From Paramacrobiotus metropolitanus (lineage: Eukaryota > Tardigrada > Eutardigrada > Parachela > Macrobiotidae), in assembly GCF_019649055.1 (NCBI RefSeq), contig NW_026570328.1, positions 124,001 to 188,000 of the forward strand: a DNA stretch of 64,000 bases, written 5' to 3'. A program made the translations under genes and the position numbers. A model generated the notes under the pieces. The model saw nothing but the letters and a program-made list of their open reading frames with translations, had not been told where the DNA came from and did not search any database. Shown here piece by piece: positions 1 through 64,000 of the stretch; position 1 is the first letter of the stretch; each line of letters begins with the position of its first letter.

Positions 1-2
1 CC

Positions 3-815
3 TGTATAGAGTGGACGTTCATCATTATATGCATACTCCAGATATGTGCCGGCATAGCATTGTTCACCCTCAACATATTTTTTGTTTGGATTGAAAACAT
101 TTTCATCGAAGGCTACTATACATCGGAGTCACTGTTCGGAACGGAGCCGCAACACAACTACACGCTGGTATCCTGTGGCTATTTTATTCTGTCTAGTGCA
201 TTATTCTGCTGTGGACTGTTCGGCTTATCCGCCGTGTACTTCTGGCGAACACGGACCTGTTTTATAGTCCTGTACATCCTCAGCGTCATCGTTTCTCTGG
301 GATGCTTCTGTTTGTTGGCATTCGTTATCTACAATGTCATGCTCCATCAGCGTAGTCGCTTGAACAGCTACCGGCAGAGTTACGATTTCATTGTACTGCA
401 GAGCGGATACTCCCAGGATCCCAGTAGCATGCACTACTTCGACGAAACACAGCAGAGTCTGCGCTGTTGTGGCTCAATGTCGGCCAGTGACTGGCTAGTG
501 GCCGGAGGATATATTCCGTTATCGTGCTGTAAATACGGGAACGATACCGAACGCTGCGGCCATCTGGGAGCGCAATCGCTCCAGCAGCAGTCGCCCAATG
601 CGACCCAATTTGGCTTGCTGGAAGCCTATGACACAGGATGTTATGTTAAGCAAGCCGAGCACGAAACCCAGCTCAATGTCATAATGTATGTTTTCTATAG
701 TAGCATTGTTGGCGGCACACTCTTACTGCAGATTACTGGGCTGGTACTGGTTATTTGTTATAAGATTAGAAATTTTAATGTTGTTATGAGGCCAACGTAT
801 TCCTCAAGACTGTGA
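3..815 (+). CDS. Tetraspanin family membrane protein, 5' partial
   Basis: The frame is open from the left edge and ends at a TGA at 813-815, so the start lies outside the window. It shows hydrophobic segments in tetraspanin order: one at the left edge, two close together around 180-340, and one near 690-760. Between the third and fourth is a large extracellular loop with the diagnostic CCG motif (LRCCG, about 455-470), a second CC pair (LSCCKY) and a late GC (TGCYVK), the cysteine pattern that forms the loop disulphides. An NDT and an NAT sequon lie in the loop. Tetraspanins organise membrane protein microdomains and have no enzymatic activity. The short cytoplasmic tail ends TYSSRL. The subfamily cannot be assigned. 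An AATAAA at about 923 could serve polyadenylation. Confidence 0.85.
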   Translation, partial: CIEWTFIIICILQICAGIALFTLNIFFVWIENIFIEGYYTSESLFGTEPQHNYTLVSCGYFILSSALFCCGLFGLSAVYFWRTRTCFIVLYILSVIVSLGCFCLLAFVIYNVMLHQRSRLNSYRQSYDFIVLQSGYSQDPSSMHYFDETQQSLRCCGSMSASDWLVAGGYIPLSCCKYGNDTERCGHLGAQSLQQQSPNATQFGLLEAYDTGCYVKQAEHETQLNVIMYVFYSSIVGGTLLLQITGLVLVICYKIRNFNVVMRPTYSSRL

Positions 816-3800
816 CGCATTGTCAATAATATAACACAGTTGCTGTCAGTTTGTTGGGCAACACTGGGCGCTGGTAAAGATGAATGGCCATTACTGTGTG
901 CATGTGTTGTAAATACGCCTGCAATAAATACTTCTGCATACAGCTGCAGTCATACGTTCACCGGTACCGTTTTCACCGTGGTTATTAAATTATTATTGCT
1001 AAATTAATGTGTTCGTATTACGATTAATGCTGCTACGACCCTGGAGTAAAATGCAAAAATTGTAAATGTACGCGACGTTATGCCAGCACGAGCCCTGTTA
1101 GGTGGGCCTTACCTAACACAATTTTATTATTTAATTTATACATACATATATAATACAAAAAACGGTTCAAACTATAGCAGTAAATAGTATCTTATTGGTA
1201 AGACCGCAACCTGACTTACAAAAACTATTTGTCTGGGGTTGCGATATTTTATCATCAAATACTACAAATATTTCTGAATATACAGTGCCCCCCTTACCAT
1301 AATACGTAGCGAACTGCGGTATGTGCAGTATCTGATACCGGATCCATATGATGCCGGTCGATAACAAAGTGCAGTTCCAGACCTTCAGCCAAAAGGTCAG
1401 TACGATACAGAGTGATAAGTGGACTGGGACCCGGTAAAGCCATCAGACCTTTAAATATGCAGGCCAGCTTTCGCTGCCGCATTGTTTTTTACAAGTTATT
1501 ATGAACTAGTGCACAATACAGTAAATTTAACTAGTAACACAGAAAAAATTTTTTCCGTTATTTCTTCTTCTGTTAACAGGGTACGTATATGAGTACTTGT
1601 ACGCATCTATAAATGTAGAACATTAATTTTATAGAACGAATAGGTACTACAAATGAGACAGTTCTTGGAAGTCACTAGCTACTTTCGAGAATCCGCTGAA
1701 TGTTTTATTGCAGTAGCACATTTAGCCATTTTTATGCGATTTCGATTAACAAACAGTCCTTTGCTGTTTTAAATTTCATTTGACGCCGGTGTTTTTGTTT
1801 CATTATGCCATGCGAGCAAGGGAGTACGGTAGTACACCCTGTACATTTACAAGATGGCATTCACACTTTGCTGTGTTTGGTCGCACGACTGTAATCTCAA
1901 AACGATGATACCTAACCCATTTTAAGAATTTAACAGCACCTGTGTATTCAAGTGTAGTTAGGTAAACACTTGAAATTACTAGAGACTCCTGATCGTAAAT
2001 TGTACCGCATCATTTTTGGCATTCGTCGGCGAATTGACTCTTTTTGAGAGCGTGTATAATGTGATAGCAATACTGTCGATGTGGATTGTTTGCCATAACG
2101 CAACTGAATGAGCCTCCGGAATCTGTAAACGACCTCTTTTAAACACAGCTTGGTCAGGAATAATCCCTGCCGTGTTGGCCGGCAGGGCGGCTTCATCACG
2201 GCTACTTCATTGTCAATACAGCCTTGCAGTGGCCATATATCCACATCCACACCCCATCTCCGGCTTATGATTTTCGAATTTTGACACGAAAAGCAAAATC
2301 ATTCACGCGTCAATTACTTACTTTCAAAATCTTTAGCCTATTTGTTCGATCCTTTTAATCAAACTTTATACCATATTTATCTTTGACTGCAAAGCAATTT
2401 CCACCGAGCGGCTCGGCGCTAGATAGGCTGAATCGATCGAACATAAAACACCAAAGAATGTTTTACTCCATAACATGGTAATGGTGTTTTCAGATAGGTC
2501 GAGCGTATTGCTTTTGGCTGATTTAATGATTACCCCAAAATTTGTAAAATTTATAAAAATGTAGTTTTAATCAAATTGATTGAATTTCTGGCCATGTGTT
2601 TAGTAGTTGCAGCTTTAAGACCATTTATAGTTTATCTGTACAAAAAGTGATCAGCTGTGCACAATTGTGAAACGTGAGCCAATCTGTAATTAATTAAAAA
2701 TATAAAAACTTGATGTGCACAGTGCAGCAATTATTAAACCGGGTGCCGTGATGATTGGTATTGCATTTCCGATCCGGATGGTTGCCGGTTGGTTGTCCAG
2801 TAGAGTTGTACGATACATGCCTGGGCAAAAAATCCTCAGGGTTTCGTTGGCTGCACATTAATACCGACAGCCTCATATACGTAGATATGGGTATTAAAAT
2901 GCGCTACAGAAAGTATTTGTTTTAGTAATTTACAAGATTTCACAAATTACCACGTATTCTGCCGCTTTCTGCTGTACTAATGATTTTGGCGGACGAAGAA
3001 GTCAAACTAGCCGACTCACACCATGATGATTTATTGATGGTGCGATATAGCGCTTTCGTGGCTGCAATGCGAGTTTTATATACACACGGAAAAGAAACGA
3101 TCCTAACTGCAGAGCGGCGCATTGATACCAGTTTATAACATTTAGTCTTGTTGTCCAGAGCAAAGTTCTGAGCCCCTGTCACAGGGAAGCGTCAGAAAAG
3201 CGGTTGGTGCACTTCATCAGATTCCGAGTCACACATAAACAACTGCCCAATGTTCTGGCAGTGTCAACACCAAGGTGTGTGAATGATGAGAAGATTGACG
3301 TTAAATAGGCACACAGCGCTTAAGTGATCCTACCAAATATACGTTGCACTTCGAAACCGGCACACTTTACTTTCGTCGTTTTTCCTTTATTCCGGTAGCC
3401 GGTTTACTTGGATTGTGTTGCTGTTTTTTGTTTGCAAATCGGCTGCGTCGTGCCACTGTTTATACGTTGTTATGCTTGTATAAGTAAAGCAGTCAGCGCT
3501 CTACCGGTAAGCCGTTTGTCAATTTGTCAAAGGTTCTCTTGAGTTTTACGTCATATTATGAAAATACGTATGTATAATAACTAACCGATCGTGATAGAGT
3601 AATATTGGTAAATTCATTCATCATTATTGCAGTAATTTACTTTCCGTATAATATCTGAGTTGTATGTGTTCGAGAATGCAGATATCAAAACTGGGCGTTG
3701 TATCACAGTGTTGTATATCTACTGTATATACTGCTATCGCTACGTAGTGTTTGTTCAAGCGTACGATCGTACAATTGGGTGTAGTACGCTGGTTAATTCA

Positions 3801-4417
3801 TACCGACACATAGTGTCGTTAAAATTAAGAAGCAACCAACATAATCCGATAGCCAACTAAACTTGTTTGACACGATCCAACATACTCGACAATTGAAAAA
3901 TGCTTTTTGCCGTTAGGAAGTTTCAAGTTTACTTGTGCATGCTTGAGAGTTTTTTCGTGTGGAATAAGTAGCTTGATATTCTAGGTGAATAAATTTGAAC
4001 AGTTAGATTGTAACGGTGTATACGCGCTCTGAATGTTTATGCCGGCCGACGCTCTTATACGGGAACATTATATCGATGTAAGGAAATCGAATTTTTGCGA
4101 TTTGACATAGTCGGTAATTATTGTGCAACATGTGTGCAGCTGTCCAAACTGCGCTAGTTATGGTAGAATGATTCGCAAAAATAACTGTGGCGGAATCCTA
4201 TGAAAAGCAGTGCCGCACTGGCCGCCTTTTATATATATGTCGTTGATTTCCAGATGAGTGGAAATGGCATACAAGAAAAATGCAAATTGTCTAAATTGCC
4301 CTCAGCTCATCCGTTTGTCAAGTTAAAAAGCGCCAGTTGATCCTGAGCAGCCGGTCCCATTCAGCGATGTAAAAATGGCTTGATGACCAACAACGTTGAC
4401 TGAATGCTGTCCGCACA
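816..4417. other. Intergenic sequence without a recognised gene
   Basis: About 3.6 kb between the tetraspanin stop and the first CPED1 exon. Only short AT-rich open frames are present, with no recognisable domain, splice-supported exon chain, tRNA or strong repeat. It should hold the tetraspanin 3' UTR (AATAAA near 923) and the CPED1 promoter. Confidence 0.5.
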
Positions 4418-7400
4418 ATGCCACTTATTCGATTTTCTAATCTGTGGCGCCGGGATAAAATACCAATCAAATTGCTAATTATCACGCTGTTTTTTCTGGC
4501 CTGTTATCTGACGCAGTATCCTGGCCAGTATGATGTGGAGAATACAGCTGAGCAGGAGAAAAACAGCCGTGATCAAACGCCGGATGGAGTGGCATGTGGC
4601 GGAAAAAACGATCAAATAAACAATTCCTCTGTCAGCAAATGGATTTTGGCACTGTACAAGGTGGGCTATTAAATGGCTATTCTCATTTTTTGTATCACAT
4701 CTTTCATGTGTTTTAAAAAGTATGTAGCTGAGACTTGACCGAGCAAATGGATCGATTAGCAAAAATCACACAGACTTCTCGCATCGCAGAGTTTAGTGTG
4801 TGTACGCGGCTGAATGATGACAGCCGGCAAAGGCTTGTGATCCTCGCTAGTTTTTCGGCAGTCATCGCTCTGACATATTTTTCTCCATTGATAACTGGTT
4901 ACGGGAAACTATGCGGTAAATTATGATGCACTTATGCAATACAAGCATACCAATTTTCAGATAATTTGCTGCTGGCTTAAAAATCGCGCTTCCTAATAAT
5001 ATATGGTTTGCAATTCAACAACTGTCTAGGATATTTAACAAGTGAAATATGTTTGCATGTTGAAAACTGTAGCCACGCTGAGGAGTGGCAATAATATGTT
5101 AAACCTGCACAATAATATCTGTACATCAATGTGCTGCAACTTACCCATCCAGCTGAGCAAATCACACACTTCTCTTTTAAAATTTTTATTTCAGTTTAAA
5201 AATATTCAGATAGGCTAAATGCGTGCGAAGATCTGTTATTAACAATCCGGCTTTAAAAAGAATTTTATTGATAAATGTCCAGTGTGAATATTGGGTTATT
5301 TCTTTGTTTAACAACCAACAATGTAAACTGCACTGCGAGATTATTGCACCATAAACAATATGGTGGCAGCAGCAAATAAAGCACCGGAATTTGTCCCTTT
5401 CAGATTAATCCTCTGCCCGTTACTGCTTAAAAGCGGTAGTGATAAAATGTAGCGTTATGGCCAAGCATTCTGTCGTCAGCGTTGGTAAAGTGCACTTCAC
5501 AATATGAGGATATCATGAAGTGTTAATCTAGTCTAAAGTAGCGGAATATATCAGTCAGTGTGCTCGAAATAACGTCCTGCAATGTGTGTGTCTCCCGGCA
5601 ATCTTCCCGGAAGACGCGACTTGCTAAATGACTAGAAATGCCGAAAACGACGATGTTTGCCAGATGTTCCTGGTAAGGACATTTACTATCCTTCTGATTG
5701 ATCCCAGAGACAGCTCTTCTTGTTCACAGTGCCTTAATTGGAACAGTAGTCGTATCGAATTACATTAATAAATTGTCTGCTCTGTCTGCGGACAAATCCT
5801 TCCAGGATGCTATCAGTAATCTAATATTACGGGCACGACCGTTAAGTCTCATCTTGTGGAAAGCAGTTTGCCATGGCAAAACTATTGTACATGCAGTACA
5901 ACTTACTAACCGTAATTTAAGGCTCTACAACCATAGCATGCCGTGTTTGTTAATCATGAGTGTTACGAATTTCCCATGTGACAACACCCAACCAGGCTTC
6001 ACATTCCTTATCAAAACAGTTTTACTACGAATTTCAAATTACTAAAATTTCTTCAGCCTTCGTAAATCAACATTCATTAAATCATGTAACGTTAAATAAA
6101 TTTTTATCGTGTTCGTATTTTAGAAGTGTAGAGTAATATATTTCTGTAAGCAGCAGAATATTGTGCAGTACATGTCATTTATATTTACGTCGAAAGCACA
6201 TTATCCGACGGTTTTCGCAGATCTCAAAGAAGCACTTGTGATATATATATCGACCAAATACGCCATGCCACAAGTTGAGCTGTGACCCACTTGTTAACTA
6301 AAACACATTTGGCGTAATTAAGTTTCTGAGGTATTCATATCCCCGGGGAGATATTAATTCACCATATCAATAATAACTCCGGACAATTTCTGTACCTTTA
6401 TGAGCTTTTAATCATTACCAATTATTACTGACTGCCAGGTTGCACAGCCTTCTCCATACTCGATTAGAATTTTTATAACCGCATATGAGCCCTCGTTTAG
6501 AATGTTCCTATGGAATCTCTTCTTCTCTTGGTTAAATTGTATTATCGAAACGTGGTCAGGCAAAATGCTCGCCAAATCATATCAAAAATACAAGCAGGTT
6601 TTCACTGCACGTCTCAGGGAAAATTTGCCATAAAATTTTTTTACAGCAATTTTACTGCTGCTGCAGTCTACAAGGGATACACTTAAGAAAGTTAGTTGAT
6701 TTCAAATGTGAGGTAGCATAATTTATTCGACAGTAAATTATATTATTTCCGGAGCAAATGCATATGGTGCATACATTTACTTGTTTATGATCATCGATCA
6801 CTCGCTAACGGATATCCACAGCAATTTCCACTAGTGGCACGAAATACTCAATTGGCAGTGTAATTGACCTACGTCCGAGTGTATAGCGCGTGGGCTACGT
6901 TAGTGAAAAACAGAAGTAAATAGCCATTCTGCCAAGTGAAGCGAAAGTGGTGAAAATTAGATCTCGTTTACGCAAATAAGGCTACTAATCCACCATTACA
7001 ACCGGCATGTGTGTACACATGCGCAACGCAATATATACCCGCATGTCAGCCAGAAAGCCACATTGGCACGACATCCATCGACTGACCGGCCAACATCCCA
7101 CGTACAATCGAGCACGAACAATATCTCCCTGTGTATTATAACGCAGCACACATTGACCACTAATGCCAATTATACATGCATAAAAAGTGTATTTACAATG
7201 TAATGAGATAAATTTACGTATAATCTGTTTGCCTTATTCCCCATCAATCCAGGTCATTGGATCAATGGAGAGGACGGGAGTGATGCGGAGCGCCGGCACT
7301 GTGCGACCGGAAACCAAACAGAGAACTGTGACAATATTCCTGTCTTCCACGCTGGGCATGGATGTGTACAATGAACACTGCATACGGACACTGCACACGC

Positions 7401-10400
7401 TGGGCTATGTGGTGGATGTCCATACAGCGTTGCCGGTTATTAATCCACAACCGCTTATTAAGGAGCGCTCGGACTTGACGCTGTGCTTGTTTACTCCGTG
7501 CTCGACGGAAATGATTGATTACGATGCCGGCAAGGTATAAAAATTGTGCAACTACCAACGTGAACTTATAATGTGAACCAATCATTGCACATATACTGCT
7601 GAGGAAAATTTTTTGAAGTCGACGATTCAAGGAGGGTGATCAAATTAACTGCCGAACATTTCAAATATTATAATGCAGGTCCATTTATTTGTTCATTAGC
7701 ATCAATTCCGCTTACGTGAATTAGCTTGCGCATACATAAATTTTTTTGTCCAGGTTGTTTACATCTCCGAAAAGCTACCTGCGCTGATTTTGGAGCGGGA
7801 GCTACTCAATACAGTTTTTGCGGAAATTCCAGGTAAATACTAAAGTAATCATGTAAAATTTCCAATGGTTTTTCAATACGATAAGTAAATTTCCGGTAAA
7901 GCTACTAGACTTATATGGATGCATAACTAATAATTATTCTCTCGAAAACTGCAGGACTTTTCAACCAAAATGTTTATCGCCATTTGAACACAGCAGAAAG
8001 CATGCCGGTGAATTTTGCATCTAACGCATCGACCAACTGGATTGTCACTCAGGAAGATGGTAGCCCGTCGTTTGTGACTGTACCGGCTATCTCCTTGCCG
8101 TATTTTCTGGGCGAAATGCACAAAACTCAAACTATAACCGGGAAAATGTTACTGCAAGAATCCTTCACAGTTTTGGATCGCCCAGCTTGGTTGTCCGTTT
8201 ATGTGGTAGCAGTTGGAAAAGACCCTGTTGTGTATTTCCTGCATAAATCCGGTTTAATTCAAATTGGTGAATATCCAATGTTAGGCAGTCCTTATCAGGC
8301 AAGTATTTCGTTAAATTAACTGAGCTTCCTTATTGTGTTCGATGTTATTCTGTAGCAGCAGTTATAAACTGTCATTATTAAAAACGAACTGCGCTTTGAA
8401 CAATCTTCCAACTTATTATTTTAAAGTGCTTTTTGAATAAGCGGTTGGAAAGGTTAAAATATCATTAAAAGTGGAAATGTGCTTAGTTTTTGTAAAAATG
8501 GCAGCAATTGTTAGTGTAACAAAAATAATAGCCAAAAAACTGTGCTAGTTGTTAGTTGATTTTCTTGTGTTTGTAGGGCAGCAGTTCACAGTTGACATGG
8601 AGCATCCAGCAGTTCCGAAAATATTTGCTATCAAAATACACCTCACTGGAAATTGAAAGGTTTTTTCAAGATGTTAGAACGGCTGTTGATGTTTTCCTTG
8701 CGCACTGCAAATTAGCCGCACGACACAAACAACCCGCGCCTTTGGCCACTGAATCACCACGTGCTGAAGAAAACTGGCCAAGGCTACACCAGATTCATAT
8801 TGCACAGTTTACGATATTCATAACAAAAGCGCTGACCCCTCATGTTGTATCTGTGAGTGCTGTTGCACATTGTTAGTAATACTATCAAACACTAGCAAGC
8901 AGGGGCTATTCGAGACCCCCATCGACCATGTACTATTTTTTTAAACCAAATCTGACAACGTATTAATAATCACCGAATTTTTCTGATCTCAAAGTATTTT
9001 TCAAAATTTTTTTCGGAACAAAAAAATTCTGACTGCCAGCCCCCTAGGTCCCCCACAGTATCATGGGCGGTAGCAATGGGATCAGGGGCAAAAATTTTAT
9101 TTTTATGTTTTTTCACTGTTTCTAGGTAAATCGATAACGCTGAATTCGAATTTGACATTAAAAATGTGATATGGGCTGAGGATAAAAAGATTTACTTAAA
9201 AAAAAAACAAGGATTCTCACAACTGATCTAACAACGATTATCGAAACCCTTCTCAACATAAAGTTCTTCCACACTGCTTATATCAATTTTTTATCATCAA
9301 ATTTGAATTCAGCGTTATTTATTTACCTAGAAACAGTGAAAAAACATAAAAATAAAATTTTTGCCCCTGATCCCATTGCTACCGCCCATGATACTGTGGG
9401 GGACCTAGGGGGCTGGCAGTCAGAATTTTTTTGTTCCGAAAAAAATTTTGAAAAATACTTTCTAGATTAGAAAAATTCGCTAATTAATAATACGTGGTCA
9501 GATTTGGCTTAAAAAAATAGTACATGGTCGATGGGGGTGTCGAATAGCCCCTGCTAGCAAGCAAAAGTAGTGCTAAACATCCGATCACTGACCATATGGG
9601 TGACCTTTCGCATTTGCTACAGGTGGCTCCTTATCCACATACCGACGCACAGTTTCTACCTAACAGTCTTCTAATAGATCTTCTGCAGTTTGATTTTCTG
9701 ACACATGGTTTTCAAGAATCAACAAAGTCTGGTCATTTGGATTTGCTACGAAGTGTCGAATCGGTAAAACCATAAAGTAGCTTGCCATCATCGGAATAAT
9801 GTATTACTCCTGAAATTATTTTTATAAATCACTTTTATATGGTGTCTTATTAGATTGAATGTAAAGAGATTGATCTTGAGAACACTGTCCTGAAACCGGA
9901 CTGCCTTTCCACTGCGGACTTACGGAATGCCTTGGAAATTGTCGAGTTATTTCGCATTTCTGGCAGTGCAGGAATGGAATACATCGCACTACATTCCTTT
10001 ACTCAATCCACATTTACCAAAGCGATTGAAAATTTCCTGACATGTCATCCTAAATCTATGGATTCTGCCGGATGGGATCTGACAGAATTCGATGCCGGTT
10101 ATGACGCGGATACCAGTACTGCCAGGCGCTCGTGTCAGCAAAGTAAAGTTTTGCAACTGTCCAACATATGTCACTCCTAGTTTGACATTACCGTAGTTAA
10201 TTAAATATTAACTGTTTATAAATTATTGACATTTGATCTGTATGCTTACCGTGCAGATTCCCTGTTCCACTCGTTGCTTTTTTCCGTGGCATTTCGTCCC
10301 GCTCTCCAACTGAATCCGCTGTTCCATCCTTTGACGACACTGTACAGCGCCGCTGTGCCATTTGATGTCATGTCCGTCGAAGTTTCGTTCGAACCAGCGG

Positions 10401-12503
10401 ACTGCAGTAATTTCGTGTCAATACTGGGAAACACGTATCCAGCTAAGTACGACGCTTTTTGTTTGAATTGTTTTTTTTATTTGTAGGCAATAATAATTTT
10501 TGCCGGTGTTCACATGTACCCAAACCTGTATGATTACATATTATCTATCTTATTGTGGGCTCGCATTTTCAGGCACTCTAGTTTCACGTTAGGAGTTGGC
10601 TTGAACGTGATGCACATTCACGTGGTTAAACAAAACCTTTCAGCGGAAAATAGTTTCGAAACACTGAAAATCTACACCATTAAAATAACACGAGAGCCCC
10701 GGCACAGCACTCCAGTGACCGTTGAGAAAAATAAAAATTTGGAGATACTGCAAAACTGCCGTCTACTCCAGGTATAATTATAGCATATACTCAGTAATTG
10801 TGGTAATACGAGGTACGATAAATAAAATGAGCACCTACTACTCTAATGTGGGTACAATGAAGTTGATGCACTGTTTCGTAATTACTGCATGTTAGAGCAA
10901 CAACATGCTTTCTGATTTTTAGGCTTGTGAAATGCGGCTTTATCCCAACGAATCATGCGGATTGCAACCGGAAATCAACATTAAAAGACACGGCAGAGAA
11001 TCACAGTGCACAGCGAAAGCTGGTTAGTTTGTAATAGTGTTACCCGTTAATTACAAACCGGAAATAGACTGACTGCGTTTTCTATCAGATTACTGGATTG
11101 TGCCATGTCGCGATTGCAGCAATGAGGCTTCGTGCAACTGGGACGGTGCCACGTGGTCAGCAGAAGCCTGCGCATATAGGCAGTCAGATTATGTTGACCT
11201 TTCTGCGGAATGTCTAAAAAATAAACGGGTAAGTGTTGAAAATAAAATAGGCAACCACATATGTGCGCCTAAATAGGTAACGGTGACATTAAACTTATAG
11301 TTTATCTTCCTTGGAGACTCCACAAACCGCGGTATACTGGCATATGCGCTGCAGTTGTTGAACGGCTCGCTATGGAGTGATGAGAAAATTCATTCCATCA
11401 AAGTGTACACATTCCCGGAGCAGAACGTTTCCTTTTCCTTTGCCTACTATCCACAGTTTTGGATACCAAAAAACCTCCGACCAACGTTTAAAAAGACTGT
11501 GTTGCAAGCGACGAAAGCGTAAGGCTTTACTAGATCGTATATGCACAACTATTTAGCAGATTTGTATCTTCAATGAAAAAATGCATATATGATATTTGCA
11601 AATATGAATATCTTTACGTATTTTTTGCACAGTTGTACGTAGCTTGACGAATAGACGACTGGTGAAGTGTTCTCGTTTTTTAAAACTGTCTTGCTGATTT
11701 AACAAAGTGCTGATCGTTAATACAATGGTCGAAATGATGTACACTGACTGATATTTTGTTGACTTTAACAGGATCGATAACCTGGATGACAGCAAAGATG
11801 TGGTGTTTGTGATAGGAGGCGTGCAATTTTTGCGCCCTTTTCATTTAAGAGAACTTGACAAAATTTTACGAAGGTAAGGATACTTGGTTTCTGCACACAT
11901 GGTTGTGAGCTAATTCCTAAATACTGACTTCCAGAAAAAATCTGAAGCGAAGTCGCGTCGTGGTAAAAACTCTTGGTGCCGGCTTTTTCATTCGTATACC
12001 TGGCATTCCGTTTGTAACGCAAGTAAGCAAATCTGATGACCGAGTCTAAGCAATATTAGTGTGCAACTGCAGTTAAGCCCACCTACAGGCATGTTCATAC
12101 AAATTATATAGTCAATTTAATTTTCATTTTTATAAAACCACAATGTATTTTATTTTTTGCATTGAGGACGATTTGGGAACACTTGTGAAACATAACGACG
12201 AATTAAAAGAAGAAGCAAAACGCCTTAGTTATTCTTTCGTGGATACTCTAGCCATGACTGTATCGCGTTATAACGAATTCCATCCTGGTCGATGTAGCTG
12301 TCACTTTCATTCGGTATGTTCAATAATAACGCCATCGTATAAAAGCTATCCAGTAAGAAAACTCTTTACAAGTTTTGATAAACACGAAAACTTTGCAGGT
12401 TGAGCAGAACGATAGCAATGGGCAGAATAGCAGATTCCTACTCAAGGGACCGATTAATGCGTTGTATTCGCGGCAAGTTCTGCGCAATGCTTGCGCTGAT
12501 TGA
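4418..12503 (+). CDS. CPED1: Cadherin-like and PC-esterase domain protein 1 (CPED1 orthologue)
   Basis: Sixteen exons read in one frame: 4418-4660, 7253-7534, 7754-7832, 7955-8298, 8577-8852, 9623-9763, 9854-10142, 10257-10446, 10573-10771, 10923-11022, 11089-11228, 11301-11518, 11772-11873, 11935-12022, 12167-12313, 12399-12503. The splice phases agree and give about 980 aa, close to the vertebrate protein. Exon 1 encodes a basic N-terminus then a hydrophobic signal anchor (LLIITLFFLACYL), implying a secretory or Golgi product; its link to exon 2 rests on phase alone. The cadherin-like beta-sandwich lies around 10257-10771. The PC-esterase part starts with the GDS motif (FLGDSTNRG, 11301 on) and ends with GRCSCHFHS and a terminal GPIN segment, both characteristic of CPED1. 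PC-esterases act on modified glycans; the CPED1 substrate is unknown. The intron after 8298 starts GC rather than GT. Introns hold a MITE and a dispersed repeat. Confidence 0.88.
5580..6310 (+). repeat. Dispersed repeat, copy 1 of an inverted pair
   Basis: This stretch, in the first intron of CPED1, matches the reverse complement of about 21240-21800 over several hundred bases with small indels. Shared landmarks are the start (GTCTCCCGGCAATCTTCC), a central stretch reading SNYINKLS in one frame, and a distal part with ATTACGCCAAATGTG or its complement. Neither copy holds an intact long reading frame: the frame here breaks where copy 2 stays open for 91 codons. It may be an unclassified transposable element or a duplicated gene fragment. 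I do not recognise the peptide. Confidence 0.7.
8900..9553. mobile_element. hAT-type foldback MITE in a CPED1 intron
   Basis: A 654-bp non-coding element. Its terminal inverted repeats begin CAGGGGCTATTCGA and end TCGAATAGCCCCTG, and the inverted similarity runs about 270 bp from each end, leaving a loop of about 130 bp. It is flanked by a perfect 8-bp direct repeat, ctagcaag, at 8892-8899 and 9554-9561. An 8-bp target duplication plus CAG-type ends are hallmarks of hAT superfamily elements. It sits between CPED1 exons 8577-8852 and 9623-9763 and does not disturb coding. The short frames inside are inverted-repeat artefacts. Confidence 0.9.
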
Positions 12504-13345
12504 TCTGATACATAAATGTGATTCCGTCTCTCTACCTTTTCTTCGATGCCTTTTCCAAATGGACCAAAGATTTAAATCTGTCTTGACTTACAAATGCTCA
12601 TTTACAAAGCTTTTTATATTTTTATCACTGCCCGGTAAACTGTAAAGTTACTGCATCCATATCTGTATGTACAAATTATATACATAATAACCTAAATGAG
12701 GTTCGGTAACATACATACTCTGTGCGTGGTAAATTCACAAAAAGGTACAAAACGTTTACAATTCGTAATTTGTTGCAGAATCAGAAACTGGTTAACGTAA
12801 TTGTACTTGCACCACTAAAATTTTTTAATAATAATGAATTTAATGTCTTCTACTACGGGGATAATCCCCTTACGCATAGGACAAGATGGCACGCATACAA
12901 CTGATTACAAACGGACAAAAATAGTAAACTCAAAAATATTCACAAACACCATTCCATTACAATGTTCGCTAAAGCTGTATTAGTGCACATTGGAGTGAAG
13001 AAAGAGACTTGTAACATTCCGCGGGCAATTAAAGTTCAGTACAAAAATTTTCTTGTTAATAAATCATAACACCCATAATTACCGCACATAAAGTAGCGAT
13101 AATAACCATTAACAACCCAAACAAACACCGCTCTGCTCCTCAACTGATAATTTGTTACAGATGCGATAAAATATAAAGCCATGGTCTGTATATATATACA
13201 GACCATGATAAAGCGCTACTATAGAGAAATATAAGAACATAGTACAGCAAAAAATTAACAACAGCTTTTCTCTGTTCCAGTGGTTTGGTTAATCCACCTT
13301 CTCATGATCTGTCGGCTGTTAATGCGGGAAAGGCTGACACGATCG
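12504..13345. other. Convergent intergenic region with a 26-bp perfect palindrome
   Basis: AT-rich sequence between the converging CPED1 and UFC1-Plus3 genes, holding both 3' UTRs and no gene that I recognise. At 13181-13206 is a perfect 26-bp palindrome starting ATGGTCTGTATAT. As RNA it would form a strong hairpin. Confidence 0.5.
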
Positions 13346-15269
13346 TCAACCGATACAAACGTTATTGAATACGTCAAACTCATGCTGAAACCGTTCAGCA
13401 GCTTTTTGGTCACCCGCTGCCATGGCGTCCTTTTTCAGTTTCATTAAATCGCTCTTCATCTCTGGTAGTGAAACCCATCGAGCAGATCCCTGATCGAGTT
13501 TTTCGATATATTTGTCCTTATGTTCGACATCGTCCTTTGTCACTCTGTAACTCTTCCACATTTGCAAATCTGCTGCCTTTTTCTTTAAGACGGAAGAACT
13601 GGGCCAGGGCATACCGCAAAGCTGTAGTTCGCTATCCTTCGGCGCGACACTGGAGACATTCCGCAGGGGCAGCTTCTCCTGCTCGCCGTTAGGCATTCTG
13701 TGGAAACAAAAAAAATTTAAACAGTGATTCAAACCTAAGAAAATTCGTACAAATTTTATCTGTGAACAACCATATTAAATATTAAGAGTCATTAAGAACA
13801 ATATGATATTAATTAGAGCGTAAATTAACAATGGGGTGAGTTTCGGGTGTGACAACAGAAATTAAGCATACAATAATAATGATGACGCATATGCAACTAG
13901 TGCAATGCTCCCTATTGTTTGATGCTACCAGTTAAAGGGCCTTTATTAATAACTTTAGCTGCTTCTCTTATAACGCTTCGATGGTCATATAATTATGCAG
14001 CAATATTTTACCGTTAACATATTCTACTCTAGTTTTTAAATATTTGAGTTTTCGTGTCAACGAAACTGCCCGTGCAAGTGTGAAATTCATTTTAAATATT
14101 TTACCATAGAAGAAACCGAAAACAATAAAAAAACTGTTAATAATCAAAATAAACTTTTTGCTTGAAAAAACTTTTATAAATTCGTTCCTGTAAACCAAGG
14201 CGGGCTAAAGTGCATTTCTAGTAATAATGCTCTAGTAATAATAAATCTACAACTTACTCCACTTGGAGATAGACTGATGTGAAATGCATCACGGGTTTTT
14301 GAATCGGTTTTGGCTGATCCGGAATCTTGGTTCGAATATAAAGAAAAAAGGAATACGGTGACCGAGTCTCCACAACGCTAAGAATCTTCCCGATCTAAAA
14401 GGTGAACACGGACACGGTGAAATCTGTTGACAAATAATAAAGCAAACAATCAAATACGATATCAGGGCTTCTTGACATACCTTGTAAGTCAACTCCGTCT
14501 CCTTTTCTTCATCCCGAATATTGTCACAATATGTCGCGATATCTGATTTGGAATAAGACAATCTAACGAAGCAGCCTTTCACTGCAATCTCAAAAAAAGG
14601 ATAGTAGAGCCAACCAATCAAACGATTTCGACCAATAAAAACATCCTTTAAATCCTGATCATCACTATTCGTTTTCACAAGCAAGTCGTCGGAGGTAGCA
14701 GAGTAGCCACCCGAGAAGCTATCCATGGAGCAGAGTTCAGCACTTTTCCGTTGCATACCGGATAAGCCGTCATCTCCTCCTTCTTTATTCTTAATGACCT
14801 GACGCTCTATGAGCTCCGGAACTTCCACGGCTAGCCAGGGGCCCAACCCCAGCGCTAGTGCGTGAGCAATTCCAAACTTCGGAACGTTTTTGGCCCAAAG
14901 CGGCTTAAAATGATCCGTCAGACAAATCTTCCCTCCTCGATACATCTTCGCTGTCTTCCCATCCAGTTCAGGAATGGCAATCTCGGGCGCAGTGCCAGGA
15001 TATGTTACTGGAATGTCGAATTCGATCTCGAATTCGTACTTAAGCAGCTGATGGATGTACCAACACTTTCCAAACCATTTGGTGCCTTCTTTGTTAGACT
15101 CCAAACGAAACCAGTCGTTGTCCGCAGCTTTATTATTCTCCACGTATTTGATAAGCGACAGCGACTCTTCCTTCATCCGCTGCGGCCATAAATCCTTTTC
15201 CCGAGGTCCTGCATTGGTCATCAACAATGGAATTTGGCTGAGTGTCTTTTTCGTTGCTTCGTCGACCAT
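13346..15269 (-). CDS. Chimeric UFC1-Plus3 (RTF1-like) protein
   Basis: Three exons, 15269-14481, 14394-14258 and 13697-13346, splice in phase to 425 codons. Residues 1 to about 166 are a complete UFC1, the E2 that passes UFM1 to substrates: it starts MVDEATKK, contains [12 protein letters not shown] and keeps the catalytic cysteine in [10 protein letters not shown] (Cys116). Instead of stopping, the frame runs through a short Ser-rich linker into a Plus3 domain: [37 protein letters not shown], a WK element, and a Lys-rich helix with [16 protein letters not shown], in the order found in RTF1 of the Paf1 elongation complex. Plus3 binds phosphorylated SPT5 repeats and nucleic acid. The start was chosen by comparison with the normal UFC1 at 45797; an ATG five codons upstream is also in frame. 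Splice sites and reading frame are intact, so it looks functional. A hAT element lies just upstream. Confidence 0.87.
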
Positions 15270-15529
15270 TTTGTCACCGTGCATGTTCAGGTTCCAGATG
15301 GTAAAACAGAATCTACCAGTTCACTGAGTTCAGTGACAGCCAGCGACACGTGCAAGCGAATACGTAATACGCAGCGTCAATGTAACAAATAACATTATAA
15401 CACACTAAATAAAATATATAATTAAAGTACAGCATGTGAAAGTTGTGAATCAAAAAATAAGTTTTCAGCTTTTAGATAAAGTTTTAAACTTGAAAGGCTC
15501 CGAGATTCCAAGTTCCAACAGCTGTCGAG

Positions 15530-16993
15530 CAGACCTGGGCAGTTACGAGATTTCGACTCATAGTTAGAGTTAAGAGTTAATCGCAGCTCGCGAGTTACGC
15601 TACGAGTTAAGTTAGCCGCAATTACTAGAGTTAACTGGAGTTAACTTCTAATAAAAAAAATCATGATTTTATTAATCAACTTCAAGTAGTCTTTTATGCA
15701 TACCGATATCACTTTTACCAGATTTGAGACACAGACCAATTATTTAATTTTTTTCTTAAATCTGATTTTTAAAATTCATGCTTTTTCTAATGTTCCTTTT
15801 TCATGTTTTTCCTGAGGGAGAGAGCGAGAGACACATTTTTCTTGAGGGAGGAAGATAAAATATAAATGAAACATAAGAAAGAATAAGAACGAAACAAAAG
15901 AATGAAACATATACGTAAAGAAAACATGCTTGTGTTTTGTTCTTATTGTTTTTCCTGCCTGTTTTCTCTCACCCTCAAGAAAAAATCAAACATAAGAAGT
16001 TCTTATCTGACAAAACTCCTCCCTCTTTTTAACCACATAAAAATTCCTGCCTCTCAAAATTCCTCCCTCTTTTTGACCCTGGCTTTTGGGGCCGAGCGCC
16101 GGCAACGCTGAACTTTTTTACTAAGATTTCGCTTCACATGGCTACCGAAGTTAGTGTAGCTGTTTGACAGCGTTGACCGCATTATTACGCTTCCCTAATG
16201 GGCAGGTAGCGAACAATTACAGGTAGCAGGTAGCGCACAGACGATCAGTTCCCGTGTGATTTTGGTGCGGAACATGATTTGTCCTCTCGTTGACAAAATT
16301 TTGCTCCGCAAAAAATTACGTTCTCTGCACGCTGTTAATTGAGCTCAAATTGAACGATCACACTCACTGTCAGCATGGACTCTCCGATGCATATTCATCG
16401 ACCGAAGCGTAGCGAAGGTAGATTAATACATACTTTCGTTGATTTGTGTCCGTTACGAAAGGTCGTTACGAAAGCCATTTCCAACGAGTAACTGGAAGTC
16501 TATGCTTATGTTCCTAAGTCGTTTTGCAAAATAATATAAAATTTCATTATTCAACATATAAAAATAGTATTAAAATACTTAAACAGTTTGTAATATAAAA
16601 TGTAGTATACTGTACTCAAAGGAAATGCTGCGCTCCGGTCTGTCAAATGCACGCCAACGTGCATTTTTCCTAGTCTAGTCAAAGCCTTGGGCGGTTGTAG
16701 TGTACGTCTGCTCGAGAAATTTTGTACAGATACTTTTGTAATTATGGCAATTTATGCGATCCCCGGTTAAAATAACATTTTTTCTGATATTTTCTATTTT
16801 TTAATTTCATTTTTGCTTTCAACTGAAACCTCCAGAGTTACGTTAAACTCGAGTTGCGCTATATTATTTTTGAGTTGCGCTAGAGTTAAGTTTTCATCCT
16901 GGCGAGTTAAGCTTCAAAGTTAAGTTATAACTCGTTAACTCGAAAAAAACTCGCGTTAAGTTAAATAGTTAAAATTAACTGCCCAGGTCTGCA
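15530..16993. mobile_element. hAT-like non-autonomous element with GAGTTA-rich ends
   Basis: A 1.46-kb insertion with ends CAGACCTGGGCAGTTA and TAACTGCCCAGGTCTG. Both subterminal regions are packed with degenerate GAGTTAA/TAACTCG motifs, the kind of short repeats that often serve as transposase binding sites. The flanks carry a near-perfect 8-bp duplication (ctgtcgag at 15522-15529, gtgtcgag at 16994-17001). The other duplication arm has the uninterrupted site at about 45525. No transposase frame survives; internal sequence is low-complexity AT and GA-rich. A 281-bp relative with the same ends lies at 32426-32706. Confidence 0.85.
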
Positions 16994-17439
16994 GTGTCGA
17001 GCATGCTGGCGCACTGGGCGGAGCCGCTGTTACGTCACCGCGAGCAGTAATCATTTCATTGCGTGCGTTTGCACCTTTGCAGTTTTGGCGAAAAAACTTT
17101 TTGTTTGAGTCAGTTTAACTTCTTACAGGTTACGACTTCTTTTCTTAATGCATGATATTTTATGTTTTTAATTTACAGATTATTCTAAACTGTTTTGCGG
17201 TTCGTGTGCATTTTAAGTAGACATTAGTAACCACTTGGGAGTTTGCATGAAGTTTTACAAATCAGAAATACGAGTATTTTTTACAGATCTCTTTTTACAG
17301 ATTTTTTTATTTGTACTTATCAGAAACTATCGACTTTTTTGTCTCTGTTTGGATCTGTTCCGAGTCCCGACTGTGCGCATTGCCATTGCTATCATTTTGA
17401 TTCTTTTGTTTCCGCTATTTCAGTTTCCGCAGTGAGTCG

Positions 17440-17600
17440 GACCAGGCCTGCAGGTGCTGTGAGGTTGATAACATTTGACATTATGGGAACGCCGATGAAA
17501 CCTAAACCAAACACTGGGAAAATGCATCTGTCCGAAGCTAAGAAATTGGCGAATGTGAAGTCATTCCGTGCTTGTGCTCCAGCAGCCAGCGAAACCTGAA
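17440..17600 (+). pseudogene. HDHD3 pseudogene, exon 1 fragment
   Basis: Reads SRTRPAGAVRLITFDIMGT and continues through KLANVKSFRACAPAA, matching the start of the intact HDHD3 gene at 45132-44773. Similarity then jumps to sequence equivalent to 43320 in the intact locus, so about 1.66 kb with the rest of exon 1 and exons 2-3 is deleted. There is no plausible continuation. It lies within duplication arm A. Confidence 0.85.
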
Positions 17601-18939
17601 AATGTTGGATGCAAAATGTCAATTATAAACACTGTGTCTGGTTACTCTGGTAATACATTTCGATAACGATAACGGTTTCCTACACATCGGCGGCAACGGA
17701 GGTTCGCAACTTTGTAGTGGATTTATTAAATGTATAACATCGTTAATTGCATTTGGTCTGTATAAACAGTAGTAACACTACAGATTCCAGAGTCGGTTTT
17801 TTTTATTTTATGATCAGTAGAATGTACAGCATTACAAAAAACGAAAATCAATTCACGAAGTATTTTATGAAGACAGCACCAGACGCAAGTCTTGCGTATG
17901 TATAATACTGTAACAGTGGCCTATCTGGCTACTGTTCTAGTGGGGTGGCGATCAGCCTTTACCACGATTAAACGGCTGTTGGTGTGAAAGGTGGCACGGC
18001 CGGCAACGATGCTGGCCTCTTACAGATGTAACGCAATTACACAGGTGGCTCCGATTGGGATGACACAGGTTCATCCCAAGCGGTCAAACACGACAACGTA
18101 ACTCAAGGCATGTTTAATGACAAGGCGTTCAAGAAACGGAGCAAGGTTGTAAGCAAGGGTTTCAGCAAGAGGCACAATCAAGTAGATGCAAGCTGTAGCA
18201 AGCGAGTGTCAAGACTGAATTCTAGAAATTCATGAGAAGGGAAACTAGCCGGTAAAGTGGACACATTAATTCATAACGCGATGGAATGAATCATAACTGG
18301 GCGGTCTTATCGTTCGTACAAATACTATCGCTACAATACCTAGCTGATTACAGGTTAAATACAGGATAGATGACCATTAATGCAACTCAAAATCACAACG
18401 GACGGTTTGCTTACCATTAGATTGGGCTCCACATTTCATGGAAGAAATATTTGTAAGCACGATTACCCAAACTCACGTGCACATGATAAACCGTAACTAA
18501 AACACGAAGAAACGAATATCGCTTGTCTTAAAACTAGAATTGAAGGAAAAATCGTCCTGCTGGTGCGATGACATCCGCTCGATTCAGAACACGGAAAAAG
18601 GACAAATACATCAGTATGAAGAGCAAGCACATATCCGATACTCGTAGTCGTACACGCGTTATTGTTATGTTGTCGTCGTTCGAGTAGCAGCAGTAGGTCA
18701 GGCTGCATACAAGTACGTTGAGGTAACCACAAGGAAGGAGATCCGGTGAATGCAAAACATAGCTTCCAGGCGGTTGGTCCCAATCTCCAGCATTAATTCT
18801 GAGAATTCCCGATCATTTGGATGCAGTTTACCTACATGGCATTGCTACCGGTCTGATGAGTGAAGCTTTCACCTACGAACGAATCTCTGATTAAATAATT
18901 ACTGCAGCCTGATAAAACAATATATGCTGATATAAAATG

Positions 18940-20170
18940 TAGTAAACAGACAAATTCCTGCTCCAAAGGAAGGCGACATGTAATTCTTTTCCCGGTTCTG
19001 GTTGGGCTTCGTCTACGCCTCGGACAATATCCACCAAAGTTTCATTTCCACTGTCACCCACAAGGCGATAGAATGTCTTCCGTCCAGGAATGGTCACCTT
19101 ACCGACGTCTTGGCTCAGTCTAACTGACGGTCCTTTAGTGAATAGTGAAAAAACTATAAAGCAAAACGTTAAAGTGTTGTTTTATGCAATTAACGAAGAA
19201 CTGAAAATACAAATTTACACAGCGCCACTGAACTTTTGATTTATGCTTGTTCAATCCAGAACATGGCACTAACAATTTAACAGAAAAATTAAAATCATCA
19301 GTCCTTTTCGTCGCACTCTTGCCGCAAGAAGCAGTCTGGCAAAGTTGGTTGCGTGCTTCACGTAAAAGATATGTCAAATCACCTGAATCAAGTCGTATCC
19401 CAACAGCCTTGTAAGCCAGATCCCACAACGCTTTAGCATGTTGACAAACCTCCTGGTTTTCGCGCGCTGCAGTCCAGTTAGAAAAAACTCTTTCAAATAG
19501 GCAACAGGCAACAACAGGCAAGGGAATCCTCGCTACGCAACGTGTAATCAAATTAAACTAAACTGGACATTATACACCAAAAGATAAACTAATTAATATT
19601 GCTGTGATATATGTAATTCAAGTTAAAAGACCGTAAGTAACCTGCACCACCCGAGATCGAGGAAAATTGAAGGTGTTATAGTTTGTACTTTGTAGGACGC
19701 TTCCGGTTTATCAGTGCATATTATTGTGATATGCCACGTAATCAACCATTCAATAACGGGCAATGGCTAATTGCTGTTTGCACAAATTTAACTTCTTAAA
19801 TACCAGTTGCTCTTCGTTATACAACCACTTTGGCTTCACTGGGATAGCTACAATAAACGCAAGCTTTTGTTTAACTTTATTCAACGTCTTATTCCCAGCA
19901 TCATGGAACATCATATTCCACGATTGGTCTTCGAGTTTTCGGAAGGTAGAACGAACGCTTGTTCTAATTTAGTCGTTTACAACTTACCTGAAGTCATATG
20001 ATCCTATCATACCGTAGGAGCAACTCTCGGACTGTAAACTTTCCTAGAACTCAAACTGTTTAAAATTACATGGTCCAACTAAAATTACAGCGAATAAGCA
20101 TGCTTGCTGAGAACCGGAATGTTGAAAAGCTTTTCTGCCATTGCGTTACTCGTATGATCCCATAATGATG
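18940..20170 (-). pseudogene. NAPRT pseudogene (exon relics)
   Basis: Three blocks resemble exons of the NAPRT gene at 24927-28073 in the same orientation and order: about 20165-20110 (the IPVRGT exon), about 19470-19330 ([21 protein letters not shown], with REARN) and about 19135-18960 ([19 protein letters not shown]). The exons between are missing, and splice sites and frames are broken. It is a decayed direct duplicate of NAPRT, now lying across the first intron of a + strand gene. Confidence 0.85.
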
Positions 20171-22332
20171 GCATAATCAATACCTGGGTAAAGTAATCGT
20201 AATCATCATTTGCATACAAAAACGAACAAACCGTATAAAACCTTCTCCCCGATAATAGATTCTTGTCATTAAACTAAAACAGCAAAAAATTTCGGCTTTC
20301 GTGTTTTGTAGTGCACCGGCTTTAATTTAAGTTAGCTTGTTGTTTACTGCCTCCTCTGGGTGGTTAACCATACTGTACTTGTGATGTTATGATGGCGACA
20401 AAACGAAAAAAGCCCACGTTTTCTTATTGTTATTACGCTACGTACCCCGTAAATGCATGCTAAAAATTTGAAAAAAATGATACCGCCCTGGTACAAACGG
20501 TTTTCACGCCTATGTATAGAAATTATCTGGCTAGAGAATGTCATAAAACAAAGTCAAAAAGTATGTGGGAGTACGCGAAAGTGAAAATTTTCGCGCAGAT
20601 ACAAGAATTTGGTACTTGTACCGGGCCACGTACGTATACATGAACGAACGAATGCTCGATGCAGCACTGGTATTTCGAGCTTTTGTTTTTAATGCCTTCT
20701 TTATTAACATAACCATATCACGATCCCAAGCGCGATAATTATACCACGATCCCAAGAAAACTGTAACTCGATGCAAAGTGTAAATGAAAGTTCTTACGGA
20801 ACAACACTTATTCGTTGTTGTTGCTAAATATACAGCGTAGTTCTTATCAGGACTTGTACAGCGTATCCCTTGTTTAACGCACTGCGTTTACAGAAGCATG
20901 GAAACAAAGCATTGGCGCCCTCCACAACCAAGGCCAAGCAGGGCAGACGCAGACCCTCCAGTTTTTGCAGGCTCTTCATCTGGAGGGATACGAGAATCGC
21001 TTTAAAACCGATTATGATTATTATCAAGAAAATTTTACCACCAAGTTAACTCCATTGAATCATGATCATCTGTTGGTACTGGAAGAAGAGCTCGATCAAA
21101 TTGAGTAAGCAAAGTTTAAAGGCAACAGCCATCCAAATCCATAAATGCAAATCCGTAGTGCAAATGCGGACATATTAAAATTTTTTATAATAATATGAGT
21201 ACTACTACTTCTGTTTTTCACTGACACAGCCCGTGCGCTGTACACTCAAATTACGCCAAATGTGTTTTAGTTACAGTACAAGTGGGTCATAGTTCAGCTT
21301 GCGGCATAACGTACTTGGTCGATACACAATAAATTCGTAACACTCATGATTAACAAACACGGCATGCCATGGTTGTAGAGCCTTAAATTACGGTTATTAA
21401 AGTGCGCTGCATCATGTAAAGTGCACGTCTGCATGTACAATAGTTTTGCTGCTTTCCACAAAACCAGACTTGAGGGCCGTGCCCGTAAATATTAGATTAC
21501 AGATAGCATCCTGGAAGGATTCGTCCGTAGGCAGAACAGACAATTTGTTAATGTAATTCGATACGATTACTGTTCCAGTTAAGGCACTGGAACAAGAAGA
21601 GCTGTTTCTGGGATCAGTCAGAAGGATAGTAAATGTCCTTACTAGGAACATCTGGCAAACATCATCGTTTTCGGCATATCTAGTCATTTAGCAAGTCGCG
21701 TCTTCCGGGAAGATTGCCGGGAGACACACACATTGCAGGACGTTTTTTTGAGCACAATGCTACATTCCGTGATACATTCCGCTACTTTAGACTACGTATA
21801 GATCAACATTTTGTCATGATATCCTCTTCTGACTTATGTTTTTTTTAGTGAAATTGCTCATCAAAATATGAATGGTCTGTTGCAAGTGTATTTCGAAGAT
21901 GTGGACCATGTACCTTACGTGAGTAGCCACCGCGCCCTTGCTACAATTCACACCAACACGGGCAACAACTAAGGTACTTAATTGTAAGCATTTCTTCATG
22001 AGAAAGGATAAACTCAGAGCCCTCGTAAAATGTTTGTTGACTGATTTATAATTAACTGTAACTTGTGGAGATACCGAGTGTTTTGTAGCAAAACGAAAAC
22101 CTTTGCATATAAGACAGCATAAGCGGAAAAGTTGTACAGTTACACTCGTATAGGCTTGTGTTTGTCGCAGTTGTACGTATAAAGGTTTAAGCTATCCTCA
22201 ATTATAGAATCTATATATTATTATTAACTGTACATTGATCTCATGTTGCAGGGCACATCTGCATGTCCGGAGTTTTATAAACCTGTTTTTAGTTTATGGA
22301 TAACGAGTGCGCCGATCAGAGAGTTGTATTAG
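19807..22332 (+). CDS. Unidentified protein, 3' part (four exons)
   Basis: Exons 19807-19945, 20894-21104, 21849-21918 and 22252-22332 each have GT and AG borders and join in phase into one frame of 166 codons ending at a TAG at 22330. The phase agreement over three junctions is the main support. The product is soluble-looking, starting LLFVIQPLWLHWDSYNKRK, then LQALHLEGYENRFKTDYD, an acidic LEEELDQID, and ending TSAPIRELY. I recognise no family. Upstream exons were not found, so the 5' end is open. The first intron contains part of the NAPRT pseudogene on the other strand and the second contains copy 2 of the dispersed repeat. Confidence 0.6.
21240..21800 (-). repeat. Dispersed repeat, copy 2 of an inverted pair
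   Basis: Reverse-complement match to 5580-6310, lying in an intron (21105-21848) of the unidentified + strand gene. One frame stays open for 91 codons (21687-21412, minus), reading DDVCQMFLVRTFTILLTDPR and on, but copy 1 is frameshifted in the same region. Probably an old mobile element or gene fragment. Confidence 0.7.
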
Positions 22333-22735
22333 GTGTTAGTTATACTTCTGTACTGTTTGAGCCGGTTTGAAGTACTGTTTGAGCCGGTGATGGGTGATGG
22401 GTTTTTCTAAACTTAACTGTATACTCGTATCGGAGGTTTTGGGTTTTAATGCCGGGAGACGAAACGCCCGTAAGTAAAGAAATCTACATACGTAAGTATA
22501 GGTAATAATACCCTGTCCTGTCATTTTTAGCGGCTATAGGATCCTTGCTATGTAAGTAAATGTCAGGCATGCACGCCTGGATAGGGATGAAATCGCAATA
22601 AAGGTTGCATTTTTTTGAGGATTATGGGTGCATGTATGGGCACACATTTGATCTCTGCTGGCCAAAACAATTACAGAACCAGAGCTTTTCGACAGAAAAA
22701 TTAACGCTCTAGTAAATTAACGCAAAAAATGGGAT

Positions 22736-23909
22736 TTAAGAACGTTTATGCCTTCTCTTGTGCAGTTGTTGCTCAATTTCTTCTTGTTGACCCTGCATTT
22801 GTTGGATGCGCAGGAGAAGACTTGGGCTGCAACCATTTGCCTTAATTGTAATCGTCTGGCTTAACCTTTGAGCTCGACATACATCGGGATCGATGTTGTC
22901 ACCGGCTCCCAGAAAATGCTTCCTAGCTGGTTCCATTATAACCTACAAGTTATCGCATCAGCAAACGCATTCAATACACAATGCAGGAATAAACGCGTGT
23001 GCTATGAACTAGCCGTACATAAATAACCATATAAAACCGATTAACCTAATGGTAAGTCGCTGCGCGATTTAATTTGCGCATTGAATAATACCTCGTTGTC
23101 GATGCCTTCGTCTGCTTGCAAAGATGGTGTCATAACAGAAAGTGACGACAGTAAGAAAGCTATTGTAAGCTTCGTTGCACCAACACTGGCGACGTCTTGC
23201 ACTCCACAATACAACATGGTGACGATCACCGGAAGTACACAGAGGACGGCTAAGAAATCCAAGTGCAGTACAAACTTGGTGGAAGATGCCGGCATTACAG
23301 GAAGTAACGAATGTATCCTACTAAAATTTGTTGGAGGAATTCGAATAATTGCAGCTGTCATCTGTCTACGAAAAAAGCAGTAAACCAAATCAACTGTAAT
23401 GGACAGTATGCGTTGTAAACTTATGGCACAATAAATATTGTGTAGGACTCGTTATATCAAATTTGAAATGCGGAATATATTTGCAGAAGAATTCACACTA
23501 CTCTTTGGAAAATAATAAAATTTAAATGACAACTTATTCAACAAAAAATACAGCTGACTTACGATACAACGAAGAAAACAGTTATAATCCAAAGCGATGA
23601 CCCTGAGCATAAATTTATGGGATACTTTTGGCCAGTAGAGACCAAACGTGTGCCCATACACGCAGCCATAGCAATATTCACCACCAAACATAGCCCAGCT
23701 AGTACGGATGATGAGCCCAGCTCGTGTGGACAATCCAACCAGAGTCGTCGTATCGCATAAAGGTCATCCGACCAGACCTTTTGTTTAACATATCGTGACA
23801 TTCGGACAGCCGCAATGAAAAAAAGAATTTTGCCAGCCGAAATCCCAAATGATGAGCTGTTTCCCGGATCGTCGTCTTCGTCGAAAATTGGCAGAACAGG
23901 CACAGCCAT
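22736..23909 (-). CDS. Predicted multi-pass membrane protein, 275 aa
   Basis: Three exons, 23909-23563, 23365-23092 and 22942-22736, join in phase (347+274+207 bp) into a 275-residue frame. A stop lies just upstream of the first ATG in frame. The N-terminus is acidic (FDEDDDPGNSSS). Hydrophobic stretches follow near GKILFFIAAV, VLAGLCLVVNIAMAA, LWIITVFFVVS, FLAVLCVLPVIVTMLY and KLTIAFLLSSLSVM, suggesting four or five membrane passes. The tail is polar with IQQMQGQQEEIEQQLHKRR, a short coiled-coil-like helix. I do not recognise the family. It is transcribed in the same direction as NAPRT, about 1 kb downstream of it. Confidence 0.6.
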
Positions 23910-24926
23910 AGCCGAGCATCAGCGGCGGGTGCGAAATCGCAAAAGCAGAACAGTCGAGAGTACGCGAAAGATCGCTGTCAAAGCTCGCAATTTGTGCTAA
24001 CTCCTGTTGTTGCTTGGTAGCAAACCATTGCACTATACACGGCTTCGTCAAAAATCCATGTTTCTGTTTGAGAATTTTTTGCCCACAGGAAAGCTTTTAG
24101 AATCACTAATAACCAAAATAGCTATCCCTGTTGATAAAAAAGTTATTCTATGTATCGCATCCAGACCGAAAATGCAGAATTTCTGCTGAACGAGTTTATG
24201 CATGGTTATGAAATGCACACGTTCCCGCGAACTTCCGGGATATATGGGATCATGAATCAGGACCTAAGCTTCTGTTCTTCTTCCAGAATGAAACTCCTGC
24301 GACACTTACTTACATAAAATTCCCGGTATGCGTTTTGTAGTCGAAAGAGTACTGCATTCGCTCTTTGCGCGTTTCTGCAAAGTGACCGGACTGATCGTCA
24401 CTTCGGTTAAAGGATTTGTGCGATTTACCTATCCCGCATACGCATATCTATATTCCGTAAGCGCGTCTTGACCATAGTCCATAGCACCCATGATTAATTA
24501 ATCACCAATCACCACCGATGCAGCACTACCGCAATTTAAATACTTCCATCAGCAACCTGGATATTAAAGCATTATTATAATAATAACAATTCAAACCAAA
24601 AAAGCGGCAATTAAAAAGAAACGACAAAACGTACCACAATACAATACAGTACATTCACAACGCTAAACCGCCTCTTCACCAGTTATCACCAAATTGTGCT
24701 TCATAGGAAACCACCACCACAGAACATTTTAAAACCAAATAAAATCCCCAATCGCCACAAAAAACCATCACTGATTCAAACTAAAATAATTAATACAACT
24801 CCCCGATTGGCGCATTTGCCATCCACAAATCATGGAGGTATGTGTAAAGCTCCGGAGATACAGATACCTGCAAAACGATATCACTTTACGCAAAAAAGAA
24901 ACACAAGGCCCTTCATTAGAAGTTAG
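23910..24926. other. Intergenic sequence between two minus-strand genes
   Basis: AT-rich and partly A/C-rich low-complexity sequence (24540-24800) with no recognisable gene. It would contain the 3' end of NAPRT, including any last exon encoding the normal C-terminus, and the promoter of the 275-aa membrane protein. I looked here for the conserved NAPRT C-terminal segment and did not find it. Confidence 0.45.
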
Positions 24927-27900
24927 TTACAGGATCACATAAACGTTTAAACCTATCATAACAGAATTTCGAAGCCATCCACGTGCCTTAAACGGGGTTG
25001 GATTAAGTCGACGCTTATGGTCATCTCTCAGCAGTTCCAAGTGACGCTTTACGTTCTCCCGAATCTGTTGCATCGTGGGTAATTTTTCACGCAGTACTTG
25101 TCCATTATCAAAATACAGTTCGTGCATACACTCCACGCTCACCGGCAACACATTGGCCCGTTTAGATTCCTGAAACGCATATAAAAATGCTTTACTGTAA
25201 ATCCAAAAGAACTGTCTGCTTCGGCACTCACATATCATAAAGCGATGCAAATTTCATACCTCAAAAGGATGGCGACACAAAATTCTTTTACCCGGTTCTG
25301 GTGGGGCTTCGTCTACGCCTTGAACAATATCCACCAAAGCTTCATTGCCGCTGCCGCCCACCAAGCGATAGAAAGTCTTCCGTCCCGGAATGGTCACCTT
25401 ACCGACATCCTGACTCAGCTTGATTCGCGGTTCGTTATCCAGCTCGACCAACTGAATAGTTTTAAAACAGCTGCTGTACTTATTTTCCAAACCATAAATG
25501 CGAAGATTATTATGACAACACTGGTCCAGCTTCGCAATATGCGCCAGAGTTGTTTCAAAGCGTTTAGCCATCAGCGCAGAATACTGCATACGTATGCTGC
25601 CAATAATTGTTCCATAATGAGCTTTTCAGATTACAGCACAATAAGGTCAAACGTTAAAGTGTGCATGCACTATGCAGGCAAAAAATCGAAGTGCGTAACA
25701 TTACGCTATGAAACTGCCTCTGCAGTAACTGCTGACAGGAACGTATTTTAAATTCCCTGCTTACAGCGGGCGTCTATTTGCACAGTAAAAGCAGTTTCCA
25801 CATTTGGTTACAATCCAAACTGACCTTAAAGACACAACCCAGTGCTGGTTGTTTGCGACAGGTTACAAGATGAGTGCCCACTCCAAAACAATCAATCTGA
25901 TGTTGTTGTTCATTTAGTGAGTAAATCGTTTCCTCGTTCAGATCATTGCTGGCCACAATTGTAACACTGGCGAACCAAGGCATTTCGTATCTAAAGCAGA
26001 CACAATCTTTCTGTTTTTTTTCTGATTTGTTTTCTTTTGCCAATTCAAAACATGGCACCAAATACATAATTAATCCTTTTGTTCCCAGTCTTACCGCGAA
26101 GCAATCTGGCGAAAGTGCTTCCGTGCTTCACGAGAAAGATAGGCCAAATCACCGGAGTCAAGTCGTATTCCAACAGCCTTGTATTCCAAATCCCATAAAG
26201 CTTTAGCAACGGCACAGAAGTTCAGAACTCCGCTTCTAAATTCACCAAAAACTATTAAATCATTCAGAAATTAACAATTCAACGTCGCGTTACCTCAGTG
26301 TATCGTAGGTATCCACAAGAGCTAAGAATCTGTCAGGAAAAGCAATGGCGTATTGAGCAAATGCCGCCAGTTCCCCATTATTGGCCGTACTGCCTTCCTC
26401 GTTATCGATCACGTGAAATAAATGCGCCATTTCAGCGCGATAATTCTGGCATAGCGTGATGAAATCCACTTCCGCCCCAGTCTTCTTGTGTTTTAGCATC
26501 TAAAACACACCACATTTAATTCGTTTAGTTAATCCAACAGCTGGTTTGTGCACGGTCTTACTCGATTCTTGACTTCGCTCATGCTTTGGAAGGCCGCCAC
26601 GAACGAATGAGCATGCGTGCCGCGAACCGGAATGTTGAAAAGCTTTCCTGCTAGCGCATTACTCGTGCCGTCAAAACCTGAGAACCGTAAAAAATTAGCT
26701 TACAACATCAGGAGTAAATTCGGCTAATTTCGTAGAAGCAATATTCAATTTAAGCGGACGTGCAAAACAGGAGTTAGCTTCACGGGCTATTACCTCCCAT
26801 ATAAACGTATTTTGTCGCCGAAATTCCACCATCCGGGCCCTGAGCACGCCGCAGTCCAAATTCCAAAAGCTCCTTTTTCGGACCGGCGGCCAAGCGGATT
26901 CTCGCGGCACAAGTTGCCACCAAACTAAATTTGACAACATTTACATAACAAAACACTGACTATTTTTGCCCATGACAATATTTTTATAAAATTTGACAAA
27001 CGACGTGCAGAATTCAAAATTATTAAAAAACTGTTAAGCGTTAATTTCAAATTTGTAAATCCCACAGTGGTAATATTAATAACACAGGAAAAGAATACCG
27101 TGCATCCAGTGCGCGAAAAAAACTACCTTGGATAATTGACCAGCGTGAGCAAGGTGGTTTCCAGAAGCTGCGCAACCGGAAGTGGCCCCTCCACGCGAAT
27201 TAAGGGCTCTCTTGGAAACACCACACTTCCTTCGGGAACAGCATAAATCTTTATATCTTTGGTTGTGATCTCAGACAGGTAGTGGAAGAATTCCGGTTCG
27301 ATTGTGGCCGGCATGATAGACTTTATGTACTCAATATCTACCGCAATAAAAACAGTTTCAAAAGCATATAGAAACCTTTGCATTCTGTCTTACCTATTAA
27401 AGTCTTCTCCGTTTGATAAATACGATATGCAGTGACACAAATAATCCTTACCATATATATTAAGTATCAGAATTTCTTAATTTCTTTACCAACAACCCTG
27501 TACCGCTTAAATTTTACAGTAATCTGTTTAATGTAATAATTTGATTAATACGTTTAACACACTTGACACACGTTCAACAACTACAAAATGTTCATTGCAA
27601 AAATTACAGTTCAAAAATTGTAGTGCATACCTTCAACGGAAAAGTGGAAACTGGATATATATCGCAGACATTCTTCCAAACCACAAAAAATTGTAAATTC
27701 TCCATCGAATGGGTTTTTGCGGAAGAATAAATCAAAAACGGCGTAGCAGTCCTTCTTCCCTGATTTCCAATAAGCATACGTCATGGTGATTTGGTACAGA
27801 TCTACAAAATTAGCTTGTAAGCTACATGTACATACACTTCCCCTTAATTGTCTGACTGCGTTTGCAAGCGTAACCAGTTACCCTAATCGCAAATATTTTC

Positions 27901-28073
27901 TAACCTGTTAATAATGGCTGCACAAGGCAGTTTGTGGGGCGAAACGCTCCATCTCCGTGGAAGTTCTCATGGTATTCCCGCGTTCCGGGAATAAGATCAG
28001 CGCGCTTCATGGACTCTTTGAGCTCTGCGACTGGGTCGTCGGACTCGGAGGAGACACTGGGAGCCGACGCCAT
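24927..28073 (-). CDS. NAPRT: Nicotinate phosphoribosyltransferase
   Basis: Ten exons, in order 28073-27905, 27801-27631, 27337-27127, 26924-26794, 26677-26562, 26499-26294, 26235-26095, 25990-25825, 25451-25260 and 25169 on, join in phase to about 580 codons. The enzyme makes nicotinate mononucleotide from nicotinic acid and PRPP, the first step of the Preiss-Handler route to NAD. Landmarks are [74 protein letters not shown] and LNPTPFK. The start chosen is [13 protein letters not shown]. After LNPTPFK the frame runs into 20 unrelated residues and a stop at 24927; animal NAPRT normally continues with a conserved tail. Either a GC-type donor (AAG|GCACGT) leads to an undetected last exon, or the tail is truncated. 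A decayed copy lies at 18.9-20.2 kb. Confidence 0.93.
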
Positions 28074-29163
28074 TTGATGTATGGTCAGTGTGGATAATAA
28101 AAATTCCCCGATGGCCTGGATCAAATCAGAATTCCAAAATATGCGATCACTTCCAATATCAAACAACAACACACGCAATTTTTAGCGAAGGAATTTCCGT
28201 CTGCACGCCAAGATAGGCCGCTAACGGGGGAGCTTATCAGCTGTAAAAGCAGTCTGAGCGAGGCATTCTGGATTACTGTACATTACTCGAACGTCTGGCA
28301 AGATTTTATCGGTCAAGTTCGTACTGATTTAAACGACATGAACGCACAATTTAAAATGACTGAAAACGAATCACAGCGAGTTTTCTTCCTGCCAAGGCAT
28401 GTTTACAGTTTGCATTTTGCAATGATCCATCAGATCAGCTGTCGTAACCACTGCCTTATGGCGGTTGCCTTAAACTATACAGTACTGTAACACAAAATTT
28501 TTGGGCACCCGGTGCACCGTAGGGTCTATGGTATAAGAAAAACCGCCCCATAAAGCGTCTACCCAATCCCGCCCAACCAATCCGAATTGCGCAAAGACGT
28601 TATACACCTCCAGGACTACAGATTATTAAACGCTGGCTGCAATTTATTCTATTGTTTATTACTTGTGATATTAAGCAATATGAAACCAGAATATTACATC
28701 TTTTTTTAGGATAAGAATCTAACAATCCATTAGCAGTGATAAAATATCTGCCATAAGTCCACAACTCTTTTCACATTTTCCATTAAATTACAAGAACGAC
28801 GAAAAAAAACTGTCATATTATGCTAATTATGCTTACGGTTGAACGAGATCTGAAATTTTCAGAGTAATATACAAAAAACAAAATACTTTAGATTAAATTT
28901 TGTTGAAGAAGGCATATGAAGTATTAAGAACTCCGTTCAATATATCCTTGAAAAATTTATAATGCTGCACAACAAATATTGACAGCACTCTGTACTACTA
29001 CACAAGTTACATATACATTCCAGTCAGAAAAAAACACAAAGTTTTGACTACAGTGTGTACGTGAAGGTGTACTACAAGCTGTACGCTAGGTTATACCCGA
29101 AGACCGTACAATTCAGATTGTGATACACACTATACTTACTTTACTACATCCTGCACTACGGGC

Positions 29164-29276
29164 TTACTACAGTCTGTACTACAATCTGTACTACGGGCTG
29201 TACTACGGGCTGTACCACGGGCTGTACTACGGGCTGTACTACGGGCTGTACTACGGGCTGTACTACGGGCTGTACA
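29164..29276. repeat. 12-bp tandem repeat in left foldback arm
   Basis: About eight to nine near-identical copies of CTGTACTACGGG, each 12 bp; in one frame they read repeated YYGL. Degenerate versions of the same TGTACTACAGG-like unit occur in the right arm (35400-35530) and in both arms of the neighbouring element (36660-36870, 37790-37930), so it is a family-specific subterminal component and not a gene. Confidence 0.8.
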
Positions 29277-29835
29277 TTAGGCACACATGTACTAGTACAT
29301 GCCGCGCGGTATTCATATTATTGCAAAAAAAAAGTATCTAAACAAAAATATCTATCTTAAGAACGATTAGCCTGTGCTATATGGCGTATCTTTTTGCCGA
29401 AAACACCTTTACTGTGTTATCGTAGGCATGTGCTGTATCAATGGCTAACTTTATTAACTGCTGCAAGCAGGTAATTTCAAACATTATGATTATAATTTTA
29501 ATTCTGCAACGTTAAACAATTTGTTAAGTATCGCTGGTAAAACAACATAGGAGGGTACAAATAAAAGCTGTAAAAAATTTAAAAATTTGAGACTCGCACG
29601 ACTGGTACTGTTTTTCCGCACTTTTTTGGTCAAATCATACTTGGGGGCAAAGTGAAGAAAGAATCAAACAAAATCTTGACAGCTTGATGTGAGCTTTTGC
29701 TGTTTCCTTCATAACAACGTATTAAAAAATTGAGATACCCAAAATACTCGAAGTATGGTCCGCAGTATCCGCCAAAATATACACATATGGCACAGATTGT
29801 TTAGGCGGAAAAACGGCAACGTTAATCTGAGCACG

Positions 29836-30298
29836 TACCTAACGGAACTGTACGGAACGTAATGGAACTCTACGGAACTTGACGGAACCTTACGGAACCT
29901 GACGTAACCTAATGGAACCTGACGTAACCTAATGGAACCTAACGGAACCTAATGGAACTCTACGGAACTTGACGGAACCTTACGGAACCTGACGTAACCT
30001 AATGGAACCTGACGTAACCTAATGGAACCTAACGGAACCTAATGGAACTCTACGGAACCGTACGGAACCTTACGGAACCTGACGTAACCTTATGGAACCT
30101 AACGGAACCTAATGGAACTCAATGGAACTGTACGGAACCTAACGGAACCTAATGGAACTCAATGGAACTGTACGGAACCTGACGGAACCTAACGCAACCT
30201 AATGGAACCCGACGGAACCTAAGGGAACTCTATGGAACTTGACGGAACCTAACGGAACCTAATGGAACTCTACGGAACCTAATGGAACCCGACGGAAT
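29836..30298. repeat. Decanucleotide array, left arm
   Basis: About 46 head-to-tail copies of a 10-bp unit, consensus GGAACCTAAY with variants GGAACTCTAC, GGAACTTGAC and GGAACCTGAC. Higher-order repetition is visible: a block around 29870-29960 recurs around 29950-30040. The complement of this unit forms the right-arm array at about 33480-34985. Confidence 0.92.
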
Positions 30299-30379
30299 TT
30301 GCAGTGATCTAGACCTAACAGATAGTGCACGATTTATTCTAAAGAAAAAAACGGGCATGTGTTTTCGTTACAGTAAACA

Positions 30380-30665
30380 TACGTAAATCAACGTAAATGC
30401 TATGTAAGATTTTCGTGCCATGTATGTAAACGCACGTTACGTCCGTGTCGGCAAAGTGAAACCAACGTAAAGTAACGTAAATCATATAAATTTGCTGGTA
30501 ACTTGCGTAAGTCACCGTTAAGGTTATGTTCGGCAAAGTGCAATCAACGTAATCCAACGTAAATTCGCTGTTAACCTGTGTAAAACACCGATTAGTTTAT
30601 GTCCAACAAAGTGGAACCAACGTCAACCAACGTAAATTTGTTGTTAACCTCTGCAAGTTACTAAT
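30380..30665. repeat. Degenerate tandem repeat of about 73-82 bp
   Basis: At least three copies of a unit with CAAAGTG, then CCAACGTAA, CAACGTAAAT and GCTGTTAACCT (CAAAGTG at 30452, 30534 and 30607). It lies just inside the left decamer array. Short open frames across it are not genes. Confidence 0.6.
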
Positions 30666-30940
30666 GCGTAGTTTAAAATAACGGAACACAAATCTAGAAA
30701 ACATCAGGAGTGATACTCATTGGTCGCCGACCGCACTTGGACTTCTTGCGCGAAGATTCATCTTGATTACCTAAATAATTCCAGTATTATTTTTAAGACT
30801 GCAAGCGGAAGCTTTTAGATCAAATAGATTTAATATGTACAGATATATTCTGAATGACAGCAGGTTTTTCGAAAATTTATTATAGGTAACAGAACTATTA
30901 ACTTAAGAAACCGAGTATTGTTTAAGTTTATTGTTTAAGT

Positions 30941-32920
30941 TTATTTATTGTTACCATGGTGGGTAGATTGGTGAAACTTGAACCAATGTAGAGAGCAGTA
31001 TGCAGCTTTGCATAAATCGCACACATATTTCTTTTTATGTTTTCCGCGGATGTGGAGATTGAGTGCAGTAGCACTGTTGTAAGATCTTGTACACTTCGCA
31101 TACTGGCACATAAAAGCTTTTCCGGAATTCAGTAATGCCCGTTCTGCGAGAAATTGACCGTTTACCAACGGCGCATTTAACGAGATGCTAGTTGTTGGTG
31201 GGGCAAGGAAGCAGTTGGCATCATCGTCAAAGATTAAATTTGCCGGGAATACAGAAGGTGGCAGACAGCTGATGTCCAAAACGTCAATTTCACCCAGAGC
31301 ATTTGGGAAATTTTTTGAAAATGAATTAGTCGCTCCCAAAAATTTTCCATATTTCTTTTTATATCGCACAGGAAAACGGCGTCGATTGACTTGCTGTATA
31401 GCAGCTGCAGTGCGGGCGAGTAACCGTTCTCTAAGCAGCAGCGTCCACTTATGCAGTATTTCCAAATTAGAGTTGTTGCGCAACTTGATGCACTGTGATT
31501 AATTAAAGACATAATAAATCGGAGGCACTCAAGGTAAATTGCTATAGACTAACCTTTTGACGAAATAGTACAACGGTGTCAATGACTGTAATCCAACGTT
31601 CGTCAATAAAGTTTCGTGCTTGGCTCACATTTCCACCGATATTAATTACGGAATGAAGGACGCCGGGCCCGAGATATATAACGGTGCCCGGCTCCTGCAC
31701 ATAACAAATAGGAGTCAGGCCAAAAACTTCCCATAGCGAAGGTGTGGTGGCAATCTTTTTAAAAAAGAATTGATGTCCGCAAGCTTTATTTAAAATGTAC
31801 CCAAATCAAGCGTTAAGTAATGTTAACATGTGCTGTATAAAAAAAACCGTTTTTCGTATTTCCTGTAGCAATAATCGTTCTTTTTCCGCAAGTATGTCTA
31901 TGTTGTCTACGTACCATTGTCTACTTATGTCCATTTTTAAACTAGTGCTGGCGATAAATAACTGAAAATTAAATGATCGCACTGCATAAATTCCAGCAAA
32001 ACCACTCTCGTTCACTATTCATTCCAACAAAAAATAACGTTTGATAAACAGGATTTATGCAGCAAAGGAACAGCAATCCTGCAATACGAAAATTACTAGA
32101 CATCTCATGCAGGTTTTTGGATTCTCCTCTCATTTTCCTATTATTTCAACTTGTGCCGATCAAGTTTTTGATTTTTGAGTTGCGGCAGATTTCTTCCAGT
32201 ACTGCGGGTAATTTCTAACTGGTAACCTTTTGGCTTATACAACCCAAATTTGTGAGGTCCAGTGGTCATTCAAAAGCCTGCTACCATGGCTGCAATAGAG
32301 TTATCGCGTGTTGTTACTATTAATAAAACAGCATGCAATTTTACTTAATAATGTAAAGCTTAAATTATTCGTATTAAGTACTAGAGCGGTCGACGCGGTA
32401 AGTGATTTTCAAATCCAGTAGTAACCAGACATGGGCTGTTGTAACTTAACTATATAACTTAACGCGAGTTATTTGCGAGTTATCGAGTTTTAAAGTAACT
32501 GTGTAGCGTAACTCGCTACCCAGAAAACTTAACTCTAACGTAACTCGCCCAAAATTTGGACATATTGTCTATGATAGCGTAACTCGCGGTATAACTGAAA
32601 ACTCGGTTCTACTTGCATAAATAACTTAACTCGTAGCGTAACTCACACGCTACTTGTAACTCGTAACTCTAACGATGGTTGCATTTTACATAACTGCCCA
32701 GGTCTGGTAGTAACTATAGTGTAACACATGGCAGTTCCTGTGATTCCTTCATGCGAAACACACAGAGTTTGCGTTTAGGTAATGTTAATGTGGTCTGATG
32801 CGCCGTTTCACCTACCAGAAGAGTAAGCATGGGGTTTGCAGCCAAACAGTCCGCCATACATTTTTACAACTTTAGCAATCTGGGCAACTGGAAATATAAT
32901 CCAAACTTTGATCCCCGGAC
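30941..32920 (-). CDS. JmjC-domain protein with C-terminal C2H2 zinc fingers, partial model
   Basis: Visible exons: 32920-32816 (GPGIKVWIIFPVAQ, the strand before the JmjC core), possibly sequence near 32000-31830, about 31790-31554 (FGLTPICYVQEPGTVIYLGPGVLHSVIN, GGNVSQARNF) and 31492-30941. The last junction joins in phase (FRQK to CIKLR). The second block has the JmjC pattern Q-x-PG-x-x-x-Y-x-x-PG-x-x-H with the distal metal-binding histidine. The upstream HxD part was not found. The C-terminus has two C2H2 fingers, CQYAKC...HIRGKH and CDLC...HQSTHH. JmjC proteins are Fe(II)/2-oxoglutarate dioxygenases, often histone demethylases; the combination suggests DNA-targeted chromatin action. It lies within the inverted arms of the foldback element and could be cargo, a host gene engulfed by it, or a decaying copy. 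A hAT MITE lies in an intron. Confidence 0.6.
32426..32706. mobile_element. 281-bp hAT-type MITE with perfect target duplication
   Basis: Ends CAGACATGGGCTGTT and AACTGCCCAGGTCTG with GTAACTCG/TAACTTAAC subterminal motifs, the same family as the 1.46-kb element at 15530. It is flanked by a perfect 8-bp direct repeat gtagtaac (32418-32425, 32707-32714). It lies within the foldback element, so it inserted after that element arrived. Confidence 0.93.
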
Positions 32921-33479
32921 CTAAGAAAACAATCAGTAAGGTAATTACGACGTAAGGTAACAATAAGTACTAAAATCTGTTACAAAGAAGACTGAAAAGG
33001 TTAAAAAAATTAGTATTTGCCAGGGCCTAAGTCATAGGTTGACTCAATGTAGCCTACAGTACTGATACTTTAGGCCAGAAAACAGCTGTATTGCACTGAA
33101 TATTAATGAAGCAATACTGTTTTTCTTTGTTGTGCTCTTGGCGAGTTCTTCGAACATTGCGAACGAGCCTTTTATATGCATAAAAATAAATCTCTGTACT
33201 GCAGGACAAATTAATGTAACTGCGCGTTAAACTCATGACAATTTCTAGTGATGTGAGTTATGTACAATTTTGACCTTTTCGTTGTTCGTTCATACCGGTC
33301 GGCCACGCCAAGTTGTCACCATCACTAAAATTCATTTTTAAAGATTAGAAAAAGTTCACCTATTCCAGTTGAAAAAATTTCATTATCCTACTAGCAGCGA
33401 AGGCTTGATTGATCTGCAGTGGTAGCTTTTCCACTTTTCTTTTTGCAGCGGTAGGGTAAAGGTTCCTTAGAGTTACAGT

Positions 33480-34985
33480 TGCCTTCATTTAGGTTCATTA
33501 TGTTCCGCTGAGGTCCATCATGTTTCTTAGATTCACATAAACTTCCGTACAGTTCCTGCAAGAGTTCTATCGGGTTACGTCAAGTTCCGTAGAGTTCCGT
33601 TAGGTTCCGTCGGGTTCCATTAGGTTCAGTCAGGTTCCGTAGAGTTCCGTAGAGTTCCATTAGGTTCCGTCAAGTTCCGTAGAGTTCCCTTAGGTTCCGT
33701 CAGGTTTCATTAGGTTTCGTAGAGTTCCATTAGGTTCCATCAAGTTCCGTAGAGTTCCGTAGAGTTCCATTAGGTTCCGTCAAGTTCCATCGGGTTTCGT
33801 AGAGTTCCATTAGGTTCCGTCAAGTTCCGTAGAGTTCCGTAGAGTTCCATTAGGTTCCGTCAAGTTCCGTAGAGTTCCCTTAGGTTCCGTCAGGTTTCAT
33901 TAGGTTTCGTGGAGTTCCATTAGGTTCCATCAAGTTCCGTCGGGTTCCGTAGAGTTCCAACAGGTTCCGTCAAGTTCCATCGGGTTTCGTAGAGTTCCAT
34001 TAGGTTCCGTCAAGTTCCGTCGGGTTCCGTAGAGTTCCAACAGGTTCCGTCAAGTTCCGTATAGTTCCATTGAGTTCCGTCAAGTTCCATAGAGTTCCGT
34101 TAGGTTCCGTGGTGTTCCATCAGGTTCCGTTAGGTTCCGTACAGTTCCGTACAGTTCCGTAGAGTTCCGTACAGTTCCATTGAGTTCCATCAGGTTCCGT
34201 TAGGTTCCGTTAGGTTCCGTAGAGTTCCATTAAGTTCCATCCAGTTCCGTACAGTTCCATTAGGTTCCGTCAAGCTCCGTAGAGTTCCCTTAGGTTCCGT
34301 CAGGTTTCATTAGGTTTCGTAGAGTTCCGTACAGTTCCGTAGAGTTCCGTACAGTTCCATTGAGTTCCATCAGGTTCCGTTAGGTTCCGTTAGGTTCCGT
34401 AGAGTTCCATTAAGTTCCATCCAGTTCCGTACAGTTCCATTAGGTTCCGTCAAGTTCCGTAGAGTTCCCTTAGGTTCCGTCAGGTTTCATTAGGTTTCGT
34501 AAGGTTCCGTAGAGTTCCGTAGAGTTCCATAAGGTTCCGTCAAGTTCCATTGGGTTCCGTAGAGTTCCATTAGGTTCCATCAAGTTCCGTCGGGTTCCGT
34601 AGAGTTCCGTTAGGTTCCATTGAGTTCCGTCAAGTTCCATAGAGTTCCGTTAGGTTCCGTAGAGTTCCATCAGGTTCCGTTAGGTTCCGTTAGGTTCCGT
34701 ACAGTTCCGTCAAGTTCCATAAGGTTCCGTCAAGTTCCATTGGGTTCCGTAGAGTTCCATTAGGTTCCATCAAGTTCCGTCGGGTTCCGTAGAGTTCCAA
34801 CAGGTTCCGTCAAGTTCCGTCGGGTTCCGTAGAGTTCCGTCAAGTTCCGTAGAGTTCCGTACAGTTCCATTGAGTTCCATTAGGTTCCGTAGAGTTCCGT
34901 ACAGTTCCGTCAAGTTCCGTAGAGTTCCGTACAGTTCCATTGAGTTCCATTAGGTTCCGTAGAGTTCCGTACAGTTCCGTCAGTT
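33480..34985. repeat. Decanucleotide array, right arm
   Basis: About 150 head-to-tail copies of a 10-bp unit, GTTCCGTAGA, GTTCCATTAG, GTTCCGTCAA and similar: the complement of the left-arm array. Higher-order duplication is obvious, e.g. near-identical blocks at about 33640-33740 and 33840-33930, at 34130-34310 and 34320-34500, and at 34840-34910 and 34910-34975. It is three times longer than the left array. It is not coding. Confidence 0.92.
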
Positions 34986-36089
34986 ACAGTAACTATAAAC
35001 TGTCGCGCGTTTTCAACCTAAACAATCAGTGCCATATCTCAAAATATATGCTACACTGATATAATTTGTCTGCACATTAGCTGCCTGTTCCAGCCTGTAG
35101 TACAGTCCGGTAGGACAGCCTGCCGTGTAGTCTAATGTACTGTCCACTGTCCAGTTTGTACTGAAGTCAGATGCGCTGCTTAAGCTCATTTAAACTTAAT
35201 TTTTTACGCTTAGTATGTATCAAGACTTCCGGTTTCTTGTAATCAAGCCTCCGGTTTTTATTTATTTGTGCAAATTATTCTTAATGTAATTAAATATCAA
35301 TAAAAATTTTCAAGATATCCAGATGTGTGCAAGAAAATATACAATATGTCTAGATGTCTTCTGCGTTATGAGTATAATCCGGCGTGTACAGCATTTGTTT
35401 GCACATGTACAGCCTGCAGTACATCCCGTAGTACAACTTGGTGTACAGCTTGTAGTACATCCTGTAGTAGTACATCCTGTAGTAAGTTGACTTAACATAC
35501 ATCCTGCAGTACACCTTAACGTACGGCCTATAGTAAAAACTGCTTTTTTAATGAAATGCATGTGGTACTTTTGCAGTCGTACAGGGTGCTGTCATTTTCT
35601 TGCACAAAATTATAAAATTTTGTAAGATATATTGAGCGTAGTTTGTAATTAATAATTACAGTAATGATATGTAGTGCTTGCACTTATGTATGCCACTCCG
35701 TTTATGCCGCTCTAAAAATTGCAGAACCTCGTCAGCTTATATTGTGCATATTGTCGGTTTTTCATTTTGTCATTTAATGGTAAATGCGATATAGAGTTTT
35801 TTGAATTATGAAATTTTTTTATCGGTAATAATGAAATGCTAGATTTTTATTACGAAAATGATTAATTTATTATTTGTTATTTAACTAGCTGGATGTCACA
35901 AGTAATAAATAATCGGTAAAATTAAAGCAAACAAATGTAATCTGAAGTACTGACCAGCTGCGGGTCTGTTCGCAATTCGGATTGGTTGGGTGTAAGAAAG
36001 CAGGATTGGGTAGACTCTTTATAGGGCGGTTTTTCTTATACTATAGACTCTACGGAGCACCGGGTGCCCAAAATTTTCGCGTCAGTACT

Positions 36090-38380
36090 GTACACACAAA
36101 AATTTTGGGCACCCAGTGCACCGTAGACTATGGTGTAAGAAAAAACCGCCCTAGAAAGCGGCTACCCAATCCTGCTCACTACCCACCATCCAATCCGAAT
36201 TGCGCACAGTGGTCAGTGCTCCAGATTATTAATTGCTCTAGTTGCTTTAATTCTAGTATTTATTAACTGTGACTATCAATTAAAATGTATTCCAAATAAT
36301 ACATTTTTTTATGGATAAGAATCTAATATTTCCTAAGCAAAGATAAAATATCAGCCACAACTGCTTTCACATTTTCCGTTAGCTTACAAGCTACAAAGCG
36401 ACGAGAAGGAATATGCATATTAATTCAAAAAAATTATGAATTTTTTTGTAGCATAATTCTTTTGTTTAGTGATATACATAGGTAGTGATGTACGTGTACA
36501 GAGGTGATGATAACTTGAAGAACATCAGATTTTTGATAACTCGGTGAAAAACAATTAAACACTCCATTCCATGTCTCCTGATAAATTTCATTATGCCGTG
36601 CAGGAAAATAACGACAGTATTCTATGCGACTACGAAAACACCCTATGTATTCCAGTCACAAAAAGCAAAGTTTTTACTGTAGGCCATACATTGACGTGCA
36701 CTGTAGGCTGTACATTAAGCAGTACTAAAGCTATACATTAGGCTCTACTACAGGCGTTCCAACTTACTAAACTTACTGCACTACAGATTACACAGGATAA
36801 ACTACAGGCCGTACACCATGTTGTACTATGGGCTGTACTACAGGTTGTACTACAGGCAGTACATCAGGCAAACGAGCAAAGAAAACGAGCGCCCTGGACT
36901 ATGGTCAAAAGTTATCAGCTAAGCATCCTGAATATTTGTTAATTATATTTTATTCACATTAGTAATAATGCAAAGCGTAAAAATGAATTCGGTAAACCGA
37001 AAGCCTGGATACATATATATTTGGTTCACAAAATTTAATTTAGGGTCTTAAAAGTTTAAGCAGAACGTCAAATTGATTAATGTTTGTTGGTAGTTTATGA
37101 TACTGGTTTGTAAGTTTATTTACTAAAAACAATTAAAATCTAATGTTTTCCAACAAATCATTCACGTATACCACTAAAAAAATTCATAATTTTTCAGTTA
37201 GTATCCACATTTCTTATCTTTGCTTTTTTTATGAGTTACTGGGAAATGCGAAAACAATTATGGCTGATATTTCATCTCAGCTAATGAAACATTAAGTTTT
37301 TATTCAGACAAATATTTATTATTTTGATTTCATTTTAATTGTTTTGAATGCTACAAGTAGTAAGCGCTTAACCAAAGTAATCGCTATAACAAAGTCGTAA
37401 ATGCAGAGAATAATACAACCTGTAGAGTTCAGTTTTAAAAAACGGTCTCGCTTTGTTTTGTTTTTGCAAAAATTGTTAATACGTTATTTTGTATTTTGCA
37501 AAGAGATGTACATTAAAAATTAAGGTGTTTCTCTTTAAACAAACTTACAAACCAGTATCATTAACAAACAACAATCATCAATCAATATGATAAAGTGCTT
37601 AAATTTTTTAAAAGTCGGATTTTGTGCACCAAACATGTATCCGGGCTTTCGGTTCACCGAATTTCATTTTAACGTTTTGCATTATTTTTAATGTGAATAA
37701 AATATAATTAAGAAAATATTCAGGATGCTTAGCTGATATCTTCTGCATTATGACCATAGTCCGGCGTGCTCGTTTTCTTTGCCCGTTTGCCTGATGTACT
37801 ACCTGTAGTTTAACCTGTAGTGCAGTGCGTTTAGTAAGTTGGAATGCCTGTGGTACAGTCTAATATTTAGCTTGCAGTACTGCTTAATGTACAGCCTACA
37901 GTCCACTTCAATGTATGGCCTGTAGTAAAAACTTTGCTTTTTGTGACTGGAATACATAGGCTGCTTTCGTAGTCGCATAGAATACTGTCGTTATTTTCCT
38001 GCACAGCGTAATAAAATTTATCAGGATACATGGAACGTAGTGTCTAATTAATTAATTCGCATTCCTCGTCGCTTTTAGCTTGTAAGTAATGGAGAATGTG
38101 AAAGCAGTTGTGGCTGATATTTTATCTCTGCTTAGAAAGATTAGGTTCTTTTCTATAAATTATTTGGAATTCATTTTAATTGATAGTCACAGTTAATAAA
38201 TACTAGAATTAAAGCAACTAGAGCAATTAATAATCTGGAGCACTGACCACTGTGCGCAATTCGGATTGGATGGTGGGTAGTGAGCAGGATTGGGTAGCCG
38301 CTTTCTAGGGCGGTTTTTCTTACACCATAGTCTACGGTGCACTGGGTGCCCAAAATTTTTGTGTCAGTACTGTACTGTAC
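36090..38380. mobile_element. Smaller foldback element of the same family, no cargo
   Basis: About 2.3 kb that folds back on itself: 36096-37130 matches the complement of about 37530-38375, with a central loop of roughly 400 bp. Ends read ACACAAAAATTTTGGGCACC and its complement, then CGTAGACTATGGTGTAAGA and the CCAATCCGAATTGCGC block shared with the larger neighbour. The arms contain degenerate 12-bp TGTACTACAGG units, but there are no decamer arrays and no gene. It sits directly against the right end of the larger element, sharing one CAGTACTGTAC. Confidence 0.85.
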
Positions 38381-38570
38381 GGCAGTACTGTACAGTTGCC
38401 TTAAACTATACAGTACTGTCAGTTCTGGAGCCGCCAGGACTGTACCGCGATACCCTGAAACGACCGGACGGTATGACCTCAGTCCCCTTCAGCCAGGGCA
38501 AATCTTGGGTTTGGGATGTAACGTGCCCGGACACCATGGCCACTTCCTACATTGCCAAGACGTCCCAGGA

Positions 38571-38962
38571 AGCCGGCGCGGCGGTATCCTGCCATTTCGG
38601 CCGCAGGACATTTCGGCCGCATGACACTTCGGCAGCCTGACATTTCGGCCGCCTGATATTTTTTAGGTTTTTCTTAGGTTTCCAAAGCTTTTTTAGCTTT
38701 TCTTAGGTTTCTTAGGTTTTCTTACACCCGAACTGAAGGTTTTTTTGGTTTTCTTAGGTTTCTTAAATTTTCTCAGGTTTTTGGTTTTCGTAGATCTTCT
38801 TAGATTTTTTTGGTTTTCTTATGTTTTCTTAGGATTCTTAGCTTTCTAGGGTTTCTTAGGTTTTCTAACGCCCGAACTGAACGGGCGGCCGAATTGTCAT
38901 GCGGCCGAAATGTCATGCGGCCGAAATGTCGGGCGGCCGAAATGTCAGGGAGCCGGCGCGGC
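38571..38962. mobile_element. 380-bp insertion with inverted ends and CTTAGGTTTT tract
   Basis: The 12-bp sequence agccggcgcggc occurs at 38571-38582 and again at 38951-38962, exactly 380 bp apart, within a retroelement-type reading frame. The insert starts with copies of CATTTCGGCCGC (38592-38655) and ends with the complement GCGGCCGAAATGTCA (38886-38946), giving inverted termini. Its core is a low-complexity TTTTCTTAGGTTTCTTAGG tract (38660-38865). Removing 380 bp brings both sides into one frame, so I read it as a non-autonomous element with a target duplication. Confidence 0.75.
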
Positions 38963-39224
38963 CGCCACGATGGCAGAGGCAAAGAAAAACAATAAGCACG
39001 CATATCTACGGGCTAACTTTATTTTCTCTGCTTTGGTTTTTGAAACAATGGGCGTGTGGAGTAAAGAATCTAACAATAAATGTAAGATGTCTACGCTCGG
39101 TAAGATGCTTTTTGAGAGGACACAGGAGAAACGGTCCACTCTATTCCTGAAGCAGAGAATCAGTATAGCTTTGATGCGGGGTAATGCTGCTTGTGTTCAG
39201 GAAACGTTCTGCATTGGTAAGTGA

Positions 39225-42200
39225 TTGGACGAAGTGTTATATACAATGCGAGCAAGAAAGGAAGCTACGGGTTTAGGGTGTGCGTTCTAGCGAAGACAGC
39301 GAAAACCGGTTTGTACAGCTCGTACGCGCACAGACAGCCACACTCATACGTGTGTAAGTGAATGCGAGCGGATTAACCCACTCACACGCACATGTGCCGA
39401 TGGATCGATACAGCGAGGCAGCATTCAGCTTGCGCTTTTTAGCAGCACTGGAATCCGCTGTCTATAGTCACAGCAGAGAGGCTGCATTGATCAATCAGCC
39501 TCAGCGGGCAAAAAAGGCTGTTCGCAGGCTTTTTAACATAGACCGTAGCCTCCTCATTTAGTCAGATTGTAGCTATATTATGTGCTGAAATGATGTGACG
39601 CGTAATTTTGTTTTAATTCTATCCAATGTTCACTCGAATAACCCAATAAAGCAACCTGTACGGCATACCCTAATTAATTAACGGTATGTGACAATAAATA
39701 TAGTACATAAACTTTCCAATAATTACTACCTAGGTTAAAGCTTGTTACTTTATTACTTATTATTTTATTACCATAACAATAATTATTACGTTTTGAGTAA
39801 CACTACCCTAAAAAAATGGCAAAATTTTCAGCATATTATATGTTTGCGTTTTTGCTGTTCTATATTGTACATTCTACCATTAAGTTGTGAGATTTAAGGT
39901 TGCCGGTTATAAACCCTACGTAACGGTATTAATTGTCAGTGGTACAATAAATAGATGTTGGGTTTTTTGTGGCATATCCTGATTACTTGTTATAGCTTAC
40001 TCTATTTGTAGTGAGACCTGCAGCAGGTCTCACTACATTGCCTTTTTTGGGAGCATGTGCATTTTATCTTCTCATATTGTTATGGAATATAGATTAACAC
40101 ATATGCCACATATTCTCTTTGTCCTCAAGAATATAAGAAAACGGCGTTATCTCGAATAATATTATTAAATTTTGCTATCGATCATTCGTCATCAGTATCG
40201 TTATACACTATTCGTATACGTAGTCACAATGAGACGCACTACTATTGTAGCTGGAAAAATGCATTATATCTATATTACGTAATGCAATAAAACAAATAAT
40301 GCAGATAGATCGATAGAAGATAGATAGAAGTACGCAAAGTTATGGCTTTATACGTGAATATCGAGCGCTAACCGAATTGTTGTTATTATTTACCGCAATT
40401 AACTTAGAATTTCGCGGCTTCCAGAGAAATGAATAAACAGCCTTAACCTTTTGTTATGTACAGTTTACCTTATGTAGAAGTACGCCAAAAAAGTAAGGCA
40501 TATATATGCCGTTGAATTTCATTGTAGATGCTTTAATACTGCCGACATTAACGCATATGAGTTTCGTACACAGAATCTAGTAGAATACTGGCCAAAATAT
40601 AGCAATTCAAATCAGGAATGCTCAGTTCTTGCGACCAGCTGCTTTGGGACAAAAACTCAAAATTACCCGAGCTTGTTTCGATATGACACATTAGAACATA
40701 CGTGAAATTGCAGTTACTTATATTATTTTATGCGAGTTGTTTTAGATCTGCGCTTTATATTTCGGCCATGGACAGGACAATACATACGAGTAGCTAGCGA
40801 CTGTAACTGCTAATACAAAGTATACTGTGTGTGTAGTGCAGTGTAATGCCATGATAAAATAGCGCATTTGCTTACGGGTAGATCACACTCATTACAGTAC
40901 AATATTGTAGGCATTTATCAAACCGCGGAGAAAATGCATCACCTCAGTATAGCTGCTATTTATTTTTGGTATATATACTATTCTCCATACAGTAGAGCAT
41001 GTAGAGATAGTTCTGATAATCAGCAAAAAGCAATCCCTTTCCGGTTGGGAGTGACATAATGGCAACAGAGCAAGTAATTGTTGAACCGACACTTCATCCT
41101 GGCGCCCGAGTTACCTGATGGTGAGTAGCCAATCCAGTGCATTAACCGTACCATAAATCGATTTGTCTGATCAGATTCCTTAAATTTCATTCATGATGAA
41201 CGCTGCGGAGCTGACAGCGACAAGATGGTTAACAGGAGTTATGTGAGTCAATATTAGATTATAATATAACCAGAACCGTACCTGCCAATCCCGATGAATT
41301 AGGGAGCAATCAATACGGTAAGATTAAAAGGGCGTCCTGCTTGTGCAGCCGAGTGCACTGTACACAGCGGCTGCACAGTGCCGAGATCGCACGGGATGCG
41401 ATCATCCAGCACGGCACACACACCGTGCACACGCTGGGATCAGGTAGTTAGCTGCGTTACAACGCCAACAGCCTTCTTCCTCAAGTGCATCATTTCCCGG
41501 AGAATGTACCCTAATCGACCTGATGGAAAATGGTCTCGCCATTCATTCTGGGCTGACGATGTTTTTGCCTTCGCTGATATACCGTAGTATGCGACCTCCC
41601 CGCCTCAAGTAGAGCAAGAGTGATATGTAGTTACCGGATGACCTTTCCAATGTGATGTTATTTATGGATAGCAATATCGTGTATCTGACCGCGCTGACAA
41701 CGGGATGAAACCACCGTTTTTATGGAAGGATGCAGGTCGTATTCCGTCTGCACAGTGCACGGTGTTACAGTGCGGTCATTACCACGATAATTGCTTTTCG
41801 CCCAGTGGAGGACGGGTTAAATTTTAATGTGTGAGTTTCCCCAACTGTTTCCACTTCATGGAGGTGCCGCTTATGTTTCGGTTTTCAGTATTCAGCATAA
41901 AATGGGATAACGAGTGCTTTATATCAAACAAGTATTACTTAAAAATTGGCGTTTAATCTAACAACACGCAAAAATTGTATAATAATTATGTACATGTAGC
42001 AGCGTGTTGTTCTCTTTTTGTTTTCGATCGTATTAGTTTTACTTAATTATTCGGGATGTGGTTAATTTTATCATTCCCAATAACAGTTCCAGCATTACAC
42101 CGCAAGTTTCCAGTACAACGCAATTATTATTTGAACTGAGTATGGAATTTATCATCCTTTAATGTGCAAGTGTTTTTCTATTTTCTATAATAATTATGCT

Positions 42201-42369
42201 CCTGGTGCCAGCGACAAAATAATCACATATAAATAAACTTTTAGTACTTGCGATTTTTGTGAATTCTCCGGTGTTTATCTGTCGTCTGTGTACTTAAAAC
42301 TGCATCACAGCCAAAACGAAGGACTTGATTTTTATTGCTTATATGACCGATCAGTAAATCCTTCGCAGG
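39225..42369. other. Gene-poor spacer
   Basis: About 3.1 kb of mostly AT-rich sequence. A frame at 39358-39561 and broken coding-like bits at 41360-41590 and 41700-41825 (GMKPPFLWKDAGRIPSAQ and on) are not supported by splice or family evidence; the latter could be relics. A 29-bp hairpin with near-perfect arms (GTAGTGAGACCTGC and complement, one-base loop) lies at 40008-40036. I see no tRNA or other RNA gene. Confidence 0.45.
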
Positions 42370-45300
42370 CCGAAGCTTCATTCATCAGACCGGTAGCAAT
42401 TCTGTACGTACACTACATCCAAATGACCGGGAATTCTCAGAATTAATGCTGGAGATTGGGACCAACCGCCTGGAAGTTATGTTTTGCATTCAGCAAATCT
42501 CCTTCCTTGTGGTTACCTGTATGCAGCCTGATCTACTGCTGCTACTCGAGCGGCGACAACAATAACGCATTCCTATGGATAATAATATTTTTAATGTGCT
42601 CGGTGTAAATTCGATGTGATGGGGAAGTGAAAATCGTGCAAGTGGATGATATGGATGTTATCCCATATTTATTGTTGCAGCATTCTAGGATATTATTGTG
42701 GACGACTTCGAGTATCGGATATGTGCTTGCTCATACTAATGTATTTGTCCTTTCCGTGTTCTGAGTCGAGTGGATGCCATCGCACCTGCAGGACGAATTC
42801 TGCTTCGATATTAGTTTTAAGCCAAACGATATTCATTTTTTCGTGCTTTAATTATGGTTTATAATTTGTACGTGCGTTTGGGTGAATTGTGCTTATATAT
42901 ATTTCCTCCATGAAATGTGGAGCCCAATCTAAGCAAACCGTCCGTTGTGATTTTGAGTTGCATTAATGGTCATCTATCCTGTATTTACCATAATAGCGCA
43001 TTATTAAGTAAAAATTAAGCAGCTACTGTACAATACATACGCAAGACCGGCGCCGCTGCGCCTGGTTCTGTCATTATGGAATACTTCGTGAATTGATTTT
43101 CGTTTTTTGCAATGCTGTACACTCTGCTGATCATAAATAAAAAAACATACTTACGAATCTGTGGTGCTATACAGATCAAATGCAATTAACGATGTTATAC
43201 AACTAATAAGTCCACTACGAACCACCGTTGCCGCCGATGTGTAACAATCACCGGAAACCGTTTTCCAGATGTGTTACTAGATACACTCTTAATAATTGAC
43301 ATTATGCATCCAACAATTTTCAGGTTTTATGCATATTATTCAAGTTCGGGAGAGCAAGGTTGAAAATTCATTCTGATACTCCATGCAAAACCGCAAAAAT
43401 ACTGTTACATCAAACTCTGTTTCATTTCACGCTTGTATCACACCGGAGTAAAAATTATTAACTATTTGATGAAAATGAAACATTCCGATGGCTAGGCAGC
43501 TGATCTGGTGGTGTGCTCCATTTTGCCGGTAAAGTGAGTAGTTCGTCCATAGTGGAAATTACGTCGCTCATCGGTAACTGGACCTGTGCTGCGTCGTTCG
43601 GCTGCTGAACGGGATGAAACCATACCGATCGCCATCCGGCTCGTTGAGCGGCCAAGTAATCCAACTCCAAATTGTCGCCCACGTGTAATGCGTCAGCGGG
43701 ATCACGCAAACCAGCGCGGTGCAAAGCAATATCAAATATCTGCAACCGTAATAGCACGGTCACACCGATGATAACCGATCGATTCCACTCTTATAGATAA
43801 CCAACAGGTAAGTACAGTATGCAAGAGTATACGAGTACATTTGCTTTACTTACAATTAGAGAAAACGCGTTCTCGGTGCACAGAAATGGGAAAAAAGCGT
43901 GCACAACTGCGATAATACGTATTAACAGCAAGCTTAACGCAAATCAACAAAGTTTTAAAAATAGTGAAACTGTCAAATATTTTCGCACGAAGTATGACAA
44001 AATAATAAGAGCGCTATACTTATTTTCGTTCAGCTGTACTTTCCACAAGTAGCCTGCCTGCTCCAGTAAATATTTAGTACCGTCACACGCAGTGACATTA
44101 AACAATTTCAAGCAGGCTCATTAATTATGGGAAAAATGTATATCTTTATAGAATGTGCATTTGAAAATGTACTTACATGAAAAATATATGTACATTTCAT
44201 GTAGCTTAAAAGCAGCCTGTTCGCTTTCAGCAAAAGAATATTACAGTGGAATATAGCCGATAACCGATAACGAAATCACAAAAACAAAGTATTCTAGGAA
44301 TAAAACTGGCGAAGGATTCAGGCCTCAGGGCTTCCATCCGTCATGTAAAGTAAGTTTGTAAAAGATACCTCGGCATCTGGCTTGCACACGCCAACTTCCT
44401 TGGAGATTACGATGAAACTGAACACATCAGCAATTTTGAAACCGTTCAAAATCTGGATTAGCCGCTCATCGAAATTACTGATCACGCCAAGGGTAAAACG
44501 CTGCCGTAGCTTTTTCAGAACATCCGCATCTCCTTTAGAAAAAGCCCACGATCTCGAATGGCTGAAGGTCTGAAATAATAAGTAACAATCCAAAATATAA
44601 ATGTCTATGACTGTCGGCAAAAATAACTGCAAACAGTAAGTAAATGAATCGATAAGTGCTACAGCGCCAAAAAACATGGCAATGCATAAAAGTACTGAAC
44701 TGGAAACAAAAAAAAACAGCTCAGACAAATTACAGCTATATAAATTTCACCAAAATCTCAGAAAACACGTACTCCGAAAAGATTGTCCGCTAACACAGGT
44801 AGGTAAAATTCGGCCTCTCTTCGCATGCCACCTTGCCCAGTTCGTTCCAACGCACCCAGAAAAGTGTCTCGCACGACGTTTCGCCACCATGCCATGGAGG
44901 TGAAGCCTTCGTTGAATCCGAAGTTAGGATGGTTAGCCCAATGGTGTTTAAAGGCTTTGCGAAATTCCATGTCGAGAGCAGCTGGTGTACATGCACGGAA
45001 TGACTTAACATTCTCCAATTTCTTGGCTTCGGTCAGATACATTTTCCCAATGTTTAGTTTAGGCTTCATCAGCGTTCCCATGATGTCAAATGTGATCAAC
45101 CTCACAGCACCTGTAGGCCTGGTCCGACTCATTACGGAAATTGAAACAGCGGAAACGAAAGAATCAAATTATAGCAATGGCAATATGTACAGTCGGAACA
45201 GATCCAAACACAGACACAAAAGTGACAAAACTAAAAAAATATATTTCTCATTATTATTTCTGATTTGCAAACCGTAAACCTTCACGCGAAGTGGTTACTA

Positions 45301-46297
45301 ATGTTCACTTAAACCGCACGCGAACCGCAAAGCAGTTCACGATAACTTGTAAATACATAAATATTATGCATTAAAAATAAGTAGTCGTAACTCTTAAGTA
45401 GGCAAACTGACTCAAATAAAAAAGTTTTTTTTCGCCAAAACGGCAAAGCTGCATGTGCACACACCGAAGTGATTAACCCGTCGCGGTGACGTAACAGCGG
45501 CTCCGCCCAGTGCGCCAGCACACTCGACAGCCGAGACGTGTTGGAATCTCAGAGTCTTTAAAAGCTACTTTCAGCTTTCTCGTTAGAATTATGAAAAGCT
45601 GAAAACTTATTTTTTGATTCGCGTGCTGTACTTAAATTAAATTGTTTATTGTGTTATTTGTTACATTGACGCTGGACAGACTACGTGCAATATTACGTAT
45701 TCGCTTGCACGCGTCGCTCGCTGTCACTGAACTACCCGATTGTGTTTTTACCATCTGGAACGGGGAACCTGAACGCGTACGCCATACGGTGACAAAATGG
45801 TCGACGAAGCAACTAAAAAGACCCTCAGCCAAATTCCATTGTTAAAGACCAATGCAGGACCTCGGGAAAAGGATTTATGGCCACAGCGGATGAAGGAAGA
45901 GTTGCTATCGCTTATCAAATACGTGGAGAATAATAAAGCTGCGGACAACGACTGGTTTCGTTTGGAGTCTAACAAAGAAGGCACCAAATGGTTTGGAAAG
46001 TGCTGGTACATCCATCAGCTGCTTAAATACGAATTCGAGATCGAATTTGACATTCCAGTAACTTATCCTGGCACTGCGCCCGAGATTGCCATTCCTGAGC
46101 TGGATGGGAAGACAGCGAAAATGTATCGCGGAGGGAAGATTTGTCTGACGGATCATTTTAAGCCGCTTTGGGCCAAGAACGTTCCAAAGTTTGGCATTGC
46201 TCACGCACTGGCGCTGGGATTGGGCCCCTGGCTAGCCGTGGAAGTTCCGGAACTCATAGAGCGTCAGGTCATCAAGAATAAAGAAGGAGGAGATGCG
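42370..46297 (+). repeat. Segmental duplication, arm B (inverted partner of 14771-18885)
   Basis: Contains the intact versions of what arm A carries: a distal block (42370-42960), HDHD3 (43458-45132, minus) and UFC1 (45797-46303, plus). It lacks the 1.46-kb hAT-like element, showing the empty site near 45525 (CTCGACAGCCGAGACG), and retains the 1.66 kb of HDHD3 that arm A lost. Homology to arm A ends at the UFC1 stop codon. Confidence 0.85.
43458..45132 (-). CDS. HDHD3: HAD-like hydrolase, HDHD3 family
   Basis: Exons 45132-44773, 44569-44369 and 43739-43458 join in phase (360+201+282 bp) to a 280-aa protein, near the usual HDHD3 length. HAD motifs in order: RLITFDIMGTLM (motif I, with Gly where the second Asp of classical DxDxT phosphatases would be, as in many of this family), LGVISNFDERL (motif II), SKEVGVCKPDAE (motif III Lys) and ADALHVGDNLELDYLAA (motif IV). 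FGFNEGFTSMAWW belongs to the cap. The physiological substrate of HDHD3 is not established. It is divergent to UFC1, about 660 bp between starts. A truncated copy of exon 1 is at 17440. Confidence 0.9.
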
Positions 46298-46303
46298 GAA
46301 TAG
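45797..46303 (+). CDS. UFC1: UFM1-conjugating enzyme 1
   Basis: A single-exon frame of 168 aa, one residue longer than human UFC1. It starts [20 protein letters not shown], contains [12 protein letters not shown] and [16 protein letters not shown], and has the catalytic cysteine in [10 protein letters not shown] (Cys116), then [16 protein letters not shown] near the end. UFC1 accepts UFM1 from UBA5 and works with the UFL1 ligase complex on ER-bound ribosomes and other targets. The lack of introns in an otherwise intron-rich window is notable and might reflect an old retrocopy; the chimeric copy at 13346-15269 also lacks introns in this part. This locus ends in a normal stop, so it is the likely parent of the chimera. 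Confidence 0.95.
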
Positions 46304-46905
46304 CATCTGTTTATCAGGGATGCATCTGTTTATCAATTTATGGCGACATATCAGGATTCGGGATAGTTATTTTTATTTTTCTGTTTTGAGATCTTTGTCA
46401 CCTTCTGAAGATATTTATGCTGCTGTCGCATGAATGCTGCAGCGATAAAAATATCTGATTTTAATGGTAAACATTTTGTGTAGGTCTGTTGAAATCTTTT
46501 ACATCCGACTCAGGAGACTCCAGAAACGAAACGATTAAAGTGCGCTCTCACAGCTGAGTTATGTCAACTGTCAAGTGTATAATAGACTGGAAATAGAAAT
46601 ACTTACCAAATTAAACTGGATAACGTGATTCCGATAGGGCTTAATTCACAAAACACAATAATTATGAATAAACATTATTCACTGTCTATATAAATAATTT
46701 TTAGTGAGTCCTGCGACTCTTGCCTCTCGGTAAAATGAATACTGCATCATTCGTATTACTACGAGTACTAATTACTAAAGGAACGCGTTCATAAATAGGC
46801 AAAAGGTGTGCACTGTGTAGCGTGTAGAGCTCGTACAAATGACGACAAGGTTATGAAAATACAATTTTAAATCATTATTGGTAAATGCATTTAAATTTGA
46901 CAGGA

Positions 46906-47320
46906 GAATGGACATCGTCATTGACCTTCATGATCATCCAAAACAGCCATTACCGGGATCTATGACCGCGAAATCGCGAATCTGATCCCGCAAATCTTGC
47001 CTCCCTTTCTGCACTCGTTCATGCCGATTATTGCCTTTTTCTTCCGTTTTTTCACCAAGGTCAGCCCAATAAAGGTGTTTAACATGAATAAAGTAGACGA
47101 CGGAAGTTGGTCATTCGTCCGGCATCCGTTTCCGTTCCACATGCAACCGCCCACTTTTGTGTGTTACCTGCGTAACAATTTGTCCCGACTTTCACAGCTG
47201 GTCCACATCGGCACGATTGCATCACACATTACGGTCATTATCGTGCTTATTCCAATTTATCCCAAATTCCATTGTCAACTCTTTGACAGCTTTTTTAGGA
47301 CTGTTATGAATGTTTTATGA
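46906..47320 (+). CDS. Possible 3' exon of an unidentified membrane protein
   Basis: An open frame following a good acceptor (TTTGACAG at about 46903) reads SLTFMIIQNSHYRDLYDREI, then a hydrophobic PIIAFFFRFF segment, HPFPFHMQPPTFVCYLRN, and a second hydrophobic stretch with HITVIIVLIPIYP, stopping at 47318-47320. No upstream exon or family was found. It could be the end of a separate gene or, with a donor I did not detect, the N-terminal half of the dolichol-kinase-like gene that follows. Confidence 0.35.
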
Positions 47321-47427
47321 ATGTTATCGCTTTGAGTGACTTTTTATTCTGCCGGATAGAGCAAATGAAACCACTGTCGCATTGTGCAATGTAATCTGAT
47401 CACAATAATAAAGTGTTTCCATCATCA

Positions 47428-48429
47428 ATGGCTTATGTCATGCGGTTCCTCGATAGCATTTGTGATCTGATTCCCTCGTTGTTGCAGTATCTTTTGAAAC
47501 CAGAGCGATTGCTCCTTGCGCTTTTTTGGTCATTTCTGGTACTGTGTTGCGTTGGCTGGTGTTTTGTCGCTGACAGATTTCGGATTCCTGTTTGTGTGAA
47601 GAGGAAGTTTTTCCATTTTATAGCCTCTGTGATATTTATCACGGGAATTCAGTACGATCCTTCGTTCCTCTGCTTAGCCTCAGTGGCTGCGTTGTCCTTG
47701 TTTTTCACGTCGGAGGTAATGATGCCTGGTTGTCGTAGTTAGTAAATTTATTTTTTTTGCAGTATTATAGCGTGCGAAACGTTTTTCTTGATGGTACTAC
47801 ACTATTACTGTACCATAATTATTTTATTTCCGATTGAACGCTCATTTTTAGCATCTTTGCATTTATAATAAGTTATTTATTGTTAGCAGCAATCGTGTGC
47901 TGTTCACGTGTCTTACAATTAATGATTTTAGGGTGTTCGCATTTCCGGACCTCGAAAAATTTCCGATGCCATTTCGATGGCCATTGCGCCTTTCTTGGAC
48001 TCCAAAGATCAGGGAATTGTAATATGGTCGCATATATTTTTGCTTCTGGGTTTGTCGATGCCGCTCTGGTTGGATTTGATGGCTTACCAGTTCCGCATGC
48101 ATTCAGTAGTATCGTACGCTGGCGTGGTTACTATTGGAATCGGGGATAGTTTTGCCGCTATAATCGGCAGCTACTTCGGCCGGATTCCCTGGAAAGGCCG
48201 CAATCGAACGGTGGAAGGCAGCGCGGCAATGTTGATTTCTCAGATTTTATTTTTGGAATTTATTGGACTGGTGGATCCTGTGATATTTTTGAATAGCGCC
48301 CTGCAGAGAAGACTGGCCTTCATCGTGCACTGTGTCTGCACCACAGCTGCAGAAGCGCTGCTGCATGGTTCAGATAATGTTTTCATTCCTTTATTGTCTG
48401 TGATGTTAGTGTGGCCATTGAGATCATAA
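47428..48429 (+). CDS. DOLK: Dolichol kinase-like protein
   Basis: Two exons, 47428-47715 and 47932-48429, join in phase to 261 aa from the first in-frame ATG. The C-terminal part matches the CTP-dependent dolichol kinase family: KRKFFHFIASVIFITGIQYD, FLDSKDQGIVIWSHIFLLLG, YAGVVTIGIGDSFAAIIGS, GRIPWKGRNRTVEGSAAM and EALLHGSDNVFIPL, with several membrane helices. The GIGDS region and the Lys/Arg-rich loop before EG are the cytidylyl-binding signature region. The enzyme phosphorylates dolichol in the ER for N-glycosylation. Typical animal DOLK is about twice as long, so the N-terminal membrane half is missing from this model and may lie in the exon at 46906-47320 or upstream. Confidence 0.8.
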
Positions 48430-49123
48430 AGAGAAAAGAAAATTTAAACTGCTTTGTGTATCGACTCCCAGTGTGGATGTGATGCTACCGGTACAGAGCA
48501 AAAGTATTGTATTTTATATTTATGTACTAGTATTTGTTCTACTCTCTGGATAAGTACAGTAGTTTATTGTATTAAAAAGTGCGGAAATGTTGTTATTATT
48601 GTTATTATTGTTTACTGGCGTTTTGGTGGCATGCTTACGCGCCAGTCTGTGTTTCCTTATGACACTGTTTCCTTTATAATTTCTCATGACCGTCCTTGAC
48701 CTCTTGGTTTGAATTTCTAAATCGAAAGAAGAATAAATCGCTGTTATCTGAATAAATCTGATATTCCGTACAAACCGAATTTGTGAAATAGATATTTCAA
48801 AACAGTTTTACAATACGGCACCCGCCCAACTTTGCATGGAAATATATGGTTGCAGTGCGGCATTGTATCTGTATGTTTTGTGCACTGTAATTTTTATCTT
48901 ATAAATGATACGATAGTGTTAGCGTTTAGATTTCGTTACTTCATGAACATGATTCTTATTTAGTTTTAATTACATCGTACTATACACTTGATTTCATAAA
49001 CAGGCAGTGAACATAACATTAAGCGATAACGTTAACATTGCCGGAACATCCAGAAATTTGATATTCATTCACAAGCGGCTGCGGTGGTTATGAAATTCGC
49101 AATCGCTTTACACATCGATATTA
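48430..49123. other. Convergent 3' intergenic region
   Basis: AT-rich sequence between the DOLK-like stop and the stop of the minus-strand Gly-Ser-Tyr protein. AATAAA sequences at about 48732 and 48751 could end the DOLK-like transcript. No gene seen. Confidence 0.5.
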
Positions 49124-52100
49124 TTAATTGTTAATTGATGTGGCTTTTGTGGTGCCGCTTTGCACGGGACGTGAGGTAAGTTTCGCTGGAAGGCCCAAAG
49201 CGGAGCGATACTGCGCGCCACCGCCGCTCGAGCCGCTCCCATAGTTACCGCCCTGGAGACCAACGCTGCCGTAGTTACCACCTTGTCCAACGTTCATGCC
49301 GTAGGAAGCGCCACTCCCATGGCCTTGGGTTGCGTACTGTATACTGCCATTTCCCAGTCCGAGCTGGCCAGAGCTGCCGCCATAACTGCCGCCAGTGCCG
49401 GATAGTGGCTGGTTTCCGAATCCACCGAGCCCTTGCCCAAACCCCGTCGACTGGCCCGAATAGCTGCCCTGCCCGCCGGTCAGACCGCCCTGGCTGCCTC
49501 CATAACTTCCGCTTCCCGACCCGATTCCGTGTCCGCCGGATCCGATGCCCTGTCCGCTGCCGTAAGAACCACCGCTTACGCTGTTACCGAAGCCGATATT
49601 CCCGAAACTTCCTTGGTTTCCGTATGACCCTTGCCCGCTAATGCCCTGATTCCCACCGTATGATCCTTGGGAACCGAAAAAGCCTTGGTTACCTTGACCC
49701 TGGTTACTGTATGATCCTTGCCCGGAGATTCCTTGATTACCGTGTGAATTTAACCCGAGACCGCTTTGACCGGATCCGTAACTTCCTTGTTGACCGATGC
49801 CGATACCGGTGTTGCCGCCATAACTTCCGGTGCCACCGATGCCGCCGATTGTTCCTTGACCTCCTCCGTACTGCCCGCCCAGTCCAGATCCCATCTGGCT
49901 GCTACCGCCGTAATTTCCACCCTGCAATCCACCACCGATGCTGCCGCCATAACTTCCCGAGCTGCCGATACCTTGGTTACCGTGGAGTCCACCACTGTTC
50001 AGTCCACCTTGACCCCCGTAATTACCGGAACCCGATGACCCGCCGTACGATCCCAAACCGCTTTGCCCGCTGAAGAATGAGGAACCCAGTCCGTTTTGTC
50101 CGAAATTGCTTCCCAGATTGTTGCCGCTGTATGACACTCCTAGACTGCCTTGGTTGCCGAAACCCTGTCCAAGACCTTGTCCTCCGTACGAACCACCTTG
50201 TGTGTTACCGGACAAAAGGTTACCAAACGATCCGCTTCCTTGGCCGCCATGGCTGCCGGTGTTACCAAACAGACCGGAAGTTCCACTACCGCCGTAGGAG
50301 GATCCCGATCCCAGACCCTGGCCGCTACCATACGTTGTGCTGGTGCTGGTGTACGTAGTGGGAAGGTTGCCGACACCACTCTGCAATCCAAAGGTCTGGT
50401 ACGAGCCAGGTTGACCGCTGATGGAACTGATGCCGGTGCCGACAAGGGTCGGCTGGACTCCGTACGAGCTGAAGATGCCACCGATGTTCCCCAGTCCAGA
50501 CTGACCGCTGTACGAGCCGGCGTTACCGATACCATTGGTTCCATATGATCCCAGACCACCGATACCGCCGATACCGGACTGTCCGCTGTATCCAGAGCTT
50601 CCTTGACCGCTTTGACCGCCATAAGAGCCTCCCGACTGGCCACCAATGAGACCGCCCTGGGAACCCTGTCCACCATAGGAACCGCCTGTCTGACCGCCAA
50701 GGAAGCTTCCTGAACCGCCGCGGATACCGTCGAACAGTCCACTGCTGATCAGATTCTGTCCACTGGATCCACCGTATGAGCCGCTGCCGGTACCGGTACC
50801 GTGTCCGCCGCCTGACAAATACATGCGGGTTGTTATTCATTTACCATAACAACAATTTATTTTATATTATTTCTTTACCGGTGCTGCCATATGAGCCACT
50901 TCCGATGCCACCAATTCCTCCCAAATTTCCTCCCAAGCTGGACCCGCTGTAGGATCCTCCAGAACTCCCGGAGCCGCCGTACGATCCTCCTTGTTGCCCG
51001 ATGCCCCCAGTGGAGCCGTAGTTTCCGCCACCAATCCCACCAGTTCCGCTGTTTCCACCGTAAGACGAGCCACCCAGGCCTCCGATAAGGTTTCCAGAAC
51101 CTTGGAATCCACCCAGACCGCTGCTTCCGCCATAGTTTCCGCTGCTACCGATAAGGTTTCCAGAGCTTCCATACGAGCCAGAGCCTGTGCCGCCATACGA
51201 TCCCGCACCTAATCCACCGCTTATCAAGTTTTGACCACCATACGAACCGCCACCGATACCGCCCAAACCGCCCGACACACCATGACCCGAGTTACCGAAT
51301 GACCCCGTGCCAAATCCACCACCCAGAGATCCCTGACCACCGTATGACCCGCCACCAATACCTCCAATTCCTCCGGAAATTCCGTGCGAACCGCTGTTCA
51401 GACCGCCGCCGTAAGATCCCGATCCAATTCCACCGCTGAGGCCTCCTTGACCTCCGTACGAACCGCTGCTGCCTAGTCCGCTTTGTCCGCTATATGAACC
51501 GCCGCCAATTCCACCAATTCCCTGGTTTCCGTAGCTGCCGCTGCCAATACCGCTGGATATACCGTGCGATCCGCTACCACCGTATGATCCACTTCCGGTG
51601 CCAATCAGATTTCCGGAACTGCCATACGAACCTCCGGATCCAATACCGCCCGTACCACCATAGCTGCCACTTCCGGTGCCGATATTTCCCGAGCTGCCGT
51701 ATGAACCGGATCCGCTGCTGCCCGTGCCGGTGCCGCCGTAAGCGTTTCCACTGCCGCCGATCAGACTAGTGACCAGGCCTTGTTGGCCGCTTCCGTAGCT
51801 ACCTCCGCTTTGGCCTCCGGAGCCGTACGATCCACCCTGTCCGCTCCCGCCGAAACCACCACGATCCACGCTCAATTGGTTACCGCTGGAATAACTGCCT
51901 TGATTACCAATGGTGCTACCATATGATCCGCCACCTGGACTCAATCCACCACTGCCGTAGCTGCAATGAAAACAATTATCAGAGAAGTTAATCGTCTTGA
52001 AAGAAATTTACTCGTTTTGCTGATTACAGTAAAAAAATTTCCTGTGTGTATGTACAATTTTTGGCCAGGTTTTAAGCGAGTTTATAAGGTTTTTTTAGGC

Positions 52101-53213
52101 TTCACTGTTGGTTGAATGACCGGAACTTTGGTATGTAAATTCAGCAGGCTACCTGCCAACGCGACTGAATAAGAACGTCGGGATTCAAAGACAAATGTTA
52201 AAAGCACGCACGTGCCGCAGTCTATGGTAATCATTTTTCATTTTCAAGCAGTTTATAGAGCAAACGAAATAATGCAATCACGGTTATGTAAGGGACTAGT
52301 TAGCGTGTTCAGTAGGCAGTACTAAATACTGCTGTTGCAATGAAGGATTTTCAAGAGGAATTGCTCAATATGATCGATTTAGATTAATATTTATTTGCAT
52401 ACTTCTTTAGGCGCGAAAAAGACCGGCAAAATTAAAGATAGCGTCAGACAAAGTGCGAACTACAGTCTCAATAAATATTAGGGATTAAAACCGAAATAAG
52501 CTTACTGTTAGTCCAGTCAATCCAGCAACTCGTTCGCATCAAAACATTGCTAATCTGAAGAATTATGTAGTAGCTCGAAATCGGACAAATATGACAGTTA
52601 AAAACATAAATCCGGGTTCCGTCGATTTTATTCTTTTTAGTTGTACTATTAACAATAACTGAATAAATTTATTACGACCAGGATAAATGCTGATACTACC
52701 TAATTCAATTATTTGAGGATCTAATCTGAACATTCTGAGCTGCCGCTCTGAATTATTTCAACCATCTACGTATTCCATCTTCGTATTCCTTTTAAAATCT
52801 TGTTTTAAAACATTGAGTTATATATATGACAACTGAGTACAACGTAGGATATTAAAATCAGCAGAATACTAAATCTGTTGGAGCAACTGAAAAAGCGATT
52901 ACAAGCTGACCTTTACAAAGAAGCACAAGCATAATATCTATATGTATACGCCTGCCTTTCGCCAGTGTGACCAGCAGCAGAGTACATTTAAATAAGGGAT
53001 TCATCCAGCCCCACTACCCGTAGACGCAGTCCATATGAACCGGACATACGGTAGGCGAGTACTTGCGTACCTGGATTGTCCCAAGCTGCCAATACCGGAA
53101 GATCCGCCATAGGATCCCGACTGAGCAGCAAGCGCAACGACATGCGCAATTCCAGCTGCACTGACAAGCACGTAGCACAGGCTAAACACAGTGAGCGTCA
53201 TAGCGGCAATCAA
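49124..53213 (-). CDS. Secreted Gly-Ser-Tyr-rich repeat protein (silk/cuticle-like)
   Basis: Three exons, 53213-53071, 51960-50879 and 50811-49124, join in phase to 970 aa. The N-terminus (MIAAMTLTVFSLCYVLVSA) is a signal peptide; an ATG four codons later is an alternative start. Almost all the rest is low-complexity Gly, Ser, Tyr and Gln built from GSYGG, GQSGLG, GGIGSGSYG and GNQG modules, with a less regular stretch (GISSISGQPGSYQ to TSTTYGSGQG) in the middle and a basic, non-repetitive tail (LPAKLTSRPVQSGTTK). The composition resembles structural proteins such as fibroin-like, adhesive or cuticular glycine-rich proteins, with regularly spaced tyrosines available for cross-linking. No cuticle or catalytic domain is visible. 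Overlapping long frames on the other strand are products of the repeat and not genes. Confidence 0.85.
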
Positions 53214-55784
53214 GATGGGAAGTCAATCCTGATACGCGGATAACACACGAATCCTAAAATGACCGCTGGACGGCTTTTTACGGTAGCGCTGTATGCGCTT
53301 GTCAAGAAAACAGGCTTAAATAAACGTCTTGAGGCTGATGCGTGCAACGGTCGAAGCGGTATACAATATTACGAAATGTTTTTGCGCCAAATTAAAACTG
53401 TCAACTGAACATTATATACACTGGCAGCATCGGTAGCCGTTTAAATAAAAACACAACCGTTTTGTATGGCATGACAAAGCCCATGCTATTACCAAGTGAC
53501 GAATCGATCTTTGTTGACAGGTTCTATACACAACGCACGTGTGCGCTCGCACTCTCTCCAAATCCGTACAGTACCGCCGCGGCTGAGAAGGGTGTTACTT
53601 CCCAACTGACCCAAGTCCCCTCCATGTCAAGATTTAAACAAATTGATTGGCGACCGTCGCTCGCTCGACACCATCCACCAGAAAGGATGTATCTTGTTAT
53701 TTGTTGACCAACGTCTCTCTGCGTTCCGTTGGTGTTTTTGTTTGTTTTTCCACATGCTTTGTCAAAGTTCATGCGCATAAATACCCGGTCTTGACAGTAT
53801 AGTGTTCAGACATTGTCATCGTCGTCTTTGATCGGCAACTGTCAGATCACGAATGGAAAATCCTCAACATTTGAATAAATCTCTTGCCGTACTTCTGTAT
53901 GCCGCTAATACATTTGGAAATCGTACGACATGACGCTGCGACATTATTCAAGTCTTTTAGCATATGCATGTAGGTATACAGTATTTAATTACAGTACTGT
54001 AATAGGGTCTGTATCGGTAATGCGAAAACACAGCCGACGAAACAACGGCCCGGCCGTTGACTAGGAGTTTCCCGTCTATGCGTTCCTCAGCTCTCATGTT
54101 CATGGACATTCCTTGAGTACAACTTCCGGTAACGCTGCGTATGACCAAATCTTAACCGGGCGCCTCATTCATATCTTTGTAAAGCGACGCTAATTGGTTG
54201 ATCTCAAGTCCTTTTAACAACAGTTTACTACTTTATATAAACCGAAAAACGAACTCACAAGCCAGATAGAATAATTCGCGCTACTGTAGGTAGTGGGTAC
54301 GTCGTCAAATCGTCCGTGCACTGTACAGATACTGCTACAAAATCTTACGTGTGTGAGGAAGAGTCTTGATAAGCTAACATAAGTACAGTAAACTTTACCC
54401 GAAAAAGACATGCAGTCTTATGACGAGTGACATCGTTAAAAATCCAAAGTATGTTTACACTAGTTGCTTTGAAGTACTTATTACTTATTACAAAAGTCTA
54501 AAAAAAATTGTAATGTCGCTACTCGCTAGATTTAGAAAGCGTTAATCTTTAGATTTAAAAATGACCATAGCGTTTACTTGCAATAATTCGGATTCCCCCA
54601 CGCCTGCATGATGTTGCGAAGGAAGGCTACCGATATCAAAAACTGCCACCTCGGTACGGGTGGCTCAGTGCTTTTATAACTGAACCGCAGTCAGACCGTT
54701 GTCAGCCGCGGCGCTGAAACCGAGCTGCAGGTCGGTTCGATTTTGAGGAGCCGACCGACAGAAACTCTGAGCAGAAAACCAAGCGCAGCCATTCCATCAT
54801 TTTATTCGTCAGCCTTTTGGCTGGCGTTCTGCGCTCAGTGCGCGAACGTGTGCGATACATTTGAGGACATTTTTTTATGTTTCAAGATCATTTTGATTTT
54901 ATCTGGATCATTATACGAAATCAACGAATTTTATTATTTTTTAAAATTTGTAGTGAATTTGTACTCATCCGCGGATGCCGCATGAGCTCTCCGATAAAGG
55001 GCGAATCTGAAAACCTTCACCAATGATAGGCTCCAGAAACCCACCTTAGAAATCCGTCGGAATCTGTTTCGTTTATCAGTTTACTGTTTGTGTTTTATTC
55101 CCGAAGTAGTCGTGGTTAACTATTTCTCACGACTGCATCAATTAGAGCAATGGATTTTGACAACGGTCAGGAGATAAATGAACTTAAACATTTTCAGTTT
55201 TTTTAAAAATCAGAATTTACTGGGCTTTCTCGTTTTCCGTTCGTACTCAGTACTCTGATTAGTGCTGCTAACAAAGTCGTCGATGGTAGATTTTTTGTGC
55301 GGAGCATTGAACCGTTTATTCTTTTAAAAATTATGTGAAATACTTTACAAGCAAACTTCAATTTGCAAAGAATGTGCAAAATTAACCGAACAGTGTTGAT
55401 AACATTCTTATTTGAAATATTAATAGAGTCATTGAAATTCCGAAGAATTTTCTCATTTTTGATTTTTCTTTCAAACTCTACAACGCCCAACGAAAAAGTA
55501 ATTCAAATGGGTTGGAACAGCAAAATAAATAGTTGAATCGTTCAGTGATTATACAATAATTACCCCTAATGCCAGTTGAAAATGTGATGAACAAGCTCGC
55601 AGTGTGGTTAAAATAGCGTACGCTGCCTGGAACTGTGGTACATCGACATTTTTAATTATTTACCACTTACCATGGCTTACGAATCAACTACAAAATGCTT
55701 CGCTCCAGCTGTGAGCATTAGCGGTTATGTCGGTGGCATGAAGCTACTTATGTCTAACAATAAAAATCGTAATGTTATTTGTAG
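53214..55784. other. Divergent intergenic region between the GSY gene and RPB2
   Basis: About 2.6 kb with the promoter of the GSY-rich gene on the left and the 5' UTR and promoter of RPB2 on the right. Short frames (e.g. 53462-53707, 54743-54985) overlap each other on both strands and lack family or splice support. An untranslated RPB2 first exon probably lies before the acceptor at 55784. I see no RNA gene. Confidence 0.45.
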
Positions 55785-55792
55785 ACATCGAT

Positions 55793-61232
<5,440 letters not shown>

Positions 61233-62122
61233 TCCATCCATGTGATTTTAGTTGTGGAAAATGGCTTTGTCTTCAACGCGCTTCGGGTTAATCTACCGCT
61301 ACTTTTACCAGTTTATCGATGCGATTGTTTTAAATTTTTTTGTCATTGATGGCTGCTTTGAAGCATCTATGTAGGTACGAGTATGTATGATAATTCCTCT
61401 CATTGTTGACGACGTTCACGTTATTACGGCCAAGGACATGCCAGTTTAATAGGGCGTAATTTTTATATGCTTGTGGTTACAAAGCGACTGCTGATCGCCA
61501 AATAGCATAAAAACGTGAACTGTTATTGAAAAAAAACAGGAAATACTGTATGAAATAAACAACAACAACAAAATAAACTCTGATTTCCAAAAGAAACATA
61601 CTAATACAGCCGTAGCATGTAGAGGTGCGTCAATCAAGACAACCAAAACTACCAGCCAACAGTGAACACACATAACCGCGCAAATGAAATCAGCCATATA
61701 TTAGCCACCAAAGAAGACGAGCTTCAGCCGGGGTTCCCGAATTAGCGTGTGCAGTCCAATAACTTCTTTCCGTATAACTCTTGTAACCGTCCACAATAGG
61801 CCATTACTGTTTCGTGCATCGATGTGCATTGCATTTACGAATCTGACGACGTCTCTCTCACACTCCAGAGCCAGCACAAAAACGAAAGTAGTCGAACATA
61901 ATGCCAAAATCAAAGAAGATGATCGGAATTTTCCACAAATAGACAAACGGAATAAAACACGTCGATTAATACAATCAAAAAAGCGACGACATATAAACCC
62001 TAGGCTGTTCTCCATTTTGTAAACGGTTAGAAACAAAGCCACTATAATACAACGAAATGTGCAAAATCCCTCCCATCCTCCAGGTCCCCCTCGACCCCTC
62101 CCCACATTTCACTCCATGTCGC
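61233..62122. other. Convergent 3' intergenic region
   Basis: Holds the RPB2 3' UTR and that of the minus-strand gene that follows. Frames at 61701-62105 and 61747-62022 overlap on opposite strands and show no domain. Nothing else is recognised. Confidence 0.45.
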
Positions 62123-64000
62123 TCACACCATATTCAACTGTGATTTCATACTGTCAGCCATGCTGCTGGCGCTATTGCGCGCGGCCAACATGGGCGCCGG
62201 ACGGAAATGCGTCTGTACATAGGGAACAGGCGGTGGCATAAACGCCCCATCATTCACCTTTCCCCCAGCAGTTTTGTCATCCGGTTTTAGCCGGCCCACC
62301 AACGCTGCGTGATGGGGAATGCTGACCTTCACCGTGTGCCGCTGGGGTATGGGCTTCTCCGGTTTCGTGGGCGGCGGCAGAGGAGGTGGCTTGTCCACGC
62401 GACTCGCCGGCAGCTCTGTGCGCGGTTCGTTACTAGGGGTAACGCTGCCGATGCGGTGTATGACCGAAGTCCGCGCTGGCGGTATCGCTGGCGCCGGTGA
62501 TGAGGAAACCGGTTGGGATGGCGGGGGCAATGTGGCAGGCAGGGCAACTTTCACAGCTGGCACCGCAACCGATGCGGCACTGTTAACGGGTCGGTTCATC
62601 TCTGCTTTCCACTGCCGGTATTCAGCCAATGATAACTGCAACAAAATAATCATTAGTACTTTAGCCCTTCTAAACTTGCGTACTTCTGAATACCTTTTTA
62701 GTAGGAGTAACCGGCAGAGAATTCCGGGAATTCACCTACAAACAGACCGACACACTATAACTAATTTCGCTAAAAAACACACCTTGCTGCGTTGACTTAC
62801 CGTTGGTGATGGTACTGCCGGTACACTGGATTCCTTCAGCTTCTCGTCGGGTTTTTTTGTCGCCGGGGCAGTGTGTTCGTTCGGCACGGCTGACTGTGCC
62901 GTCGACTGTGACGTTGCGATCACTTCCCCGCCGCTTGACTGCACGGTCTTACTGGCTGACTTGCTCAACACATCAGCTGATTTGGCGGCTCCAAGGCCGC
63001 TGCCATCTGGCACCGACAAGCGTACATTCTCCGACTTTTTCTCGGATCGTGGCAGTCTGGCGGTGTTTTTCGCTGTCTCCTGGCCCATCATTCGTTGCAG
63101 CACGTCACTTTTAGGAATATCCGACTCCATCTTCACAGAGGCCATGCACTCCTTGCGGAGTGTTTGACTGTTGTGATGAGCGCGCTCTTCGTCCCGATTC
63201 TTCTGCATACTTTCCTCGATCATAGCCCGCACCGTTCTCGATCGTTTCAACGGCAGTATGCCTCCATATCGCGCCAAACAGGACTGCGTCAGTGGCCTCG
63301 CTGTACTTTCCAAATCCTTCAACTGCGCAGCGGATTCATCCGCTATCGACGAACACTCTGATGTGGATGGTATTACTGAAAAACACCAAATAAATCATTA
63401 ACTTAATAAAAACGGAAATCTATTCATTACGGTTAAAAAAAACATCATGAAGACAACATACGTGTTGGCTCATCTTCTTCCTTGTACCGCGCAAAACAGC
63501 CTTCTTCAATCCGTACAACCGATACAGCCGGCATCGTTCCGCCGTGAATTTGATCTGCTCGAATTCTTCACTGGCGCTGTACGCCCGATTCCTTCGCGTG
63601 GCCTTCTGCATATCCGTTTCCGTTTGCATATCCGCCATGGAACTATAGTACGCGTCGATGAAGCTCACTGTTCGTATCTTCCGCTTATTCAACGGCAGCA
63701 TCACCATGGGTAGACCCATTTCAATGTCATCCATCAATTCTCCCTCCTTCTTCCGCTTCTTCATGCTATTCAACTCAATCCGTGCATTATTCTCTTCACC
63801 GTTTTCTGTCGACCTGCTGACGGCGTTATTACGCAACCGCAAGGAAAACCGTGACTTCTGCTCAGCGGTTGGTACAGCTGTTGTCGGCGTTTCCACATTC
63901 GTCGGCGACTCCACTTTTTCGGATAAACTGGATGGACTCTCCGGAAGCGGTAATGGCGAATCTTTTTCCACATACCTTTCCACTACCGATTTCGCACGGT
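62123..64000 (-). CDS. Disordered Pro/Ser-rich protein, 5' partial
   Basis: The frame is open to the right edge. Proposed exons: 64000 to about 63462, 63375-62801 and 62636-62123. The last junction is in phase (SPT to LSLAEYRQWK); the first is not with the obvious GTATGT donor, so that boundary or an extra exon is unresolved. The first exon has acidic and Ser/Pro-rich sequence, a basic KKRKKEGE, then ordered-looking sequence NKRKIRTVSFIDAYYSSM and FTAERCRLYRLYGLKKAVLR. The middle is Ser/Thr/Lys-rich. The last exon has proline runs (DKPPPLPPPTKPEKPIPQR) that could bind SH3 or WW domains, and ends SMKSQLNMV. No known family recognised; the basic patches hint at a nuclear protein. Confidence 0.6.

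What the first reader, a model, noticed from the sequence alone, without database searches (positions are those of the whole stretch)
13346..15269. UFC1 fused in frame to an RTF1-type Plus3 domain
Seen: a complete UFC1 with its catalytic cysteine context continues without a stop through a Ser-rich linker into [14 protein letters not shown] and the rest of a Plus3 domain, over three exons whose phases sum to exactly 425 codons plus stop. Known: UFC1 (UFMylation E2) and Plus3 (RTF1 of the Paf1 complex, which binds SPT5) are separate proteins in the animals I know. Inference: a young chimeric gene that could bring UFM1-conjugating activity to transcribing Pol II. I know of no described UFC1-Plus3 protein.
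Basis: partly seen in the sequence, partly recalled or inferred. Interest (0 to 1): 0.88.

Follow-up and report, generated by a model that had tools for sequence, protein, structure and literature searches.

The report
UFC1–Plus3 chimeric gene in a tardigrade
In a tardigrade genome, a duplicated copy of the enzyme gene UFC1 has been joined in frame to a piece of a transcription-elongation protein (RTF1's Plus3 domain), and it is one of at least five genes in that genome in which the same Plus3 piece sits behind a different host gene.

Summary
It is not a chance open frame. A second, stand-alone UFC1 lies at 45797-46303 (+). An inverted duplication (14771-18891 vs 42350-46295) carries UFC1, its 5' flank and part of a divergent HDHD3-like gene; its homology stops at 14771, just before UFC1's stop codon, where Plus3 begins. 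The UFC1 copies differ by 19 synonymous and 2 non-synonymous changes (dN/dS 0.025), whereas the HDHD3 fragment in the same block is broken. The Plus3 half is not a fresh RTF1 copy: a complete RTF1 is elsewhere, and the nearest Plus3 is ~40% identical. Unexpectedly, that relative is itself a chimera (DLGAP/GKAP–Plus3), and further searches found ABCF2–Plus3 (two copies) and ZFAND(A20/AN1)–Plus3: at least five Plus3 chimeras, four partners, two Plus3 lineages, unfused parents present. CAHS genes mark a eutardigrade, probably Paramacrobiotus metropolitanus. The fusion is real at DNA level and very probably a selected gene. Transcription, protein and targeting of UFM1 conjugation to elongating Pol II are untested.

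The parts
14481..15269 (-). Exon 1 of UFC1-Plus3: complete UFC1 domain (codons 1-166), then Ser-rich linker and first third of Plus3
14771..15269 (-). UFC1 moiety, duplicate of the stand-alone UFC1 at 45797-46295; TAK 106-108 and C116 intact; differs from the other copy by K17M and L36S
14771..14771 (-). Junction: end of the duplicated UFC1 block and start of the Plus3-gene segment (linker alignable to the GKAP-Plus3 linker)
14258..14394 (-). Exon 2 (Plus3 domain, [14 protein letters not shown]...)
   Evidence: intron position shared with RTF1, GKAP-Plus3 and ABCF2-Plus3
13346..13697 (-). Exon 3 (end of Plus3 and RTF1-type post-Plus3 helical tail, stop TGA at 13346-13348)
14771..18891 (-). Fusion-side arm of the inverted segmental duplication (blocks 14771-15473, 16995-17586, 17592-17912, 18356-18655, 18664-18891)
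42350..46295 (+). Other arm of the inverted duplication, on the stand-alone UFC1 side
45797..46303 (+). Stand-alone intronless UFC1 (168 aa), the unfused parental-type copy
17435..17596 (+). HDHD3-like first-exon fragment in the fusion-side arm: start codon changed to GTG, premature stop, rest of gene missing (internal control for decay)
13814..14019 (.). Dispersed repeat inside intron 2 (about 30 or more genomic copies)

Best explanation
The locus is a genuine chimeric gene in a eutardigrade. An inverted segmental duplication carried UFC1 with its 5' flank (shared with a divergent HDHD3-like gene) about 31 kb away. Its breakpoint, a codon or two before UFC1's stop, landed inside the Ser-rich linker of a pre-existing, long-diverged RTF1-derived Plus3 gene, in frame, replacing that gene's own N-terminus and promoter. 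[Shown at DNA level; the order of events is inferred.] It is one case of a recurrent process in this genome: Plus3 + tail segments have been joined at least four separate times behind 5' parts of other genes (UFC1, DLGAP/GKAP, ABCF2, ZFAND). [Shown by gene models and parent copies.] The product is predicted to be a catalytically competent UFM1 E2, free to diverge because a normal UFC1 remains, carrying a C-terminal Plus3 module. Most likely the Plus3 tail places the E2 at Pol II elongation complexes via phospho-SPT5, a hard-wired analogue of how RTF1's HMD recruits the ubiquitin E2 Rad6. [Inferred; about 0.3 for this last step alone; the stated confidence is for the chimeric gene and its origin.]
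For: Gene model and domains. Second UFC1 and inverted duplication ending at 14771. Selection on UFC1 copies: 19 syn / 2 non-syn against about 69 expected non-syn if both copies were neutral, or about 35 if only the fusion branch were; adjacent HDHD3 copy in the same block broken. Plus3-side frame of 259 codons intact: simulated neutral P(intact) is 0.015 or less at 0.05 subs/site and 2.5e-4 or less at 0.1 subs/site when indels are included at 0.1-0.2 per substitution; observed flank ratio 6/22. Parallel chimeras: GKAP-Plus3 (GKAP part 92% DNA to an intact gene), ABCF2-Plus3 x2 with Plus3 exons dN/dS 0.15-0.31 between copies, ZFAND-Plus3. RTF1, UFM1 and UFL1 present. RTF1-Rad6 recruitment is described in literature listed in PMC12572195.
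Against: No transcript or protein data. Constraint on the Plus3 half specifically after the UFC1 join is inferred from an intact frame, not from an orthologue. The human F441 position is Asn in the fusion. The tail lacks RTF1's C-terminal region. If the UFC1 duplicate was joined to Plus3 later than it was duplicated, the decay argument weakens.
Confidence: 0.75

Rival explanations
1. The fusion protein is made, but Plus3 no longer targets Pol II: UFC1 served mainly as donor of promoter and N-terminus to a Plus3 paralogue, or Plus3 is a tail with another ligand. (Competes with the targeting step only, not with the chimeric origin.)
For: Plus3 is fused to four unrelated partners, which fits promoter or 5'-end capture with survival bias; the third recalled pSPT5-contact position (human F441) is N/D in UFC1-, GKAP- and ABCF2-Plus3 but F in the tardigrade's own RTF1.
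Against: The UFC1 half keeps the catalytic residues and is under strong constraint; R366 and R388 equivalents are kept in the fusion.
Confidence: 0.4
2. Two separate products share the locus: UFC1a transcripts end early or are spliced out at the GTATGC after 14758, and a Plus3 protein starts at M14756 or M14726.
For: ATGs and a GT-type donor exist just after the junction.
Against: No stop codon lies between the halves; the Plus3 gene's original 5' end is absent and any promoter would lie inside UFC1 coding sequence; the GKAP-, ABCF2- and ZFAND-Plus3 genes are also in-frame fusions.
Confidence: 0.1
3. Assembly artefact or dead pseudogene.
For: Only the assembly was available; inverted repeats can be misjoined.
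Against: The two arms differ by 13% in DNA, too much for haplotypes or a collapsed repeat; the join is in frame; splice sites, stop-free frame and the low non-synonymous count argue for a maintained gene.
Confidence: 0.06

Closest known systems
UFC1 (UFM1-conjugating E2, PF08694)
   Same: Complete domain including TAK motif, C116 and D119; 99% identical to the stand-alone copy in the same window
   Different: About 259 extra C-terminal residues with Plus3; normal UFC1 is about 167 aa and stands alone
RTF1 (Paf1 complex) Plus3 domain, PF03126
   Same: Plus3 plus post-Plus3 helical tail, matching human RTF1 360-559 as a family profile; two intron positions shared with the tardigrade RTF1
   Different: No N-terminal HMD, no RTF1 C-terminal region, F441 position is Asn; N-terminus is UFC1
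GKAP/DLGAP-Plus3 gene in the same genome (C26:766k, L004/L017)
   Same: Sister Plus3 (98/99 support), alignable Ser-rich linker, same exon structure, 5' part duplicated from an intact gene
   Different: N-terminal partner is a DLGAP (GKAP) fragment rather than UFC1
Rad6 recruitment by the RTF1 HMD
   Same: Brings a ubiquitin-family E2 to the elongation complex through RTF1
   Different: Non-covalent recruitment of a ubiquitin E2; here a UFM1 E2 would be covalently joined to Plus3 (inferred)

Membership tests
UFC1 | Full PF08694 domain with catalytic Cys116 and TAK motif | tested here: met
   residue roles in PMC9627666
UFC1 | Accepts UFM1 from UBA5 and works with UFL1/UFBP1 | not testable with these tools
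   UFM1 and UFL1 genes are present; no biochemistry possible
UFC1 | Single-domain protein of about 167 aa | tested here: not met
   425 aa with Plus3; a single-domain copy exists at 45797-46303
RTF1 | Plus3 domain | tested here: met
   PF03126 45.9 bits, cut-off 27; family profile to human RTF1 E 3e-37
RTF1 | N-terminal HMD that stimulates H2B ubiquitylation | tested here: not met
   The fusion N-terminus is UFC1; an HMD-like region is seen by eye in the separate RTF1 gene
RTF1 | C-terminal PAF1C/Pol II-binding region | tested here: not met
   The fusion ends near human residue 540, where RTF1 continues
RTF1 Plus3 phospho-SPT5 binding | Basic pThr contacts (human R366, R388) and aromatic F441; residue roles recalled from Wier et al. 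2013, not re-read | tested here: inconclusive
   Both Arg kept, F441 position is Asn
Chimeric gene by partial duplication | 5' part duplicated from an intact parent, 3' part from another gene, in-frame junction | tested here: met
   and the unfused UFC1

The most novel reading that the evidence does not exclude
In this tardigrade lineage the RTF1 Plus3 + tail segment has become a recurrently captured C-terminal module, and UFC1-Plus3 is a dedicated UFM1 E2 tethered to SPT5/Pol II that conjugates UFM1 to elongation or chromatin proteins co-transcriptionally.
Probability: 0.25. Interest if true: 0.9.

Novelty: new variant of a known kind. Interest (0 to 1): 0.72.

Why it matters
No paper in the full-text library held here mentions both UFC1 and Plus3, and the passages read from a 304-proteome survey of elongation factors mention no Plus3 fusion. 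If expressed, this is a natural E2-Plus3 fusion that would let one test whether UFM1 conjugation acts on the transcription machinery. More broadly, at least five Plus3 chimeras with four partners and surviving unfused parents form a rare, datable series of domain-fusion events in one animal genome, usable to study how new multidomain genes start.

Tried and rejected
Recent RTF1 duplication as source of the Plus3 half: rejected, because a DNA search of 12900-14771 finds no second copy of its exons and the closest protein is about 40% identical. Retrocopy of UFC1: not supported, because homology extends through 5' flank and upstream neighbour, though both UFC1 copies are intronless. UFC1-Plus3 unique in the genome: rejected. 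A Pfam family search alone undercounts: it missed the C108:362k and C26:178k Plus3 copies, found only by protein queries. Literature searches for UFC1+Plus3, UFC1+tardigrade and UFMylation+Paf1 gave nothing relevant. Papers on Plus3-SPT5 contacts were not held. Structure prediction was not run: the Plus3 domain spans three exons and the tool appears to take only unspliced translations. Other tardigrade genomes could not be searched.

Full report
WHAT WAS CHECKED. The minus-strand exons 15269-14481, 14394-14258 and 13697-13346 translate to 425 aa plus stop with good GT-AG splice sites. Pfam finds a full-length UFC1 domain (E 3.7e-83) and a Plus-3 domain (E 9.2e-12), both above cut-off. The UFC1 half aligns with human UFC1 without gaps over 163 residues, keeping TAK 106-108, C116 and D119, of which K108 is required for activity in vitro (PMC9627666).

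WHERE IT IS. The genome is 169.8 Mb in 533 contigs and contains many CAHS genes, which are eutardigrade-specific (own knowledge). The size equals the 170 Mbp reported for Paramacrobiotus metropolitanus (PMC11191345). The species name is an inference.

ORIGIN OF THE UFC1 HALF. The same window holds a second, stand-alone UFC1 at 45797-46303 on the plus strand. The copies lie in an inverted segmental duplication: 14771-15473 matches 45594-46295 at 87% DNA identity, and further blocks extend to 18891 / 42350. Homology stops at 14771, just before the stop codon of the unfused copy (...GGAGATG|CGGAATAG versus ...GGAGATG|ACGGCTTATCC), so the duplication breakpoint and the fusion point coincide. Over 166 codons there are 19 synonymous and 2 non-synonymous differences (K17M and L36S; dS 0.20, dN 0.005). 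About 35 non-synonymous changes would be expected if the fusion copy alone had drifted for half the divergence. In the same block, the copy of a divergent gene that looks like HDHD3 (named by eye from its sequence) has lost its start codon, gained a stop and lost its later exons. So the UFC1 moiety of the fusion has been kept by selection while its neighbour decayed.

ORIGIN OF THE PLUS3 HALF. A complete RTF1 with an HMD-like region and Plus3 lies on C26. The window's Plus3 is not a recent copy of it: no other DNA copy of its exons was found, and the closest protein match is a gene at C26:766k, about 40% identical, whose Ser-rich linker, Plus3 and tail align in frame from the junction onward, with both introns at the same positions. 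The Ser-rich linker resembles the acidic Ser-rich stretch before Plus3 in the tardigrade RTF1. A profile of four genomic Plus3 copies matches human RTF1 (E 3e-37 to the best chain; residues 360-559 of the full-length chain at 8e-37), so the segment covers Plus3 plus the following helical region, but neither the HMD nor the RTF1 C-terminus.

THE UNEXPECTED PART: A SERIES OF PLUS3 CHIMERAS. The C26:766k relative is itself a fusion: its N-terminus is a GKAP/DLGAP domain (PF03359) duplicated at 92% DNA identity, intron included, from an intact DLGAP-type gene at C26:560k, with the homology ending inside the coding exon. At C26:1047k an ABCF2 N-terminal half runs into Plus3 through an intron; its parent type, which continues into the second half of ABCF2, is at C157:115k, and a second ABCF2-Plus3 copy with all three Plus3 exons is at C108:360-364k, on the window's own contig. 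Between these two copies the Plus3 exons have dN/dS 0.15, 0.21 and 0.31 (dS about 0.9-1.3), so a Plus3 chimera in this genome has been under purifying selection, on the reading that one fusion preceded their split. At C26:176.5-178.6k an A20/AN1 zinc-finger (ZFAND5/6-type) protein with a degenerate AN1 continues in frame through an intron into Plus3: 456 aa, all splice sites canonical, zf-A20 and Plus-3 above cut-off; its canonical parent is at C26:90k. A tree places UFC1- and GKAP-Plus3 together (98/99) and ABCF2- and ZFAND-Plus3 together (100/100), with the ZFAND branch very long. So at least five chimeric genes with four partners arose by at least four joining events on two Plus3 lineages.

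IS THE FUSION A WORKING GENE? The 259 codons after the junction have no stop or frameshift. With the neutral distance seen on the duplicate's flank (12.6% substitutions, 6 indel events per 22 substitutions), simulated neutral sequence keeps such a frame with probability 2.5e-4 or less at 0.1 substitutions per site with indels at 0.1-0.2 per substitution, and 0.001-0.015 at 0.05. This assumes that duplication and fusion were one event, which the coincident breakpoint favours but does not prove. Transcription was not testable.

LIKELY MECHANISM. Because UFC1b is intact, the fused copy is not needed for ordinary UFMylation, yet its E2 core is nearly unchanged, so an active E2 with a new C-terminal address is the simplest reading. 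RTF1's Plus3 binds phosphorylated SPT5 (PMC10659198). The fusion keeps arginines at the positions of human R366 and R388 but has Asn at F441 (residue roles from memory of Wier et al. 2013), so binding may be kept, altered or lost. RTF1 normally recruits the ubiquitin E2 Rad6 through its HMD (literature listed in PMC12572195); the chimera lacks an HMD and carries an E2 directly. I put about 0.3 on Pol II targeting, and about 0.4 on the rival that UFC1 served mainly as a 5'-end donor or that Plus3 has another role.

NOVELTY. No held paper joins UFC1 with Plus3 or with tardigrades, and the passages read from the broad elongation-factor survey PMC13289920 mention no Plus3 fusion. Chimeric genes made by partial duplication are a known kind; this domain pair, and a series of Plus3 chimeras in one animal, appear undescribed within what could be searched.

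Noticed in passing
C26:765-768k (L004/L017): GKAP/DLGAP-Plus3 chimeric gene, 411 aa, with the unfused DLGAP-type parent at C26:560k (L036).
   Followed up: yes
C26:1045.9-1049.7k (L016) and C108:360-364.3k (L035): Two ABCF2-Plus3 chimeric genes; the C26 copy has ABC signature and Walker B changes (FSKGW, DDP). Decayed Plus3 tail fragments lie beside the C26 copy.
   Followed up: partly
C26:176.5-178.7k (L058): A20/AN1 zinc-finger (ZFAND5/6-type)-Plus3 chimeric gene with a degenerate AN1; canonical parent at C26:90k (L064).
   Followed up: yes
13272-13348: A 77-bp piece 87% identical to part of the 475-bp terminal repeats of a retroelement on C10; it begins exactly at the fusion gene's stop codon, so an LTR remnant may supply the stop and 3' UTR.
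   Followed up: partly
13180-13207: Perfect 28-bp palindrome in the presumed 3' UTR of the fusion gene.
   Followed up: no
33460-35040 and 29785-30301: Long array of diverged tandem repeats, with a related block in inverted orientation.
   Followed up: no
8892-9561: Near-palindromic inverted repeat of about 670 bp, 85% identical to its own reverse complement.
   Followed up: no
43461-45168: HDHD3-like HAD hydrolase gene on the minus strand, divergent from the stand-alone UFC1; its first exon was carried along in the duplication.
   Followed up: partly
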